Below are positions 1 to 64,000 of a stretch of DNA of 64,000 nucleotides, piece by piece. Under the pieces are notes generated by a model. That model did no database searches. It saw nothing but the letters and a program-made list of their open reading frames with translations, and was not told the DNA's origin. Positions within the stretch are counted from its first letter, which is position 1. Each line of letters starts with the position of its first letter. Position numbers and translations under genes: made by a program. The DNA is taken from the NCBI GenBank assembly GCA_022826925.1, contig JAJDTX010000164.1, positions 1 to 64,000 of the forward strand, written 5' to 3'. Origin of the DNA: Bryobacterales bacterium (GTDB lineage Bacteria > Acidobacteriota > Terriglobia > Bryobacterales > UBA6623).

Positions 1-524
1 CAAGGCAGCCTGAAACTCTTTGCGCAATCGAATCGCAGCCGAATCCGGGCATTGTAGTGCCACGCCCGATTTCTGCCTTCTCTAAGCCATAGTAATAGCT
101 TGGTTTAGCGAAACACGAAAATCAAACTGTCGAAGATGAGCAAGGAGCCCTACGTGTTCAGCGGGCCGTTCAACAAACTCCGGAGGCCCAAGTTCGCAGA
201 CTGCAAATTCGCGGTCGGCGAAGACGGGGCAGCGATCACGGTCGGGTTGCAGAACTGATTCGTTTGGCCCATTGAGGCAAGTCCCAACACAGATGGCTCA
301 CGGCCAAGTGCAGTTTTCCGCGTCAAGCCTACGGAAGGCATGCCGACGGTGATTCCCTTAACGAGCGCTGCCGCGAAGACGGCGCCGGGGAATGCGAGCG
401 CACCGCCAGAACCCCGCAAGCAGACTGGCAAAGCGTCGGCCGGAACGGCCGGGACATGGGAACTGCGCCCGCCCGCTGGCAGGTAGTTTCCAGCGACCGA
501 GTCCGGAAGTGGAGAGGCATGCTC
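1..524. other. Stretch without a supported gene
   Basis: I find no convincing gene here. A frame at 136-258 on the + strand could encode 40 residues starting MSKEPYVFSG, but it matches no family I know and has no clear ribosome binding site. The antisense frames look like composition-driven shadows. The octamer GTTTAGCG at 103-110 is also the core of a motif found upstream of both TonB receptors (13570-13580 and 32120-32130), so this may be a regulatory region whose gene has decayed. That link is weak. Confidence 0.4.
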
Positions 525-1082
525 TCACCTCTCAGCGGGTGCCCCGGGCAGCAAGCCGGGATAGGGAGGAGGCGGGCTCCGTCGGCCTCCGTGAATGTGC
601 TCCCGAGCGAGGAAGACATGGCCTGATTCCTGAATGATCGCGCTCACTCCCATCTCCCGCACGCCCTCCTGCCTGGACAGCCATCCACGGAGGCTGATCA
701 CCTGTCCGATCCGCAACGAGGTACGCGTGAAGTTCCGGCGCTGGGCTACCCGCACTGACATGGTCTGGCCAGTCCAGCGGACAGGATTGCCTTGCGCATC
801 CCTCAGCGGCTTGCCATCATCGGTGATCTGTTCGATCACGATGCGAATATGCGGGTTGGTGTATCGGACTTCTGCGACTGTGCCGCGCACGACCAGCATC
901 TTGTCCGGGTCATAGTCACTCGCAAAGTTGTGGTGCGCATGCACGCTTCCAGTTAGCGCCATGGCCAACAGCGCCAACACTGCAACGGGCGATTCCCAGA
1001 TTCTGGCGCGTCCCGACGACCCGCAAGATCGGAATTTCCGGCTTCGATTCGCTGAATTCGCCGACCACCGATCAGAATTCAT
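525..1082 (-). CDS. Secreted DUF6152 family protein
   Basis: The 185-residue product has an Arg-rich N-region, a hydrophobic signal segment at about residues 30-49 ending in VHAHH, and the DUF6152 pattern: HHNFASDYDPDK, then VVRGTVAEVRYTNPH, then a small beta-rich domain. DUF6152 proteins are small exported proteins of unknown function, frequent in Acidobacteria. A second copy is at 48225-48665 and shares the HH(N/A)F, DP(D/N) and NPH positions. The C-terminal 25 residues (GGRRSPPPPYPGLLP) are low-complexity and may lie beyond the domain. The start is uncertain because the N-region is unusually long. Confidence 0.75.
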   Translation of the reverse strand: MNSDRWSANSANRSRKFRSCGSSGRARIWESPVAVLALLAMALTGSVHAHHNFASDYDPDKMLVVRGTVAEVRYTNPHIRIVIEQITDDGKPLRDAQGNPVRWTGQTMSVRVAQRRNFTRTSLRIGQVISLRGWLSRQEGVREMGVSAIIQESGHVFLAREHIHGGRRSPPPPYPGLLPGAPAER

Positions 1083-1267
1083 GACTGCTGCTCACCATGC
1101 AATCAAGGGGTCGAGTCCGGAGCAAAAAGTTACGTTTCCACTCGACTGTTCCGCAAGGACCGTCCCTGCGCTGAATCGAAGCACCGAAGGTCTTGTCAAG
1201 CCAAACATTGATTCGGGTCGGAGACTTGAGTCGAAACGGACGACCATAGAAGAGGAACCTATCCGAC

Positions 1268-1522
1268 ATGACTACTACAGTCCACCTTCCAGCCGATCTG
1301 CTGGAATCGGTTGACCGTCAGGCGAGGGAACTGGGCATGAGCCGGAATCGCTACATCATTCGGGCTCTGAAATCTGCGCTCGATTCAGAGACTCTGTGGA
1401 GTCCCAGATTCGTCGGCGAGTTGGAGGCTGCGCGATCAGATGAAGAAGGGCGGGAGGCTCTGGAGGAAATGAGACCAGTGCTGTCCAAGAGCCGCACGCG
1501 AAAGGATCCTCCCGAATTGTGA
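1268..1522 (+). CDS. Ribbon-helix-helix antitoxin (CopG-like)
   Basis: The 84-residue product begins with the beta strand TTTVHLPADLLESVD and continues with the helix-turn-helix ARELGMSRNRYIIRALKSAL, the ribbon-helix-helix fold of CopG/VapB-type antitoxins. These bind their own operator through the strand and neutralise a partner toxin with the C-terminus. The acidic tail from about residue 50 would be the toxin-binding part. No intact toxin follows. A 22-codon frame overlapping the stop codon resembles the beginning of a PIN toxin (see 1519-1587). The gene is therefore probably an orphan remnant of a VapBC-type module. Confidence 0.75.
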   Translation: MTTTVHLPADLLESVDRQARELGMSRNRYIIRALKSALDSETLWSPRFVGELEAARSDEEGREALEEMRPVLSKSRTRKDPPEL

Positions 1523-1587
1523 AGTGCGTCCCTGGCACCCATGCGCTTTGCTATCCGATGGCACGAGAACCCTCGTTCTGCGAGTAG
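1519..1587 (+). pseudogene. Stub of a VapC-like PIN toxin
   Basis: A GTG at 1519 overlaps the antitoxin stop codon (GTGA), the usual vapB-vapC arrangement, and opens a frame VKCVPGTHALCYPMAREP that ends after 22 codons. PIN-domain toxins commonly start V(K/R)CVxDTHAL. Here the metal-binding Asp is replaced by Gly and the frame stops. I infer a decayed toxin of which only the N-terminus remains. The similarity is short, so this could be chance. Confidence 0.4.
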
Positions 1588-1599
1588 TTTCTGTCCCGC

Positions 1600-3450
1600 T
1601 CACCGCTGCACTGGCACGGCTTCCGCCAACGATTGCAGCCTGTGCAAGCGGGCATAGACTCCGTCCCGCGCGAGCAGCTCGTCGTGCCCGCCATGTTCGA
1701 TCACCCGACCCCGGTGCAGGACAACGATACTGTCCGCGCGTTGAATGGTGGACAGCCGGTGGGCGATCACGATGGACGTCCTGCCGACAAACAGCTTGGA
1801 GAGCGTGTCGCGGATCTTGCGCTCGGTATCGGGATCCACGCTCGACGTCGCCTCGTCCAGTATCAGGAAGGGGCGCTCGTGCACTAGCGCGCGGGCGAAC
1901 GAGATCAACTGCTTCTGCCCGACTGAAAGCCCGGCGCCGCGTTCGAGCACCGGCTCGTCATAGGCCTCGGGCAGCGACTCGATGTGATCCGCCAAGTGGG
2001 CGTTCGCGGCCGCTCCGCGGATAGCCTTGGGAGACACTTCGGGATCGCCGAGACCGATGTTCTCTGCGATCGTGCCCGAGAACAGGAACGAATCCTGCAA
2101 GACGACGCTGAAATGCGCCCGGAGCGCCTCGGGACTCCACTCGCGGATGTCCCGCCCGCCAACCAAGATCGTGCCGCGCTGGATTTCGTAGAAGCGCAGC
2201 AGCAGGCTGACTAGGGTGCTCTTGCCCGCCCCGGTGTGCCCGACCACCGCCACCATGCCGCCGGGCGGAGCCTTGAAGCTGACATCTTCCAGCACCCAGT
2301 CCTCGTCCTTGTAAGCGAACCAGACATTGCGGAACTCGACGCTAGGCTGCTCAAGCTCGGCCTGCCCGGCAGCCGCCTGCATCTCGTCCGGCTCGGTGTC
2401 CAACAGCTCGAAGATCCGCTCAGCGCCCGCCATGGCCGCCTGCAAGACGTTGTACTTCTCTGCCAAGTCTTGGATCGGCCGGAAGACCCTGGTGCCGTAC
2501 TGCAGGAATGCCAGCAAGACCCCTAGGGACACGCTTCCGGCAACGACCCACGCGCCGCCGAAGACGATCAGCAGGCCCACCCCCAGCAGGCTGATCCACT
2601 CGATGACCGGAAAGAACACGGCATGCGCCCGCACCGAGCGGTAGTTGGCCCTGCGGTGCTCGTCGTTGATGGCCTCGAAGTCGCTCAGAGCATGCTGCTC
2701 GTGGCTGAACAATTGAATTTCCGAAATGCCCGTGAAGCACTCTTGCAGGAAGGAAGCAAGCTTGGCGACGGCCTTGCGCACGTCGCGAAAGCTGCTGCGC
2801 GCGCGCCGCCGGAAGATCATGCTCACAACCCACACCAGCGGACCGATGCCGAGATAGACCAAGGTCAGCCGCGGGCTCAGGTAGAACATCGCCCCAAAGG
2901 CGCAGAACAGCGTGAGCACATCGCCGGCTACGGCCACCAAGCCCGAAGTGAACAATTCGTTGAGCACGTCCACGTCGGTAGTCGCCCGCGTCACCAGCCG
3001 GCCGCTGGGTGTGCGATCGAAGTAAGCGACGGGCAGGCGCTGCAGGTGCCCGAACACCTCCTGCCGCATGTCGCGCATCACTCGCTGGCCCGTCCAGTTC
3101 ATGGTGTGGATCTGCCCCGCCCGCGTCAGCACCCCCAGTAGCAGCGCTACCAAGGACAGACCGGCCAACCACAGGATGCCTTGCATCGGCTCGGAGGGAA
3201 GCCAGGGATCAAGCAACGAGTCCGCGGTCGGATCGGGCTTGAGATAGCGGTCCACCGCGACCTGCGTGAGCACCGGGAAGATCACGCCCAAGGCTGAATT
3301 CAGCATCAGCAGAACAAGCGATGCGGTCGCAAGCACGGAGTACGGCCGCAGGTAGCGCCACAGGCGCTTGAGGATTGCCACGTCGTACAGCGGAGTGTCC
3401 GGAAGGGTCTCCCGAGCGGCGTCCAAGCCGATGCTGCGTCCGGTGCTCAT
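1600..3450 (-). CDS. ABC exporter subunit, canonical ATPase site half
   Basis: The 616-residue half-transporter has an N-terminal six-helix membrane domain (about residues 30-330) and a C-terminal ATPase domain. Visible motifs are Walker A GHTGAGKST, the Q-loop, signature LSVGQKQ, Walker B FLILDEATSSVD with the catalytic Glu, and the H-loop IAHRLST. The gene overlaps the upstream half-transporter gene by 4 nt, so the two are translated together. Its signature deviates from LSGGQ while its partner has the canonical signature but lacks the catalytic Glu. That complementary pattern is typical of heterodimeric exporters such as TM287/288 and BmrCD. The substrate (drug, lipid or peptide) cannot be read from the sequence. 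Confidence 0.93.
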   Translation of the reverse strand: MSTGRSIGLDAARETLPDTPLYDVAILKRLWRYLRPYSVLATASLVLLMLNSALGVIFPVLTQVAVDRYLKPDPTADSLLDPWLPSEPMQGILWLAGLSLVALLLGVLTRAGQIHTMNWTGQRVMRDMRQEVFGHLQRLPVAYFDRTPSGRLVTRATTDVDVLNELFTSGLVAVAGDVLTLFCAFGAMFYLSPRLTLVYLGIGPLVWVVSMIFRRRARSSFRDVRKAVAKLASFLQECFTGISEIQLFSHEQHALSDFEAINDEHRRANYRSVRAHAVFFPVIEWISLLGVGLLIVFGGAWVVAGSVSLGVLLAFLQYGTRVFRPIQDLAEKYNVLQAAMAGAERIFELLDTEPDEMQAAAGQAELEQPSVEFRNVWFAYKDEDWVLEDVSFKAPPGGMVAVVGHTGAGKSTLVSLLLRFYEIQRGTILVGGRDIREWSPEALRAHFSVVLQDSFLFSGTIAENIGLGDPEVSPKAIRGAAANAHLADHIESLPEAYDEPVLERGAGLSVGQKQLISFARALVHERPFLILDEATSSVDPDTERKIRDTLSKLFVGRTSIVIAHRLSTIQRADSIVVLHRGRVIEHGGHDELLARDGVYARLHRLQSLAEAVPVQR

Positions 3451-5192
3451 GGCTTGGCCAGTTCCTCTTCGATGCGCTGGCGCTCGTGGATGCGAGCGTA
3501 CAGGCCGCCCCGGGCAAGCAATTCCCCGTGGGAGCCGGAGTCGACGACCCGTCCCGCATCCATCACCGCGATCCTGTCCGCCAGCCGGGCGGAGGAGACC
3601 CGGTGCGTGACCAACAGCAGGGTGCGATTGCGGGTCGCCTTGCGCATGCGTTCCAGCAAGGCATGCTCGGTCTCGGCGTCGAGGCTGGCAGTGGCGTCGT
3701 CGAGCACCAGGACGCTGGGATCCTTCAGCAATGCCCTGGCAAGCGCCACGCGCTGCTTCTGGCCTCCTGAAAGGGTGATGCCACGCTCGCCGACGAGGGT
3801 ATCCAGTCCATCCGGGAAGTTATCCTCGTCCGTGCCCAGCAACGAGACGTGAGCGGCCTCGCGGACCTCTTCGGCACTCGCGTCAGGCCGTCCCAGCCGG
3901 ATGTTGTCCGCAATCGTGCGGCTGAACAGGAACGTCTCTTGCGGCACATATCCGATCTGCTTGCGGAGCACATCGAGCGGCAGTCGCCGGACACTGATGC
4001 CTTCGAGCAAGACTTCGCCCCGGGTCGGGTCGTACAGCCTCGGCACGAGGCTGGCAAGCGTGGACTTGCCGCTGCCGACCGGGCCGATAATCGCCAGCGA
4101 CTCGCCTTCCTCTACGGAAAGGCTGACGTCGCTGACAGCCTGGCCGCTGGCGTTCGGGAATTGGACGCAGGCGGCCCGCCACTCGATTGTCCCGCGGACG
4201 TAATCATAGGATCGCAGCGCATCGGGCGCGTCAGCGATCCGCGGGCGATAGTTCAATAGTTCGTTGAGTCGCCCCAGCGAGGCGACTCCGCGCTGGGTGA
4301 TGTTGACCACCACGCCCATGCCGATCATGGGCCACGCCAACATCGCCACGAAATAGATGAACATCGTGAAAGTGCCGACGGACATCTCGCCCTGCAGCAC
4401 CCGCCAGCTCCCGAATCCGAGCAGGCTGATGCCGGTCAGTCCGACCAAGAGCTCCAGCAGGGGATAGAAGCTGCGCCAGATGCGGACCAGCCCGAGGCTC
4501 GCCTCGACATAGTCGGCATTGGCAGCGCCGAACCTGCCGACCTCGGCAGGGCCTTGGTTGTAGGCCCGCAGCATGCGCAGGCCGGCCAGGTGCTCTTGCA
4601 CCCGGACGCTGATCCCGGAGAAGTGCTTCTGGACGGTCTGGAACTGCTCGTGCGTGCGGCGGCCGAAGTGTCCGACCGCCAGGGAGATCAGCGGCATGGG
4701 CGCGAAGATGACCAGCGTGAGCAGCCAGTCGGTCCAAGCCATGATGGAGAGCACCGCTGCGATCACAACCCCGATCTCGGCCGTGTACATCAGCCCCGGT
4801 CCCAGCAGGGAGCGCACCTGGGCGAGATCGTTAGTCACCCGCGCCATCAGGTCCCCGGTGCGGTAGCGCTCGTAAAACGTCCGGTCCAGCGTGACCAAGT
4901 GGGCGCTGATGTGGTTGCGCAAGTCGTACTCGATATCGCGCGAGATCGTGATCAGAATCCAGCGCATCGCATATTGCGCGATTCCCTTGCCGGCGGCCAC
5001 GCCGAGCACGAGCAACACGAAATTCACGGCAGCCTCTTGCTCGCCAGCGGCCAGCTGGTCCACCGCCCGCCCGATCAGCAACGGCACTCCGGCCGCCAGC
5101 ACGCCGCGAAACAGCAGCGCGGTCAAGCCTCCCGCGTAGCGCCAGCGATAGCGGAGCAGGTAAGGAAACAGCGTGCGCAGCGTTGCCAGCAA
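3447..5192 (-). CDS. ABC exporter subunit, degenerate ATPase site half
   Basis: The 581-residue protein has membrane helices in residues 1-310 and an ATPase domain with Walker A GPVGSGKST, signature LSGGQKQRVALARAL, Walker B VLVLDDATASLD and H-loop VTHRVSS. The residue after the Walker B Asp is Asp instead of the catalytic Glu, marking this as the degenerate half of a heterodimeric type IV exporter. It is encoded directly upstream of, and overlaps, the partner gene at 1600-3450. It begins 7 nt after a DUF420 gene, so the four genes from 6478 down to 1600 look like one transcript. Confidence 0.92.
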   Translation of the reverse strand: MLATLRTLFPYLLRYRWRYAGGLTALLFRGVLAAGVPLLIGRAVDQLAAGEQEAAVNFVLLVLGVAAGKGIAQYAMRWILITISRDIEYDLRNHISAHLVTLDRTFYERYRTGDLMARVTNDLAQVRSLLGPGLMYTAEIGVVIAAVLSIMAWTDWLLTLVIFAPMPLISLAVGHFGRRTHEQFQTVQKHFSGISVRVQEHLAGLRMLRAYNQGPAEVGRFGAANADYVEASLGLVRIWRSFYPLLELLVGLTGISLLGFGSWRVLQGEMSVGTFTMFIYFVAMLAWPMIGMGVVVNITQRGVASLGRLNELLNYRPRIADAPDALRSYDYVRGTIEWRAACVQFPNASGQAVSDVSLSVEEGESLAIIGPVGSGKSTLASLVPRLYDPTRGEVLLEGISVRRLPLDVLRKQIGYVPQETFLFSRTIADNIRLGRPDASAEEVREAAHVSLLGTDEDNFPDGLDTLVGERGITLSGGQKQRVALARALLKDPSVLVLDDATASLDAETEHALLERMRKATRNRTLLLVTHRVSSARLADRIAVMDAGRVVDSGSHGELLARGGLYARIHERQRIEEELAKP

Positions 5193-5199
5193 GGTCGAC

Positions 5200-5613
5200 C
5201 TACCAGTGGTAGAGCATCAAGTAGATAGCCACACCAGTCAGCGAGACGTACATCCAGAGGGGCCAAGTCCAGCGGGCGATGGCGCGGTGGCGGTCATAGT
5301 CGCCGCGCCATGCGCGCAGCAGCGTGGTAGCGGCCAACGGCAGGATCACGATCGCCAGCACGATGTGGCTGAGCAAGATGGAGAAGTAGACGGGCCGGAC
5401 CCAGCCCTGGCCCGTGAACGGGACCGAGCCCACCTGCCAGTGGTAGACCAGATAGCTGGCGAGAAAGGCTGTCGAGACCCCGCAGGCGCAGAGCATGCAG
5501 GCCCTGTGCCGCTGCATGTCCCCGCGACGGATGAACACGTATCCGAGCGTCAGCAACACGGCCGCGACCGAGTTCAGGCTGGCGTTGAGCGCGGGCAGGT
5601 CGGTGAAATCCAT
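5200..5613 (-). CDS. DUF420 membrane protein
   Basis: The 137-residue protein is predicted to have about five membrane helices and shows the DUF420 pattern MDFTDLPALNASLN at the N-terminus, RHRACMLCACG, YLVYHW and LSHIVLA, ending in AIYLMLYHW. DUF420 (CtaM-like) proteins are often encoded with haem-copper oxidase and cytochrome maturation genes. None of those are present here. It lies between an ABC-2 permease (29 nt upstream) and the ABC exporter pair. DUF420 next to an ABC-2 permease is an arrangement I recall from oxidase clusters, so this may be a detached piece of one. Its precise role is unknown. Confidence 0.85.
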   Translation of the reverse strand: MDFTDLPALNASLNSVAAVLLTLGYVFIRRGDMQRHRACMLCACGVSTAFLASYLVYHWQVGSVPFTGQGWVRPVYFSILLSHIVLAIVILPLAATTLLRAWRGDYDRHRAIARWTWPLWMYVSLTGVAIYLMLYHW

Positions 5614-5641
5614 TCGGTCGGTTCGCGCCGCGTGCCAAGAA

Positions 5642-6478
5642 TCAGGACAGGTGCGCCGCCTCAGAGCGCACCGCCTTGCGCCACGCCGCCAGCAGCATGA
5701 GAGCGCCGAAGCCTGACAGCACCAGCCACGACAGCTCGGGCGCCGGAACCGTGCCGGCTCCGGGCGCGTCCAGCAGCCGGCGCAGTTCGGCCACGCCGTA
5801 GGCCAAGGGGTTGGCCGCGGTCAGCCAGCGCAGCCACGCCGACGAGCCGTCCAGGGGGAACACCCCTCCGGAGACGAGCCACATCGGCATGAGCACGAGG
5901 TTCATGATCGAGTGGAAGCCCTGCACCGAGTTCAGCCACCAAGCGCAGAAGAATCCCAAGCAGGTCACGCCGAACGCCATCAGCAACAGCGCCGCGAATA
6001 CCAGCGGCAGGTTTGCGACATCGATCGAAAGCCCCGCCAACGGCGCCAGCGGCAGGAGCAGGGCACCTTGAATGGCACCCAGAGTGGTGGCCCCGCAGAC
6101 CTTTCCCAGCACCAGCGCAAGGCGCGACACAGGGGCCACCAGCACGCCCAGCAGGAAGCCCTCGCGACGATCCTCGATCAACGAGATGTTGGCGAAGATC
6201 GACGTGAACAGCACGCTCAGCGCCAGCATCCCCGGAAAGAAAAACTGCGCGTAGCCGCCCTCGGAAGCCAGCAGCGAAGAGCCGAAGCCCGACCCTAGCA
6301 CGAGCCAGAACAGCAGCGGCGTGGACAGCGTGCCGACGACTCGGCTGCGCTGGCGGTAGAAGCCGCGCAGTTCGCGCCGCCACAGCGTCGCGGCGCACAG
6401 CCAGAAGCTGGCGCTGCTAGCAGATTGGTCGCCCGCCACAGGCAGCGCGACAACTGCCCCTTCAGGCGCATCGGACAT
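5642..6478 (-). CDS. ABC-2 type permease
   Basis: The 278-residue integral membrane protein has a cytoplasmic N-terminus of about 35 residues (WRRELRGFYRQRSRVVG) and six predicted helices. This is the ABC-2 membrane fold used for efflux of drugs, polysaccharides or assembly factors. The helix pair around residues 100-145 (EDRREGFLLGVLVAPVSR) is characteristic of the family. No dedicated NatA-type ATPase is encoded beside it, so the ATPase must be elsewhere. It heads the four-gene run ending at 1600. A TAAAAT box at 6524-6529 on the minus strand may be its -10 element. Confidence 0.85.
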   Translation of the reverse strand: MSDAPEGAVVALPVAGDQSASSASFWLCAATLWRRELRGFYRQRSRVVGTLSTPLLFWLVLGSGFGSSLLASEGGYAQFFFPGMLALSVLFTSIFANISLIEDRREGFLLGVLVAPVSRLALVLGKVCGATTLGAIQGALLLPLAPLAGLSIDVANLPLVFAALLLMAFGVTCLGFFCAWWLNSVQGFHSIMNLVLMPMWLVSGGVFPLDGSSAWLRWLTAANPLAYGVAELRRLLDAPGAGTVPAPELSWLVLSGFGALMLLAAWRKAVRSEAAHLS

Positions 6479-6551
6479 CGGGTGGGTTAGCGGCGGGATA
6501 GTGAGACAAGCAACCGCACGTCTATTTTAGCGCGCAGCGCCGCCGCCGCAC

Positions 6552-7145
6552 TCACAGTTCCAGCAGGTAGCCCGGCTTGCCGACATTCGCCGCCAGCGTC
6601 GCGCCGAGTCGCACGGTCCGGCCGGAACCCTCATGGATGTGCCCGCAGAAGCAGTACTCCGGCTGGTGCTCGTCGATGTACTCGCGGACAGCCTTGGAGC
6701 CGAAGTGCAGGCCCGGACCGGCCTCGTCGAGAGGGGTGTCTAAGGGCGGGGCGTGGCAAACCAACACCTGTGGGAGCCGGCCGACGAAACAGGAGAGCTT
6801 GGCAGCCAGGTCCTCCTCCGAGCATTCCCCGGGCGTGCCGAACGGCGTCGGGTTGGAATAGCCCAAGCCGGCGAAATGCACGCCGGCCACCTCGTGGACT
6901 TCCTCGTGAAAGCTGCGAAACCCGTGGCGCTCGCAGAACTCGCGCACCTGCTCCGCCGTCTCGTTGTTGCCCGGCATGACCCAGAGGCGCTCGCCCAAGG
7001 GCGCGAGAACCTCCGCGCACGGGTCGAGCGGGGCCGGGTGGGTCACCAGGTCGCCGGCGGCGATGAAAATGTCTGCCTCGACTGCGACGGCCTGCCGCAA
7101 GCTGGCGAAGTCGCCGTGGATGTCGGAAAAGATCTGGACTCTCAT
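6552..7145 (-). CDS. Calcineurin-like metallophosphoesterase
   Basis: The 197-residue cytoplasmic protein carries the dinuclear-metal signature in order: SDIHGD near residue 8, AAGDLV near 31, GNNET near 58, CHAPPLD near 128 and GHIHEGSG near 166. This is the YfcE/MJ0936-like group of small phosphodiesterases. The substrate is unknown. It is transcribed in the same direction as, and 12 nt after, a 74-residue protein and a rhodanese, so it may be the last gene of that operon. Confidence 0.88.
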   Translation of the reverse strand: MRVQIFSDIHGDFASLRQAVAVEADIFIAAGDLVTHPAPLDPCAEVLAPLGERLWVMPGNNETAEQVREFCERHGFRSFHEEVHEVAGVHFAGLGYSNPTPFGTPGECSEEDLAAKLSCFVGRLPQVLVCHAPPLDTPLDEAGPGLHFGSKAVREYIDEHQPEYCFCGHIHEGSGRTVRLGATLAANVGKPGYLLEL

Positions 7146-7157
7146 CAGGAACCTAGC

Positions 7158-7382
7158 TCAGCCATGAGAGCGACGCCGCGTGGCCCCCAACCTCGCCGAA
7201 GCCCGCTCGATCACCTTGGCCTCGGCCTGCTCCCTCCCATCCGCCTTGGCCCGGGCGATGTTGGCGCCCGGAGAGACGTTGTCCGCCTTGGCGTGCCAAG
7301 TCTCGCCAATGCGGTAGGAGGTGATGCGGACTGGCCAGCCTGCCAGTTCGAGCTCGGTGACGCTGAAGCTCTCGGCCTTCAT
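7158..7382 (-). CDS. Small conserved protein following the sulfurtransferase
   Basis: The 74-residue product starts MKAESFSVTELELAGWPVR and ends in a basic tail (ASARLGATRRRSHG). I do not recognise the family. Its ATG overlaps the rhodanese stop codon (ATGA), so it is translationally coupled. A central segment (GETWHAKADNVSPGANIARA) looks like a compact alpha/beta domain without a signal peptide. Mycobacterial cysA-type sulfurtransferases are also followed by a small coupled gene, but I cannot show homology. Confidence 0.7.
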   Translation of the reverse strand: MKAESFSVTELELAGWPVRITSYRIGETWHAKADNVSPGANIARAKADGREQAEAKVIERASARLGATRRRSHG

Positions 7383-8224
7383 GCGCCGCGTTCGACCGGC
7401 GCGCCGACGAGGTTGCCCCACTCAGTCCACGACCCGTCATAGTTGCTCACGCCTTCGTAGCCCAGCAGGTACTTGAGCACGAACCAAGAATGGCTGGAAC
7501 GCTCGCCGATGCGGCAGTACGCGACGATCGGCTTGTCGCCGCTGATCCCCTCGGCGGCGTAGAGTTCGCGCAAAGCACCCGCACTCTTGAACGTGCCGTC
7601 CTCGGCGCAGGCCTTGCCCCACGGAATGTTCCGCGCGCCCGGCACGTGCCCGCCGCGCTGGCACGTCTCGGGCAGTCCCGGCGGGGCGAGGATCTCGCCG
7701 CTGAACTCGGCGGGGCTGCGCACATCGACCATATCGGCAGCACCTGAGCCCGACGCCTCCCGGACTTGGTCCAAGAACGCCCGGATCGAAAGGTCGGGTT
7801 CGGAGCCGGAGTAGGCCGTTGGCGTGACTTCAGGAGCATCCAAGGAGAGTTCGCGCCCCTCGGACAGCCACTTCACGCGACCACCATTCATGAGCCGGAC
7901 ATCTGGATGGCCGTAGATTTTCAGCTGCCAGAACGCCCAAGCGGCGAACCAGTTGTTGTTGTCGCCGTAGAGCACCACGGTCGTGTCCCGGCTGATGCCA
8001 CTGTCGCCCAGCAATTTCTCGAAGCGGTCCTTGGGCAGGATGTCACGCACGAGCGTGTCGCACAGCTGGCTGTCCCACGCCCAACCGATCGCGCCTGGCA
8101 CGTGACCCTCGTCATAAGAGCCCGTGTCCACGTCGACCTCCACGACTCGGACGCCGCCGTCGCCGCCGTGTTGGTCCACCCAATCGGTCGTAACAAGTAC
8201 TTCAGGATGCGCATAGCCCGACAT
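7379..8224 (-). CDS. Two-domain thiosulfate sulfurtransferase (rhodanese)
   Basis: The 281-residue protein has a non-catalytic N-terminal rhodanese domain (about residues 5-130, including LYGDNNNWFAAWAFWQLKIY) and a catalytic C-terminal one. The C-terminal domain carries the persulfide cysteine in VAYCRIGERSSHSWF and the end motif NYDGSWTEWGN. This pattern matches the CysA/SseA type that transfers sulfane sulfur from thiosulfate to cyanide or thiol acceptors in the cytoplasm. I chose the ATG at 8224, giving MSGYAHPEVLVTTDW, over one 57 nt upstream because homologues begin near this point. It is coupled to the 74-residue gene. Confidence 0.92.
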   Translation of the reverse strand: MSGYAHPEVLVTTDWVDQHGGDGGVRVVEVDVDTGSYDEGHVPGAIGWAWDSQLCDTLVRDILPKDRFEKLLGDSGISRDTTVVLYGDNNNWFAAWAFWQLKIYGHPDVRLMNGGRVKWLSEGRELSLDAPEVTPTAYSGSEPDLSIRAFLDQVREASGSGAADMVDVRSPAEFSGEILAPPGLPETCQRGGHVPGARNIPWGKACAEDGTFKSAGALRELYAAEGISGDKPIVAYCRIGERSSHSWFVLKYLLGYEGVSNYDGSWTEWGNLVGAPVERGA

Positions 8225-8561
8225 GATTCGATCCTTTCCTCCGCCGCGCGGCTTTCGCTGCAAGGCCGCCGGATTGACCAAACGATTATAGGCCAGGCGC
8301 GGTTGTGGAAACCCGCGCGGGCTCCGGGTCCGCTGATGCTACCGGCCCGCGAGAGGGCGCCATTCCCGCTGTCGCCGCGCGGTACGAAGAACGACCCAGG
8401 GGGCGGCGGACACTCCCGCCTCCGCACCAAGACATCGCACCCCCTGCTTTACAACCATTTGACGAACAGCCAGTGACCGTCCGACACCGCTCCGCGCCTA
8501 GAAATGCAAGGCCGCCTCGCGGCGTTGCACGGCGCGGCCGTGGCCAATACGCCAACCCGAT
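8225..8561. other. Intergenic region between divergent genes
   Basis: This 337-nt gap separates the sulfurtransferase (minus) and the VTC gene (plus) and should contain both promoters. I see no small gene with a family match, no strong -35/-10 pair and no obvious terminator. The region is very GC-rich. Confidence 0.5.
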
Positions 8562-9356
8562 ATGTCCTCCAGCAGCACACGCGCTTTCGCACACCAAGTT
8601 CGCGACCACCTTGCCGACTTCGCGCCGGTGTCGCTGGACGCAATCGGACAACAGGCCTCGCAAGTCCGTTGCGACACGAAGTTCCTGCTGCCGCAAGGCC
8701 AGTTGCCGGCGCTGCTCGATGCCTTGCGGCAGGACTACCGAGTCTTGGAAGTCGGCGGGGCGCGCCTTCACCACTACCGCACGCTGTACTTCGACACGGC
8801 AGGATTCGACCTGTACCGAAGACACCAGCGCTCCTCCCGCTGCGCCGTCAAGGTCCGCAGCCGCCAGTATGTCGACTCGGGCCGCTCGTTCTTCGAACTC
8901 AAGCGCAAGATCGGGCCGCGCCGCTCGGTCAAGGCGCGGACCGAGACCCCCGACATCGTCACCGAGCTGACCGCGGCAGAGGGCACCTTCATCGCCGCTC
9001 ATGCACAGATCAACAGCGAGCGCCTGCAACCAACGATATGGAATCGATTCGAGCGAATCACGCTTGTCAGCAAGACGAGTCGAGAGCGAGTCACGCTCGA
9101 CGTTGGCGTCCACTTTAGGGTCGGAACTGGCGCGATTCAGATTCCGGGCGTCGTGGTCGGCGAACTGAAGCAGGAGCGCTTCGACCGGGCGTCCGCCTTC
9201 TTCCGCCACATGCGCGCGCTCGGGTCCCGCCCGACCGGGTTTAGCAAGTACTGCGTCGGGGCGGTACTGCTGTACCCGCAGTTGAAGCGCAGCCAAGCGC
9301 GACCCAAGCTCCGCATGCTAGCTAAGCTGGCTCAGGGAAACTACCATGCAGCCTGA
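8562..9356 (+). CDS. VTC domain protein, polyphosphate polymerase-like
   Basis: The 264-residue protein has the VTC-domain pattern of basic and acidic residues lining a beta-tunnel: RCDTKFLLP near residue 36, YRTLYFDT near 72, KVRSRQYVDSG near 97, FFELKRK near 110, VTLDVGVHF near 179, and the C-terminal SKYCVGAVLLYPQ. In yeast Vtc4 this CYTH/TTM-type fold makes polyphosphate from ATP. Bacterial stand-alone VTC proteins are usually encoded beside DUF4956 and often CotH genes and are little studied. The stop overlaps the next gene by 11 nt, so this is the first gene of a three-gene operon. Confidence 0.88.
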   Translation: MSSSSTRAFAHQVRDHLADFAPVSLDAIGQQASQVRCDTKFLLPQGQLPALLDALRQDYRVLEVGGARLHHYRTLYFDTAGFDLYRRHQRSSRCAVKVRSRQYVDSGRSFFELKRKIGPRRSVKARTETPDIVTELTAAEGTFIAAHAQINSERLQPTIWNRFERITLVSKTSRERVTLDVGVHFRVGTGAIQIPGVVVGELKQERFDRASAFFRHMRALGSRPTGFSKYCVGAVLLYPQLKRSQARPKLRMLAKLAQGNYHAA

Positions 9357-9966
9357 ATTGCTCGCCCACCTCGCCGGAGCCGGCTTCAACCTGGCGGTGG
9401 CGCTGCTGGTCGTCCGGCTGATCTATTACCCCACCACGCAGGACAAGCAGTACGTGCTGACGTTCCTGACCTTCAGCACGGTGACCTATTTCGTGCTGGG
9501 CCTGCTGACCAGCGTCGATCTGAGCATCGGCGTGGGCTTCGGCCTGTTCGCGATCTTCTCGGTGCTGCGCTACCGCACGGACACGATCTCGGCCCGCGAG
9601 ATGACCTACTTGTTCGTGCTGATCGCGCTGGCAGTGATGAATTCGGTGCTGGCGACGGAATCCGACTACGCTCGGATGCTGGCATCCAACGGGGTCGTGG
9701 TCCTGGTCATGTTCGTGCTGGAGCGCGAATGGGGCTTTCACTTCGAGGCGAGCAAGCAGATCAACTACGACAAGATCGAACTGGTCCTGCCGTCCCGCAA
9801 GGAAGAACTGCTCGCCGACCTGCGCGCGCGGACTGGCCTGCCAATTCGGCATGTCTCCGTCGGGCGCATGGACCTGGTCCGCGATACCGCGGAGCTTACG
9901 CTCTTCTTCGACGATCGGGAACAGCAAGCGGCGGCTCGCGTCAACGGGACAAAGGAAGCATCATGA
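9346..9966 (+). CDS. DUF4956 membrane protein
   Basis: The 206-residue protein has about four membrane helices in residues 8-130 (LAVALLVVRLIYYP, TYFVLGLLTSVDLSIGVGFG, VLRYRTDTISAREMTYLFV) and a cytoplasmic alpha/beta tail of about 75 residues. These are the hallmarks of DUF4956. Members co-occur with VTC-domain genes, and the pair may act together at the membrane, but the function is undefined. It overlaps the VTC gene upstream and the EF-hand/PPDK gene downstream (ATGA), which supports a joint role. Confidence 0.88.
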   Translation: MQPELLAHLAGAGFNLAVALLVVRLIYYPTTQDKQYVLTFLTFSTVTYFVLGLLTSVDLSIGVGFGLFAIFSVLRYRTDTISAREMTYLFVLIALAVMNSVLATESDYARMLASNGVVVLVMFVLEREWGFHFEASKQINYDKIELVLPSRKEELLADLRARTGLPIRHVSVGRMDLVRDTAELTLFFDDREQQAAARVNGTKEAS

Positions 9967-12782
9967 ACTCCCAATCCAGAGCTTTCGGCTTGGCCGTCTT
10001 CGCAGCGGCCTGTGTAGCGCTTGTTGCGCAAGGCCCGCCCGGCATGCAGCGGATGTTCCCAGTAATGGTCGCGCTCGATGCGGACGGGGACGACACCCTG
10101 TCGGCAGCGGAAATCGGCGCCGCTCCCGCCGCGCTGGCAACGCTCGACGCAGATGGCAGCGGAAGCCTCGGCCCGGACGAACTATTGCCTCGATTCGGCG
10201 GAGGCCCGGGCGGAGGGCCCGGTGGCGAGCGCAGGGCGGGACCGGCAGATCCGGGCAGAGGCGCAAGACCGGGAGCAGGCGGCCCTGCGGGCATGTTGCG
10301 CCGTATCCCCGTGCTGGCAGCCCTCGACCCAGACGGTGACGGGCAGGTCAGTCCCGAAGAGATCCGGCAGGCGTCGGCGTTGCTGGCGACCCTCGATGCC
10401 GATGGCAGCGGCACGTTGGCCGGTGACGAACTCTTGCCCCGATTCGGCGGACGCGGGGGGCCGGGCCGCGGCCAGGGTCCGCCGCCCGGTACGCTGCCGG
10501 TGGCGGATGTGCTGGACGCCAATGGTGACCGCGAAATCTCGGCTGCAGAAATTGCGGCAGCCAGCGAAGCGCTGCGTTCACTGGACTCAGACGGCGACGG
10601 ACGCCTGAGCGAAGGCGAAATGCTACCTGGCGGGGGCAGCTTCGGCGGGCGCGGGCAGGGTGGCCCAAGAGGTCCCGGCGGCATGCTGCGCGCTATTCCG
10701 CTGGTCAACGCGCTCGACAGCGATGGCAGCGGGAGCCTCGAAGCCGCGGAGATCGAGGCCGCGAGCACGGCGTTAGCGACCCTGGACAGCGACAGCAGCG
10801 GAGCGCTGGCCGAGAGCGAATTCCTCCCAAGCCGCGGCGGCCGTGGTCGCGGCGGGCGCGGTTTCCGGGGCGGCGGCCCAGGTGGTTTCGGCGAAGTCGC
10901 AGCCGAGCGCAAGCAGCCGGACGAGCTGACACCGGACGAAGGAGCAGCCACGATTCCTGACCGTGCAACCTTCGAGAAGTTTTCCTACCAGGGCGAACAG
11001 GTCATGATCGATGCCGGCCTGCGCGGCCTCGAGTTCGTCAAGTTCGTCATCACTGAAGCGAACTCCGATGCGCCGCAGATGTACTTCATGAACACTGAGA
11101 ACTTCCGCGCCCACCCGCAATTCATGCGCGCCGTAGGCCTTGGCTTCAGCGGGCGCGGCGGGCAGTCCGGCACGATGCGCGGCGTCTTGGTGTTCCGCCC
11201 GCTGCTCACCGCACCCAACGGGAACGCTGGGCTCTACACGTTCGAGTTCGAGCCGAGGAACTCGTTCCCGTTCGAGATGGTGCGGCTCGCCCACGATCTC
11301 CTCGCCGAGCACGCCCCGATCGTCGATGGCCAGCTAGCGTACTACCCCCTGCCAGCCGCTGTCGCACGCTACGAGCAAGAGCGCGAGCAGTACGAAGCCG
11401 CCAACCTGGCGGTCTTCCGGGAAGATGACCTGTTCGGCGACATCGCCTATCTTCCCCTCCACCCGGCCGAGGGATTCGGCTACTTGCGGCTGATGTCGCC
11501 CGAAGAGCGCCCGCGGGAGCGCGACGTGGTGCTCTACGAGAGCCTCCCCAACGAGATGCCGCGCGTGGCCGGCATCATCACCGGCGTGCGGCAGACACCG
11601 CTGTCTCACGTGAATCTGCGGGCCGTGCAGGATGACGTGCCCAACGCATTCATCAAGGGGGCAGCTGAGAACCCCGAGATCATCGGCCTGATCGGCAAGT
11701 ACGTCTACTACAACGTCACCCTTGACGGGTACCATCTGCGCGAGGCAACGGTTCAGGAGGTCGAGAGCCACTTCGCCAAGGTGCGCCCGGACCAAACGCT
11801 CGTTCCGGAACGCGACCTGCAAGTCAAGGCGATTCGCGCGCTGAGCGAGCTCGGCTTTGGCGACTCTGCCAGCGTGGGAGTGAAGGCGGCCAATGTCGCC
11901 ACCCTGGGCAGCCTGGACTTCCCGGCCGGCGTGGTACCGGAAGGATTCGCGATACCGTTCCATTTCTACGACAGCTTCATGCGCCACAACGGCTTGTACG
12001 TACAAGCCGCGGCCATGTTCGCCGCGCCCGGGTTCGCAACCGACACGGGCGTTCGCGAAGAGACCTTGCGGCAGTTCCGCAAGACGGTCCGCGCCGGAGA
12101 AATGCCCGCCCGGATGCTCGCTGACCTGCAGTCCATGCACGAGCGCTTCCCAGCGGGCCGCTCTGTCCGGCTGCGCTCGAGCACCAACAACGAGGATCTG
12201 CCAGGCTTCAGCGGTGCCGGCTTGTACGACTCGTTCACGCACCACCCGGACGAGGGCCACATCTCCAAGTCCGTCAAGCAGGTTTACGCCAGCCTCTGGA
12301 ATTTCCGCGCCTACGAAGAACGCGCATTCTTCCGCATCGATCACATGGCGGCCGCGATGGGCGTGCTGGTCCACCCGAACTATGCGGGCGAGCTCGCCAA
12401 CGGAGTCGCAGTCACCGAGGACGTCGTGTACCAAACCGGCGGGTCCGGCCGGCCGCGAATGTACTACGTCAACACCCAAGTCGGCGAGGACCTAGTCACG
12501 AACCCGGAAGGCGAGTCCATCCCGGAAGAACTGTTGCTCAGCACACGCGGCTCCCGGGGCGACCGGTTCATTCGCAACTCCAACCGCACCGCGGACGGCG
12601 GCGTGATCCTCAACGACGAGCACCGCGATGAGCTGCGCGCCTACCTGCGCGCCGTGCACGACAGGTTCCGCGAGCTGTACCAAGTGTCCACCAGCGAGCG
12701 GTTCGCCATGGAGATCGAGTTCAAAGTCACCTCCGACGGCCAGTTGGCGGTCAAGCAAGCCCGCCCGTGGGTGTTCAACTAA
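9963..12782 (+). CDS. Secreted EF-hand array fused to a PEP-synthase-type ATP-binding domain
   Basis: The 939-residue product starts with a signal peptide (residues 1-23, ending ALVAQ). Eight EF-hand loops follow, beginning near D39, D62, D122, D145, D185, D208, D252 and D275 (DADGDDTLSAAE, DADGSGSLGPDE and so on), separated by Gly/Pro/Arg-rich linkers. The middle (about 315-620) has no family I recognise. From about residue 625 to the end the sequence resembles the N-terminal ATP-grasp domain of PEP synthase / pyruvate phosphate dikinase, with VGVKAANVA near 640, RLRSSTNNEDLPGFSGAG near 736 and the terminal VKQARPW. The phospho-histidine and PEP domains of those enzymes are absent. The ATG overlaps the DUF4956 stop, so it forms an operon with VTC and DUF4956. 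An exported ATP-grasp-like domain is unusual. Confidence 0.85.
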   Translation: MNSQSRAFGLAVFAAACVALVAQGPPGMQRMFPVMVALDADGDDTLSAAEIGAAPAALATLDADGSGSLGPDELLPRFGGGPGGGPGGERRAGPADPGRGARPGAGGPAGMLRRIPVLAALDPDGDGQVSPEEIRQASALLATLDADGSGTLAGDELLPRFGGRGGPGRGQGPPPGTLPVADVLDANGDREISAAEIAAASEALRSLDSDGDGRLSEGEMLPGGGSFGGRGQGGPRGPGGMLRAIPLVNALDSDGSGSLEAAEIEAASTALATLDSDSSGALAESEFLPSRGGRGRGGRGFRGGGPGGFGEVAAERKQPDELTPDEGAATIPDRATFEKFSYQGEQVMIDAGLRGLEFVKFVITEANSDAPQMYFMNTENFRAHPQFMRAVGLGFSGRGGQSGTMRGVLVFRPLLTAPNGNAGLYTFEFEPRNSFPFEMVRLAHDLLAEHAPIVDGQLAYYPLPAAVARYEQEREQYEAANLAVFREDDLFGDIAYLPLHPAEGFGYLRLMSPEERPRERDVVLYESLPNEMPRVAGIITGVRQTPLSHVNLRAVQDDVPNAFIKGAAENPEIIGLIGKYVYYNVTLDGYHLREATVQEVESHFAKVRPDQTLVPERDLQVKAIRALSELGFGDSASVGVKAANVATLGSLDFPAGVVPEGFAIPFHFYDSFMRHNGLYVQAAAMFAAPGFATDTGVREETLRQFRKTVRAGEMPARMLADLQSMHERFPAGRSVRLRSSTNNEDLPGFSGAGLYDSFTHHPDEGHISKSVKQVYASLWNFRAYEERAFFRIDHMAAAMGVLVHPNYAGELANGVAVTEDVVYQTGGSGRPRMYYVNTQVGEDLVTNPEGESIPEELLLSTRGSRGDRFIRNSNRTADGGVILNDEHRDELRAYLRAVHDRFRELYQVSTSERFAMEIEFKVTSDGQLAVKQARPWVFN

Positions 12783-12783
12783 A

Positions 12784-12797
12784 GCCCCTCTTGGGGC
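12784..12797. terminator. Short hairpin between convergent genes
   Basis: GCCCC-TCTT-GGGGC forms a perfect 5-bp stem with a 4-nt loop directly after the stop of the EF-hand/PPDK gene and just before the end of the convergent Sua5-family gene. It may act as a weak bidirectional terminator. There is no U-tract. Confidence 0.35.
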
Positions 12798-12802
12798 GAC
12801 TC

Positions 12803-13438
12803 CTACTCGGCCAGACAGGCGTCGATATCGGCAGTCGCGACGCCGCCCTGTTTGATCAGGCGCCACTGTAATGGCGTGATGTCGATCGTGGTGGACGCTG
12901 GCCCTTCGATGATCCCGCCATCGACGACCAGGCTGACGCGCCCGTCCATGGTCCCGAGCACTTCAAAGCCGCTGCGGCAGGTGGGCTTGCCCGACACGTT
13001 CGCGCTGGTCGCGATCAGCGGCGTTCCGAATTCGGCCACCAGCCGCTTCGCCAGCGCGGACGCCGGACGGCGCACGGCCAGCCTGGCGGTGTTGCCGGTC
13101 ACGCGCAGGGGCACCTTGGAAGACGCATTCACGATCACGGTCAGCAGCCCCGGCCAGAAGCGCCGCGCCAGCAGGTAGAAGCTGGACGGCAGTTCGTCGG
13201 CGTACTCGACGGCCATTGCGACCGAATCGACTAGCAGCGGCAGCGACCGATGCGGCTCCCGTCCTTTCGCCTCGAAGACCTTCGACACCGCGTTGAGATT
13301 CAGCGGATCGGCCACCAGCACGTACAGGGCATCGCTCGGAATCGCGATCACCTGCCCGCCGCGCACGGCGCTGATCGCCGCCTGGACCGCGGCGTCGTCC
13401 GGATTCTCGGCCGAAGTTTCAATCAAGTGCGTAGTCAA
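12803..13438 (-). CDS. L-threonylcarbamoyladenylate synthase (Sua5/YciO/YrdC family)
   Basis: The 211-residue cytoplasmic protein is a single YrdC domain: GGQVIAIPSDALYVLVADP near residue 28, the VFEAKGREPHRSLPLLV segment near 54, RRFWPGLLTVIV near 92, TGNTARLAVRRP near 114 and TPLIATSANVSGKPTC near 139. YrdC-domain enzymes make threonylcarbamoyl-AMP for the t6A modification of tRNAs. The KGR and SxN residues expected for ATP and bicarbonate handling are present. The C-terminal Sua5 domain is missing, so it is of the short TsaC type. YciO-like paralogues cannot be excluded. Confidence 0.88.
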   Translation of the reverse strand: MTTHLIETSAENPDDAAVQAAISAVRGGQVIAIPSDALYVLVADPLNLNAVSKVFEAKGREPHRSLPLLVDSVAMAVEYADELPSSFYLLARRFWPGLLTVIVNASSKVPLRVTGNTARLAVRRPASALAKRLVAEFGTPLIATSANVSGKPTCRSGFEVLGTMDGRVSLVVDGGIIEGPASTTIDITPLQWRLIKQGGVATADIDACLAE

Positions 13439-13569
13439 TCGAGAATCTCACCCATCCCGCCGGCGCGGGCGCGGAGCAGCCGGCCCCGCCTGGGCCGGTG
13501 ACGAAACCGGGCATTCCAAGACACCAACGCCACTTTCTGATTTAACCAAAGGGTGAATCGATTTGGTAT

Positions 13570-13580
13570 CGTTTAGCGTA
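13570..13580 (+). promoter_or_regulatory. CGTTTAGCGTA motif upstream of TonB receptor 1
   Basis: The 11-mer CGTTTAGCGTA lies 101 nt before the receptor start. The identical 11-mer, in the same orientation relative to its gene, lies 51 nt before the second TonB receptor (32120-32130, minus strand). A shared operator or an extended promoter element for the receptor family is a reasonable inference. In both copies the next bases (AATTC and TCTTG) could form part of a -10 box. Confidence 0.45.
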
Positions 13581-13681
13581 ATTCTGTGCGGGGTCAGGTC
13601 TTGATCGCCCCGAAGAACGTTCGCGTTCGCTCGAGGCGGCGGTCGTAACACCATCCCCGCAACGACAAAGGGGGACAGGAC

Positions 13682-16600
13682 ATGCGCCTAGCATCGATTC
13701 TTCTTGCGATCGCCCTCGCGGTCTGCAGCGGGGCGTTCGCCCAGCAAGACCAGGGCAACATCACCGGCACGATCACCGACTCCACCGGAGCGGTAATCCC
13801 CGGGGCAAACATCTCAGCGCGCGAGACCAGCACGAACGTGACGCTGATCTCGTCGTCGAACGAGGGCGGCGTGTACGTCGTAGGGCCGCTCAAGATCGGC
13901 ACCTATGAAATCTCGGTCGAGTCGGATGGCTTCAAGCGGTCCGTGCGTGCAGGAGTGGAGATTCACGCCGGCGACCGCATCGGCCTCGACTTCGAGCTCG
14001 AAGTCGGCGATCTGGTGGAAGTGGTCACGGTCGAAGGCACCACGCCGGTGCTCAAGACCGAGAATGCCACGCTGGACTACACGGTCGAGCGCAAGCAGCT
14101 GGAGGACTTCCCGCTCAACGGGCGCAGCTACCAATCGCTCGGACTGCTCAGCGCGGGCGTCGCCCCGGAAATCGGCGGCCGCGACCGCGGACCGCTGGGC
14201 ACGACTTCGTTCGGCAACGGGCTGAGCGTCAACGGCCAGCCTGCCCTGCAGAACAACTACCTCATCGACGGCGTTGACAACAACTCGACCGTGATGGGCC
14301 TGCAGGACCGCAAGTCCCAAGCGGTCATTCCATCCCTGGACGCCGTGCAGGAGATGAAGGTCCAGACCTCGAACTACTCGGCCGAATACGGCCGCAACGC
14401 GGGTGGCGTGATCATGGTGTCGATTCGCGGGGGTACCAACGAGTACCACGGCAGTGCGTACGAGTTCATCCGCAACGACGTCTTCGATGCGCGACCAGCT
14501 TTCGGGCGCAACGACCGCGACGGCGATGGCAAGGCCGATCCGGCGGTGTTGCGCCAGAACCAGTGGGGCGGCACCTTCGGCGGCCCGATCATCAGGAACA
14601 AGGCATTCTTCTTCGGCAGCATCGAGACATGGAACGTGCGGCGCGCCCAGAGCGATCTAGTGGTCGTGCCGACGCCGCTGGAGCGCGCGGGTGATTTCAG
14701 CCAGACGGCTGGCCTGAATAGCCTGCTCGACCCTAATACCTCGTCCGTTCCGGCCGAGCGGGCGGAATTCCCGAACAGGGTACTCCCGTCCAACTACGCC
14801 ATGCGCGACCCGGTCGGCAGTGCCCTGGTAGAACTCTACCCGGATCCAAACCTCTCGGACCCGGCCACGCGCAATAACTTCACCAGCGGCGAGCCTTGGA
14901 TGACCGACCGGGTGCAGTATGACTTCCGCTACGACCAGACCTTCTCGCAGAACGACAGCCTGTTCGTGCGGTACAGCACGTATACCTTTGACCAGAATCG
15001 CGGCGCGCCGTTGCCGGGCATAGCGCGTGGCGGCGTCGGGAACGACCGCGCCCGCGACGACAACGGCGGTTCTCACTTCGTGCTTTCGGAAACCCACGTG
15101 TTCAATCCCAATGTCATCAACGAGTTTCGCTTCGGACGCAAGTTCCTTGGCGTGGACAAGGACATTGATAGCGATGTGCCGCTGTCCGACCTCGCCAACC
15201 AGTACGGGTTGCGCGGCATCGACACGTCCGACAACCTGTTCGGCTTGCCCCGGTTCGCAATGGCCGGGAACCTGCCATTCATCGGCTTGGGCGGCTCGGG
15301 CTTCCAGCCCAACATCAAGGACACTTGGACCTATCAGTGGATGAACAACCTCACCGTGATCCGCGGCAATCACAGCATCAAGATCGGGGCGGACATTCGC
15401 TATGACCGGACGAATATCGTGGGCTCGCAGAACGCTCGCGGCATATTTAACTTCAACGGAAAGTTCAGTGGGATCAGCTTGGCCGACTTCATGTTGGGGT
15501 GGCTGAACAACGCCACCAAGAGCACGCAGGTACTGAGCGACCAACTCTTCCGGAGCTACATGTTCTTCGTGCAGGACGACTGGAAGGTCACGCCGAACGT
15601 GACGTTGAACCTCGGCATGCGATACGAGTTGACCTCGCCGTGGTTCGACGAAAACAACCGCATGAACAAACTCTCGATCGACTCTCAAAACTACGGCCAG
15701 ACGATCACGGCGGGAGAGTTCGGGGACAGCTGGTCGCACCGGGCACTGGTCAACACGGACACGAACAACTGGGCTCCGCGCGTCGGAATCGCATGGCAGC
15801 CCGGCCTGCGCTGGACTGTCCGCGGCGGGGCGGGAGTCTTCTTCGGCGGGCAGCAGGGCTTGGGAGCGTCGGGGCGCATGCTAGTCAACTTCCCGTTCGT
15901 GGCCCAGGTTCAGCGCACCTCGGGCCGGGCGGCCCCGGCATTCTTGTTGCGCGATGGGTTCCCTGCCGACTTCCTCGGCGACCTCAGCGACCCGGACAAT
16001 CGGCCGAGAAATATCAGGCTCAATCACTGGTCGACCGAGTTCCCGATGCCCACGACGTACCAGTGGAACTTCAGCGTCCAGCGGCAGCTGGCTAACAACC
16101 TCGGCCTGACCGTAGCCTATGTGGGATCCTCCTCGAACTTCCTGCTGGGTGTGTACAACGAGAATGCCGCCACGCGCGGCGACCCCGGCACCGAAGCCTC
16201 GCGCCGCAAGCATTTCGAGGACGTCGGCAACTTCAACTACAGGACCCCATACGGTTCATCGAACTACAACGGGCTCAACACGACCCTCGCCAAGCGGTTC
16301 TCCGGCGGCAACCTGTGGACCATCGCCTACACGTGGGCGCACGGCATCGGCAACACTCCCGAGCAGTTCGTAGGTGGCGAGACGGGCGTGCAGGATCCGA
16401 CCTGCTTCTCCTGCCAGCGCGGCTCGAACTCCAGCGACGTGCGGCAGCGCCTCGCCACGAGCTATGTCGTTGAGCTACCGTTCGGGCGGGGCAAGCGGCT
16501 GCTGGACAAAGGCGGCGCGATCAACGCGATCTTCGGCGGCTGGCAGCTGACAGGCCTGCTGCAGGCGCAGACGGGCCAGTACTACAACGTCACCCTGCCG

Positions 16601-16990
16601 AATGCCTTCAGCAACTTGGGCACGCGCGTGGGCACGTGGCGGCCAGACGTGATCGGCGAGCACCGCGTCTCCAACCCCGGGCCGGACAAGTGGTACGAGC
16701 GCGCCGCTTTCGAGATTCCGCGGGATGCGAACGGCGTGGCGGACTTCGGCAACGTGGGCCGCAACACCATGCAAGAAGACGGCATCTTCAACTGGGACAT
16801 CGGCCTGCAGAAATCCTTCTACCCGACCGAGCGCACGGAAGTGCAGTTCCGCTACGAGGTCTTCAACCTCACCAACCACCCGAGCTTCAGCGTTCCGAAC
16901 CGGAACGTGCGCTCGCCGGCCGGCGGCACCATCCGCGGCACGAACACGGATCCGCGGCAGATGCAGTTCGGACTGCGCATCGTGTTCTAG
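13682..16990 (+). CDS. TonB-dependent receptor with N-terminal carboxypeptidase-like domain
   Basis: The 1102-residue outer-membrane protein begins with a signal peptide (cleavage after AVCSGAFAQ, about residue 21) and a CarboxypepD-regulatory-like beta-sandwich (about 24-110, GTITDSTGAVIPGANISA). Next comes a plug domain (about 125-240, with ERKQLEDFPLNGRSYQ and NNYLIDGVDNNST), then a long 22-strand-type barrel ending in the aromatic C-terminus QFGLRIVF. This architecture (Oar-like/SusC-like) is expanded in Acidobacteria and thought to import large glycans or peptides. A strong Shine-Dalgarno run (AGGGGGACAGG) precedes the ATG. A hairpin terminator follows at 17007. The ligand is unknown. 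Confidence 0.92.
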   Translation: MRLASILLAIALAVCSGAFAQQDQGNITGTITDSTGAVIPGANISARETSTNVTLISSSNEGGVYVVGPLKIGTYEISVESDGFKRSVRAGVEIHAGDRIGLDFELEVGDLVEVVTVEGTTPVLKTENATLDYTVERKQLEDFPLNGRSYQSLGLLSAGVAPEIGGRDRGPLGTTSFGNGLSVNGQPALQNNYLIDGVDNNSTVMGLQDRKSQAVIPSLDAVQEMKVQTSNYSAEYGRNAGGVIMVSIRGGTNEYHGSAYEFIRNDVFDARPAFGRNDRDGDGKADPAVLRQNQWGGTFGGPIIRNKAFFFGSIETWNVRRAQSDLVVVPTPLERAGDFSQTAGLNSLLDPNTSSVPAERAEFPNRVLPSNYAMRDPVGSALVELYPDPNLSDPATRNNFTSGEPWMTDRVQYDFRYDQTFSQNDSLFVRYSTYTFDQNRGAPLPGIARGGVGNDRARDDNGGSHFVLSETHVFNPNVINEFRFGRKFLGVDKDIDSDVPLSDLANQYGLRGIDTSDNLFGLPRFAMAGNLPFIGLGGSGFQPNIKDTWTYQWMNNLTVIRGNHSIKIGADIRYDRTNIVGSQNARGIFNFNGKFSGISLADFMLGWLNNATKSTQVLSDQLFRSYMFFVQDDWKVTPNVTLNLGMRYELTSPWFDENNRMNKLSIDSQNYGQTITAGEFGDSWSHRALVNTDTNNWAPRVGIAWQPGLRWTVRGGAGVFFGGQQGLGASGRMLVNFPFVAQVQRTSGRAAPAFLLRDGFPADFLGDLSDPDNRPRNIRLNHWSTEFPMPTTYQWNFSVQRQLANNLGLTVAYVGSSSNFLLGVYNENAATRGDPGTEASRRKHFEDVGNFNYRTPYGSSNYNGLNTTLAKRFSGGNLWTIAYTWAHGIGNTPEQFVGGETGVQDPTCFSCQRGSNSSDVRQRLATSYVVELPFGRGKRLLDKGGAINAIFGGWQLTGLLQAQTGQYYNVTLPNAFSNLGTRVGTWRPDVIGEHRVSNPGPDKWYERAAFEIPRDANGVADFGNVGRNTMQEDGIFNWDIGLQKSFYPTERTEVQFRYEVFNLTNHPSFSVPNRNVRSPAGGTIRGTNTDPRQMQFGLRIVF

Positions 16991-17006
16991 CGCCTCAGGC
17001 ACCCAT

Positions 17007-17036
17007 CCACGGCGGGCCACTTGGCGCCCGCCGTGG
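17007..17036 (+). terminator. Hairpin terminator after TonB receptor 1
   Basis: CCACGGCGGGC at 17007-17017 and GCCCGCCGTGG at 17026-17036 are perfect reverse complements around an 8-nt loop, 16 nt after the receptor stop codon. The 11-bp GC-rich stem is followed by AATTTC and not by a long U-run. It is probably a transcription end or an mRNA 3' stabiliser. Confidence 0.6.
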
Positions 17037-17375
17037 AATTTCGCGCCCCAAGGCTCAATCAAAGCTCCCGAGCCGAAACCTTCCCCGGCTTGGAAATCGT
17101 GCTCGAGTCCCGGCACAACTGCTCACGCGCGGGATCAGCGCGGAGCAACTGTCCGCCGCGTTTCATAAGTAGGTAGCCGTGTGGTTGAGGGACTAGCCTC
17201 GGCTGCCGCTACTACCGAGTGTCTGTTCCGGGCGGTTGTCCCGATAAGGCTTGCAGAGCGATTCTCTCAGCCCCGCCCACAGCTTGTCCTCAGGAGCGCC
17301 CATGGTCTCTGTCGGACCACAAGCGCCTTTACCGCACTCGCAGGAGGGGTCGCTCACGGGCTACATTCGGCGTGG
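17037..17375. other. Stretch without a supported gene
   Basis: This 339-nt region lies between the receptor terminator and the end of the phosphoribosyltransferase gene. Short frames exist on both strands, but none has a recognisable domain or credible start. Base composition is less GC-rich than the flanking operons, in keeping with the neighbouring toxin-antitoxin-like pair being an insertion. Confidence 0.4.
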
Positions 17376-18014
17376 CTAGGACAGGGGCTCCCTTCTCGTG
17401 CGGCCGCTCGAGAGCAATCGAATCCTAGATAGCTCAGGGCTCCGAACCGAGGTGATCATCCCTTCCGACTGAGTGCGAATGAAGGCGAACCCCATTGGCG
17501 GAGGGATTAGGATCGAGTGCGAGATAGCCGTGATCGCCGCCAGCATCGAAGCCCCGGAAGTGACCACATCGTCCACGATCACGATTCGTTGCACATCCAG
17601 AGACAGGGGCAGAACTCGGAAGGACGAGAGGTGTTCGGCGGCGGTCGGCCGTTCTCCCGGTGGGGCGGTAGCAGACTTCGGGACTCGCGAAGCTCGTTCT
17701 AAGACCTCAAGCACACAGTGGCCCAAACCGCAACCGACTAGGGCCTCAGCGAGGCGCTTTGCAGGCCAGAGAGTTCCGGGTTTGCGGGGTGCGTGCCCTG
17801 GCATCGGAACAAGTGCGGCATCCGCACCCAGAAGTTCCGATACACCGACATCGTCTAGGTGACGGCCGATATGGGTGGCCACTCTCGAAATCAAGTCGTC
17901 GTCACCCCGCTTCAGGGCATAGCAGAACTTCCTTGACTTCTCGCCGAGATCATCTCCCCCTCGCGGAAGATATACGCAATACGAACCGCAGCGAACCTCG
18001 CGCAGCAACTCCAT
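17376..18014 (-). CDS. Phosphoribosyltransferase-domain protein, ShosT-like toxin candidate
   Basis: The 212-residue protein has a type I PRTase core: the flap-region VPMPGHAPRKPG at 69-80 and the PRPP-binding loop VIVDDVVTSGAS at 145-156. It resembles ComFC but lacks that protein's N-terminal zinc-binding cysteines. The preceding gene, 6 nt away, is a DprA-like protein. A PRTase toxin paired with a DprA-homologous antitoxin is the published composition of the ShosTA toxin-antitoxin and anti-phage system. A competence-associated comF/dprA pair is the alternative, but no other competence genes are present. Assignment rests on context and motifs only. Confidence 0.65.
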   Translation of the reverse strand: MELLREVRCGSYCVYLPRGGDDLGEKSRKFCYALKRGDDDLISRVATHIGRHLDDVGVSELLGADAALVPMPGHAPRKPGTLWPAKRLAEALVGCGLGHCVLEVLERASRVPKSATAPPGERPTAAEHLSSFRVLPLSLDVQRIVIVDDVVTSGASMLAAITAISHSILIPPPMGFAFIRTQSEGMITSVRSPELSRIRLLSSGRTRREPLS

Positions 18015-18020
18015 TGCACG

Positions 18021-18728
18021 CTATAGCGCCAGTTCTGCAGCATCGACGGCAGCGCGTTCGGGAAGCGAGTCCAGCCAGTAGTCGAGGTTGCTGTCACCCA
18101 GCACTTCAGCGCCGTAGTCTGTCAGTTCGCGGACCCAGGCTATGTTGCTTTGAGCGAGCGACTCGAGCAACAGGAGGTCCCGCCCGAGCCGAAGCGCTTC
18201 CCATCCTTGGTGAATCGTGCCGCTACGTTCGCCAGCGGCGACGATGACAGTGGCATCCGAAATGAGTGCCATTGTCCGATTCCTCAAAGGGAAGTTCCGT
18301 GGTCGGACGGGCGTGCCACGAGGGAACTGGGACACGGCCACGTGTGAATCCACTATTTCTCGATGAAGTTCGCTGTTGGACTTCGGATATGCCCTGTCAA
18401 CCGGAGTGCCCAGAACGGCGACCGTGCGTCCTCCGCACCCAATCGCAGCGCAATGCGCCGCCGTGTCGACTCCCTCCGCAAGCCCGCTCACGATCGTCAC
18501 GCCACGCGCCACAAGAATCCTCGTGAGCTTTCGAGTGCGCCTGATTGCATCCGAGGTCGCCCGTCGTGATCCCACGATAGACACCCTCCGTCCGGACTTC
18601 AGCAGGCCTTCATCTCCCGCTACGAACAACTTCTCCGGAGCGAACTTCCGTTCAACCTCGTTGAGCGGCCCGAGCAGATCCTCGATGGCAAATCCCTGAA
18701 TCTCGACTAGCGACGCTTCCGGCATCAT
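18021..18728 (-). CDS. DprA-like SLOG protein, ShosA-like antitoxin candidate
   Basis: The 235-residue protein is a SLOG/Rossmann domain of the DprA/Smf family: VSIVGSRRAT at 49-58, the nucleotide loop SGLAEGVDTAAH at 81-92, FPLRNR at 146-151 and ERSGT at 167-171. True DprA loads RecA on transforming DNA and usually carries an N-terminal SAM-like and a C-terminal winged-helix domain. Here there are only about 45 residues before the Rossmann fold and a short C-terminal tail. It is the first gene of a two-gene operon with a PRTase, matching the ShosA antitoxin role. The start could be either of two adjacent ATGs. Confidence 0.7.
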   Translation of the reverse strand: MMPEASLVEIQGFAIEDLLGPLNEVERKFAPEKLFVAGDEGLLKSGRRVSIVGSRRATSDAIRRTRKLTRILVARGVTIVSGLAEGVDTAAHCAAIGCGGRTVAVLGTPVDRAYPKSNSELHREIVDSHVAVSQFPRGTPVRPRNFPLRNRTMALISDATVIVAAGERSGTIHQGWEALRLGRDLLLLESLAQSNIAWVRELTDYGAEVLGDSNLDYWLDSLPERAAVDAAELAL

Positions 18729-19041
18729 TCACCACATCCCAACGGAATCGAGTTACCGCCCGACGAGCCCGAGGAAGCTACGAGAAGGCGACTGCAGTCT
18801 AGCATTTCGCCCTGTTCCGACTACCAGCCTAAAGGCCAGCCCTTTCAGGGTCCGTGTCTCGCTGGGAACGGACAGATCCTGCCACCGTGCCATGGTACAG
18901 ATCGGACAATCGCGGCCGCGCCCTTAGATAACACATGCGGCGATGCCCGGGAGAATGCAAGGCCTCCGAAGAGGCCATACGATCAATGCCGCGATGGGTG
19001 TGACTCAGGGTCTTGCTGATGCCGGCGACTAGGATCAAAGC
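18729..19041. other. Stretch without a supported gene
   Basis: This 313-nt gap lies upstream of the DprA-like gene (minus) and downstream of the sulfatase (minus). It should hold the promoter for the DprA-PRTase pair, but I see no clear -35/-10 match. I found no inverted repeats or direct repeats that would mark insertion ends. Confidence 0.4.
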
Positions 19042-20487
19042 TCACGGTCCTCGGCGATCGATGGACTCCCGGTCGCGCTCCACATCCTCGAACCACTCCT
19101 CCAAGCTGGCCAGCATCCGGCGCACGCGGTCAGGATGCTGGGCTGCAACATCGCGCTGCTCTCCCGGATCGGACGATAGATCATAAAGCTCGGGCGACTC
19201 CGGTTGCTGAGGCTTGAGGTTCGGCACGGGCAGCGGTGCCAGCACGTTCGCGGGATTCTCCTTGTGCTTGATATCGGCCTCGACGAAGGCCGCCGTGCGG
19301 GCGCGGTCTTCGTCAGAGACGCACAGTTCGTCACTAAAGAAGCGCGTGCCGCGGATCATCGGCCGCACCAATTTCCAATTTCCGTCGCGCATGGCAGCGT
19401 TGGTGCCAATGTCGGGCCAGTAGAAATTCCATTGCCAGAACTGACGCGGCTCGGCCTGCAGGGACCGTCCCGCTAGCAGCGGCGCTAGGTCGCAGCCATC
19501 GAGCGGCGGGCCGGGCGGCCGCTCCACGCCAGCTAGCGAGAGCAGTGTCGGCATCCAGTCCGTGAAGTGTGCAAGCTCGTCGGCATAGCGTCCGCTTGGC
19601 ACGTGTCCGGGCCACCGCAGCACCATCGGAACGCGAATACCGCCGTCGTAAATCCAGCCCTTGCTGCCCCGCAACCCGCTGTTGTAGCGCTCGTTGAAGG
19701 TCGGCTCCCCTGGCTCGAGCATGTAAGGAGGGTTGAAGAATGCGGGACCGTTGTCGCTGGTGAACGCCACGATGGTGTTCTCCGCAAGGCCCGTCTCTGC
19801 CAGCGTGTCGAGGATGCGCCCGATCCCGGCATCCATGCGCTCGATCATTGCGTAGGTCGTGGCGACGATCCGGCTCAGGCCCCGCTCGCGGTAGGGGGCG
19901 ATCCACTCGTCGCGCGCTTGGAAGGGCGAATGCGGGGCGCTGTAGGGCAGGTACAGGAAGAACGGATCGTTCCGATGGCGCCGGATGAAGTCTTCGGCCT
20001 CACCTGTCAGCAGGTCCGTCAGATAGGTCCCGTCGGAGGGCGCGATGCTGTCGTTGCGGCGCAGATGGTAGCGGTAGTAGTCGGCCCAGCCGCCGCAAAA
20101 GCCGGTGAACTCGTCAAAGCCGCGCGCGTTGGGCTCGAAGCGGCGGTCGAACGTGCCGTTGTGCCACTTGCCGACCAAGCTCGTCGCGTAACCGGCCGAG
20201 CGGAAAGCGTCCGCCAGGGTCACCTCGCGCAGCGCGATTCGATCAAGGCCGTGGATTTCGTGCTGCGTGATCGCTCCGGTCCTGTGCGGATAGCGCCCGG
20301 TCAGCAGGGCGGCTCTGGCCGGGGCGCAGATCGGCGAGGCCGAATAGTGCTGGCGAAAGCAGGTGCCCTCGGCCACCAGCCGGTCTAGGTGCGGCGTGCG
20401 CACCGTTCCATCGCTGAAGCAACCAAAGTCACCGTAGCCCATGTCATCGGCCACGATGAGAATCACGTTAGGGTGTCTTGGCATCAC
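19042..20487 (-). CDS. Type I sulfatase
   Basis: The 481-residue arylsulfatase-family protein has the metal-binding start PNVILIVADDMGYGD, the formylglycine motif CAPAR with Cys54 to be oxidised to formylglycine, LLTGRYPHRTG after it, and the FTSDNGP metal motif in the middle. It hydrolyses sulfate esters of sugars or aryl compounds. No signal peptide is seen, since the catalytic fold starts at residue 6. It may act in the cytoplasm, or the true start may be further upstream. No formylglycine-generating enzyme is encoded in the window. It is divergent from a MocA-type oxidoreductase. Confidence 0.92.
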   Translation of the reverse strand: MMPRHPNVILIVADDMGYGDFGCFSDGTVRTPHLDRLVAEGTCFRQHYSASPICAPARAALLTGRYPHRTGAITQHEIHGLDRIALREVTLADAFRSAGYATSLVGKWHNGTFDRRFEPNARGFDEFTGFCGGWADYYRYHLRRNDSIAPSDGTYLTDLLTGEAEDFIRRHRNDPFFLYLPYSAPHSPFQARDEWIAPYRERGLSRIVATTYAMIERMDAGIGRILDTLAETGLAENTIVAFTSDNGPAFFNPPYMLEPGEPTFNERYNSGLRGSKGWIYDGGIRVPMVLRWPGHVPSGRYADELAHFTDWMPTLLSLAGVERPPGPPLDGCDLAPLLAGRSLQAEPRQFWQWNFYWPDIGTNAAMRDGNWKLVRPMIRGTRFFSDELCVSDEDRARTAAFVEADIKHKENPANVLAPLPVPNLKPQQPESPELYDLSSDPGEQRDVAAQHPDRVRRMLASLEEWFEDVERDRESIDRRGP

Positions 20488-20572
20488 GAGCAGTGGGAGG
20501 TCTCGGCCTCAGGCAATGGAATCCGCCGAGATGACGGGTATCATAGTCGAACTGCCCATAGGGAGATTCAAC

Positions 20573-21925
20573 ATGCCAGATCCCGTTTCAAACCGCCGCA
20601 ATTTCATCGGTGCTGCCGCAGGCAGCCTGCTGCTCGTCCCGGGCGCTCGCCCGGCCACCCAAACCCGCCGCGTGGGCATTGTCGGGCCGGGCTGGTACGG
20701 CAAGATCGACCTGTTCCGGCTGATCCAGGTCGAGCCGGTGGAAGTGGTCGGAATGTGCGACGTCGACAGCAAGATGCTCAAGGCGGCGGCCGAGATGACG
20801 GCCACCCGCCAGAAGTCCGGCAAGACCCCCCGCACCTACTCCGACTACCGCGAAATGCTGCGGGAGCAGGAGCCGGACCTGGTCTTGGTCGCGACGCCCG
20901 ATCACTGGCACGCCCTGCCCATGATCGCCGCCTGCCAGGCCGGCGCCGACGTCTACTGCCAGAAGCCGATCGGCGTCGATATCCGCGAGGGCCAGGCGAT
21001 GCTCGCAGCCGCGCGCAAGCATGATCGCGTGGTGCAGATCGGACTGCAGCGCCGCTCGACGCCGCACCTTGTCGAGGCCAAGAAGCGGATCGTAGAGGAC
21101 GGCCTGCTGGGTGAAATCGGGCATGCCGAGGTCTGCTGCTACTACCACATGCGAGCGCGCGGCAACCCCGCCGACGCCGAGCCCCCTGCCCATCTCGACT
21201 ACGAGATGTGGACCGGCCCGGCCCCGATGCGCCCATACAACGAACTCGTCCACCCGCGCCGCTGGCGGGCGTTCATGGAATACGGCAACGGCATCATGGG
21301 CGACATGTGCGTCCACATGCTCGATGCCGTGCGCTGGATGACAGGGCTGGGCTGGCCCGAGCGGGTGTCCTCGAGCGGCGGCATCCAGATCCAAAAGGCC
21401 AGCAAGGCCAACATCGCCGACTCGCAAGTCGCGACGTTCGAGTACGACCAGTTCCCGGTTGTCTGGACGCATCGCAGCTGGGGCACGGCACCCGACCCGG
21501 GCTATCCTTGGGCGTTCTTCATCTACGGCTCCAAGGGCACGCTGAAAGGCAGCGTCCACGGGTGGGACTTCGTCCCGGTCGACAAGAACGCCAAGCCGCT
21601 GCAAGGCCGGAACAAGACCGAGGTCGACCAGTACCCCGAGGACAAGACCGAGCCCGATCTGGAACTGCACTCCGCACACGCGGTGCGCTATCACATGAAG
21701 GACTGGCTGCAAGCGGTCGACGAGCGGTCGCGGCCGGTAGCCGACATCGAGGAGGGGCACAAGTCCACGACCGCCTGCATCCTCGCCAACATGGCCATGC
21801 AGCTCGGCCGCTCTCTGGAATGGGACGCCGAGCGGGGCGAGGTCAGGAACGACGGCGAGGCCAACCGACTGCTCGCCAGGCCTTACCGCAAGCCTTGGAA
21901 GCACCCCGATCCGGCCAATGTCTGA
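20573..21925 (+). CDS. Tat-exported Gfo/Idh/MocA family oxidoreductase
   Basis: The 450-residue protein starts with a twin-arginine-like signal (SNRRNFIGAAAGSLLLVPGA, residues 5-24) followed by a Rossmann NAD(P)-binding domain (VGIVGPGWYGKIDLFR). The family pattern DLVLVATPDHWHA and the catalytic-region EKP equivalent YCQKPIG follow, and a C-terminal alpha/beta domain is predicted to bind a sugar substrate (HMLDAVRWMTGLGWP). Such exported MocA-like proteins are common near sulfatases and sugar isomerases in Planctomycetes and Acidobacteria. I chose ATG 20573 because GGGAG lies 12 nt upstream and the Tat motif then sits at the N-terminus. Confidence 0.9.
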   Translation: MPDPVSNRRNFIGAAAGSLLLVPGARPATQTRRVGIVGPGWYGKIDLFRLIQVEPVEVVGMCDVDSKMLKAAAEMTATRQKSGKTPRTYSDYREMLREQEPDLVLVATPDHWHALPMIAACQAGADVYCQKPIGVDIREGQAMLAAARKHDRVVQIGLQRRSTPHLVEAKKRIVEDGLLGEIGHAEVCCYYHMRARGNPADAEPPAHLDYEMWTGPAPMRPYNELVHPRRWRAFMEYGNGIMGDMCVHMLDAVRWMTGLGWPERVSSSGGIQIQKASKANIADSQVATFEYDQFPVVWTHRSWGTAPDPGYPWAFFIYGSKGTLKGSVHGWDFVPVDKNAKPLQGRNKTEVDQYPEDKTEPDLELHSAHAVRYHMKDWLQAVDERSRPVADIEEGHKSTTACILANMAMQLGRSLEWDAERGEVRNDGEANRLLARPYRKPWKHPDPANV

Positions 21926-22300
21926 GAACCGAGCGTGGCGGCTGGTCTGACATCGCGCCGCCCGCACGAGGATCCGGATAGGCCGTAGCCTCGCTGCGCA
22001 GCCGTCCGCAGCAAACACCCGCTATCGGTCTGGGCAAGCCCGCTCGGGACCGGCGCCCGGGCTCTGCCCGGCGATGCCCCCGCATTCGCCCGGCCTCGCC
22101 TCGAATCTCGTCCGCGGGCCACGCGGCAGCAGCCACTCGCCCTTGCACATCTCCCGGCGCAGGGCGGCAAGCCTAGGATGTGGGTGGGACGATATTGCTC
22201 GCCAACGGTACGTTTCTAGGAAACTTCGGGACGGATTTGCTAAAATCCCATGTCGACGCTGCTGGTCAGCGGTCTGTGGAACAAGAGAGGACTACTCATC
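21926..22300. other. Intergenic region with candidate promoter
   Basis: This 375-nt gap upstream of the lectin-like gene holds no supported gene. A small palindrome GTTTC-TAG-GAAAC is at 22212-22224, and a TAAAAT box at 22241-22246 could be the -10 element, about 55 nt before the start codon. The stem CCGGGC-TCT-GCCCGG at 22057-22071 has no U-tract. Confidence 0.4.
22212..22246 (+). promoter_or_regulatory. Palindrome and -10-like box before the lectin-like gene
   Basis: The inverted repeat GTTTCTAGGAAAC (22212-22224) is followed 16 nt later by TAAAAT (22241-22246). The spacing would place the palindrome across the -35 region, a usual position for a repressor or activator site. No regulator is encoded nearby. 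Confidence 0.35.
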
Positions 22301-22930
22301 ATGAAAGTATCAGTCGCAATCGTGCTCGCCTGCCTGGCCCTGCCCCTCGCAGCCGAAGACATGAGCTTCTTCATCACGAGCAAGGGGCCGGGTGACGGCG
22401 CCAACCTCGGCGGACTTGCAGGTGCAGACGCCCATTGCCAGTCGCTCGCGCAAGCCGCCGGCGCCGGCGGCAAGACGTGGCGCGCCTACTTGAGTGCGGC
22501 AGCCATGGACGGCAAGGCGGCCGTGAACGCTCGCGACCGGATCGGGGCCGGGCCCTGGTTCAACTCCAAGGGAGTCCAGGTCGCGGCCAACCTCGATGAA
22601 CTCCACTACTCGAACGTCGGGCTCGGCAAGGAAGGCTCGCTCAACGAGATGGGCGGCGTGGTCAACGGCCGGGGAGACTCGCCGAACCAGCACGACATCC
22701 TGACCGGGTCGCAGCTCGACGGCACGGCGTTCTCCGACGGTGCCGACCACACGTGTGGCAACTGGACCAAGAACGGAGAGGGCAGCGCCCAAGTCGGACA
22801 CCACGACCGCACCGGCGGGGGACAGGTCCCCTCCTCTTGGAACTCGGCCCACGGCTCGCGCGGCTGCAGCCAGGCCAACCTCGTGGCCACCGGCGGCAAC
22901 GGGTACTTCTACTGCTTCGCGACCGACTGA
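22301..22930 (+). CDS. Secreted C-type-lectin-like protein
   Basis: The 209-residue product has a signal peptide (MKVSVAIVLACLALPLAAE). The mature domain carries FFITSKGPGDGANLGGLAGADAHC, then TWRAYLS, VNARDRIGAGPW, PNQHDILTGS, CGNWTKNG, VGHHDRTG, SWNSAHGSRGCSQ and the final NGYFYCFATD. This is a family of exported lectin-like domains resembling collagen/endostatin folds that I have seen annotated only as lectin or hypothetical. The conserved cysteines probably form disulfides in the periplasm or outside the cell. A GAGAGGAC ribosome-binding site precedes the ATG. The ligand is unknown. Confidence 0.8.
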   Translation: MKVSVAIVLACLALPLAAEDMSFFITSKGPGDGANLGGLAGADAHCQSLAQAAGAGGKTWRAYLSAAAMDGKAAVNARDRIGAGPWFNSKGVQVAANLDELHYSNVGLGKEGSLNEMGGVVNGRGDSPNQHDILTGSQLDGTAFSDGADHTCGNWTKNGEGSAQVGHHDRTGGGQVPSSWNSAHGSRGCSQANLVATGGNGYFYCFATD

Positions 22931-23009
22931 GCCCGGCGGCATCTCGAATCGACCGCGCCGACGCCCCGTCGCGCATGATCGGGGTATCGGCGCAAGCCCG
23001 TGCCCGCGC

Positions 23010-23015
23010 TACAAT
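23010..23015 (+). promoter_or_regulatory. -10 box TACAAT, leaderless start of PQQ dehydrogenase
   Basis: TACAAT ends exactly 6 nt before the GTG start at 23022, so transcription would begin at or next to the start codon. No Shine-Dalgarno sequence is present. Confidence 0.5.
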
Positions 23016-23021
23016 CCGCTC

Positions 23022-24893
23022 GTGCGCCTGACACCTCTGGCCGCGCTCGGCTTGGCGCTGCTGCTCTCCCCGCTGGCTGCGGAAGAGTGGCGCTACTACG
23101 GCAACGATCCGGGTGGCACGCGCTATTCCCCGCTCGATCAGATCACGCGCGATAACGTCGACCGCTTGGAAGTCGCGTGGGAGTTCGATTCCGCGGACTT
23201 CGCAGACGGCCGCACCGGAACGCCCACGCGATCCGCCTTCGAGGCTACGCCGTTGATGATCGACGGCGCGCTGTACCTGCCCACGCCGATGGATCGCCTG
23301 CTGGCCCTCGACGCCGCCTCGGGCCGCAAGCTGTGGGAGTTTGACGCGAAACTGGATCGGACGCGCCGCTTCAACCTGTTCATAAACCGCGGCCTCGGCT
23401 ACTGGAAGCAAGGCGACACCGAGCGCCTGCTGCTCAGCGGGCAGACGGGGTCGCTGTTTTCGATTGACCGCAAGACCGGCAGTCTGGATCCCGCCTTCGG
23501 CAACGGTGGCGTCTTGCGAGCCGCCCCGGCCGAGTTCCCGGAGGATGCGGCCGGCCGCTATGGCTTGACGTCGCCGGTCTCGCAATGCGCCGGGACACTG
23601 ATCGTCGGCGGTCTCGTCACGGACGGGATGCCGCGCGGCCCCAGCGGTGACGTGCGTGGCTATGACATCCACACCGGCCAGCTGCGCTGGCGCTTTCACA
23701 CAGTTCCCCGCCCGGGCGAGTTCGGCCACGAAACCTGGGGCGGCGATTCCTGGAAGCAGCGCGGCGGCGCGAACCTGTGGACCATGGCCAGCGTGGACGA
23801 GCAGCTGGAATTGGCGTACGTGCCGCTCGGCTCTCCCGCGTATGACTACTACGGAGGCGACCGTCCCGGAGCGAACTTGTTCGGCAACAGCCTCGTCGCG
23901 CTCGACTGCCGGACCGGCAGCCGTCGCTGGCATTTCCAGACCATCCACCACGACCTCTGGGACTGGGACCTGCCCTCGCAGCCGTCGCTGGTCGAGATCG
24001 TGCGCGACGGCAAGCCGGTCAAGGCCGTGACCATCGCTACCAAGACAGGCTTCCTGTTCGTGTTCGACCGCGCTACGGGCGAGCCGCTGTTCGAGATCGA
24101 GGAGCACGCCGTCCCGGCCGGGGACCTGCCGGGAGAGTACTACCACCCCACGCAGCCCAGGCCCGTGCGGCCCAAGGCGTTCATCCGGCAGTCGATGCGC
24201 CCGGACGAAATCACCTCGGTGACCGAAGAGTCCCGCGCCGAATGCTTGGAAATGCTCGAAGGCGCCTCCATCGAAGGACCGTTGTTCCGTCCGCGCCTGA
24301 CACGCAATACCGTGTTCTTTCCCGGCACCAACGGCGGAACCAACTGGGGCGGAGGGGCGTTCGATCCCGAAACGGACACGTTCTACATCAATTCGATGGA
24401 CGTCGGCTCGCTGGCGAGCATGCTTCCCAGGGGCGAGGACTCCGAGGTCCCCTGGCGCAGCCGGTCGGGGCCGCAGGGGCGCTTTTGGGACTCCAACCTG
24501 TACCCCTGCCAGCAGCCGCCGTGGGGGCACTTGACGGCGATTGACCTCAACACCGGCGAGTTCCGCTGGCAGGTCGTGCTAGGCGAGTACGACGAGCTGA
24601 CCCGCCTGGGCATCCCCCCGACCGGCGCCTCGAACCTGGGCGGCCCCGTCGTCACCAAGGGCGGGCTGGTGTTTATCGCCGCGACCAACGACAAGCGCCT
24701 GCGGGCCTTCGACAAGGACAGCGGCGAGCTGCTGTGGCAGTACCGCCTGCCCGCCAGCGCTCACGCAACGCCCATGACGTACATGCTGGACGGCCGACAG
24801 TATCTGGCGATCGCAGTGGGGGGCGGCAACAAGTACAACCCGGCCAGCTTCATGGCGAAGGTCATGGCGTTCCGCCTGCCCGACGCGCCGTAG
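23022..24893 (+). CDS. PQQ-dependent dehydrogenase (quinoprotein)
   Basis: The 623-residue exported protein has a signal peptide (LTPLAALGLALLLSPLAAEE) and an eight-bladed quinoprotein propeller with tryptophan-docking repeats. Visible family features are WRYYGNDPGGTRYSPLDQI at the N-terminus, HHDLWDWDLPSQPSLVEI in the middle, TNWGGGAFDPETDTFY and ATPMTYMLDGRQYLAIAVGGG near the end. It resembles membrane-type glucose/quinate dehydrogenase soluble domains and oxidises a sugar or alcohol in the periplasm using PQQ. No cytochrome c domain is fused. GTG 23022 is chosen because it precedes the signal peptide and follows a TACAAT box by 6 nt. Confidence 0.92.
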   Translation: MRLTPLAALGLALLLSPLAAEEWRYYGNDPGGTRYSPLDQITRDNVDRLEVAWEFDSADFADGRTGTPTRSAFEATPLMIDGALYLPTPMDRLLALDAASGRKLWEFDAKLDRTRRFNLFINRGLGYWKQGDTERLLLSGQTGSLFSIDRKTGSLDPAFGNGGVLRAAPAEFPEDAAGRYGLTSPVSQCAGTLIVGGLVTDGMPRGPSGDVRGYDIHTGQLRWRFHTVPRPGEFGHETWGGDSWKQRGGANLWTMASVDEQLELAYVPLGSPAYDYYGGDRPGANLFGNSLVALDCRTGSRRWHFQTIHHDLWDWDLPSQPSLVEIVRDGKPVKAVTIATKTGFLFVFDRATGEPLFEIEEHAVPAGDLPGEYYHPTQPRPVRPKAFIRQSMRPDEITSVTEESRAECLEMLEGASIEGPLFRPRLTRNTVFFPGTNGGTNWGGGAFDPETDTFYINSMDVGSLASMLPRGEDSEVPWRSRSGPQGRFWDSNLYPCQQPPWGHLTAIDLNTGEFRWQVVLGEYDELTRLGIPPTGASNLGGPVVTKGGLVFIAATNDKRLRAFDKDSGELLWQYRLPASAHATPMTYMLDGRQYLAIAVGGGNKYNPASFMAKVMAFRLPDAP

Positions 24894-24915
24894 GCGGACG
24901 AGCGACCGCAGAAGT

Positions 24916-26241
24916 TCAGCCGCCCGTTCCGAGTGGCGCGTTCGGCCTCCCCGGCCACACCCGCAGCATTCCGGCAACGGCTCGTAGCGAGGTCCAGACC
25001 ATGAAGGACCACCATACGGCGTTCAGCGCCCATGGCGACGAGGCATCAGCCCACACGATGACCGCTCCGCCCGCCACCAGGGCGGCGAGCACAACGTTGC
25101 GCAGGAAGCGAAAGTCCCCGGTGCCGAAATGCACCCCGTCCGTGCCGAAGGTCAGCCCGCTGATCGGCTGGCAGGCCGCCGCGATGCGCCAAGGCGCAGC
25201 GAAGAGCGCCGCCGCCGAGGCCGGGATGTAGAGCCGTACCATCCAAGGCTCCGCCACGAGCATGACCGCGCCCAAGGCCACTCCGGTGGCCAGCGACCAC
25301 TGGCAGACGACTCGCGCCACGTCCCGTCCCGCGCCCCGGTCGGCGTTTCCGAGAAAGTAGGCGATCAGACTCTGCCCGAGGATCGCGAAGGAGTCAAGGA
25401 ACAGCGCATTGAAGAACCAAACGCTGCGAATCACCTGGTGGACAGCTCCGGCACCCACGCCGATCAGCGTGGCCTTGCGAGTGCCCAAGATCAGGAACGC
25501 GTTCAGGGAGACGGCCCGAAAGACCAGGTGCACGCCGGCCGAGAACAGGCCGCGGATCGGGTGCAGGTCAAGCGCATCCGGCCGGCCCAGCCTCCGAAAC
25601 GCCGCCGCTATGGCCCAAGCGGCCCCGACCCACTGGCTGATCGCGCTGGCCAGCGCCGCGCCCGTGACTCCCATCGCTGGCAGCCCTGCCATGCCAAAGA
25701 TCAGCAACGGGTCCAACGCGACGTTTAGCGCGTTCATGCCTCCAGCCACCAGCAGCGGGGTGCGCATGTCCTGGGCACCGCGCAGCGCGCCAAAGGCCGC
25801 GAAGCTGGCCAACAAAGCCGGAGCCCCGACAAAGCGCCAGCGCAAGTAGTCGACCGTCAGGTCTTGCACCTCTCCTTCGGCACCCATGCCTCCGGCGATG
25901 CTCTCGGAAAGCACCAAGCCGATGGCTGCCGCGGCGGCGCCCATCAGCAGCGCCACCAAGACGGCCACCAAGCACATGCGGGCGGCGCTGCGACTAGGCG
26001 AACCGGCCAGCGCCTCTTCCCCGCAAAGGGTGGCGACCTTGGTCTGCGTCGCCACGCCCAAGAAGCTGAACGACCAGAACACCGTCGAGAGCACCATCGT
26101 CCCGACGCCCAGAGCGGCCAGGGCCTCCGCTCCGAGCCGCGCGACGAACGCGGTGTCGATCAGACCGGTGAGGGGTTCGGCCAGCAGGGAGCCGAGAATC
26201 GGCAGGCTCTGCGCCAGCACGGTGAGGTGCGGACGCGCCAC
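24916..26241 (-). CDS. MATE family efflux transporter
   Basis: About 441 residues form 12 predicted membrane helices in two homologous halves. The first half begins with SLPILGSLLAEPLTGLIDTAFVARLG, the classic MATE helix 1, and the second with FRAVSLNAFLILGTRKATLIG. MATE proteins export cationic drugs or metabolites in exchange for Na+ or H+. DinF-like members are the closest by pattern. The reading frame is open far upstream. I place the start at GTG 26241 because the family begins here, but TTG at 26262 is also possible. It diverges from the hydrolase at 26314. Confidence 0.87.
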   Translation of the reverse strand: MARPHLTVLAQSLPILGSLLAEPLTGLIDTAFVARLGAEALAALGVGTMVLSTVFWSFSFLGVATQTKVATLCGEEALAGSPSRSAARMCLVAVLVALLMGAAAAAIGLVLSESIAGGMGAEGEVQDLTVDYLRWRFVGAPALLASFAAFGALRGAQDMRTPLLVAGGMNALNVALDPLLIFGMAGLPAMGVTGAALASAISQWVGAAWAIAAAFRRLGRPDALDLHPIRGLFSAGVHLVFRAVSLNAFLILGTRKATLIGVGAGAVHQVIRSVWFFNALFLDSFAILGQSLIAYFLGNADRGAGRDVARVVCQWSLATGVALGAVMLVAEPWMVRLYIPASAAALFAAPWRIAAACQPISGLTFGTDGVHFGTGDFRFLRNVVLAALVAGGAVIVWADASSPWALNAVWWSFMVWTSLRAVAGMLRVWPGRPNAPLGTGG

Positions 26242-26313
26242 GAAGGGATGGACCGTCTGCAAGCCCCATTCTTGCAAGGGCTTCGGACCGCGTGGGAGAA
26301 TGACTCTCGCCGC

Positions 26314-26961
26314 GTGCCTGGGATCGTCTACCTGCACGGCTTTTGCTCGAGCGCCAAGTCCGCCAAGGGCGTGTTCCTGGCGGAGCGATTCGCGGAAATC
26401 GGCGTTCCCGTGACCGTGCCGGAACTCGACCGCGGCGACTTCCGGAACACGACCGTGACGCAGCAGCTCGGCCTGATCTCGCGTCTGACCGCCGAATTGC
26501 GCCCGGACCTGCTGATCGGCTCGAGCCTCGGCGGCTATCTGGCGGCGCTGCATGCGGCGCGCGCTCCGGACCGCGTGCCGCTGTCGGTCTTGCTAGCGCC
26601 GGCCTTCGACTTCGCGAACCGGCTCGGCCGCAGCTTGGGGGCGGCCACACAGGCGTGGCAAACCGTAGGCCAGCACGAGTTCTTCCATTACCGAACGCGG
26701 CGCAACGAGGCTCTGGCGTGGGGTTTCCTAGAAGACGCCCGGAACTACGAACCATTCCCTGATGTGCGTACCGAGACCCGAATCCTGCATGGCCGGCACG
26801 ACGAGAGCGTTCCAGCGGGGCTGTCCGAGCGGTTTGCCGGGTCGCGGTCGAACGTCGACTTGGAGCTGCTCGATACCGACCACCAAATGCTGGACAAGAC
26901 CGCCGAGATCTGGTCCCGAGTCAAGCGCTTCCACGGCGAAGCGCTGGCAGCGCGCCGCTAG
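26314..26961 (+). CDS. YqiA/UPF0227-like alpha/beta hydrolase (esterase)
   Basis: The 215-residue cytoplasmic protein starts [19 protein letters not shown] and has the nucleophile elbow GSSLGGYLA with Ser at about residue 73. The acid is in [10 protein letters not shown] and the catalytic His in DTDHQML, the YqiA-like small esterase layout. The natural substrate is unknown. The GTG start follows from where the first strand begins, since upstream codons in the frame read as antisense of the MATE gene. Its last 4 nt overlap the end of the convergent TrpG/PabA gene. Confidence 0.85.
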
Positions 26962-27533
26962 GCGTCGTGGCGTTGGCGCAGAAAGTTCGCCAGCAGCTGT
27001 TTGCCGCACGAAGTCAGGATGGATTCGGGATGAAACTGCACGCCTTCGACCGGCAGGCTTCGATGCCGGACGCCCATAATGACGCCATCATCCGTCCATG
27101 CCGAGATCTCCAGATCCTTCGGCAGCGATTCGCGCTCGATGATCAGGGAGTGGTAGCGAGTCGCGACGAAATCCTGTTCCAGGCCGGCGAAGACGGACCG
27201 GCCGTCATGCTTGACCAAGCTCGTCTTGCCGTGCATCAAGGCCGGGGCGCGGATCACCTTGCCCCCGAACGCTTCGCCGATCGACTGGTGGCCTAGGCAG
27301 ACCCCCAGGATTGGCACCTCCCCCGCCATCTCCTGGATCAGCTCAACGGAAATCCCGGCCTCCTTGGGAGTGCACGGGCCGGGCGAGACGAGAATCCGCT
27401 CCGGCCTCAGCGCGCGAACTTCCCTCACGGTCACTTCGTCGTTGCGCCTGACCACTAGCGACGCTCCGAGTTCGCCGAGGTACTGCACCAGGTTGAAGGT
27501 GAACGAGTCGTAGTTGTCAACGACGAAGATCAT
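26958..27533 (-). CDS. trpG/pabA: Glutamine amidotransferase, anthranilate / aminodeoxychorismate synthase subunit II
   Basis: The 191-residue class I glutaminase has [19 protein letters not shown] at the start, the oxyanion segment [11 protein letters not shown], nucleophile Cys79 in GVCLGHQ, and His168/Glu170 in QFHPES. It supplies ammonia from glutamine to chorismate for tryptophan or folate synthesis. The partner synthase TrpE/PabB is not encoded here, so this may be an amphibolic subunit. The start is fixed by the conserved N-terminus. The longer open frame upstream has no homology. Confidence 0.92.
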
Positions 27534-27787
27534 CGCTTCTCCTATTCTCACCTGTCCGGTGCCGACGCTCTCTCGCGAGAGGTGCAGGGACGTGACGGCG
27601 CTGCTCTGCAAGCCCTGCGCCACGGCGGGACCGGATCCTTGGCCTTGAGCGTTGATCTAGCGCGGCGGCGGGAACCGTGCCGGGGCGAGTCGAACGCAGC
27701 GGGAAGAAATCAGGCAAACTACCATCGGACCCGCTCGAGCGGCGACCCGTGCCGCCCGGCGATCGGGGAGAATACTTGGAGTCCGCC

Positions 27788-28882
27788 ATGAATCGCAGAA
27801 CTTTCGTTACCGCAACGACCATGGGCGCCGCCAGCAGCGCCTGCTCTTCCGAGCCCGAAGTGACTAAAGCGGCCCTTCCGCCGATGCGCATGCATGTCGG
27901 GGCGCAGAGGAGCCCCACGAACAAAGAGATGTTGCAGTTTCTCAAGCGCCACGGCGTGGATCACTGCTGCGGATACCCGCCACATCCAGGCGAGCGCGGC
28001 CATTGGTCGGTCGAGGATCTCGTCAAGACCCGCGAACTGTGCGAATCCGAGGGCGTTGCTCTCGATATGGTCGCCCTCCCCTTCCTCGCCTCGTCCCACA
28101 TCGACCGCGAGAGCCGCGGCGCGATCATGCTGGGCGAGTCTCCGCAGCGCGACCGCGACATTGACGATATCCACAAGATGATCGAGGGCTGTGCGACTGC
28201 CGGAATCCCGGCCTTCAAGTACAACATGAGCATCTTGGGCGTGCTCCGAACCGAGCCCACGCCCGGACGGGGCGGCTCCCGCTACTCGACTTGGCGCTTG
28301 GACGAAGCCGTGGCCGATCCGCCCCTCACGCGGGCGGGCCGTGTCGACGAGGACACCGCGTGGGAGCGCATCACCTACTTCCTCGACAGGGTGATCCCGG
28401 TCGCGAACGAGTTCGGCATCCGCGCCGCCTGTCACCCGCACGATCCGGGCGTGCCACCGGAGGGCTACCAGGGAGTGGCCCGCGTGCTGGGCACGCCCGA
28501 GGGCCTGTACAGATTCATGGGGATTCAAGAGAGCCCCTATCACGGCTTCAACCTTTGCCTCGGCACGACCGCCGAGATGCTGCAAGATCCAGCGGCGCAG
28601 ATTCACGATGTGATCCGCCGCATCGGCGGTGCCAAGAAGCTCTTCAACATCCACTTCCGCAACATCGTGGGCAAGCGCGACAGCTTCCAAGAGGTCTACC
28701 CCGACGAGGGCGACATGAACATGGTCGAGGCCGCCCGAACGCTGTGGGAGGTCGACTACCCCTACATGGTGATGCCCGATCACATGCCGCAGCATGACGA
28801 CGATCCGAACCGCCGCCAAGGCTTCGCGTACGGGTTCGGCTACATCAAGGGGCTTCTGCAGGCGCTGCGGGAGTCCGCCTGA
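27788..28882 (+). CDS. Exported mannonate dehydratase-like TIM-barrel protein
   Basis: The 364-residue protein resembles UxuA: MRMHVGAQRSPTNKEMLQFLKRHGVDH at the beginning of the barrel, CHPHDPGVPPEGYQG near residue 217 with the metal-binding Cys-His pair, LCLGTTAEM near 257 and HFRNI near 291. UxuA converts D-mannonate to 2-keto-3-deoxygluconate in hexuronate breakdown. Unlike cytoplasmic UxuA, it begins MNRRTFVTATTMGAASSAC, a Tat-like signal with a Cys at a possible lipobox, so it looks exported or membrane-anchored. The ATG is preceded by TTGGAG. Whether the exported form keeps dehydratase activity is unknown. Confidence 0.85.
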   Translation: MNRRTFVTATTMGAASSACSSEPEVTKAALPPMRMHVGAQRSPTNKEMLQFLKRHGVDHCCGYPPHPGERGHWSVEDLVKTRELCESEGVALDMVALPFLASSHIDRESRGAIMLGESPQRDRDIDDIHKMIEGCATAGIPAFKYNMSILGVLRTEPTPGRGGSRYSTWRLDEAVADPPLTRAGRVDEDTAWERITYFLDRVIPVANEFGIRAACHPHDPGVPPEGYQGVARVLGTPEGLYRFMGIQESPYHGFNLCLGTTAEMLQDPAAQIHDVIRRIGGAKKLFNIHFRNIVGKRDSFQEVYPDEGDMNMVEAARTLWEVDYPYMVMPDHMPQHDDDPNRRQGFAYGFGYIKGLLQALRESA

Positions 28883-28963
28883 GCCAGGTTGGCGGGCAGC
28901 CTGGCGACTCCGCAAGCGAGCCGTCGCGACGGAGACTTGGGGCCGGCCGCCGACCCCGCGTCT

Positions 28964-31900
28964 TCAGAAGTGATACCGCACTCCGATCTGCGCCTGCAGC
29001 GGGCCCGTGCCATAGACCTGCTGGTTGTTGCGGTCATATGCGCCGCTCGCATCGCGCAGGCGCTGGAACGAGGCCGCCGGGCCGATCACCGCGCCCGTGG
29101 CCAAGTCTAGTCCCGGACCGTAAATCGAGTTGAAGCTGCCGTACTCTACGTTTGCCGCATTGAAGGCGTTGAACAGTTCGAGCGAGAGTTCCATGCGCGA
29201 CCGCTCCGAGAAGCGAAACTCGCGCAAGATGCGCATGTCCCAGTTGCTCATGGCCCGGTTTCGGAAGGAGTTTCGGGCGAAGTACTTCCCGGGCGATTCC
29301 AGCGCCCGGTCATGGGCGATCTGATCCCCATTCAGGTCCTGTCCCGCGAACGGATTCAGCGGCGGCGCGCTCGTGGCGCGGACAATCGCCGACCAAGAGA
29401 AGCCCAGTGGCAGCGCGACGGTGGCATAAGCCGTCAGCTGGTGGCGCATGTCCAAGCTGCCCGGGCCCCAAGCGTCCTCGGGGCGGCCGTTGTCGGTGTA
29501 GCGCGGCTCCCAGAAATAGCCGTCGTTGACGTCGCTGGTCAGCGCCCTGGCATAGGTGTAGTGGGTTGCGAACAAAAGGCGCTCGCCCCTGTATTTCCAG
29601 TTCGCTGTCATGCCGTCGTAGTTGGCCCGCCCGATGGACTCGATGACGCCCACGGTGCCGAGTTCGGGGGCGGGCCTGTTGGAGGTGTCGTAGAACGGTA
29701 TCCGGGCCGGATCATCGGGGCGCACGACGGCCGGCATCAGGTTGTAGTTCCTCATGCCATGCAGGCGGGTCACCCGGTGGCGCATCCACTGCAGGCCAAC
29801 GACCGAAGCGTCGGTCAACTCGTACTCGAAGGCGAGCGTGTACTTGATCGATCGAGGGTTGCGAAAATCCGGGCTCACCGTCTGCGGGGTTGCCCCTGCA
29901 TACCTGTCACCGTCGAGCACGCGGGCGACTTCGTCCCGGGAAAACACGGGCAGTTCGGCCAGCGGATACTGGTTCAGGTCGATCCCGGCAGCCAGGAACT
30001 GCTGATAAACCGTCGCGTGCTTGGTCGGCAGCGCAACCGGGAGGTTGAAAGCCGGCTCGCGAAACGCCTTCGTCGACGCATTGAAAAAGACCGGCGGCGT
30101 GATCGCATGGAATATGCCCGCGCTGCCCCGCAGCACGAACTTGCGCGACGATCCCTGGCGGCTGTAGGCGAAACCCAAGCGCGGCATCCACTGGCCGAGG
30201 TCGTCAGGGAGCGAGCCCGGCGAGACGGCGCCGAACGAGAAGTTAGCCCGGCTCACGCGATCGATCAGCAAGTCGTTGCCGACTTCGGGGGTCTGGTTGA
30301 ATTGCCCCGCCCAGCGAAATCCCATGTCCAGCGTCAGGCCCGGAGCCGCCCGCCAAGAGTCTTGGAAATACAGGGCGGCGTGTCCCAAGCGCTGCTGTCC
30401 CAGAGTGTTGCCGACTTGGCGGAGGAAGATGCCGGGCGCGTCGAAACGGTTCGGAATGGCCCCGCCGGGCGTCAAGATGTCCAGGACTTCGTCCGGATCT
30501 GAGCTGAAGGGCGTGAAGAAGCCGAACTGCGCGAATCCAAACTGATCGTCGATCCAGACGCGGTCGATCTCGCCGCCGAACTTGATGCCGTGCGCCCCGC
30601 GGTGGACCATCAGGCTGTTGGTCAGCTTCGGGCGAATGTCGGATTGAGTCGTGGGCAGGATGAACGAGCTTCCGAAATCACCGATGACCGTGGATATCAG
30701 CGGGTCTTCCCCGTTGGGCAGGCGCGGGCGCTCCTCGCGCGTGATGGTGAACCGCAGTTGGTTGACCACGTTCGGCGACAGCAGGCTGGTCAGCTGCGAC
30801 GTGAAGAAGTGGATCGAGTCCCGCTCGGTCCCGTTGGAGCTCAGCGCCGTGGTGGTCCTGGCTTGCACGGGACCTTCGTTGGTCGCGGCGTTTCTGCCGT
30901 CGGCGTTGCTGAAGTTGTAGCGGACCATGAACTTGCCGCCGCCCGAGAAGTGGTAGTCCAGCCGCGGCGTGAGCGCTAACGCATCGTTCGTGGCCTCGAA
31001 CCCGGTTTCAAGGCTCTTGTAGTAGTCGTACGCCTCCGGCCCTCGCTCCCGGTCGGCGGAGGCCAGCAGGGGGAACTCGACGTATCGCGGGCTCACGCTC
31101 GCCTGGCGCTCGATGGCAAAGAACCAAAACGCTCTGTCGGCCCGGATCGGGCCTCCCAGCGAGCCTCCGAACTGCTGAAGCTTCTCCAGCACCTTGGCCC
31201 CGAACGGATCGGCGCGACCCAGCCGCGGATGGCGGATCTGGTAGAACGCGTCGCCGTGCAGCTCGCTGCCGCCGGACTTGGTCGAGACGTTGACGACGCC
31301 GGAAATCGTGCGCCCGTACTCGGCCGTGAAGCCCGACGTGACCGCTTGGAACTCCTGCACTGCGCTCTGCGGGACGGTGATGACCTTGCTGGCCCGCTCC
31401 CCGCCCTGGATGCCGCCGAAGAAGGACTGGTTGTAGTCAGAGCCGTCGACCATGACGTTGGTGTAAATCCCGCGCATGGCCGCGAAGGACAACTGGCCGG
31501 TGGCTCGCGAGACTTGCACGCTCGGCGTCAGCAGGGCGAAGTCGTGAAACCTGCGGCCATTGATCGGCAGCTCGTTGAAGGTCTGGCTGGCCACCACGTT
31601 GCTGGACGCCGGGAGCATTGCGTCAAGCATGGATGCCGAGACATCTACCGTAACGTATGTGACCTCGAGGGCAAGCTCCAAGTCGACCTGCACCGTGCCG
31701 CCCACGCTGACCGTGATGCCATCGGCCGTGGTTGGCGCGAAATCGGGACTGGCGGCAGTGACCAGGTATTCTCCCGGCACGAGTGAACCGGCTTGAAACC
31801 AGCCCGTGACGTCAGAGCGGACGGCGCGCTCCAAACCGCTGGCAAGGGCGGTGACGATCACCTCGGCATCCGGGATCGGTCTCGCGTCGGGACCGTTCAC

Positions 31901-32068
31901 TTGGCCGACGATGCGCCCGAGGTTGGCGTCGAACTGCGCCGCCAGCCGGCCGGCGGGCGCCACCAGTGCCAAGAGCAGGCACGCTCCCAAGGCAGCTGTC
32001 AACAAACGGGGACCGGGGGCGCGGGATGCGGCGATCTTGCCCCCGCTTGGCGTGTTCCCTTTCATCAC
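28964..32068 (-). CDS. TonB-dependent receptor with N-terminal carboxypeptidase-like domain (second copy)
   Basis: The 1034-residue outer-membrane protein has a signal peptide within the first 45 residues (AALGACLLLALVAPAGRLAAQ). A carboxypeptidase-regulatory-like domain follows (about 50-135, RIVGQVNGPDARPIPDAEVIV), then a plug (about 150-265, FNELPINGRRFHDFALLTPS) and a beta-barrel ending AQIGVRYHF with the terminal Phe expected for outer-membrane assembly. It belongs to the same Oar-like class as 13682-16990 but is only distantly similar to it. It lies between a mannonate-dehydratase-like and a molybdopterin oxidoreductase gene. The 11-mer CGTTTAGCGTA upstream is shared with the first receptor. 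Confidence 0.92.
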   Translation of the reverse strand: MMKGNTPSGGKIAASRAPGPRLLTAALGACLLLALVAPAGRLAAQFDANLGRIVGQVNGPDARPIPDAEVIVTALASGLERAVRSDVTGWFQAGSLVPGEYLVTAASPDFAPTTADGITVSVGGTVQVDLELALEVTYVTVDVSASMLDAMLPASSNVVASQTFNELPINGRRFHDFALLTPSVQVSRATGQLSFAAMRGIYTNVMVDGSDYNQSFFGGIQGGERASKVITVPQSAVQEFQAVTSGFTAEYGRTISGVVNVSTKSGGSELHGDAFYQIRHPRLGRADPFGAKVLEKLQQFGGSLGGPIRADRAFWFFAIERQASVSPRYVEFPLLASADRERGPEAYDYYKSLETGFEATNDALALTPRLDYHFSGGGKFMVRYNFSNADGRNAATNEGPVQARTTTALSSNGTERDSIHFFTSQLTSLLSPNVVNQLRFTITREERPRLPNGEDPLISTVIGDFGSSFILPTTQSDIRPKLTNSLMVHRGAHGIKFGGEIDRVWIDDQFGFAQFGFFTPFSSDPDEVLDILTPGGAIPNRFDAPGIFLRQVGNTLGQQRLGHAALYFQDSWRAAPGLTLDMGFRWAGQFNQTPEVGNDLLIDRVSRANFSFGAVSPGSLPDDLGQWMPRLGFAYSRQGSSRKFVLRGSAGIFHAITPPVFFNASTKAFREPAFNLPVALPTKHATVYQQFLAAGIDLNQYPLAELPVFSRDEVARVLDGDRYAGATPQTVSPDFRNPRSIKYTLAFEYELTDASVVGLQWMRHRVTRLHGMRNYNLMPAVVRPDDPARIPFYDTSNRPAPELGTVGVIESIGRANYDGMTANWKYRGERLLFATHYTYARALTSDVNDGYFWEPRYTDNGRPEDAWGPGSLDMRHQLTAYATVALPLGFSWSAIVRATSAPPLNPFAGQDLNGDQIAHDRALESPGKYFARNSFRNRAMSNWDMRILREFRFSERSRMELSLELFNAFNAANVEYGSFNSIYGPGLDLATGAVIGPAASFQRLRDASGAYDRNNQQVYGTGPLQAQIGVRYHF

Positions 32069-32119
32069 AAACTCTTAACGGAACGCCAAAACACAACTTA
32101 GCGCTAGCTATTTCCAAGA

Positions 32120-32130
32120 TACGCTAAACG
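32120..32130 (-). promoter_or_regulatory. CGTTTAGCGTA motif upstream of TonB receptor 2
   Basis: On the minus strand this reads CGTTTAGCGTA, 51 nt before the receptor start, and is identical to the motif at 13570-13580 before the other receptor. Two exact 11-mers in equivalent positions are unlikely by chance in 64 kb of GC-rich DNA. Confidence 0.45.
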
Positions 32131-32222
32131 CTTGGCGGCGGGCCGCTCGAGACAACCGCGGTTGGGACCCGCGGCCTGCGCGAAACTGGCCGGTCCCGGT
32201 CGGCAGCCTGTCCTCGCGAGCG

Positions 32223-33305
32223 CTAGATCGCGAACACCAGCGGCTTCTTGGCTGTCGAGGCGGTCACCGTGATTTCCAGCGGGCGGCTGAAGTTGACGTG
32301 GTACCCGCCGTGCAGGGGGTTGTGGCGGCTCGGCTGGATCTCGCCCGAGGCAGAGATGGCGCGGGCCAGCAAACTGTATGCCCCCTGTCCGGGCGGCTCC
32401 CATGCGTATTGCCAGCGCGTCCAACTGTAGCGATGCTGCGGCCCGACCAGTTCGGCCCGCCGCCAGGAATCGCCGCCGTCGCAACTCAGTTCCACCGCCG
32501 CGACGGCCTCCGGGCCGGCCCACGCGATGCCCTCGATCAGCCTCGTCCCCGGCGCGACGCAATCTCCCGGCCGCGGGCGAATGATCTCAGACTTCGGCAG
32601 CATCATTCCCACCACGTCCTCGCTAATGCCGCGTGCGGTCTTGCGCCGGACCGTGTACTTGACGCTCTGAAAGAAGCCGCGATACGGCGCGTCGACCACC
32701 CGCAGGGCGCGCAGCCACTTTACCGAAGCCACGCCGTACCAGCCAGGCACCACGAGCCTGGCCGGAAACCCGTGCTCTGTTGCCAGCGGCTCGCCATTCA
32801 TCCTCAGCGCGATCAGCGTGTCAGGATGCAGGGCCATGTCGAGCGGCAAGCTCCGCGCGAAGCGCACCGCCCCTTCGGACCCGCCTTCGACACCGCTGTC
32901 CGCGCCTTCGAAGACCACTTCTAGCGCACCGTCTTCGATTCCGGCCGATTCCAAGAGCAGCCGCGCCTGAACGCCGCTCCACTCGGCGTTGCCGACCGCG
33001 CCTGCGCCCCACTGCACGCCCGGCACCTTGCCCTCGAGAAACGACCTGCCGTTGCCCGCGCACTCGAGAGTGGCCACCAAGCTAGCTTGCGGCATCTGCT
33101 CGAGATCGCCTTGAGTCAGCCGAATCTCACGCTCGACCCAGCCGGATATGCCGAGGGTCCAGCCGTCGGGCTCGAGCTCCGGGCTGTCAAAGTGATTGCG
33201 GACGTAGAAGCTCTCGTTCGGCGTGATCCAGTTGCTGAGAGCGTCCACCGGTGTCTCGCTGTTCTCCGGAGACCTCGTGACGACTCGCCGACCGCTCGCT
33301 GGCAT
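32223..33305 (-). CDS. Molybdopterin-dependent oxidoreductase, sulfite oxidase family
   Basis: The 360-residue protein has the sulfite-oxidase fold. An N-terminal Moco domain carries the conserved NESFYVRNHFD start, the molybdenum-ligand Cys82 in LECAGNGR and the GFPARLVVPGWYG loop near residue 180. A C-terminal dimerisation Ig-like domain follows (about 245-350, EGIAWAGPEAVAAVELSCDGG). There is no haem b5 domain. No Tat signal is visible, so it is either cytoplasmic or starts upstream. The ATG follows a TATGAT box by 6 nt, indicating a leaderless mRNA. Possible substrates are sulfite or another oxyanion. Sulfite release from sulfated compounds would fit the neighbourhood. Confidence 0.88.
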   Translation of the reverse strand: MPASGRRVVTRSPENSETPVDALSNWITPNESFYVRNHFDSPELEPDGWTLGISGWVEREIRLTQGDLEQMPQASLVATLECAGNGRSFLEGKVPGVQWGAGAVGNAEWSGVQARLLLESAGIEDGALEVVFEGADSGVEGGSEGAVRFARSLPLDMALHPDTLIALRMNGEPLATEHGFPARLVVPGWYGVASVKWLRALRVVDAPYRGFFQSVKYTVRRKTARGISEDVVGMMLPKSEIIRPRPGDCVAPGTRLIEGIAWAGPEAVAAVELSCDGGDSWRRAELVGPQHRYSWTRWQYAWEPPGQGAYSLLARAISASGEIQPSRHNPLHGGYHVNFSRPLEITVTASTAKKPLVFAI

Positions 33306-33311
33306 GCCCTA

Positions 33312-33317
33312 ATCATA
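33312..33317 (-). promoter_or_regulatory. -10 box TATGAT, leaderless start of the Moco oxidoreductase
   Basis: On the minus strand TATGAT is followed by TAGGGC and then the ATG at 33305. The 6-nt spacing leaves no room for a ribosome binding site. Confidence 0.5.
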
Positions 33318-33468
33318 CACGCGTATCCTATTGATTGCACTTAGGTTAATCACCGTATTGTTGATCGGAATTGCGGGGGAATCAACCTCGGGCTGCTCGG
33401 GGCCGCCCGGCAGGTCGCCACTGGCAGGCAGCGGCCTGTGTCGAGCAGGGTGGCCCGCGCCGGGCTGC

Positions 33469-33474
33469 TATGAT
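33469..33474 (+). promoter_or_regulatory. -10 box TATGAT upstream of der
   Basis: TATGAT is followed by 7 nt and then ATG at 33482, supporting that ATG over the one at 33470, which lies inside the box. Confidence 0.45.
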
Positions 33475-33481
33475 CCCGGTC

Positions 33482-34792
33482 ATGGAGCCGGCCCGGCCGC
33501 CGCAACTTGTAATCGTGGGGCGGCAGAACGTTGGCAAGTCGACGCTGTTCAACCGGATCACTAGCTCGAGAAGGGCGATCGTCGGCGACTACGCCGGCCT
33601 GACCCGCGACCGCATTCGGCTGCCCGTCAAATGGCAGGGCAAGGCGTTCGAAGTGACCGACACCGGCGGCATGACGTTCTATGACAAGGAGGAAATCCCC
33701 TCGTTGGTCAGCGACCGGGTGAGGCATGCGATTGACGACGCCGACCACGTGATCTTCATCGTCGACGGGCGGACGGAACTCACCCCGACCGATTACGAGC
33801 TGGCCCAGCTTCTGAGACGGGGCGGAACCCAGGTCAGCGTGGCCGTCAACAAGTGCGACACTCCCACCCTGAACTCGCTGGCGCTGCAATTCAGCGAGCT
33901 GGGCTTCTCCGCGGTCTTCCCGATCTCGGCCGAGCACGGGCTCGGCATCGAACCCCTGCTCTCGGAAGCGACGCATGGATTCCCGCCAGACGACGCCGGC
34001 GACGACAGCCAGGATCGCCCGATCCGCATCGCCATCCTAGGCAGGCCGAACGTCGGCAAGTCCACCTTGCTCAACCGGCTCGTCGGAGGCGATCTCGCAA
34101 TCGTGTCGGCGGTTCCGGGCACGACTCGCGACGCCGTGGATGCCGAAGCCGTGCATCGCGACCAGCGCTTCGTGTTCGTCGATACGGCCGGGATCCGGCG
34201 CAAGAGCAAGACCAAGGAGATGACAGAGAAGCTCAGCATCGTCATGGCCCAGCGCCACTTGCGCATGGCCGGCGTCGCGCTGCTATTGATCGACCCGCGC
34301 GAGGGCGTCACGGCGCAAGACACACATATCGCGGGCTATATCCACGACGCGGGCAGGGCGTGCATCGTCGTCGCCAACAAATGGGACATCGCCGACCGGG
34401 CGCAAGGAGAATTCCGCCGCCATGTGCGCGAGGAGCTCAAGATGCTGCCGTACGCACCGGTTGCCTTCGTTTCGGCCCGCACGGGCCTGCGCGTGCAAAG
34501 CCTGTTCCCTCTGGTCCGGAAGGCTGACAGGGCCGCCCAGCAGCGCGTGCCGACCGCGGAGCTGAACCGATTCTTGGCCGATCTGGATATGGAGCGCGTT
34601 ACCGTGCCCGGGCGCAAGCCGAAGTTCACCTACCTCACGCAAGTGGCCACACGGCCGCCCACATTCTTGTTCTTCGGGAGCCACAAAGGCCCGCTGCACT
34701 TCGGGCTCGAGCGCTACCTGATCAATCAAATCCGAGAGCGATTCGGCTTCGAGGGCACGCCGATCGTAGTGCGTTCGCGAAGCCGCCGCTAG
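33482..34792 (+). CDS. der: Ribosome biogenesis GTPase Der (EngA)
   Basis: The 436-residue protein has two tandem Era-like GTPase domains and a C-terminal KH-like domain. Domain 1 has GRQNVGKSTLFNR, DTGG and NKCD. Domain 2 (from about residue 180) has GRPNVGKSTLLNR, DTAGIRRKSK and NKWD. The last 90 residues include PKFTYLTQVATRPPTFLFF. Der assists late 50S subunit assembly and is essential in most bacteria. I choose ATG 33482 because a TATGAT box ends 7 nt before it and Der proteins begin just before the first P-loop strand. Confidence 0.96.
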   Translation: MEPARPPQLVIVGRQNVGKSTLFNRITSSRRAIVGDYAGLTRDRIRLPVKWQGKAFEVTDTGGMTFYDKEEIPSLVSDRVRHAIDDADHVIFIVDGRTELTPTDYELAQLLRRGGTQVSVAVNKCDTPTLNSLALQFSELGFSAVFPISAEHGLGIEPLLSEATHGFPPDDAGDDSQDRPIRIAILGRPNVGKSTLLNRLVGGDLAIVSAVPGTTRDAVDAEAVHRDQRFVFVDTAGIRRKSKTKEMTEKLSIVMAQRHLRMAGVALLLIDPREGVTAQDTHIAGYIHDAGRACIVVANKWDIADRAQGEFRRHVREELKMLPYAPVAFVSARTGLRVQSLFPLVRKADRAAQQRVPTAELNRFLADLDMERVTVPGRKPKFTYLTQVATRPPTFLFFGSHKGPLHFGLERYLINQIRERFGFEGTPIVVRSRSRR

Positions 34793-34820
34793 AGACGAGC
34801 GGCGATCGCTCAGCGGTCGG

Positions 34821-35345
34821 TCAAGACGCCCTTGAGGCGCTTGTCCGCGTCCGCCGAACACCGCCCGCCCTGCCGGTCTCGATATGCACCGGCTTGCGAG
34901 GCGTCTCGTCGTCGACCCAGCCCAGCTTGCGCAACAGGTCCGAGACGCACAGCAACGTCATCGGTGTTGGCGATTCAACTTGGATATCGATGATTCTCTG
35001 GATCGAGTCCTGCAAGCTGACGTGGTCGCCGTCCGTCAAGAGGTATACGTTGGAGACGACAGGCTCGGTCGCGAGCTCGGCGATGCTCTTGTCGCCCTTG
35101 AGCTCGTCTACCACCTTGCGGATCTTCTGAAGAGAGAGCTTCTTGCGGCGCAGTCCCACGATGACCGAGACCAGCAACACTTCCGTCGGGTTGTAGAGGC
35201 GGCGACGACCTTTCTGCATCGGGGTCACGACTCCCTGCTCGTCCCACCACTGCAGCTGACGCAGGCTTACCCCGGTCAATCCAGCGACATCCAAGCTGCT
35301 GTAGATCGGACCCACGCCCGGCCTTCCGTTAGATCCTAGAGTCAT
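34821..35345 (-). CDS. MerR-family transcriptional regulator
   Basis: The 174-residue protein has an N-terminal winged helix-turn-helix of the MerR type (YSSLDVAGLTGVSLRQLQWWDEQGVV, wing KGRRRLYNPTEV) and a helix KKLSLQKIRKVVDELKG leading to a C-terminal alpha/beta domain. That domain (about 95-155) could bind a small effector, but it has no metal-binding cysteine pattern typical of MerR or CueR. The target is unknown. The closest downstream-independent gene is ThiS, and Der is convergent. The start at 35345 has AAAGGG upstream. Confidence 0.85.
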   Translation of the reverse strand: MTLGSNGRPGVGPIYSSLDVAGLTGVSLRQLQWWDEQGVVTPMQKGRRRLYNPTEVLLVSVIVGLRRKKLSLQKIRKVVDELKGDKSIAELATEPVVSNVYLLTDGDHVSLQDSIQRIIDIQVESPTPMTLLCVSDLLRKLGWVDDETPRKPVHIETGRAGGVRRTRTSASRAS

Positions 35346-35441
35346 CACCAACCCTTTCGCGCCTCCCAACGAACAGATTCCCCGTGTTGCAAAGGATACC
35401 AAACCCGCCAGCGACTGCCCGGCGTTCTTCGGCGCACCACC

Positions 35442-35642
35442 TTAACCCCCACCGACGAACCGCACTACTTCGATTCTGTCACCGGATCGTAACATAGTCT
35501 CCGCCCAATTCGGCCTGCGGACAATCGCACGGTTGCGCTCAACCGCCACCGCGTCCTCGTCCAGCCCCAGCTCCAGGATCAGATCCCGCACGGAGGCCGT
35601 GGACGACAACGTGCGGGACTCGCCATTGAGCGTGATCGACAT
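35442..35642 (-). CDS. thiS: Sulfur carrier protein ThiS
   Basis: The 66-residue beta-grasp protein begins MSITLNGESRTL, contains SVRDLILELGLDEDAVAVERN and RRPNWAETMLRSGDRIEVVRF, and ends VGGG. The C-terminal Gly-Gly is adenylated and thiocarboxylated by ThiF to donate sulfur to the thiazole of thiamine. The usual thiG and thiF neighbours are absent, so it is an isolated copy. MoaD-like proteins share the fold, but the length and core fit ThiS better. A TATAAT box is 21 nt upstream. Confidence 0.85.
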   Translation of the reverse strand: MSITLNGESRTLSSTASVRDLILELGLDEDAVAVERNRAIVRRPNWAETMLRSGDRIEVVRFVGGG

Positions 35643-35994
35643 CGCCACGGGAGACGTTTCGAGATTATACCCCACGGGAGTTCCCGCGCCAGGTTTTTTT
35701 CGAGGCGAATTTGTCGCCGTCCCCGGCGTTTGCCGGACTGCGGGCAAGCTGGATTGCGGCCCGGCCGAAGCATTACAATGGGAGTTGTCGGCAAGCACAG
35801 CTCACGCTTCCCGCCTCGCGGCTGCCGCCATGTTCCCCTACAGTCTCGGAATCAGGTGCTACTCAGCCGGTCCTGCGTGGACGAGAGTGCCAGTGACAGG
35901 CTTGGAGAGCTAACCAGCGGGCGCGGAACGGGTTGCAGGAGCACTGCCAGCACTGACAGCGCCGATCGCGGATTCCTTACCGACCGAGGAGTAT
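35643..35994. other. Divergent promoter region between thiS and nqrA
   Basis: No gene is supported in this 352-nt stretch. It carries a perfect TATAAT on the minus strand (35664-35669) for thiS and a TACAAT on the plus strand at 35774-35779 that could serve nqrA with a leader of about 210 nt. A T7 run at 35694-35700 is not preceded by a clear stem. The leader length leaves room for regulation of the Na+-NQR operon, but I recognise no known riboswitch. Confidence 0.4.
35664..35669 (-). promoter_or_regulatory. -10 box TATAAT for thiS
   Basis: On the minus strand this is a consensus TATAAT ending 21 nt before the thiS ATG. No good -35 hexamer is seen at 16-18 nt spacing. Confidence 0.45.
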
Positions 35995-37368
35995 ATGGGG
36001 CTGCATAAAGTTCGCAAGGGACTGGACTTACCCATCGGGGGACAGCCTGCGCAGCAAATCGAGCCGGCTGCCGCTCCCTCCCACCTGGGCCTGCTGGCAG
36101 AAGACTACGTTGGCATGAAGCCGACCATGCTGGTCGCGGTCGGCGACAGCGTCCGGCGCGGACAGGCGCTGTTCGAGGACAAGAAGACTCCCGGCGTCCG
36201 CTACACGGCCCCGGGCGGCGGCACGGTCACGGCGATCAACCGCGGCGAGCGGCGAGCGCTGCAATCGGTGGTGCTGCAGCTTGATGCAACCGAGCTGCAA
36301 GGCGGTCACGACTGCGTAGAGTTCGAGTCGTATACCGGGCGTCACCCGTCTGAAGTCAGCTCCGAGCAAGCCCGCTCCCTACTGGTGGAGTCCGGCCTGT
36401 GGACAGCGCTGCGCGCCCGGCCGTTCGGACGGATTCCCGCCGTTGACGCCAAGCCCCACTCGCTCTTTGTCACGGCCGCGGACACCGATCCCCTCGCGGC
36501 TGACGTCGACGCCGTCATGGCTGGCAACGAGGCGCACTTCGCCCGCGGCCTGGAAGCGCTCGCCAAGGTGGCTGCCGGAGCGCCGATCTTCGTGTGCAAG
36601 ACCAAGGGCAGCTCTGTGGTTTCGCCGGCCGGCGAGAGCTTTCGCTTGGAGGAATTCGAAGGGCCGCACCCGAGCGGGACGGCCGGCGTGCACATCCACG
36701 TGCTGGATCCGGTGGACCGCAACAAGCAGGTCTGGCATCTCGGCTACCAAGACGCGATCGCGATCGGCAGGCTCTTCGAGAACGGCGCCCTGCCGGTCGA
36801 TCGAGTGATTTCCCTGGCCGGGCCTGCAGTGCATCGGCCGCGCCTGCTGCGGACGCGCCTGGGGGCCTCGGTCTCAAGCCTCACGAACCGCGAAATGGAC
36901 GCCGGCGAGACACGTGCGCTGTCGGGCTCGGCGCTCTCCGGCCGTCGCGCCGAGGGAGAGATCTTCGGGTACCTAGGGCGCTACCACACGCAAGTCACCG
37001 GCTTGCACGAAGACAGCCGGCGGCGGCTGTTGGGATGGCTCGCGCCTGGCACCAGCACCTTCTCGGTCATGCGGCTGTTCCTGGGCTCGTGGATCCCGGG
37101 CCGGAAGTACTCGTTCACGACCACGACCAACGGCTCCGTCCGCGCGATGGTCCCGGTCGGCTCCTACGAGAAGATCATGCCCCTGGACATCCTGCCCGCG
37201 CCGCTGCTGCGCTCCCTGCTGATTCCGAACCCGGAGCGCGCCGAGGAGCTCGGCGCGCTCGAATTGCTCGAGGAGGACCTGGCGCTGTGCTCGTTCGTAT
37301 CGCCCGAGAAGGCCGAGTTCGGCAGCCTGCTGCGCGACATCCTCACCACGCTCGAGAAGGAAGGCTAG
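35995..37368 (+). CDS. nqrA: Na+-translocating NADH:quinone reductase subunit A
   Basis: The 457-residue NqrA begins MGLHKVRKGLDLPIGGQPAQ and contains the conserved DYVGMKPTMLVAVGD, FEDKKTPGVRYTAPGGG, LFVTAADTDPLAAD and PVGSYEKIMPLDILPAPLLRSLL segments. NqrA is the peripheral cytoplasmic subunit of the sodium pump and contributes to the quinone site. The family length is about 445-450, so it is full length. A strong GAGGAG ribosome-binding site precedes the ATG. It is the first gene of an eight-gene run to 43172 encoding the pump and its maturation factors. Confidence 0.97.
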   Translation: MGLHKVRKGLDLPIGGQPAQQIEPAAAPSHLGLLAEDYVGMKPTMLVAVGDSVRRGQALFEDKKTPGVRYTAPGGGTVTAINRGERRALQSVVLQLDATELQGGHDCVEFESYTGRHPSEVSSEQARSLLVESGLWTALRARPFGRIPAVDAKPHSLFVTAADTDPLAADVDAVMAGNEAHFARGLEALAKVAAGAPIFVCKTKGSSVVSPAGESFRLEEFEGPHPSGTAGVHIHVLDPVDRNKQVWHLGYQDAIAIGRLFENGALPVDRVISLAGPAVHRPRLLRTRLGASVSSLTNREMDAGETRALSGSALSGRRAEGEIFGYLGRYHTQVTGLHEDSRRRLLGWLAPGTSTFSVMRLFLGSWIPGRKYSFTTTTNGSVRAMVPVGSYEKIMPLDILPAPLLRSLLIPNPERAEELGALELLEEDLALCSFVSPEKAEFGSLLRDILTTLEKEG

Positions 37369-37402
37369 CCCGTCCCGCACCGGCAACGACTATCGAACCG
37401 AC

Positions 37403-38620
37403 ATGCGCGCGATCCTCGACACCCTAGAAAAGCAGTTCCGGCCGGGCGGGCGGCTGGAGCGCATGTACCCGCTGTACGAGGCGATGGACACATTCCTCTA
37501 CACACCGGGCCACACGACGCGCGGAGCGGCCCACGTGCGGGACGGGATCGATGTCAAGCGCATGATGGTCACGGTCGTCATCGCGCTTCTGCCCTGTGTG
37601 GCAATGGCCCTTTACAACACCGGCTATCAGGCCAATCTCGCGATCTCGCAGGGCGCCCAGCCGCTGGACACCTGGCAGACGGCCGCGCTGAACGCGCTGG
37701 GCTTCGGAGGATTCGACCCGAGTGACATTCTCGGCTGCATCTTGCACGGCGCGCTGTACTACCTGCCCGTGCTGATCGTCACCTTCGCGGTCGGGGGAAA
37801 CTGCGAGGCTCTCTTCGCGGTGGTGCGCAAGCACGAGATCAACGAGGGCTTCTTGGTCACCGGGATGCTGTTCCCGCTGGTCCTGCCGCCCACGATTCCC
37901 TTGTGGCAGGTGGCGCTCGGTATCGCCTTCGGCGTGATCATCGGCAAGGAGATCTTCGGCGGCACGGGCATGAACATCTTCAATCCCGCGCTGATGTCGC
38001 GGGCCTTCCTGTTCTTCGCCTATCCGGCGCAGATCTCGGGCAACCAAGTCTGGATCGCCGCCGACACGACGGTCGACGGCAGCAGCGGCGCCACCTGGCT
38101 GGCCGAGGCCGCGGAAACCGGCCCGGAGGCGCTGGCGGGCGGAAGCGTGAGCTGGATGCAGGCGTTCCTCGGCCTGGTGCCGGGCTCGATGGGCGAGACG
38201 TCCACGCTGGCCTGCCTCATCGGAGCGCTCGTCTTGGTCGCCACCGGAATCGGCTCGTGGCGCATCATGGTGTCAGGGGCGGTCGGCTCGTTGCTGATGG
38301 TGCAGCTGCTCAACGCCATGAACTCCGCCACGAATCCGCTGATGAACGTTCCCTTCGAGTGGCACATGGTGCTCGGCGGCTGGGCCTTCGGGCTGGTGTT
38401 CATGGCCACGGACCCGGTGTCCTCGGCGCATACTAACAAGGGGCGCTATGTCTACGGTTTCCTGATCGGGGTGCTCGCGATCTTGATCCGCGTGATCAAT
38501 CCGGCGTTCCCCGAAGGGATGATGCTGGCAATCCTGTTCATGAACATGTTCGCCTCGCTCATCGACCACTTCGTGATCCAAGCCAACGTCAAGCGCAGGA
38601 GGGCCCGCTATGCGGCATAA
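37403..38620 (+). CDS. nqrB: Na+-NQR subunit B
   Basis: The 405-residue membrane subunit has about ten helices and the start KRMMVTVVIALLPCVAMALYN. The covalent FMN site is Thr231 in VDGSSGATWLAE, equivalent to Thr236 of Vibrio NqrB. NqrB also carries riboflavin and part of the Na+ path. It lies 34 nt after nqrA, and its end overlaps nqrC by 11 nt. The residue ApbE must modify is present, and apbE is in the same operon. Confidence 0.97.
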   Translation: MRAILDTLEKQFRPGGRLERMYPLYEAMDTFLYTPGHTTRGAAHVRDGIDVKRMMVTVVIALLPCVAMALYNTGYQANLAISQGAQPLDTWQTAALNALGFGGFDPSDILGCILHGALYYLPVLIVTFAVGGNCEALFAVVRKHEINEGFLVTGMLFPLVLPPTIPLWQVALGIAFGVIIGKEIFGGTGMNIFNPALMSRAFLFFAYPAQISGNQVWIAADTTVDGSSGATWLAEAAETGPEALAGGSVSWMQAFLGLVPGSMGETSTLACLIGALVLVATGIGSWRIMVSGAVGSLLMVQLLNAMNSATNPLMNVPFEWHMVLGGWAFGLVFMATDPVSSAHTNKGRYVYGFLIGVLAILIRVINPAFPEGMMLAILFMNMFASLIDHFVIQANVKRRRARYAA

Positions 38621-39383
38621 CGCGCTCTACACGATCCTCTTCTCGGGGGCGGTCTGCGTCGCCTGCGCCGTGTTGGTTTCGTCGGCCGCGGTCTCGCTGA
38701 AGGAAAACCAGCTGCGCAACGCGGCGCTCGACAAGCAGCGCAACGTGCTGTTCGCGGCGGGCCTCGCCCAAGCCGGCGAAGACTTGGACGCGAACGAAGT
38801 CCAGCGCCGCTTCGAGGGCATCCGCTCGCTGGTAATCGACCTGCGGACCGGCGAGCGCACGGACATCGACCCAACCGGCTTCGACCAAGCCAAGGCCGCC
38901 AAGGATCCTGCCACCAGCCGGGAAGCGCCGCGGAACCGGGCCTCGGTGAAGCGGCTGCCAGACCACGCCCTGGTCTACGAAATCATGGACGGGGAGCGGC
39001 CGTCGATGGCGGTCGTGCCCATCGAGGGCTACGGCCTGTGGTCCACCCTGTACGGCTTCCTTGCGGTCGGGCAGGACGGCAACACCATCGAAGGAATCAC
39101 GTACTACCAGCACGGCGAGACACCCGGGCTTGGCGGCGAGGTGGACAATCCCAACTGGAAGTCGCTCTGGCCGGGCCGCAAGATCTACGGCGCCGCCGGT
39201 GACCCGGCGATCCGGGTGATCAAGGGCACGGCCGGCTCGCCTGCCGACGCGCCGCACCAGGTCGACGGTCTCACCGGGGCGACGATCACCAGCAACGGCG
39301 TGACGTCGATGCTGGACTTCTGGCTCGGCGATTCCGGGTTCAAGACCTATCTCAAGCAATTCCAAGAGGGGCAAGCCCTATGA
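38610..39383 (+). CDS. nqrC: Na+-NQR subunit C
   Basis: The 257-residue subunit has one N-terminal membrane helix ([19 protein letters not shown]) and a periplasmic FMN-binding domain. The domain contains [25 protein letters not shown] and the flavinylation site [11 protein letters not shown], in which Thr225 accepts FMN through a phosphoester bond. The numbering coincides with Vibrio NqrC Thr225. It overlaps nqrB upstream and nqrD downstream (ATGA). Confidence 0.97.
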
Positions 39384-40006
39384 CGGCAGCCAGCACCAAG
39401 ACCCTGCTAGACCCGCTGTTCGAGAGCAATCCGATCGCCCTGCAGGTGCTCGGCATCTGCTCGGCGCTGGCGGTCACCACCAAACTCGAGACCGCGCTTG
39501 TGATGTGCCTTGCCGTGATCAGCGTGCTGGCGCTGTCGAACGTGTCGATCAGCCTCTTGCGCAACTTCATTCCCGGCAACGTGCGCATCATCGTGCAGCT
39601 GACCATCATCGCCTCGCTGGTGATCATGACCGACCAGGTGCTGAAGGCGTACATCTACGAGATCAGCAAGCAATTGTCGGTATTCGTCGGCCTGATCATC
39701 ACCAACTGCATCATCATGGGCCGCGCCGAGGCCTATGCCATGCAGAACGGCCCCCTGGACAGCCTGCTGGACGGGCTCGGCAACGGCCTCGGCTACAGCG
39801 CCATCCTGATGGCGACCGCCTTCTTGCGAGAGCTGCTGGCCCAGGGCACCGTCTTCGGGGCGGTGGTGCTGCCCAAGGTGCACGACGGCGGCTGGTACAA
39901 CCCCAACGGGCTGCTGGGCATTTCGGCCGGGGCGTTCTTCATCATCGGCCTGTTCATCTGGGCACTGCGCAGTTGGAAGACCGAGCAGGTCGAACCGGAG
40001 GGCTAG
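39380..40006 (+). CDS. nqrD: Na+-NQR subunit D
   Basis: The 208-residue protein has six predicted membrane helices and the family patterns [39 protein letters not shown] and [13 protein letters not shown]. NqrD and NqrE are inverted-topology paralogues whose conserved cysteines bind the intramembrane 2Fe-2S centre. The cysteine in [11 protein letters not shown] is present. The gene overlaps nqrC by 4 nt and ends 4 nt before nqrE. Confidence 0.97.
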
Positions 40007-40010
40007 GATC

Positions 40011-40625
40011 GTGGAGCAGTACCTGAACCTCGCCATCAAGGCGATCTTTGTCGAAAACCTCGCGCTGGCCTTCTTCCTGGGCATGTGCTCGTTCCTGGCC
40101 TGCTCGAAGCGGGTCAACACGGCGCTCGGCCTGGGCGCGGCGGTGATCTTCGTACAGACGGTCACCGTGCCGATCAACAACCTGATCTACAACCGCCTGC
40201 TCAACGACGGAGCGATGGCGTGGATCTCTCCCGGGCTGGCCGAGTACGACCTGTCGTTCCTCGGATTCCTGTGCTACATCGGCACGATCGCGGCCATGGT
40301 GCAGATCGTGGAGATGACGCTGGACCGCTACGCGCCGGCCCTGTACGCCGCACTGGGGGTGTTCTTGCCGCTGATCGCGGTCAACTGCGCGATCCTGGGC
40401 GGCTCGCTGCTGATGGTGGAGCGCACCTATACGTTCGGCGAGAGCGTCGTGTTCGGCTTCGGCTCGGGGATCGGCTGGGCGCTGGCGATCATCGCGCTGG
40501 CCTCGATCCGCGAGCGCCTGCAGTACAGCAACATACCTCTCGGACTGCGCGGGCTGGGCATGACGTTCGTCCTCTCGGGACTGATGGCAATCGGTTTCAT
40601 GGCCTTCGGAGGAATCCAACTCTAG
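40011..40625 (+). CDS. nqrE: Na+-NQR subunit E
   Basis: The 204-residue protein has six membrane helices, with GTG start and [21 protein letters not shown] at the N-terminus, [21 protein letters not shown] next, and [10 protein letters not shown] near residue 125. These contain the cysteines used for the NqrD/E iron-sulfur centre. It pairs with NqrD to form the membrane core. The start overlaps the end region of nqrD within 4 nt, so the two are coupled. Confidence 0.97.
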
Positions 40626-40655
40626 GCAGCCAGCCGGGAAGTTGACGGAGCCAAG

Positions 40656-41885
40656 ATGATCACTGTCCTGCTCGGCGTCGCCATGTTCACTGGCGTCATT
40701 CTGTCGCTCGTCGCCTTGCTCATGGTGGCCAAGAAGCGCCTGGTCTCCAGCGGCGCTGTCTCGATCGGCATCAACGGGGACCCGGCCAACTCCCTGACCG
40801 TGCAGTCCGGGGGCACCCTGCTGAACACCCTGGCCGAGAACAAGATCTTCATCGCTTCCGCCTGCGGCGGCAAGGGCAGCTGCGGCGTGTGCACTGTGAC
40901 AGTCTGCGAGGGCGGCGGAGCGATGCTGCCGACCGAGGCCAGCCACATCAACCGCGGCCAGGCCCGCGAGGGACTGCGCCTGTCCTGCCAAGTCAAGGTC
41001 AAGAACGACATGGAAATCCGGGTGCCCGACGAGGTCTTCTCGGTCAGGCGCTGGATTTGCAAGGTGCGCTCCAACGACAACGTGGCGACCTTCATCAAGG
41101 AACTTGTGCTGGAACTGCCGCCCGGGGAATCGGTGCCGTTCCGGGCCGGCGGCTACATCCAGATCGCCTGCCCGCCGCACACGGTGAATTACAAGGATTT
41201 CGAAGTAGCCGAGGAGTACCGCCCGGATTGGGACAAGTTCAACCTGTGGCGCTATGTCTCGACAGTCGGCGAGTCGGTGGAGCGGGCCTACTCGATGGCG
41301 AACTATCCCGAGGAGCTCGGAGTCATCATGCTCAACGTGCGCGTGGCCTCGCCCCCGCCCCGCGCCCCGGAAGGCACGCCGCCGGGCAAGATGTCGTCGT
41401 ACATCTTCAACCTCAAAGCCGGCGACGATGTCGAGATCGCCGGCCCGTTCGGGGAGTTCTTCGCCAAGGACACCAAGGCCGAGATGGTGTTCATCGGCGG
41501 CGGCGCCGGCATGGCGCCCATGCGGTCGCACATCTTCGACCAGTTCCGCCGCATCTGCACGGAGCGCAAGGTCACGTTCTGGTACGGGGCCCGCAGCTTG
41601 CGCGAGGCCTTCTACCTGGACGACTTCGACATGATCCAGCGCGAGAACCCCAACTTCGAATGGCACCTGGCGCTGTCGGACCCGCTCGAGGAAGACAACT
41701 GGACCGGGTACACGGGCTTCATCCACCAAGTGCTGCTCGACAACTATCTCAAGGACCACCCGGCGCCCGAAGACTGCGAGTACTACATCTGCGGGCCGCC
41801 GCCGATGATGACGGCGTGCTTCGCAATGCTCGACAGCCTCGGCGTGGAGCCGGAGAACATCCTGTTCGACGACTTCGGTGGCTGA
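40656..41885 (+). CDS. nqrF: Na+-NQR subunit F, NADH dehydrogenase subunit
   Basis: The 409-residue protein has an N-terminal membrane helix. A plant-type 2Fe-2S ferredoxin domain follows with Cys70, Cys76, Cys79 and Cys111 ([11 protein letters not shown] and SCQVK). Then come an FAD domain ([11 protein letters not shown]) and an NADH domain ([18 protein letters not shown]), ending in the typical [10 protein letters not shown]. It accepts hydride from NADH and passes electrons towards NqrD/E and C. All cofactor ligands are intact. Its 3' end overlaps apbE by 8 nt. Confidence 0.97.
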
Positions 41886-42939
41886 TTCCGGCGCGGGCCG
41901 CCACAGGCCGCACTTGGCTTATCGCGCCGCGACCCTGGGCGCCGCGCTCGCGGCGCTGTGCGGCTGCGCCAGCCGAGAGCCGTCCCCGCCGGCACTGGAA
42001 CTGGCCGGGGCCACCATGGGCACCTCCTACCGGGTCACGCTGCCGGGGGCCCCGCGGGATGACAGAGCGATCGGCGCAGCCGTCCGCCAGGCGCTTGACC
42101 GGGTCGATGCCCTGATGTCGACCTACCGGGCCGACTCGGAGGTGTCTCGTCTCAACCGCCACGAGTCCTCCGAGCCGCTGTCCGTCTCGGCGGAGACCCA
42201 CGCCGTGCTCGCAGCGGCGCAAGAAGTCAGCTCCGCCACGGGAGGCGCATTTGACATCACGGTCGGGCCGCTAGTCGACGCGTGGGGTTTCGGCCCCGAG
42301 GAGACCTCCGCGCCGCCATCGGCGGAGACTGTCCGCGGGCTCATCGAGCGGACAGGCTGGCAGAAGCTGGTTCTGGACGCGCAAGGGCCCGCGGTCCGCA
42401 AGACGGTCCCGCAACTGCGGATCGATCTATCGGCAATCGCCAAGGGCTACGCGGTGGATCTGGTCGCGGAGGCCTTGGAGCGCCTGGGCTATCGCCACTA
42501 CTTCGTCGAAGTGGGCGGGGAAATCCGGGCGGCGGGCAGGCGGGCCGATGGCAACCTTTGGCGCATCGGCGTGGAGCGCCCCGACAGCGCGGGCAGGAGC
42601 GTCCACCGGATCCTGCGGCTCAGCGACACCGCAGTCGCTACTTCCGGCAACTACCGCAATTTCCGGGAAGCCGACGGCCAGCGCTTCGGCCATGTGCTCG
42701 ATCCCCGCACGGGGCGGCCGACCGCCAACCGAGTCGCTTCGGCAACGGTGCTCGATTCCAGCGCAATGCGCGCCGACGCGCTCGCGACGGCGCTGCTCGT
42801 GCTCGGCGAGCGCGAGGGCATGGCACTGGCCGAGCGCGAGGATCTAGCCGTCTTGCTGCTGGTCGAAGGTGCCGACGAATCACTGAGCGAGTTCAAATCC
42901 CCGAAGTTCCGTGCGAAAATGGAAGACGACTCGCCATGA
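41878..42939 (+). CDS. apbE: FAD:protein FMN transferase ApbE
   Basis: The 353-residue protein has a lipoprotein signal with lipobox LCGC near residue 29 and the ApbE domain: [77 protein letters not shown] and [21 protein letters not shown] with Asp/Thr Mg2+ ligands. ApbE attaches FMN to the threonines of NqrB and NqrC on the periplasmic side. The GTG start overlaps nqrF. Encoding in the pump operon gives the pump its own flavinylating enzyme. Confidence 0.95.
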
Positions 42940-43172
42940 GCGTAGTGTTGCTTGCGATTGCCTTTGTCGGGATCGCGATGGCCATTATGGCTATCGGGCT
43001 CCTTTCCAAGAATCGCTGCCTGCGCGGCTCCTGCGGCGGGCCGGACGTGCTGGACGCGCAAGGCGAGTCCTTGCGCTGCGGCGCGTGCCCGCGCCGGGAC
43101 GAGGAGACGGCCGCTTCCGGCGATCAGACCACGCTGCCGCCGGTCACGAGCACGACCGAACCGGTCACGTAG
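42936..43172 (+). CDS. nqrM: Na+-NQR maturation factor NqrM
   Basis: The 78-residue protein has one membrane helix (VVLLAIAFVGIAMAIMAIGLL) followed by four cysteines (Cys28, 33, 48 and 51 in NRCLRGSCGG and LRCGACPRR), the pattern of NqrM (DUF539). NqrM is needed to install the iron-sulfur centre in NqrD/E. ATGA overlap with apbE and operon position support this. Its C-terminal 16 codons overlap the end of the convergent SDR gene by 49 nt, so the tail beyond the cysteines may be variable. Confidence 0.92.
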   Translation: MSVVLLAIAFVGIAMAIMAIGLLSKNRCLRGSCGGPDVLDAQGESLRCGACPRRDEETAASGDQTTLPPVTSTTEPVT

Positions 43173-43942
43173 TCCGACAGCGGCGAGGCGAGAAAGAGCA
43201 CCGGGCCGGCGGCATCTTCCGGCGTTCCGTGGCGGTGCAACGGGATGTGCGGTATGGCCGCGTCGCGCTGGCGTTGCGGGATGCCGAGGGCGATCCCGGT
43301 CGAGGTCTTGTCGCCCCTCTCCTTCGCTTGCGTTAGGCGCGACTCGATGAAGCCATAGGCGACGGCATTGCAGCAGACGTTGAAGCGACCCCATTCCTTG
43401 GCGATGGTCTTGGTCATGCCGACGATGCCCATCTTGCCCGCGGCGTAGTTGATCTGGCCGGCATTTCCGGCTACGCCCGAGGTCGAGCTGACATTGACGA
43501 TCTTGCGGCACGGCGGCCGACGGCCGGCCTCGATTTCGGCCTTGGCCGACTCGCGCAAGAAAGGAGCCGCGGCGCGGACAATGCGGAACGGGGCCCTGAG
43601 GTGGACATCCAGCATGGCGTCGAACTGGTCGTCGCTCATCTTGTGGATCACGCCGTCCCAGGTGTAGCCGGCGTTGTTGACGATGATGTCGAGCGAGCCG
43701 AAGGTGTCGAGGGCGGTCTTGACGAGCCTGTCGGGTATCTCCTGGTCCGTGACGCTGCCTACGCAGACGGCGGCGGACCCGCCGCTGTCGCTGATTTCGG
43801 CGAGGGTCTGTTCGGCAGGTTCCGGGTCCAGGTCGTTGACGACCACGTTGGCGCCGTGCTCGGAAAGCAGCTTGGCCACGGCCTTGCCAATGCTGCGTCC
43901 CGATCCGGTAACGATAGCGGTCTTTCCGGCTAGCAATTGCAT
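43124..43942 (-). CDS. Short-chain dehydrogenase/reductase
   Basis: The 272-residue classical SDR has the nucleotide motif TGSGRSIGKAVA near residue 12, NNAGYTWDGVIH near 90, a catalytic serine in VNVSSTSGVAG near 150 and YxxxK as YAAGKMG near 166. The acidic residue after the second strand (NDLDPEP) favours NAD(H). It resembles FabG-type 3-oxoacyl reductases, but the substrate is not defined. The start follows a TATGAT box by 9 nt. The 3' end overlaps nqrM convergently. Confidence 0.9.
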   Translation of the reverse strand: MQLLAGKTAIVTGSGRSIGKAVAKLLSEHGANVVVNDLDPEPAEQTLAEISDSGGSAAVCVGSVTDQEIPDRLVKTALDTFGSLDIIVNNAGYTWDGVIHKMSDDQFDAMLDVHLRAPFRIVRAAAPFLRESAKAEIEAGRRPPCRKIVNVSSTSGVAGNAGQINYAAGKMGIVGMTKTIAKEWGRFNVCCNAVAYGFIESRLTQAKERGDKTSTGIALGIPQRQRDAAIPHIPLHRHGTPEDAAGPVLFLASPLSDYVTGSVVLVTGGSVV

Positions 43943-43951
43943 GATCTAGCC

Positions 43952-43957
43952 ATCATA
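43952..43957 (-). promoter_or_regulatory. -10 box TATGAT upstream of the SDR gene
   Basis: On the minus strand TATGAT ends 9 nt before the ATG at 43942, predicting a transcript start within about 3 nt of the start codon. Confidence 0.4.
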
Positions 43958-44020
43958 GAACGAACGCGGCGAACGTCCGTCCGACATACGGGAGCCTGCT
44001 CGACCAGCCTGTTGCGCGGC

Positions 44021-44500
44021 TCAGCGGGCCGGGCCGGAATCGTAGCCGCGCTCGATCACAAAGTCCGTTTCGTACATGCTGTACACAGCCGGCGACAGGC
44101 CCAGCTCCTTATAGGCAGCCTGGGCAACATGATTCTCGTGCTCGACATACAGGCGCACCCCGCAAACCCGCTCCTCGGCGGCCAGAGTCCTGACTCGCTC
44201 GTAGAGCGCCTTGAGCACTCCCTTGCGCCTGGACTCGGGGGCCACATAGACGTTCTGCAACCACCAAAACGTGGCATTCCGCCAGTCGCTCCATTCGAAT
44301 GTCAGCGCCAGCTGGCCGACAATCCGGCCATCCAGTTCAGCGACGAGGTAGAACCCTCGCGACGAGTCGTTGAGCTGTGCAGTGACGCCTGTGCGCAACC
44401 GCTGGGCGTCGAGTTCGACGCCTTCCGACTCCACGGCGAGACGCTGGTTGAAGTCAATGATGGTCTCTAGGTCTGCTGGCTGTGCCCGGCGGATATCCAC
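44021..44500 (-). CDS. GNAT-family N-acetyltransferase
   Basis: The 159-residue protein begins VDIRRAQPADLETIIDFNQRLA and contains the GNAT core: ELDGRIVGQLALTFEW, the motif A segment VYVAPESRRKGVLKALYERV with the acetyl-CoA pyrophosphate loop, and YVEHENHVAQAAYKELGLSP. The acceptor is unknown. Some members acetylate amino acids or protein N-termini. I chose GTG 44500, not the upstream ATG, because a TACGAT box ends 6 nt before it and the fold starts immediately. Confidence 0.88.
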   Translation of the reverse strand: MDIRRAQPADLETIIDFNQRLAVESEGVELDAQRLRTGVTAQLNDSSRGFYLVAELDGRIVGQLALTFEWSDWRNATFWWLQNVYVAPESRRKGVLKALYERVRTLAAEERVCGVRLYVEHENHVAQAAYKELGLSPAVYSMYETDFVIERGYDSGPAR

Positions 44501-44506
44501 GCCTTC

Positions 44507-44512
44507 ATCGTA
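44507..44512 (-). promoter_or_regulatory. -10 box TACGAT, leaderless start of the GNAT gene
   Basis: On the minus strand TACGAT is followed by GAAGGC and the GTG start at 44500, a 6-nt spacing. Confidence 0.5.
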
Positions 44513-44589
44513 GCGCCGGCCGGAGCCAGTCCCGGCATGGGATCGCAACCGCCGATCGCGCACTCAAGCCAATGGATTTCCGGCGGAAT

Positions 44590-45465
44590 TCAATCATGCA
44601 CGGAGACAGGTCCGCGGACCTCTGTCAGCTGCACGCCTCCCGTGCCGTTTCTCAATGTCAGGCTGCCTTCGACGCGGCTTACGGAGACGTTGCCGGTGCC
44701 GTCGCGCAGGTCGACGGATCCGCCGATATCCTCGATCTCCATGCTCCCGGTGCCGTCTCTCAATCGGAGGTCGCCACCAACTTCGGAAATCTTGATCTCT
44801 CCCGTGCCGTCATCCACCGTGACACTGCCCTGAACGTCTCTGATGGTCAGCGGGCCGGTGCCATCCTTGACTTGCAAGCTGCCGCCGATGGCTCGGACTA
44901 CTGTGGCACCGGTGCCGTCCGTTACGGACACGTCGCCGGGAACACCCTCGATCTCGATGTCGCCCGTGCCGTCCTTCAGCTGCAGTGCGGCGACGTTGCG
45001 AACCAGGATCTCGCCGGTGCCGTCCTGGACGGCGAGCGCCAAGCGGCTGGGGACTGTCGCCTCCAAGTCCAGCGTCGCATTGCGGAACATCCGACCCCGG
45101 GAGGGAATCTTGGCTTCGATGTAGGCGTCAGCCCCCTCGGTTTTGGATAAGAGTTGGATCCGTTGCACGGCTGCTTCGGACTTGGCGCAAGCTTTGCCCG
45201 TCACCCGGACCTGGTTCGAATCGGCGTCCCCATGGACAGCAAGACCGCCCTCAGCGGCTTCGATGTTGAGACGCTCGATGCCAGTCGCGTCAATCGTGAC
45301 TTCCAGGTCAGCGGAAAAGCGACAGGGAGGCGCGGCAAGACCCATGCCGCCCGGCACGGCGCCAGCCATCACGAGCAACGCGAGCGCCGCCGGCAGCGGA
45401 CCTGACCAATGCCTTGGCATCAGCGGCCAGGCGGCACGAGTCGCGATCATTGATACAACTTGCAT
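44590..45465 (-). CDS. Secreted protein with 18-residue DGTG tandem repeats
   Basis: The 291-residue protein has a signal region (ALALLVMAGAVPGGMGLA) and an Ig-like segment rich in beta strands. From residue 148 to the end there are seven to eight tandem repeats of about 18 residues, each starting (D/N)GTG followed by alternating hydrophobics (DGTGEIKISEVGGDLRLR is one repeat). The register is that of a beta-solenoid with one turn per repeat, similar to DUF4097/adhesin-like coiled beta proteins. No enzyme motif is seen. A structural or surface role is inferred. ATG 45465 is chosen over an upstream ATG because GGAGGG lies just before it and the signal peptide then starts at the N-terminus. Confidence 0.75.
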   Translation of the reverse strand: MQVVSMIATRAAWPLMPRHWSGPLPAALALLVMAGAVPGGMGLAAPPCRFSADLEVTIDATGIERLNIEAAEGGLAVHGDADSNQVRVTGKACAKSEAAVQRIQLLSKTEGADAYIEAKIPSRGRMFRNATLDLEATVPSRLALAVQDGTGEILVRNVAALQLKDGTGDIEIEGVPGDVSVTDGTGATVVRAIGGSLQVKDGTGPLTIRDVQGSVTVDDGTGEIKISEVGGDLRLRDGTGSMEIEDIGGSVDLRDGTGNVSVSRVEGSLTLRNGTGGVQLTEVRGPVSVHD

Positions 45466-45856
45466 GAACCCTCCGATCGTGTGACGCCTGCTGCCGGGCG
45501 GCAGGACGGTGCGCCTGCCATCCAGCACTACTGTGTCACACCTCCCGACCTGCCGGGCCGACAAACGCCCCCATCGGTCACTGCAACAACAACACGCCAA
45601 GCGCCGAAAGGTTGCATCGGCCCACGGATCCCTGGCGCTCTTCGATGCGCGCTGAACTTGGCAGGCGCGCCGGTGGAGAGCCTGTTCTTGCCGAAGCCAT
45701 GATCGGCCCGGCCGATTCTCCAAGATTCTCGCGCGCTGTTTCTTGAGACCGCCTCGACCAACGAAGTCGAGGGTCTGCCGTACAGCGGAAGCCGCGTGAT
45801 CGAGGCCGCACTCGCGGCCGGAAAAGACAGCCTTGCGCGGGCGTCACGCGCGGACG
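45466..45856. other. Stretch without a supported gene
   Basis: This 391-nt region separates two minus-strand secreted-protein genes. The longest frames have no start context or recognisable domain. It should contain the promoter of the DGTG-repeat gene, but I see no strong hexamers. Confidence 0.4.
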
Positions 45857-46567
45857 TCAGAATCTCAGGCCGAACCGGGCCCCTGCCGTCAGCCAGCCGT
45901 TATCAACTGCAATGAGGGCGACGTAGGGCCGCACGAACAGCCTGCCGAACTCCACGGTGACTCCGCCGCGCAGCAGCACGTCCATTTCCCTGCTTCTTGT
46001 CAGGATGTCGCCTTCGATGATTCGCTCGACTCTGTGACTCTCGGCGGTGACGATCAGTGAGGGAATCACGGCAGGACCGGAATCGGACGAGGCGAACCGA
46101 CGCCCCAGCGCCACCCCGCCCCCGACGAAGGGGTCGGCACGGTAGGGGATGGAGCGGAAGTCTCTCGACGAGACGCCCTCGGACCCGAAGGTCCCAACCG
46201 GGCACAGCGAGAGCGACGACGTGATGGCTTCGTAGGCTACCGTCGCCCGGACATTATGAAACTCGAACTCCTGATCGAACTGGTCAGCGCCCGAGAACCT
46301 CAGGTAGCTGGTTACCGCAGCCACGCGGCCCATCTTCACTCCGGCGCTGCCCCCCCAACCCGTCGCTGTGTGGGACCACTCGCGCCGGATGGCTCCCGAC
46401 GCACCTACGAACCCGGTGCCGCTGAAGCCAAGACAAGTCTGTGCCTCGAGGCCGGTGGCGACCGGCCCCAATACGGACGACGCCAGCAGTAGGCGTCCCA
46501 ACAGCACCGCAGCGGGTCGACAGTGCCTTGCCGCCACGGTCATCCTCTGGCTCTGCGATTCCTGCAT
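45857..46567 (-). CDS. Predicted outer-membrane beta-barrel protein
   Basis: About 236 residues with a signal peptide (AAVLLGRLLLASSVLGPVATGLEAQ) are followed by alternating polar/hydrophobic strands. It ends GARFGLRF with a terminal Phe, as in small outer-membrane barrels. Paired cysteines (TCLGFSG and LSLCPVG) could form a disulfide. I do not recognise a named family. The start is uncertain: ATG 46567 gives a long N-region, ATG 46543 a shorter one. Confidence 0.65.
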   Translation of the reverse strand: MQESQSQRMTVAARHCRPAAVLLGRLLLASSVLGPVATGLEAQTCLGFSGTGFVGASGAIRREWSHTATGWGGSAGVKMGRVAAVTSYLRFSGADQFDQEFEFHNVRATVAYEAITSSLSLCPVGTFGSEGVSSRDFRSIPYRADPFVGGGVALGRRFASSDSGPAVIPSLIVTAESHRVERIIEGDILTRSREMDVLLRGGVTVEFGRLFVRPYVALIAVDNGWLTAGARFGLRF

Positions 46568-46895
46568 CTCATCTCGCCAGGCAGTCTGCGGATGGCCCAG
46601 TGTTGACAAAGGCAACCGAAGCAAGCGCGGCCTTCAGCGGGCCCGGCCCACACGGTAGCACCAGCTACCGAGCGGCGCGAGTCGCAAGCTCTGCTGCAGC
46701 TTGCACAGATTTGTCCTACAGCTTGACGTCTGGATAGGACACCCGATCACCAGCCGGAGCGAGATCGTCTTGTATTGAAGTGGGACTGACGCCGAGGCCT
46801 CGCGGGGGACAGCCGCGCCGAAGCCATGCTCAGGTCTTGGGACGGATCTGGCGCCGAGGTCTGATTCGCAACAAGCAGTGCGACACTAATAGCCC
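46568..46895. other. Divergent intergenic region
   Basis: This 328-nt gap lies between the beta-barrel gene (minus) and the 5'-nucleotidase (plus). No small gene is supported. CTAAT occurs just before the nucleotidase ATG but does not form a good TANNNT box. Confidence 0.4.
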
Positions 46896-48197
46896 ATGCT
46901 CGTTGGCTCGGTTCTCCGCGTATCCTTGCTGCTGCTGGCCGCGCTGGCGGCCCAGTGCGCCAGCGTCGAGCAAGTCACGATCCTGCACCTCAACGATCTG
47001 CATGCTCGACTGCTGCCTGACGAGCAAGGCCGGGGAGGCTTCGCACATGTCGCGACGGCGATCGAGGGAGAGCGCGCCAGGGCCGAGCATGCGGTCGTGC
47101 TGCATGCGGGCGACATGGTGCAGGGCTCGCCGGTTTCAACGATCTTCGAAGGCACCCCCGTCTTCGAGGTAGCGAACAGGCTCGGCTTCGACGCCCACTG
47201 CCTCGGCAACCACGAATTCGACTACGGCTGGGAGAAGATCGCCGAGTTCCGGCGTGTCACGGACGCTCCGATCCTAGCCGCCAACGTCCTCAACGCCGAG
47301 GGCAAGCGACTGGTGCCGGCGACCGCGGTGCTGACAGCAGGCGAGATTCGGATCGGGATCGTCGGAGCCGTGACAGCGCGCTTGGCCAGACTGATCAAGC
47401 CTGCACAATCCGGACCTTGGCGCGCAACCCCATTGGTGGAGTCCTTGCGCGAACCTGTCGCCGAGATGAACGCAAGGGCGGATCTCGTCGTCGTTCTAGG
47501 ACACCTCTTTGACGACGAAGACGAAGCGATCCTGCGCGCGCTGCCAGATGTTGACGTGCTCGTGGGCGGACACGACCACGGGGGCAGGGACACCGAACTC
47601 CTCATCGACGGGCGGATCGGGATCAAACTGCGCCCCTATGGGCGCGAGCTCGGACGTCTCGATATAGCCTTCGACCGTGACGCGGGACAGATCGTGCAGC
47701 ATCGCTGGCGGAGAATCCAGATTTCCCAAGGCCGCTTTCCGCCCAAGCCCGCCATCGCCGCCCTCGTCGATCAATGGGAGTCCAAAGTCTCGGAACTGGT
47801 AGACGTCGAGGTCGCCGAGTGTGTCCGCGCGCTGGGTCGAGACGATGTCAAGCGCATGATCGAGCGGGCCCTGCGCGAAGCGACCGGAGCACAGATCGCT
47901 TACATGAACCGCGGGGGCGTGCGCGACTCCTTGACGGAGGGCACCGTGATGGCACGCCACATCTGGAACATCCTGCCCTTCGACAACGCGCTGGTGGAAG
48001 CCACCGTCCGCGGCGACCAGCTGCCCGAAGAGGCCCGCGCCGGCCAAGACCTCGAGCCCGGCCGGATGTACAGCTTTGTGACCAACGACTATGTGGCGGG
48101 GCTGCCCGAATACGCCGGGATCGACTTCACGGCCCGCGAGCTAACGCTGCGCGACGCCGTCCTGGACTGGGTCAAGGCGCGCGCACGCGTCCCTTGA
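46896..48197 (+). CDS. 5'-nucleotidase / UshA-like metallophosphatase
   Basis: The 433-residue protein has a signal peptide (LRVSLLLLAALAAQCA). A metallophosphatase domain follows with ILHLNDLHARL, LHAGDMVQGSP, LGNHEFDYGW and GGHDHGG, then a C-terminal 5'-nucleotidase domain (about 285-430, NRGGVRDSLTEG, NILPFDNALVEATVRGDQL). UshA-type enzymes dephosphorylate nucleotides and UDP-sugars in the periplasm to salvage phosphate and nucleosides. A Cys near residue 22 follows LAAQ, so a lipoprotein is possible but not typical. It is a lone gene. Confidence 0.9.
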   Translation: MLVGSVLRVSLLLLAALAAQCASVEQVTILHLNDLHARLLPDEQGRGGFAHVATAIEGERARAEHAVVLHAGDMVQGSPVSTIFEGTPVFEVANRLGFDAHCLGNHEFDYGWEKIAEFRRVTDAPILAANVLNAEGKRLVPATAVLTAGEIRIGIVGAVTARLARLIKPAQSGPWRATPLVESLREPVAEMNARADLVVVLGHLFDDEDEAILRALPDVDVLVGGHDHGGRDTELLIDGRIGIKLRPYGRELGRLDIAFDRDAGQIVQHRWRRIQISQGRFPPKPAIAALVDQWESKVSELVDVEVAECVRALGRDDVKRMIERALREATGAQIAYMNRGGVRDSLTEGTVMARHIWNILPFDNALVEATVRGDQLPEEARAGQDLEPGRMYSFVTNDYVAGLPEYAGIDFTARELTLRDAVLDWVKARARVP

Positions 48198-48224
48198 CCC
48201 GCGCGGCCGCGCTCGGGCGGGACC

Positions 48225-48665
48225 TTACTGGCCTCGACGCTCCTTGTCGTACGGAGCGCCAGTGCCGGAAGAGCCCAAGAAGAACTTTTGCCCGTCCTCG
48301 AACGTCACGTCACGCCCGTTGGCCCGGTTGGAACGATCCTTGGCCTGATAGCCGTCGACCACGATCACCTGTCCGATCTTGATCGTGTCGCGCTTGAGGC
48401 CTCTGCGCAGCAAGCTGTTGGGCGTGCCGCCCTCGACCATCCAGATTTCCTTGTTGCCGGACTCGTCGGTGACTTCGAGGTGAATCCACGTGTGCGGGTT
48501 CACCCATTCCACGCGGACGACCGGCCCTTTGAGAATGAGCGGGCGGTTGGGGTCGAACTCAGCGCCGAACGCGTGGTGCGCGTTGAGCGGCGCGACACCC
48601 GCCAGCAGCATTCCCAATGCCACCGCCACGGCCTGCAGCCGAATCATCCCTTCTTTGTTGATCAT
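48225..48665 (-). CDS. Secreted DUF6152 family protein (second copy)
   Basis: The 146-residue protein has a signal peptide (AVAVALGMLLAGVAPLNA) and the DUF6152 domain (HHAFGAEFDPNRPLILKGP, VRVEWVNPHTWIHLEV, GTPNSLLRRGLKRDTIKIGQVI). The start at 48665 is supported by GAGGAAC 7 nt upstream. It follows a 349-residue secreted protein by 32 nt, and the two plus the gene at 49853 form a likely operon. Function is unknown. Confidence 0.85.
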   Translation of the reverse strand: MINKEGMIRLQAVAVALGMLLAGVAPLNAHHAFGAEFDPNRPLILKGPVVRVEWVNPHTWIHLEVTDESGNKEIWMVEGGTPNSLLRRGLKRDTIKIGQVIVVDGYQAKDRSNRANGRDVTFEDGQKFFLGSSGTGAPYDKERRGQ

Positions 48666-48697
48666 TGCTGTTGTTCCTCGCTTGCGGGCGGTTCCGC

Positions 48698-49747
48698 CTA
48701 GTCGTCGGACTTGCCCAGCACGTCCTGTTCCAATATGCGGGCTCCCCGCAAGATGCCTTCGAACGAGTAGTTGGCCTCGTGGCAGGCGTACTCGTAGACC
48801 CTGCTTTCGCTCGCCGGCCAAATGTACTCGCCGCTCCAAGGCTCGGTCCACACCGTCGGATCCTCGACCGTGAACTGGTAGCGCAGGGTCTTGTCGTCAA
48901 TGCGCGAGAAGCGCTCGACCACGTGCAGGTTGCGCGTAGCCCCCGATAGCGCCGGCCGGTCGCTGAAATTGGTCGTGTCGACCACCAGCGTGTCGCCCTC
49001 CCAATGCCCGATCGAGTCGCCGAGCCAGCCGCGGACGTCGTCGGGGGCATGCTCGGAATTCAGGCGGATGATGCGCGCGTCGTGCACCATCTCGACCAGG
49101 ATCATGACGTAGTCGTCGGTCTGCACGATCCGCTTCAGGTTGTTGTACAGCACCGGCAGCATGGGCGGGCCGCCGGTCGAGCCGAAACCCAGCAGGCAGC
49201 GCTCCGCGAGCGGCCTCAGCTCGGGGTCGTCATACGGGCCGGGTTCGACCCCTTCCTTGATCCACCAGGCCTCGCCGGTATTCGGGCGGCTGCGCTTGCG
49301 CCGCTCGGCGAGCCGCGCCTTGGCTGCCGGAGTGATCTCCGGATGGCGCCCGTTCTTCGGATCGGTGATGATCGAGGTGCGCCATTTCCCGTCGATCTTG
49401 AAGGACCCGCTGCCGCGGTCGATCCAGAAGGAGTTGTAACCGCCGACGTTGCCGGCCGCCCCGGTTGACCCATCGCCGCCTTCCGGAGGCGCTCCCCGTT
49501 CCGGGTCGGTGGCCGCGTTGCGGCGGGCCATGTATTCCGCCTCCTTGCGGGCGATCTCCTGCGCTTCCTCGTCGGTAAGCGTAAGCTTGTCGCCGAACTT
49601 GGCAGGGCGTTGCAATGGCGTCAGGGTCGCGATGTCATAGGTCCCGGACAGGTCTGGCCGCTTGGCAGCGGCCTTCGAGTCGTCGGCTGCCCAAACGGGC
49701 GCGACGACCATCGCCAGGGCGGCGATGAGCAAGATACGATTCGACAT
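48698..49747 (-). CDS. Secreted protein of an acidobacterial family associated with DUF6152
   Basis: The 349-residue protein has a signal peptide (ILLIAALAMVVAPVWAA) and an aromatic, charged mature region. The pattern HWEGDTLVVDTTNFSD near residue 247 and the strand TLRYQFTVEDPTVWTEPW near 295 recur in the neighbouring protein at 49853 (RWEGDTLVVEVTGLSD, DPEVFTRPWKISMPLY). The two are therefore paralogues of one uncharacterised family, which I have seen mainly in Acidobacteria beside DUF6152. It ends EQDVLGKSDD. No catalytic motif is evident. Confidence 0.78.
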   Translation of the reverse strand: MSNRILLIAALAMVVAPVWAADDSKAAAKRPDLSGTYDIATLTPLQRPAKFGDKLTLTDEEAQEIARKEAEYMARRNAATDPERGAPPEGGDGSTGAAGNVGGYNSFWIDRGSGSFKIDGKWRTSIITDPKNGRHPEITPAAKARLAERRKRSRPNTGEAWWIKEGVEPGPYDDPELRPLAERCLLGFGSTGGPPMLPVLYNNLKRIVQTDDYVMILVEMVHDARIIRLNSEHAPDDVRGWLGDSIGHWEGDTLVVDTTNFSDRPALSGATRNLHVVERFSRIDDKTLRYQFTVEDPTVWTEPWSGEYIWPASESRVYEYACHEANYSFEGILRGARILEQDVLGKSDD

Positions 49748-49852
49748 GACAGGTCTACCTCCCTTCTGCGGGCCGGAATCTCGCGCACGAGCCCGGCCCT
49801 GCGGAATGCTCGCAGCCGAACCAGTCCACGCTGCGCACGTCGGACATGGCGG

Positions 49853-50707
49853 CTACCTCTCCAGCGGGTTGCGGCGATACTCGCCGAAGAGCAGTTCCTC
49901 GACGAATTCGACGCACTTGAAGTCCATCAGACGGGCGTCCTTTTCCACGCGCCGGTACAGCGGCATGGAGATCTTCCACGGACGCGTGAAGACCTCCGGA
50001 TCGGAGATCTCCGCCTCGTATTGGATGTGATACGGAGAACTGAGGGTGTACCGCTCGGTGACGCGCAGCTGGTTGCTGTGGTGCGTGCCCGACCGGTCGA
50101 ACCAAGTCTGGTCGCTCAGCCCGGTGACCTCTACGACCAGAGTGTCACCTTCCCAGCGCCCCACCGACTGGCCCATCCAGGCATCGGTCTCGGCAGGGCC
50201 GACGTCCTGCATGTAGACCTCGCGCACGGCACCGGCGAACTCGTAAGCGATGAACACCGAATCTTCGTTGTGGAAGATCTGGAACGGGAACGGCATATAG
50301 GTGGCGCGCGGCACGCCCGGCAGGTAGCACTTCACCTCCGGGTCCCGCTCGATCCAGTGGGCCCGGTTCTCTTCCCGCCGCTTGGCCGCCTCCGGCTTGT
50401 ACGGGATCTTGCCGCCTTCCACCACGCCCATGCCGCCAGGCACGGCGCCCACAGCGCCGAGCAGCAACACGGGCACGGCCGGCAGCGGGCCGTGCGGACC
50501 GTCCCGGAGCATCATGGCGGGACGCGCCATGTGGCGCTCGATGTCGTAATTGGCAGTGTTCAGGGCCTGCCAAATGCCGTTCAAGTCTGGCTTGCCGTTA
50601 GCCAGCCGGGATGGTTCGAAATCGGCCGACTGGGCCCACATCGGCAGGGCCGCGGCCGAGAGTGCAAGTGCGATCGCAAGCAGTCGGGTCACAACATCAC
50701 GCATCAT
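49853..50707 (-). CDS. Secreted paralogue of the 48698-49747 protein
   Basis: The 284-residue protein has a signal peptide (VTRLLAIALALSAAALPMWAQ) and starts its mature part SADFEPSRLANGKPDLNGIW, a motif common at the start of this family. A Pro-rich stretch near residue 75 (GPHGPLPAVPVLLLGAVGAV) may be membrane-associated. The C-terminal half shares the WEGDTLVVE and DPEVFTRPW patterns with the paralogue. The start could be any of three close ATGs. Function is unknown. Confidence 0.75.
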   Translation of the reverse strand: MMRDVVTRLLAIALALSAAALPMWAQSADFEPSRLANGKPDLNGIWQALNTANYDIERHMARPAMMLRDGPHGPLPAVPVLLLGAVGAVPGGMGVVEGGKIPYKPEAAKRREENRAHWIERDPEVKCYLPGVPRATYMPFPFQIFHNEDSVFIAYEFAGAVREVYMQDVGPAETDAWMGQSVGRWEGDTLVVEVTGLSDQTWFDRSGTHHSNQLRVTERYTLSSPYHIQYEAEISDPEVFTRPWKISMPLYRRVEKDARLMDFKCVEFVEELLFGEYRRNPLER

Positions 50708-50789
50708 ACCGCTTTTGTGCACCCGAGCGACACCTACTAGACAAGCCCGACCGGCCGCGCAGCCACATCCGGGCCGACGATGCGGCGCG

Positions 50790-51090
50790 TCAATCCGTGC
50801 GGACGAACTTCTGGATCCTGCCGTTCACCGTTTCGGCGGCGTAGATGGCCCCGTCCCGGCCCACGGCAATGCTGTGCACTTGGTGCAGCTGCCCCGGCTC
50901 GGAACCGTCCGAGCCGAACCAGCCGAGCACCCTTTCCTCGAGCGACAGCTTCGAGATCCGCGCCAGGTCGCCGTCGCACATCCACAGCACGTCGGCGCGC
51001 CGGTCGTAGGCCGGATTCCACGGCGTGCCAATGCCGTTCCGCGCGGCCAGACTCGGCGGGCCAGCTACCGGTGCCTCGATAGAGTGTGCA
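50790..51090 (-). pseudogene. C-terminal remnant of an NHL-repeat beta-propeller protein
   Basis: The frame reads NGIGTPWNPAYDRRADVLWM, then VLGWFGSDGSEPGQLHQVHS, then IAVGRDGAIYAAETVNGRIQ KFVRTD and a stop. That is the last NHL/six-bladed propeller repeat of a secreted protein class common in Acidobacteria. Upstream the frame soon meets a stop codon and runs into the VapBC module, and no start codon or N-terminal blades remain. I infer that the module, or the event that brought it, truncated the gene. Confidence 0.6.
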
Positions 51091-51133
51091 GAACACCGCC
51101 GGAGTCGATGCTGTCATGTCCAGGGCCTGCAAG

Positions 51134-51170
51134 ATGCATCATGATGCATGGGGCGTATGATTAGATGCAT
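51134..51170 (+). promoter_or_regulatory. VapBC operator with ATGCAT half-sites
   Basis: A 16-bp perfect palindrome ATGCATCATGATGCAT occupies 51134-51149, and a third ATGCAT is at 51165-51170, overlapping the antitoxin start codon. The three half-sites are spaced 10 and 21 bp apart, one and two helical turns, as expected for cooperative binding of ribbon-helix-helix dimers on one DNA face. The operator brackets the TATGAT box at 51156-51161. Confidence 0.7.
51156..51161 (+). promoter_or_regulatory. -10 box TATGAT of vapBC
   Basis: TATGAT is followed by 7 nt and the vapB ATG at 51169, so the mRNA is predicted to be leaderless. It lies between operator half-sites, so bound antitoxin would block RNA polymerase. 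Confidence 0.5.
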
Positions 51171-51420
51171 GAGGACCACACTGAGCATCCACGATGGCCT
51201 GTATGCCGACATCAAGAAGTTGGCCAAGGAGTCCAACAGAAGCATTTCGTCGATCGTCCACGACTTTCTCCTCGAATCCCTGATTCGGCGCAGCAATAGG
51301 AGGCATGATCCAGTCGAACTTCCGGTGTTCCATGGAACCGGGACCCGGCCGGGCGTTGACATCACCGACAACGCTGGCCTCCTCGCGATCATGGAGGACA
51401 AGCGCGATGGTCCTGCCTGA
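51169..51420 (+). CDS. vapB: VapB-type ribbon-helix-helix antitoxin
   Basis: The 83-residue protein starts with the DNA-binding strand MRTTLSIHDGLYADIKKLA and the helix pair ESNRSISSIVHDFLLESLI, a ribbon-helix-helix fold. An extended tail follows (HDPVELPVFHGTGTRPGVD, then AGLLAIMEDKR) that should wrap the toxin. It represses its own promoter through the ATGCAT operator just upstream. The stop overlaps the toxin start by 14 nt, giving translational coupling with the antitoxin made first. Confidence 0.88.
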   Translation: MRTTLSIHDGLYADIKKLAKESNRSISSIVHDFLLESLIRRSNRRHDPVELPVFHGTGTRPGVDITDNAGLLAIMEDKRDGPA

Positions 51421-51871
51421 CGTCAATGTCTTGATTGCGGCGTATCGGGTCGATTCCCTCGAACATGAGCGGTGCCGCGCTTGGCTGACGTCAGTTGTGA
51501 ACGGCGACAATGCCTTCGCGGTCTCTGAACTCGTCCTCAGCGGTTTCCTCCGGATCGTCACCAGCCCGCGAGTGTTCAGCAATCCATCCCCCTTCAGCAG
51601 TGCGCTTGAGTTTGTGGACGCGATCCGGGACTTAGACCATTGCGTTGACTTACGTCCGAGAGATCGGCATTGGAGAATCTTCACTAAGCTTTGCGGGCAG
51701 GCCGAAGCAAAGGGGGACTTGGTCTCGGACGCCTACCACGCGGCCTTGGCAATCGAGTCTGGTTCGGAGTGGATAACGCTGGACAGCGACTTTGCACGGT
51801 TCCCTGGATTGAAGTGGGGCCGGCCGCCACTACTTCATCAAGTGGTCCAGCAGTCTGGCGAGGCACCATGA
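51407..51871 (+). CDS. vapC: VapC-type PIN-domain ribonuclease toxin
   Basis: The 154-residue PIN domain has the acidic active-site set: Asp5 in LPDVNVLIAAY, Glu41 in VSELVLSGFLRIVTSPRVF, Asp104/Asp108 in KGDLVSDAYHAALA and Asp126/Asp128 in TLDSDFARFPGLKW. These coordinate Mg2+ for RNA cleavage, often of tRNA. All are present, so the toxin appears active. The SELxLSGFLRIVTSPRVF pattern is that of a VapC subfamily widespread in soil bacteria. It is encoded together with, and controlled by, the antitoxin. Confidence 0.9.
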   Translation: MVLPDVNVLIAAYRVDSLEHERCRAWLTSVVNGDNAFAVSELVLSGFLRIVTSPRVFSNPSPFSSALEFVDAIRDLDHCVDLRPRDRHWRIFTKLCGQAEAKGDLVSDAYHAALAIESGSEWITLDSDFARFPGLKWGRPPLLHQVVQQSGEAP

Positions 51872-51998
51872 TCTATCGGACTGCTCGCGCGTGGCTCGTC
51901 TCACACGTAGGAAAACGAAATCACGATGTCAAGACGTAGAGATCGCAGGGACCACGATCACGCGTGATCGTGCCGGGCCGACCACGCTTCGGCCGTGG

Positions 51999-52004
51999 TA
52001 AGCT
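51999..52004 (+). promoter_or_regulatory. -10 box TAAGCT, leaderless start of the sugar isomerase
   Basis: TAAGCT is followed by TCGACC and the TTG start at 52011, a 6-nt spacing. Confidence 0.4.
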
Positions 52005-52010
52005 TCGACC

Positions 52011-52904
52011 TTGTTCAATCCCATCCTCTTCTCGGTGAGTTACTCGGGGTCTTGGGGACAGGCAAGTCTTTCGGTCGAGCAATTCATCGAAAAGGCCGCC
52101 GAACTCGGTTATCAAGGCGTCATGCTTGGAGGCAAGCGCCCACACCTGAGTCCGCTTGACTGGAACGACGCTGCTCGCGCCGCCCTCCGCCGGCGGATCG
52201 AAGCAGCGGGTCTCGATCACGTCGTGGTGGCGGGCTACAACAACTTCACGGCGGATCTCGAGCACGCCGAAGTTCCGATGAGGGAGATCCAGGTTGCCTA
52301 CGTGACAGAACTGGCGCGACTGACTCAACAGATCGGCGGAAGCAAGGTGCGGATCTTTACCGGTTACGAGCATCCGTCCGAGGGATACCTGCCTCAATGG
52401 AACCTTGTGGCCGATTGCCTGAAGGAATGCGCCCACAACGCCGCGGAGTTCGGAATCACTCTGGCTGTGCAGAATCACCACGATCTGGGGGCGGACTTCC
52501 GATCGCACAGGGACCTGCTCGAAGCCGTGGGAGAGCCGAACTGCCGCGCGGGATTCGACGCATGGTCGCCCGCCCTGCACGGCGCGGACCTGGCAGAGGC
52601 GGCACGAGCGATGGCCTCTCTGACGGTTCACACGACCGTAGCCGACTACCAGCGCCGGCCTCGCTTCGCTTACGAGCCGGACGCCGTCAACTATCGGTCA
52701 GTGACGCCCTACTCGCAGGCTGTTCCGATGGGGGAAGGGTTCCTGGACTACCAAGGCTTCTTCGCGGGGTTGCGGACCGGCGGTTTCGATGGGACGGTGG
52801 CGTACGAGATGTGTTCGCCGCTGCTGGGAGGCGGATCGGAGGAGAATCTCGACCGGCATGCGACGAAATTCTTGGACTACCTGAAGGCATTGCCCCCGGG
52901 CTGA
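52011..52904 (+). CDS. Sugar phosphate isomerase/epimerase-like TIM-barrel protein
   Basis: The 297-residue AP endonuclease family 2 / xylose isomerase-like barrel starts FNPILFSVSYSGSWGQASLS. It has VEQFIEKAAELGYQGVMLGGKRPH near residue 24, LAVQNHHDLGAD near 150, CRAGFDAWSPALHGAD near 178 and VAYEMCSPLLGGG near 265, which supply the Glu/Asp/His metal ligands. Such proteins interconvert ketoses or aldoses. It lies 263 nt upstream of the aldolase and shell genes, so it may feed the microcompartment pathway, but the gap makes co-transcription uncertain. TTG is taken as start because no ATG precedes the first strand. Confidence 0.82.
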   Translation: MFNPILFSVSYSGSWGQASLSVEQFIEKAAELGYQGVMLGGKRPHLSPLDWNDAARAALRRRIEAAGLDHVVVAGYNNFTADLEHAEVPMREIQVAYVTELARLTQQIGGSKVRIFTGYEHPSEGYLPQWNLVADCLKECAHNAAEFGITLAVQNHHDLGADFRSHRDLLEAVGEPNCRAGFDAWSPALHGADLAEAARAMASLTVHTTVADYQRRPRFAYEPDAVNYRSVTPYSQAVPMGEGFLDYQGFFAGLRTGGFDGTVAYEMCSPLLGGGSEENLDRHATKFLDYLKALPPG

Positions 52905-53150
52905 ACCGACAGGGTCTGTCACCCCGGGCTGCATGCCGCGTCCGGAAGTTGCCGCTCGAAGCACCCGCGCATTGGATGCTACCGTGCGTCGGGCAGATCG
53001 CCGCACCTCACGATGCCGACACCGTCGCGACCAGCACCTCAACCTGTGATTGGGCCGGCCCATTTTCTGGCGCGCGATTTCGCGTTCCGCGCGCCGATCG
53101 GTAGTGCCGCGCAGATCCGGGGCGCATTGCACCGGCCGCCCGGAACCCGA

Positions 53151-53156
53151 TACGCT
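53151..53156 (+). promoter_or_regulatory. Possible -10 box TACGCT of the microcompartment operon
   Basis: TACGCT ends 11 nt before the aldolase ATG, with TTGCAC 18 nt upstream as a weak -35. This is the only promoter-like pair before the shell gene cluster. Confidence 0.3.
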
Positions 53157-53167
53157 AGAAATTCGCC

Positions 53168-53965
53168 ATGGTGAAGACCGAACGCGAGTTCGCGGCCGAC
53201 ATCGTGCAGGTCGGCAAGCTGGTCTACGGCAAGGGGTGGGTCGCCGCCAACGACGGCAACATCTCGATCCGCCTCGACGACGAGCGCATCATGTGCACGC
53301 CGACCGGGGTGTCGAAAGGCATGATGCACGTCGACGACATCATCATCGTCGACTACGACGGCAACAAGATCTCTGGCCGCCTCGAGCGCACGTCGGAGAT
53401 CAAGATGCACCTGAAGATCTACGAGCTGCGCGAAGACATCGACTCGGTGGTGCATGCGCACCCCCCGACGGCGACAGGCTTCGCCGCGGCAGGACGCGCC
53501 CTGGACACCGCGCTATTGCCGGAGGTGGTGATCGGTCTCGGCTGCGTGCCGCTGGCGGACTACGGCCTGCCTGGCACGGACGCGCTGACCGAGCCGATGC
53601 TGCCGCTGATCCCGCAGTATGACGCGCTGCTGCTGGGCAATCACGGCGCGGTCACGTACGGCAAGGATGTCATGCAGGCATTCTTCCGCATGGAGACGGT
53701 CGAACTCTTCGCGCGCATCAATTTCGTCGCCGAGATGCTCGGCGGAGCGCGCGCGCTGCCGCGCCTGGAAGTCGACAAGCTGTTCGAGTCGCGGGGCCGC
53801 TACGGCGTCGCCTCGCGTGCGGTGCAGCAACCCGGCTGCCCGGTCTCGGCCGAGGATGTGTCCGGGCAGGCACCGGGCGCATCGATCGGCGACAATGGTA
53901 TTTTCGTGACCCGGGACGAATTGGTCCAACTGCTGGAAGAAGCGATCCGGGCCAGAGGAGGTTAA
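53168..53965 (+). CDS. Class II aldolase, microcompartment-associated
   Basis: The 265-residue zinc aldolase of the FucA/RhaD/AraD fold has NDGNIS near residue 28, a catalytic Glu77 in RTSEIKMH, zinc ligands His96 and His98 in VHAHPP and His159 in GNHGAV. Such enzymes split fuculose- or rhamnulose-1-phosphate to DHAP and lactaldehyde. It is about 50 residues longer than FucA. The extra C-terminal part ends VTRDELVQLLEEAIRARGG, an amphipathic helix after a linker, resembling the encapsulation peptides that target enzymes into bacterial microcompartments. It is followed after 7 nt by a shell protein gene. Confidence 0.9.
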   Translation: MVKTEREFAADIVQVGKLVYGKGWVAANDGNISIRLDDERIMCTPTGVSKGMMHVDDIIIVDYDGNKISGRLERTSEIKMHLKIYELREDIDSVVHAHPPTATGFAAAGRALDTALLPEVVIGLGCVPLADYGLPGTDALTEPMLPLIPQYDALLLGNHGAVTYGKDVMQAFFRMETVELFARINFVAEMLGGARALPRLEVDKLFESRGRYGVASRAVQQPGCPVSAEDVSGQAPGASIGDNGIFVTRDELVQLLEEAIRARGG

Positions 53966-53972
53966 TTAACTC

Positions 53973-54254
53973 ATGGGTGAGGCTCTAGGACTAATCGAGA
54001 CCCGCGGATTCGTTTCCTTGGTGGAATCCGCCGATGCCGCGGTCAAGGCAGCCAACGTCACGTTGGTAGGTTGGGAGAAAATCGGCTCGGGCTACGTGAC
54101 CGTCCTGATGCGCGGCGATGTGGCCGCGGTCAAGGCTGCCACGGACGCCGGCGCGGCGGCCGCCCGCCGCGTTGGCGAGTTGATCTCGGTCCACGTCATC
54201 CCGCGGCCGCACGGCAACCTGGACCAGATCTTCACGATCTCGCCCTCCGACTAG
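53973..54254 (+). CDS. Bacterial microcompartment hexameric shell protein (BMC-H)
   Basis: The 93-residue single-BMC-domain protein is of the PduA/EutM type: [20 protein letters not shown] at the start, the pore-loop region [21 protein letters not shown], and [19 protein letters not shown]. Six copies form a flat hexagonal tile with a central pore. The KIGSG pore loop is that of PduA-like tiles passing small polar metabolites. It is the only hexamer gene in the window, and no trimeric BMC-T is present. It follows the aldolase by 7 nt. Confidence 0.97.
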
Positions 54255-54295
54255 GCCGTACCCTCGGCTGAGTTCCGCAGCGGAGAATCTGCCCA

Positions 54296-54574
54296 ATGGT
54301 CCTTGCGCGCGTCGTTGGCAACGTGGTGGCCACGCGCAAGGATGCGCGGCTGGAGGGCAAGAAGCTGCTTGTCCTGCAGCACCTCACGCCCGCCGGCGCT
54401 CCCCGCGATCAATACGTGGTCGCCCTGGACACGGTCGGGGCTGGCGACGGGGAGCGGGTGCTCTGCGTGGCCGGAAGCTCGGCCCGCATGGCTTCGGGCA
54501 TGAAAGACACGCCGGTCGATACGGCGATCGTGGGCATCGTCGACGAGATCAGCATGCTGCCGGGAGAGAGCTGA
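54296..54574 (+). CDS. Microcompartment pentameric shell protein (BMC-P) 1
   Basis: The 92-residue EutN/CcmL-type protein begins MVLARVVGNVVATRKDARLEG and continues KKLLVLQHLTPAG, VALDTVGAGDGERVLCVAGSSAR and IVGIVDEISML. Pentamers cap the vertices of the icosahedral shell. It is the first of three consecutive BMC-P genes. The stop TGA overlaps the next ATG by one base. The GSSAR segment matches the classical EutN signature. Confidence 0.95.
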   Translation: MVLARVVGNVVATRKDARLEGKKLLVLQHLTPAGAPRDQYVVALDTVGAGDGERVLCVAGSSARMASGMKDTPVDTAIVGIVDEISMLPGES

Positions 54575-54840
54575 TGCGGCTGGCACGCGTGGTGGGCAAC
54601 GTCTGCGCAACCATCAAGGATCCCCAGCTGGAGGGATTGAAGCTGCTGCTGCTACAGCCGCTTGATGCCTCCGGGGCAGATGCCGGCACGCCGCTCGTCG
54701 CGCTCGACGCGGTGGGCGCGGGCGCGGGGGAGACGGTCTACTGGTCGGGGCGGCGCGAGGCCTGCCTGGCGTTCGACCCGCAAGTGCCTTCCGACGCCAG
54801 CGTGACCGGCATCGTGGACTCCATCGCAGGACAGCGGTAA
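54574..54840 (+). CDS. Microcompartment pentameric shell protein (BMC-P) 2
   Basis: The 88-residue EutN/CcmL protein starts MRLARVVGNVCATIKDPQLEG and contains KLLLLQPLDASGADAG, VALDAVGAGAGETVYW and a short tail ending VDSIAGQR. It diverges from pentamer 1 in the GSSAR region (SGRREACLAF), suggesting a different vertex role or interaction. It is coupled by a one-base stop/start overlap on both sides. Confidence 0.93.
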   Translation: MRLARVVGNVCATIKDPQLEGLKLLLLQPLDASGADAGTPLVALDAVGAGAGETVYWSGRREACLAFDPQVPSDASVTGIVDSIAGQR

Positions 54841-55133
54841 TGCTGCTCAGCAAGGTGGTGGGCGAGGTCGTCGCCACGCACAACCACGCCACGCACGACG
54901 CGCTCAAGCTGCTGCTGGTCCGGCAGATCAACCGGGCCGGCGCCGAGCACGGCGCACCGCTTGTCGCGGTGGACACGCTAGACGCGGGAGTGGGAGACAC
55001 GGTTCTGCTGACGCTTGACGGCTGGGCGGCCATGACCGCCGTAAAGCGCGCCAGGGCGCCCATCGACGCCGCCGTCATCGCGATCGTGGACTCTGTCGAC
55101 TGGCTCGATGCCGAGCCGGCCCAAGCCGATTAG
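54840..55133 (+). CDS. Microcompartment pentameric shell protein (BMC-P) 3
   Basis: The 97-residue EutN/CcmL protein starts MLLSKVVGEVVATHNHATHD and contains KLLLVRQINRAGAEHG, VAVDTLDAGVGDTVLLTLDG and IAIVDSVDWLDAEPAQAD. It is the most divergent of the three: the GSSAR loop is replaced by a hydrophobic DGWAAM and the tail is acidic. Retention of three distinct pentamers in tandem suggests they are not interchangeable. Confidence 0.92.
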   Translation: MLLSKVVGEVVATHNHATHDALKLLLVRQINRAGAEHGAPLVAVDTLDAGVGDTVLLTLDGWAAMTAVKRARAPIDAAVIAIVDSVDWLDAEPAQAD

Positions 55134-55150
55134 GAGCGACTCTAGATTGA

Positions 55151-55156
55151 TACGAT
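55151..55156 (+). promoter_or_regulatory. -10 box TACGAT upstream of the lyase-like propeller
   Basis: TACGAT ends 8 nt before the ATG at 55165. A GGGG run lies between, so either a leaderless or a very short-leader transcript is possible. Confidence 0.4.
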
Positions 55157-55164
55157 GACGGGGT

Positions 55165-56376
55165 ATGCGGCGGGTTAGCCGTCGGTTTTTCCTGGCCGCC
55201 GCGACGGCGCCGCCAGTCGCCCGAGCGGTCGGCAGGGGGACGCGCCTGCAAGTCCCTTCGACCGAATTCGAGGACGGGCTGACAGGACGCGACATCACGC
55301 GCTTGACCGACCCGGCCGTCTTGCACCACCTGCCCGGCTCGAATCTCAGGTGTGTCGCGCGCAATAACTCCTTCGTGCTGGTTGCCGCCGAGCACGGCGG
55401 CGTGCGGCACTTCCACCGCCTGGACCTCAAGCGCGAACGGCTGGTCCAGCTCACCGAAGGAGGGCCCGTCCACCCCTACGCCGCGCACCTGCGGCGCAAC
55501 GACCGCGGCTTCTACTACCTGCAAGGCAACGACCTGCTACAGGCAGACATCCAGGGCGGCGGGAGGAGAAGACTGTTCGCCTGCCCGGACGGCTGGGCTC
55601 TGACAGGCGATCTGGACGTTTCGAGCGGAGAGCGCTACGCCGCCTTGATCGAAATCGCGGCAGACGACGTCGAACCGACACCCGAGCAGCAGTTCGCCCG
55701 CGAGCCGCACTGCCGAGTGCGCATCGTCGAGATCTCGCGCAACCCCTCCCGCAGCACGAGCTGGGTAGCAGCAGAGGAGCGCCGCTGGCTCTCGTCTCCG
55801 CGCTTCCGCCCTTGGAGGTCACAAGTGCTATACGCTCGCGAGGGGCCCTGGCAAAAGGTTCGCAGGCGGTGGCAACTGGCCGACCTCGACGGCAGCGGCA
55901 AGACCAGCCTCCGGCCGATGAAGGGGGCCGAGCGCATCGGAGCGTCGTACTGGGCCGCCGACGGGGGGCGTCTTCGCTTCGTGCACTTTCCGGACGGCGA
56001 GAAATGGGCAGCGGGCATTCGCAGCATCCAGCCGGAGACCGGCGAGGAGACGGCCGACACCCCGTGCTCCGGGTTCGACTGGATGACCGAGAACGCAGAC
56101 GGCACCGCGATTATCGGCGCGAGCCGGCGCCCTTCAGGCCCCAACATCTACGTGCTGTTCCCTCGCATGCGGCGCGAAATCACGCTGTGCGAGCACCTCA
56201 GCAGCTTCAAGCCGTATCCGCTGGCAGGCACCGACAGGGCCGACCCGCGCGCGGCAGCACCGGCGCCAGCGCTGGCGCCGGACAGTGCGACGGTCTACTT
56301 CTGCTCAGACTGGGAGGGCCTGCCGGCGGTGTACCGGATGCCGATCGACGACTTGGTCGAGACAGTGCTGGAATGA
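55165..56376 (+). CDS. Oligogalacturonate lyase-like beta-propeller, key histidines missing
   Basis: The 403-residue protein has an N-terminal Arg-rich Tat-like segment (RRVSRRFFLAAATA) and a seven-bladed propeller resembling oligogalacturonate lyases: TGRDITRLTDP, FHRLDLKRERLVQLTEG, RRLFACPDGWALTGDLDVS, FRPWRSQVLYAREGPWQKV and VYFCSDWEGLPAVYRM. In the lyase family the HPQFxP, IGHxxW and HPHPSF histidines bind Mn2+ and substrate. Here the corresponding places read SPRFRP, IGASYW and DPRAAA, so the metal site seems lost. It may be a binding protein or a divergent enzyme. It lies 31 nt after the last shell gene, in the same direction, with its own candidate promoter. Confidence 0.72.
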   Translation: MRRVSRRFFLAAATAPPVARAVGRGTRLQVPSTEFEDGLTGRDITRLTDPAVLHHLPGSNLRCVARNNSFVLVAAEHGGVRHFHRLDLKRERLVQLTEGGPVHPYAAHLRRNDRGFYYLQGNDLLQADIQGGGRRRLFACPDGWALTGDLDVSSGERYAALIEIAADDVEPTPEQQFAREPHCRVRIVEISRNPSRSTSWVAAEERRWLSSPRFRPWRSQVLYAREGPWQKVRRRWQLADLDGSGKTSLRPMKGAERIGASYWAADGGRLRFVHFPDGEKWAAGIRSIQPETGEETADTPCSGFDWMTENADGTAIIGASRRPSGPNIYVLFPRMRREITLCEHLSSFKPYPLAGTDRADPRAAAPAPALAPDSATVYFCSDWEGLPAVYRMPIDDLVETVLE

Positions 56377-56434
56377 CGGCCGCCGGAACCGAAGGCCGGC
56401 TGCAACCCGAGAGGCTTGCGCGGGCCGACGAGAT

Positions 56435-56463
56435 TTGACATCCCGCACCATCCCGGATAGGTT
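56435..56463 (+). promoter_or_regulatory. Sigma-70-type promoter of the reductase gene
   Basis: A perfect -35 TTGACA (56435-56440), a 17-nt spacer and -10 TAGGTT (56458-56463) are followed 14 nt later by the TTG start at 56478. This is the best bipartite promoter I found in the window. Confidence 0.55.
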
Positions 56464-56477
56464 GGAATCTCAAGCCC

Positions 56478-57959
56478 TTGGCGACCCTAGCTCCCATCTT
56501 CCGGGAAACCGAAATCCTGCTCACCGGAGCGAACGGCTTCCTAGGCAAAGTCATCCTAGCGCTGCTGCTGGACCGCTTCCCTGAGGTGAAGCGGATCCAC
56601 GTGCTCGTGCGGCCTCGCTCCGGCCTCTCCGCCGAGGATCGGTTCGCGCAGGAGGTGCTAGACTCCCCGCCCCTGCAACCGCTGGTGGAAAAGACGGGCC
56701 GGGAGGCCGTCCGAGAGCGCATCAACGTCCTGTCGGGGGATGCCTCGACACGCCACGCCGGGCTCGCGGCGGATCAGGTAGGCGAGCTGGCCGGCCGCGT
56801 GGGCCTCGTGCTCAATTGCGCGGGCCTGGTCGAGTTCTTCCCGCCGCTGGACCTGTCACTGCGGGCGAATGTCGACTCGGTCGAGCGCCTGCTCGAACTC
56901 TGCAGCCGGCTCGGTGCCAAGCTGCTGCACGTCTCGACCTGCTACGTGGCCGGCGAATCCGACGGCTTGGTGGAAGAGACCGAAGCGGTGCTCGGCTACT
57001 ATCCGCGGCGGTCGGGGCCGCAGGACACCAGTTTCAGCGCCGCCTCCGTGCTGGCAGGCTGCCGCGAGGCTGCGGCTGCGGCCGGCGATGGCCTGCAAGC
57101 AGCCGAACGCGCCAGCGCGCTCACCGAGCTGGGTCGCGTCCAAGCCGCCAAGTGGGGCTGGGTCAACACCTATACCTTCTCGAAGAGCCTCGGAGAGCAG
57201 CTGCTTGCGTCCCAGGACAAAGTGCCGTACGCCATCGTGCGCCCTGCCATCGTGGAGAGCGCGCTGCGCTACCCGTTCCCAGGCTGGATCGAAGGCGGCC
57301 GCACCGCCGCGCCGCTGGCGCTGATGGCGCTCGGCGGCCTGCTGGACTGGCCCGCCCGACCGGATCTGAGCTTGGAGATCGTGCCGGTGGACCTAGTGGC
57401 CGCCGGAACCCTCGCCGTGGCGGCCGCGCTGCTGTCCGGACGATCCCGACAGGTCTACCACCTCGCCAGCTCGGACGTAAACCCGTATCCCCTGGAGGAC
57501 CTGATCGGCCTGCTCTGCGACGAGGCGCGGGCGAACGGGAACCAAGTCAGGAAACCGCCCCTGTGGCTCGATCCCCTGCCCCGGCTGCGCTTTCTCAGCG
57601 CGCTCCAAGCGGAGCGCCGGCGCGAAATGCAGCGAGCCCGCATCAAGCGCGTCCAAGGCCTGCTGGAGCGCGCCGGCCAGAGCGAGCGGGCCGCGCAGCT
57701 GCGGATCCTGGAACTGCAGCTAGGATTTCACGAAGAGACGTTCCGGCAGTACACGCCGTTCATACTCGACCATCGCTACGTGTTCGAAGCGGTCAACATC
57801 AGGCGGTGCTACGAGCAGCTCGGCGCCGCGGACCGCGACTTGCTGCCGTGGAACCCCGAAGCGATCAATTGGCCGGAATACTGGCGCAATTGCCAGATTC
57901 CAGGCATTCGGCAATGGGTGCAGCCCGAAGCGGTGAGACAATGGGCTTTCCAGCTCTAG
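56478..57959 (+). CDS. Fatty acyl-CoA reductase-like extended SDR
   Basis: The 493-residue protein has an N-terminal NAD(P)-binding male-sterility-type domain: [17 protein letters not shown] with GxxGxxG near residue 17, [42 protein letters not shown] and the catalytic [12 protein letters not shown] (YxxxK) near 229. A C-terminal helical region from about 300 resembles the sterile domain of fatty acyl reductases. Those enzymes reduce acyl-CoA or acyl-ACP to alcohol for wax or ether lipids. No acyltransferase is adjacent. The TTG start is accepted because the fold begins within a few residues and a promoter lies just before. Confidence 0.82.
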
Positions 57960-57987
57960 GCGTGCCGCCACCGAGGAGTTGCGGGCC

Positions 57988-59037
57988 ATGAGGACAGCCG
58001 ACCTGCGCAGCGACACGGTCACGCGCCCCACTGAGGCGATGCGGCAGGCCATGTACCAGGCCGACGTCGGCGACGACGTATTCGGCGAAGATCCGACCGT
58101 GAACTTGCTCGAGCGGCGCGCGGCCGAGCTGGTTGGCAAGGAAGCGGCCGTGTTCGTGCCGTCGGGCACGATGGGAAACCAGATCGCCGTGGCCGTGCAT
58201 ACCTCGCCCGGACACGAGGTGATCTGCGAAGAGCACTCGCACGTGGTGATGTACGAGATGGGCACGCTGGCGCGCTTCTCCGGGTGCCTGGCGCGCGCCG
58301 TGCCGACGAGCCACGGGATCCTCGACTGGCCCGCGATCAGCCCGCGCTTGCGGCCCGCGTCCAACCACTTCCGCGGAACCGGGCTGATCAGCCTGGAAAA
58401 CACCCACAATTTCGCCGGGGGGCGCGTTTACCCCATGGAGACCTTGCGCTCCATCCGGGCCGAAGCGCTAGCCGCCGAAGTGCCCGTCCACATGGACGGG
58501 GCGCGCGTGTTTCACGCCGCTGCCGCGCTCGGGGTCAGCCTGGCGGAAATCGCGGCCACTGCGGATTCGCTGACCTTCTGCCTGTCCAAGGGGCTGGGCG
58601 CGCCGGTGGGCTCGCTGCTGACGGGAGACCGGCACTTCATCGAAGAGGCACGGCTGATGCGCAAGGCCCTCGGAGGGGGCATGCGCCAAGCCGGCGTGCT
58701 GGCCGCGGCCGGGCTGGTTGCGCTCGAGCAGAGCCCCGCCAACATCCCCGCGGCCCATGCCAACGCCAAGTTCCTGGCCGAGTCGCTGGCGAAGGTGCCG
58801 GGCATCTCCGTCGACCCTGCCGAGGTGGAGACGAACATCGTCTTCTTCGACATCTCGGGCACCGGCCTGACCAACGCCGAGTTCACAGGCTCGTTGCGGG
58901 AGGCCGGCGTGCTGGCCCTCGGCCTGGCACCAGGCCGGATTCGGATCGTGACGCACCAAGACGTCGACCGCGACGACTGCGAGCGGGCCGTCGAGGTGAT
59001 CGCCGCAACCTGCGCCGGGCCAGCCATCCATCGTTGA
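57988..59037 (+). CDS. ltaE: Low-specificity L-threonine aldolase
   Basis: The 349-residue PLP enzyme of fold type I begins [20 protein letters not shown] and has [44 protein letters not shown] and the PLP-lysine motif [15 protein letters not shown]. It splits L-threonine or allo-threonine to glycine and acetaldehyde. GAGGAG 9 nt upstream supports ATG 57988 over an in-frame TTG at 57979. Acetaldehyde production near a microcompartment locus may be coincidental. Confidence 0.93.
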
Positions 59038-59044
59038 GTACCGC

Positions 59045-60271
59045 ATGCTGTTGTTGCGCCACATTTGGGCCCCGCTGATCCTGGCAGCGGCCTGCGGCCT
59101 GCAGGCACAGGACCTGTTCGACGCCTCGCTCGGAAGCCCGCTGCGCTTTCATCCCAGCGACCGCGCCGTGCTGGCGGGCGACAGCAACCGCAGCGACTTC
59201 GAATGCCAGGTGGAGCCGCAGTCGCCCCTGTTGGGTTTCGACCTAAAGTTCACGGCCGGGTACGTGGTTCGGGTGCCCGCCCGCACCGTTGGATCCGCCG
59301 GTGACAGCCTGCGCATCCTGTTCCGCGTCAAGCCGGCCGGCGCCACTCGCGCCCCGGCCGTTTACTTCCGCCAGAATTTCGACATCCCGCACGTCACCGC
59401 CGACAGCGGCACGGCCGCCTTCCCGGGCCGCTTCGTCGTCGGCCCGGGGCGGTACGAGATCGATTGGCTGATGCGGAACCGGCAGGGCCGGGTCTGTTCG
59501 GCACATTGGACGGCCAATGCCCAAATGCCCTCCCGCACGGCGCTGCTGGCCGCGGCGGCACCCACGAATCTGATCCGGCCCTACCGCGAGCACACCTTTG
59601 CGGACGAGCCGCCGGTGGCGCGCTCGACAGAATCACCCGGCGGGTTGCATATCGCACTGCTGGTCAACCTGGCGCCGCTGGATCGCAGCCGCTTCAAGCT
59701 CAACGCTCACGAAATCGAGAGCCTCGTCACAATGCTCCGCACGCTCCACCGCGAGCCCAGCCTGGGGCTGTTCAGCCTGACAGCGTTCCATGCTTACGAC
59801 CGGCAGGCGGTGTATGCGGTCGAGCGCCAGCCGCGGCTGGACTTCGCAGCGCTGGGAAAGGCCATCGAGTCCATGTCACCAGGAGTGGTCGACGTGGACG
59901 CCTTGGCGGACGAGGGCGGCGACGAGCGCTTCCTCTCGTCTCTGCTTAACAGTGCCTTCGACGCAACGCGCGAGCGTCCCGACGCCATCGTGATCATGGG
60001 GCCGAAGATCGACCGCGATGCCGCAATCTCGCCGGAGCTGCTGAACATCGCGGCCCAGCCCGGGGCGATCTTCCAGTTTTCCTTCAACCGCAACCCGCGC
60101 AGCTACCCGTGGCCCGGGGCGATCGAGGCGGCGCTGCGGCCGCACGGGCTGGTCCATTCCAACGTGGCCCGCCCGCAAGACTTCAGCCGCGCCTTGGCCG
60201 GTTTCCTGGACGCGATGGGCGCCTCGCCCGCCGACGCCCGCGCCGAAGTCGCCGGCCCCCCTGCGAACTGA
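59045..60271 (+). CDS. Secreted VWFA-like protein of acidobacterial type
   Basis: The 408-residue protein has a signal peptide (HIWAPLILAAACGLQAQ), an N-terminal beta-rich region (GFDLKFTAGYVVRVPARTVG) and a C-terminal half. The C-terminal half (about 185-395) matches VWFA-related domains found in Acidobacteria: LHIALLVNLAPLDRSRFKLN, LSSLLNSAFDATRERPDAIVIMG and SYPWPGAIEAALRPHG. The metal-ion MIDAS DxSxS pattern is not intact, so it probably binds through another surface. It starts 7 nt after ltaE, suggesting one transcript. Function is unknown. Confidence 0.75.
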   Translation: MLLLRHIWAPLILAAACGLQAQDLFDASLGSPLRFHPSDRAVLAGDSNRSDFECQVEPQSPLLGFDLKFTAGYVVRVPARTVGSAGDSLRILFRVKPAGATRAPAVYFRQNFDIPHVTADSGTAAFPGRFVVGPGRYEIDWLMRNRQGRVCSAHWTANAQMPSRTALLAAAAPTNLIRPYREHTFADEPPVARSTESPGGLHIALLVNLAPLDRSRFKLNAHEIESLVTMLRTLHREPSLGLFSLTAFHAYDRQAVYAVERQPRLDFAALGKAIESMSPGVVDVDALADEGGDERFLSSLLNSAFDATRERPDAIVIMGPKIDRDAAISPELLNIAAQPGAIFQFSFNRNPRSYPWPGAIEAALRPHGLVHSNVARPQDFSRALAGFLDAMGASPADARAEVAGPPAN

Positions 60272-60286
60272 CGCTCGCGGCAGCCA

Positions 60287-60292
60287 TAATAT
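60287..60292 (+). promoter_or_regulatory. -10 box TAATAT upstream of sulfatase 2
   Basis: TAATAT is followed by 7 nt and the ATG at 60300. A shifted CATAAT at 60285-60290 gives 9 nt. No Shine-Dalgarno sequence is visible. Confidence 0.4.
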
Positions 60293-60299
60293 TGCTGTT

Positions 60300-61769
60300 A
60301 TGCGCCTCCCACTCTGCCTGCTTGCAATCGCGACGGCCATTCCGGCAGCGGCCCAGACCGCCGCGGAACGGCCCAACATCGTGTGGATCTTCTCCGAGGA
60401 CCAGTCCGACCACTACGGGCCGTTCCAAGCCTCCCTCGCCAAGACGCCCAACATCGACCGGATGGCACTGGAAGGCGCGAAGTTCACGCGCGCGTTCGTG
60501 ACCGCGCCGGTCTGCTCTCCGTCGCGATCGGCCCTAGTCACGGGGATGTACCAGACGACGATCGGCGCGCACAATCACCGCAGCGGGAGGGGAGATCTCA
60601 AAATCAGGCTCCCCGGCGACGTAGAGCCGGTCCCGGCGATCCTGCGCCGGGCGGGCTATTACGTCACCAACAGCCGCTACGGCGATGACGGGACGCTCTC
60701 CAAGGGCAAGACGGACTATAACTTCGAATACGCCGCGGACCTGTACGACGGCGCGGACTGGGCCGGTCGCGCGAGCGGCCAGCCGTTCTTCGCCCAGATC
60801 CAGTTGCGCGGCGGCAAGCGCCGCAACCAGCGCACGCTGGAGCCTCTCAAGGCCGTGCAAACCGTCGGCATTGACCCCAAGAAGGTCAAGCTGCCGCCCT
60901 ACTACCCGGATCACCCGCAGATGCGCAAGGACTGGGCGCAATACCTCGAATCGGTCGAACACGTCGACTGGGAGGTCGGCAAGATACTGGAGAGACTCGA
61001 GCGCGAGGGAGTCGCTGACAACACCGTCGTGTTCTTCCTCACCGATCACGGCGTGAGCCATGCTCGCGGAAAGCAGTTCCTGAACGAGGAGGGCACGCGC
61101 GTGCCGCTGGTGGTGCGGGCGCCGGGCAGGATCGAGTCTGGACTGGTGCGGGAAGACTTAGTGGCGCACATCGACGTAGCCGCCTCATCGGTGGCGTTCG
61201 CGGGACTCGACGTCCCCGGCTGGATGGAAGGGCGGCCGCTGTTCGGCCAGCACGCCGAGCCGCGCGAATACGTTGTCTCCGCCAGGGACCGCTGTGACGA
61301 GACAGTCGACCTCATTCGCAGCGTGCGCACCGAGCGCTTCCGCTATATCAGGAACTTCGTGCCGGAGCGCCCGCACCTGCAGCCCAACCGCTACAAAGAC
61401 AGCAAGGCGGTGATCCAGACCCTGCACAAGTTGCGGGCCGACGGGGAGCTGTCGCCGAAGATCGAGGCGATGTTCTACGGCGAGCGGCCCGAGGAGGAAC
61501 TCTACGACCTGCGGGCGGATCCCTGGGAGATGCGCAACCTGGCCGGCGACGACGCGCACGCCGCGACCCTGGCCAAGCTGCGCTCCATCTTGAAGGGGTG
61601 GATAGAGCAGACCGGCGACCGCGGCCAAGAGCTCGAAGACGCGGCTCGCTACGGCTCGGACATGGCGGTCTATCTCAAGGGGCAGCAGGGGGAGCAAGGC
61701 GAGATCCTCAGGCGCAACATCGCGGACACCGAGGCTTGGCGCGAGGCGCGCGCCAAGGCTCTCCGGTAG
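60300..61769 (+). CDS. Exported type I sulfatase
   Basis: The 489-residue protein has a signal peptide (LCLLAIATAIPAAAQ) and a sulfatase domain: PNIVWIFSEDQSDHYG, the formylglycine motif CSPSR with Cys72, LVTGMYQTTIGAHNHRS, and FFLTDHGVSHARGKQFLNEEG with the metal ligands DH. It belongs to the heparan N-sulfatase-like group common in marine Planctomycetes and Acidobacteria and would desulfate glycans in the periplasm. The C-terminus (YDLRADPWEMRNLAG) is typical. An anaerobic or FGE-type maturase is needed and is not in the window. Confidence 0.93.
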   Translation: MRLPLCLLAIATAIPAAAQTAAERPNIVWIFSEDQSDHYGPFQASLAKTPNIDRMALEGAKFTRAFVTAPVCSPSRSALVTGMYQTTIGAHNHRSGRGDLKIRLPGDVEPVPAILRRAGYYVTNSRYGDDGTLSKGKTDYNFEYAADLYDGADWAGRASGQPFFAQIQLRGGKRRNQRTLEPLKAVQTVGIDPKKVKLPPYYPDHPQMRKDWAQYLESVEHVDWEVGKILERLEREGVADNTVVFFLTDHGVSHARGKQFLNEEGTRVPLVVRAPGRIESGLVREDLVAHIDVAASSVAFAGLDVPGWMEGRPLFGQHAEPREYVVSARDRCDETVDLIRSVRTERFRYIRNFVPERPHLQPNRYKDSKAVIQTLHKLRADGELSPKIEAMFYGERPEEELYDLRADPWEMRNLAGDDAHAATLAKLRSILKGWIEQTGDRGQELEDAARYGSDMAVYLKGQQGEQGEILRRNIADTEAWREARAKALR

Positions 61770-61797
61770 CGGTCCGGGCCGGCTGCCGCGGTGCGGC

Positions 61798-61803
61798 TAC
61801 AAT
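61798..61803 (+). promoter_or_regulatory. -10 box TACAAT, leaderless start of the OsmC selenoprotein
   Basis: TACAAT is followed by GTGCGC and the ATG at 61810. The 6-nt spacing identical to other genes here supports this ATG over the GTG at 61804. Confidence 0.5.
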
Positions 61804-61809
61804 GTGCGC

Positions 61810-62274
61810 ATGGGCGATCTCATCCACACTTCCAAGATCCGCATCCACCAGGATCAGCCCCCCGAGCGCCGCGCGTACATCGAAGGCTTTGAAGAGCCGC
61901 TAGAGTTCGGCGTCCACGGCGGGATCAAGCACTTCTACGGCATGGAGCCGCGGCGCGACCTTCCGGCCACGCTCGACCACATGGTCGCAGCGGTGGGCGG
62001 TTGACTGACCGGCACTCTGTCAGGGGCCCTGGCAGTCCGTAAGATTCCGAACCATCCCGATCGCGTCCAGAGCGACATCGAGGGGGACATCGAAAACGTC
62101 GACGGCGTCATGCGCATCACGCGGATCCGCGTGCACTACCGCCTGAAGATCCCGGCCGGCACCCGCGACCGCGCGCAGCGCGCGCTGGACACCCACCAGG
62201 TAAAGTGCCCGGCCGCAATGAGCGTCAAGGGATCGATCGACATCGAGACCAGCGCGGACATCGAGGAGATCTGA
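61810..62274 (+). CDS. OsmC-family thiol peroxidase-like selenoprotein (in-frame TGA read as Sec)
   Basis: Read through one TGA at 62002-62004, the frame encodes 154 residues with a complete OsmC/YhfA-like fold. The N-terminal half is IHTSKIRIHQDQPPERRAYI, then LEFGVHGGIKHFYGMEPRRD and LPATLDHMVAAVGG. The codon after GG is TGA, then LTGTLSGALAVRKIP. The C-terminal half is VMRITRIRVHYRLKIPAGT and RAQRALDTHQVKCPAAMSV. OsmC proteins use two cysteines, in a (A/G)GCLTxTL and a KCPxxxSL context, to reduce hydroperoxides. The TGA is exactly at the first cysteine and the second Cys is present. The downstream frame shows no other stop or frameshift and ends at TGA 62272. A SECIS-like hairpin follows. 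Sec is therefore the best reading; a nonsense pseudogene is the alternative. Confidence 0.85.
62017..62035 (+). promoter_or_regulatory. Bacterial SECIS-like hairpin downstream of the recoded TGA
   Basis: CTGTCAG (62017-62023) pairs with CTGGCAG (62029-62035) in a 7-bp stem with one G-U pair, closing a 5-nt loop GGGCC. The stem begins 12 nt and the loop 19 nt after the TGA. The E. coli fdhF element has an upper stem-loop about 11 nt after the TGA and a loop containing GGUC. SelB recognises such a loop with guanines at its start. The element lies entirely within the coding frame, as in bacteria. Confidence 0.75.
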
Positions 62275-62290
62275 GCCGGCCCGCTCAAGG

Positions 62291-63181
62291 TCAGTGCTCT
62301 TTGTCGATGTCGCGGTGCTGCACGCGCACGTTGCGGCCCGCGGCCGCGAAGCGCTTGGCCGCGGCCTCGGCGAGGTAGACCGACCGGTGCCGGCCCCCCG
62401 TACAGCCGAAGTAGATCGAAAGGTAGCTCTTGCCCTCGGCCGCATAGCGCGGCACCACGAAGTCCAGCAGGCCCATCGCGCGCTCTAGGAACTCGGCGGT
62501 TTCCGAGTACGACTCGAGAAACCTAACCACGCCGGCGTCCTTGCCGGTGAGATGCCGACAAGCCGGCTCGTAGTTCGGATTCGGAAGGAAGCGCACGTCC
62601 AAGACCAGATCGCCGTCCAGCGGCGGTCCGTACTTGAAGCCGAAGCTGCCTACCGTCACGCGCAGGTCGGAATCGTCGGGCTGGCCCTGGAAGATCTCCA
62701 ACACCTTGCGCCTCAGGTCATGGACGTTGAAACGGCTGGTGTCAAGTTCGAGATCGGCCAGGGCGCGGATCGGCCGGAGCAAGGCCCGCTCGGCGGCAAC
62801 GCTCTCCGCAACGCTGGCACCGCCCGCCGGATGCGGCCGGCGCGTCTCGCTGAAGCGGCGTTGCAACACCGCGTCGGCGGTTTCCAAGAACACCAGGCTG
62901 GCCGGCAGCGACTCCTGGATCTCCGCGAAAGTGGCGGGGAACCGGCTCAGTCCGGTGCCCTCGCGAATGTCCACCACGAGCGCCGCCCGGCCGGCGTCCT
63001 GCGTGAGGGGGCCGGCCGCCGCAAACGGCTTCATCAAATCGACCGGCAAGTTATCGACGGTGTAATAGCCGGCGTCCTCGAGCGCTCGCAGCACGGTCCC
63101 CTTGCCAGAGCCGCTCAGGCCGGTCACTACGACCAAGCGAGCCCGGGCAACGCGCGCGAGGCCCTCGGGCCCGCCCGCCAT
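62291..63181 (-). CDS. rapZ: RNase adapter protein RapZ
   Basis: The 296-residue protein has the Walker A GLSGSGKGTVLRALEDAGYY at 21-40, the Walker B-like ALVVDIREG, LETADAVLQRRFSETRRPHP and the C-terminal domain DVRFLPNPNYEP, YLSIYFGCTGGRHRSVYLAE. RapZ binds UDP-GlcNAc-related ligands and nucleotides, and in enterics it directs RNase E to GlmZ. In other phyla its role is less clear. It is followed upstream by hpf, the usual rpoN-region neighbour. The 5' neighbours rpoN and ptsN are not in the window. Confidence 0.95.
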   Translation of the reverse strand: MAGGPEGLARVARARLVVVTGLSGSGKGTVLRALEDAGYYTVDNLPVDLMKPFAAAGPLTQDAGRAALVVDIREGTGLSRFPATFAEIQESLPASLVFLETADAVLQRRFSETRRPHPAGGASVAESVAAERALLRPIRALADLELDTSRFNVHDLRRKVLEIFQGQPDDSDLRVTVGSFGFKYGPPLDGDLVLDVRFLPNPNYEPACRHLTGKDAGVVRFLESYSETAEFLERAMGLLDFVVPRYAAEGKSYLSIYFGCTGGRHRSVYLAEAAAKRFAAAGRNVRVQHRDIDKEH

Positions 63182-63183
63182 GG

Positions 63184-63753
63184 CTAGCTGCCCTCGACCA
63201 GCTCCGCCGCGCCGTCGCGACGGCGCAGCAGGACATTGATCTTGCCGCTGCCGGCGTCCCGGTACGAGACATAGTCCCGGTCTCCGCCCTCGAGCAGGAG
63301 AAACGCCTCGTCCTCGGTCATGGGCTTCGGCTCGACCGCTCCGGAGCGCACGATTCGCGAGGGCGCGGGCGGCGCCTCGCTAACCGGTTCGCTCGCCACC
63401 GCCCGCCGAATGGAATCCGCCACGACGACCGACGGAACGTCGCGCTGCTTGCCCGGCCGGTGCGTGTCGATGATCTTGTGCTTGTTGCGCACGGCCTGCC
63501 TCTCGAGCTTGTCCAGCGCAGCGTACACGGCGATGAATGCGGTGCTGCCCGTGCCGGCCACGACCAGCGTGTGGCGCAGCGCGCGCAGCATGACTTCCGC
63601 CTCGCAGAGATGGCGCTGCTGCGACAGCCTCACGTGGGTCTCGAGATCGTTGCGCCGGGTCAGGATCCGCTGGATCTTGGCCAACTTGCGCTCGACTTTT
63701 GCGACCTCGCGCTGTGTCAAGTCCGCCTTGCGGCCTGTGTACTCAATTCGCAT
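63184..63753 (-). CDS. hpf: Ribosome hibernation promoting factor, long form
   Basis: The 189-residue protein has an N-terminal S30AE/YfiA domain (MRIEYTGRKADLTQREVAKV, LSQQRHLCEAEVMLRALRHT, ALDKLERQAVRNKHKI), a linker, and a C-terminal dimerisation domain (PMTEDEAFLLLEGGDRDYVS, GSGKINVLLRRRDG). Long Hpf forms 100S ribosome dimers in stationary phase. ATG 63753 is chosen because the family starts MxIxxTGR and GGAAAGG lies upstream. It ends 2 nt before rapZ begins, so the two are co-transcribed. Confidence 0.93.
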   Translation of the reverse strand: MRIEYTGRKADLTQREVAKVERKLAKIQRILTRRNDLETHVRLSQQRHLCEAEVMLRALRHTLVVAGTGSTAFIAVYAALDKLERQAVRNKHKIIDTHRPGKQRDVPSVVVADSIRRAVASEPVSEAPPAPSRIVRSGAVEPKPMTEDEAFLLLEGGDRDYVSYRDAGSGKINVLLRRRDGAAELVEGS

Positions 63754-64000
63754 CTCGCACCCCTTTCCACCCGGCCGGCGTGCGCGGCGAATCCTGGCCG
63801 GAACCGCCGCCATCCTGGCCAATCGGGCGGATCCTAGTTTCAAGTTGGGTTGAATATGACGGATAATGCATCGAACTTAGAGTATAGCAGCGTACTAACT
63901 TTCCTATTCCTAACGAGTTACGAATTCGCACGGCACTCTTGGGACGTCGGCGGGCGCGGGCCGGTGGTAGGATGCTGATTCTCTCGATGTGGCGTTCATA
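63754..64000. other. Upstream region of hpf-rapZ, window end
   Basis: No gene is supported here. The DNA is notably AT-richer than the rest. On the minus strand TATACT at 63881-63886 could be a -10 element about 128 nt before hpf, but no -35 partner is clear. The neighbouring gene, possibly rpoN, must lie beyond the window. Confidence 0.4.

Follow-up and report, generated by a model that had tools for sequence, protein, structure and literature searches.

A predicted selenoprotein of the OsmC fold in Acidobacteriota, from a subfamily with the motif U[LM]xGT

The window analysed here is a stretch of 64,000 nucleotides from the genome of a Bryobacterales bacterium (an assembly of 5.97 Mb in 196 contigs, 93% complete), with MAGs under the labels Bryobacterales or Terriglobia as its closest named relatives. 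Close to its end, on the forward strand, lies an OsmC-like gene (61810..62274) that starts with an ATG at 61810 and gives 154 residues if the TGA at codon 65 (62002..62004) is read through, a frame that is kept in dozens of genomes. The gene closes with another TGA (62272..62274), a true stop that is TAA or TAG at the same place in several relatives. The preliminary description of this DNA had reported a 154-codon frame with a single internal TGA at 62002 and one OsmC fold running across both sides of it, and both statements held: the match to Pfam OsmC (PF02566) covers residues 55-147 and spans the TGA (E = 5e-11), and its score of 43.3 bits, over a cut-off of 27.5, places the protein in the OsmC superfamily. 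Cys133 (62206..62208, forward strand), the second of the two OsmC cysteines and the resolving one, is intact in KCPAAMSV, as had also been claimed, and is invariant in our alignment A1. The expectation that gene callers would return 64-66 residues agrees with a plain list of open reading frames, which contains only a 66-aa fragment (61804-62004), and automatic annotation very likely cuts this gene short because no NCBIfam model covers its subfamily. A scan of the 64-kb window for the curated RNA families of Rfam found none.

The internal TGA is conserved to a degree that bears directly on its meaning. All 12 orthologues of the taxonomic family have exactly one TGA, at the same codon, and the same is true of the 14 loci (14 out of 14) found by scanning ca. 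85,000 species genomes, the most distant of which (ca. 42% identity) come from an Eisenbacteria MAG and bacterium HR33, outside the phylum. A sample of 247 genomes from the phylum yielded 23 full-length matches in 22 genomes, all with the TGA, and among 299 genomes of the class TGA forms were present in 62, and full-length Cys forms in four. Random stops or frameshifts in close relatives had been named beforehand as a result that would refute the selenoprotein reading; none besides the TGA at exactly codon 65 was seen in full-length copies among relatives. Downstream of the TGA, dN/dS was ca. 0.08-0.30 in eight pairs, and by this measure the protein part past the TGA is under purifying selection. 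A pseudogene or a sequencing error, that is, a nonsense change in an ordinary Cys-type OsmC gene, would fit a codon that is one base away from TGC or TGT and that would truncate an OsmC protein at position 65, but error is untenable because the same TGA recurs in many independently assembled genomes of several families and beyond the phylum, and with selection acting downstream and full-length copies free of other stops we give this explanation practically no chance.

The hairpin CUGUCAG-GGGCC-CUGGCAG (62017..62035, forward strand) is found where it had first been noticed, 12 nt past the TGA, with a stem of 7 bp, a 5-nt apical loop (62024-62028) that starts 19 nt from the UGA, and a folding energy of -12.0 kcal/mol, all within the limits for bacterial SECIS elements quoted in PMC13188914. 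We rejected its stability as evidence, since the folding z was -1.08, 26% of random synonymous encodings give an equal or better fold, and a G-loop stem of such length occurs in 5%; the hairpin by itself is not beyond chance. What is above chance is the conservation of its codons. Every base of codons 64-75, which comprise the TGA and the hairpin, is identical in 11 genomes, and in codons 66-75 all 10 degenerate codons whose amino acid is conserved are identical, against 22 of 101 gene-wide (P = 3.4e-8); most conserved codons outside this tract show synonymous variation.

The commonest hairpin in the relatives is a different one, GGCGCGC-UGGAA-GCGCGCC, with the loop 25 nt past the UGA. It keeps 6.2 of its 7 pairs, and its two apical positions are paired in 55 of 58 sequences each, including exchanges of A-U for G-C. 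A proximal register, with the loop starting 17-20 nt past the UGA, is found in the clade of the window, in L051/L054/L056 and in L055/L057/L073, with the distal stem largely gone; L101 was also called proximal by a simple scorer, yet it retains most of the distal stem. The hairpin would appear to have shifted between two registers under a nearly fixed protein sequence, and two registers in one orthologous gene offer a natural experiment on the co-evolution of SelB and SECIS.

A selenoprotein in a bacterium calls for a genome that also has selA, selB, selC and selD, and the preliminary description had proposed a search for them. All four are present: selA (520 bits), selB (371 bits), selD (302 bits) and a tRNA-Sec with the anticodon UCA (71 bits; tRNA-SeC (tca) in ARAGORN). 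They are located on four separate contigs (L001, L009, L016, L022), the tRNA-Sec being flanked by genes without an evident link to selenium. The selD gene (L022, G000:C190:32695-33606) carries an in-frame fusion, at the N-terminal side, to a domain that reads as FAD-dependent oxidoreductase-like, and has Cys instead of Sec near the start (MRCRGCASK). The genome also has a second selenoprotein gene (L142, G000:C133:38718-39992, reverse strand), a molybdopterin oxidoreductase of the formate dehydrogenase alpha type with one in-frame TGA inside the formate-dehydrogenase motif CNRTUHAPSVAGL, followed by the hairpin GUCGCC-GGUCU-GGCGAC, whose GGUCU loop is 18 nt past the UGA. Given this machinery and the second selenoprotein gene, this genome very likely makes use of Sec decoding. 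The SECIS of E. coli fdhF and that of L142 are, like the hairpin of the OsmC-like gene, short, with a 5-nt loop starting with GG 18-19 nt past the UGA; the hairpin described here differs from them in its loop (GGGCC vs GGUCU) and has a stem of 7 bp. A coding-potential scan of ca. 0.44 Mb of the genome for further genes with an in-frame TGA gave 11 candidates, among which only the OsmC-like gene also had an 8-bp hairpin at the spacing given in PMC13188914. The remaining ones look like antisense or adjacent frames and were discarded.

In the family tree, a quick one with many open forks, Sec is found throughout save for one Cys clade (L064-L067, SH-aLRT 94), the exact place of which is unsure. 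The proposed check that column 65 be Cys in all homologues has to be put differently: Cys is present there in this clade and in more distant OsmC proteins, so that an in-frame UGA at one kept codon is accompanied by Cys homologues in that column, and within the subfamily column 65 is almost always Sec. Three of the four genomes with the Cys clade (G119, G143, G271) have the Cys form only and are without selB and tRNA-Sec, and the fourth (G115) retains the Sec machinery together with a Sec paralogue. In the class sample selB was detected in 60 of the 62 Sec genomes, compared with 156 of the other 237 (P = 6.5e-8, a value that ignores relatedness). This enrichment, and Cys alone where the machinery is gone, would be expected if TGA means Sec. 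Neither selB in the Sec genomes G032 (88% complete) and G055 (82% complete) nor tRNA-Sec in G055 and G572 was found, gaps that are most simply attributed to incomplete assemblies. Besides subgroup A, these OsmC selenoproteins form another subgroup (subgroup B, L069-L108, UMxGTFGGALEARxIDAS) that is widespread in the class. The number of Sec copies rises to two or three in some genomes (G059, G303), and G099 and G084 each have two copies of subgroup A.

One could also think of a reassigned stop or of leaky readthrough, the TGA standing for Trp, Cys or another residue with no selenocysteine involved, as the frame is open across it. However, the Sec machinery of the genome is complete, TGA also serves as the true stop of the same gene, the SECIS codons are synonymously frozen and Cys takes the place of the TGA only in the clade whose Cys-only genomes have neither selB nor tRNA-Sec, and we consider this option very improbable. 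The product of the gene is almost certainly a selenoprotein with the OsmC/Ohr fold and with Sec at codon 65. In the cell, SelB with GTP and Sec-tRNA-Sec would bind the hairpin just 3' of the UGA, and selenocysteine would be inserted at this codon.

As for the function, the AlphaFold2 model (pLDDT 97) matches the OsmC/Ohr structures of the PDB with Z of 13-15, and by alignment to 4noz Sec65 corresponds to the peroxidatic and Cys133 to the resolving cysteine. Among 40 homologues, residue 65 (Sec read as Cys), Cys133, H36, D56, G68, T69, L74, R77 and R124 are invariant. The protein shares with the Ohr/OsmC Cys peroxidases (TIGR03561, TIGR03562; 1n2f, 1nye, 1ukk) the fold (Z ca. 13) and both catalytic Cys positions, but the first of them is Sec here and the scores are under the curated cut-offs, with 24.1 bits against 85.8 for TIGR03562 and no match to TIGR03561. 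The fold and the catalytic pair suggest a Sec-dependent peroxidase, and we think it reasonably likely that the activity is that of a peroxidase with an (organic) hydroperoxide as substrate, although the substrate is uncertain because the score is so far below the cut-offs of the curated OsmC/Ohr peroxidases. Sec65 would play the part of the peroxidatic Cys and Cys133 that of the resolving thiol. The most likely reaction is the reduction of an (organic) hydroperoxide, or of some related oxidised compound, that passes through a selenenic acid and a selenylsulfide between Sec and Cys, with recycling by a dithiol, for example lipoyl or thioredoxin. It is less likely, but a possibility to be kept in mind, that the selenoprotein is a thiol oxidoreductase or a YhfA-like redox protein instead. 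The weak scores on the peroxidase models speak for this, as does the best structural match, 2onf (Z 15.4), an OsmC-like protein of unproven function; besides, D56, nine residues before Sec, occupies the place of a Glu in YhfA-type proteins. Against it, both Ohr/OsmC cysteine positions are retained and a Sec-Cys pair in an OsmC fold suits peroxide reduction. The protein, a small and probably stress-protecting enzyme of marine Acidobacteriota, appears to have Sec in place of the Cys of its relatives.

In most selenoprotein families the members have mainly Cys, with Sec scattered among them. This OsmC subfamily looks like the reverse of that pattern, as Sec seems ancestral and kept across the phylum, with Cys in one clade. 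OsmC-like selenoproteins as such are not new, and the preliminary description was right that they had been proposed from marine metagenomes: three sequences from the Sargasso Sea with the motif UxxT (COG1765/PF02566) were predicted in 2005 (PMC1088965), the family was predicted again in the GOS survey (PMC2398784), and it is listed in reviews of 2022 and 2026 (PMC9312934, PMC13188914). The gene described here resembles them in having Sec in an OsmC fold and a UGA followed by a bSECIS, but its motif is U[LM]xGT instead of UxxT, with an invariant Gly at +3 and Thr at +4, a distinction drawn at the level of the motif. It also shares the OsmC fold with NCBIfam NF041052 (OsmC_like_Se, curated as "(seleno)protein"), whose cut-off of 95 bits it does not reach (16.0 bits; members of the subgroup score 12-28). 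Within Acidobacteriota the matches to NF041052 have no in-frame stop, except for a weak one with one TGA. A full-text search, which covered only a minority of subscription papers, found no report of an OsmC selenoprotein in Acidobacteriota. Judged by its motif, U[LM]xGT, and by its NCBIfam score, this is a distinct OsmC selenoprotein subfamily without an NCBIfam model, in which Sec is apparently ancestral. More broadly, we consider it likely that this is a second, uncurated OsmC subfamily, ancestrally Sec across Acidobacteriota (plus Eisenbacteria and the HR33 lineage), that turned to Cys later where the machinery was lost and in which the SECIS moved between two positions of one coding frame in separate lineages.

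Membership of the gene in an operon was considered and dropped, as the sulfatase and RapZ/HPF neighbours are common to the genus only; the RapZ/HPF neighbours are also found in G002, and relatives outside the genus have different surroundings. Between a beta-eliminating lyase and the sulfatase, the window also contains a gene for a 408-aa protein (59045-60268) that has no Pfam match and is conserved within the genus at 56-93% identity.
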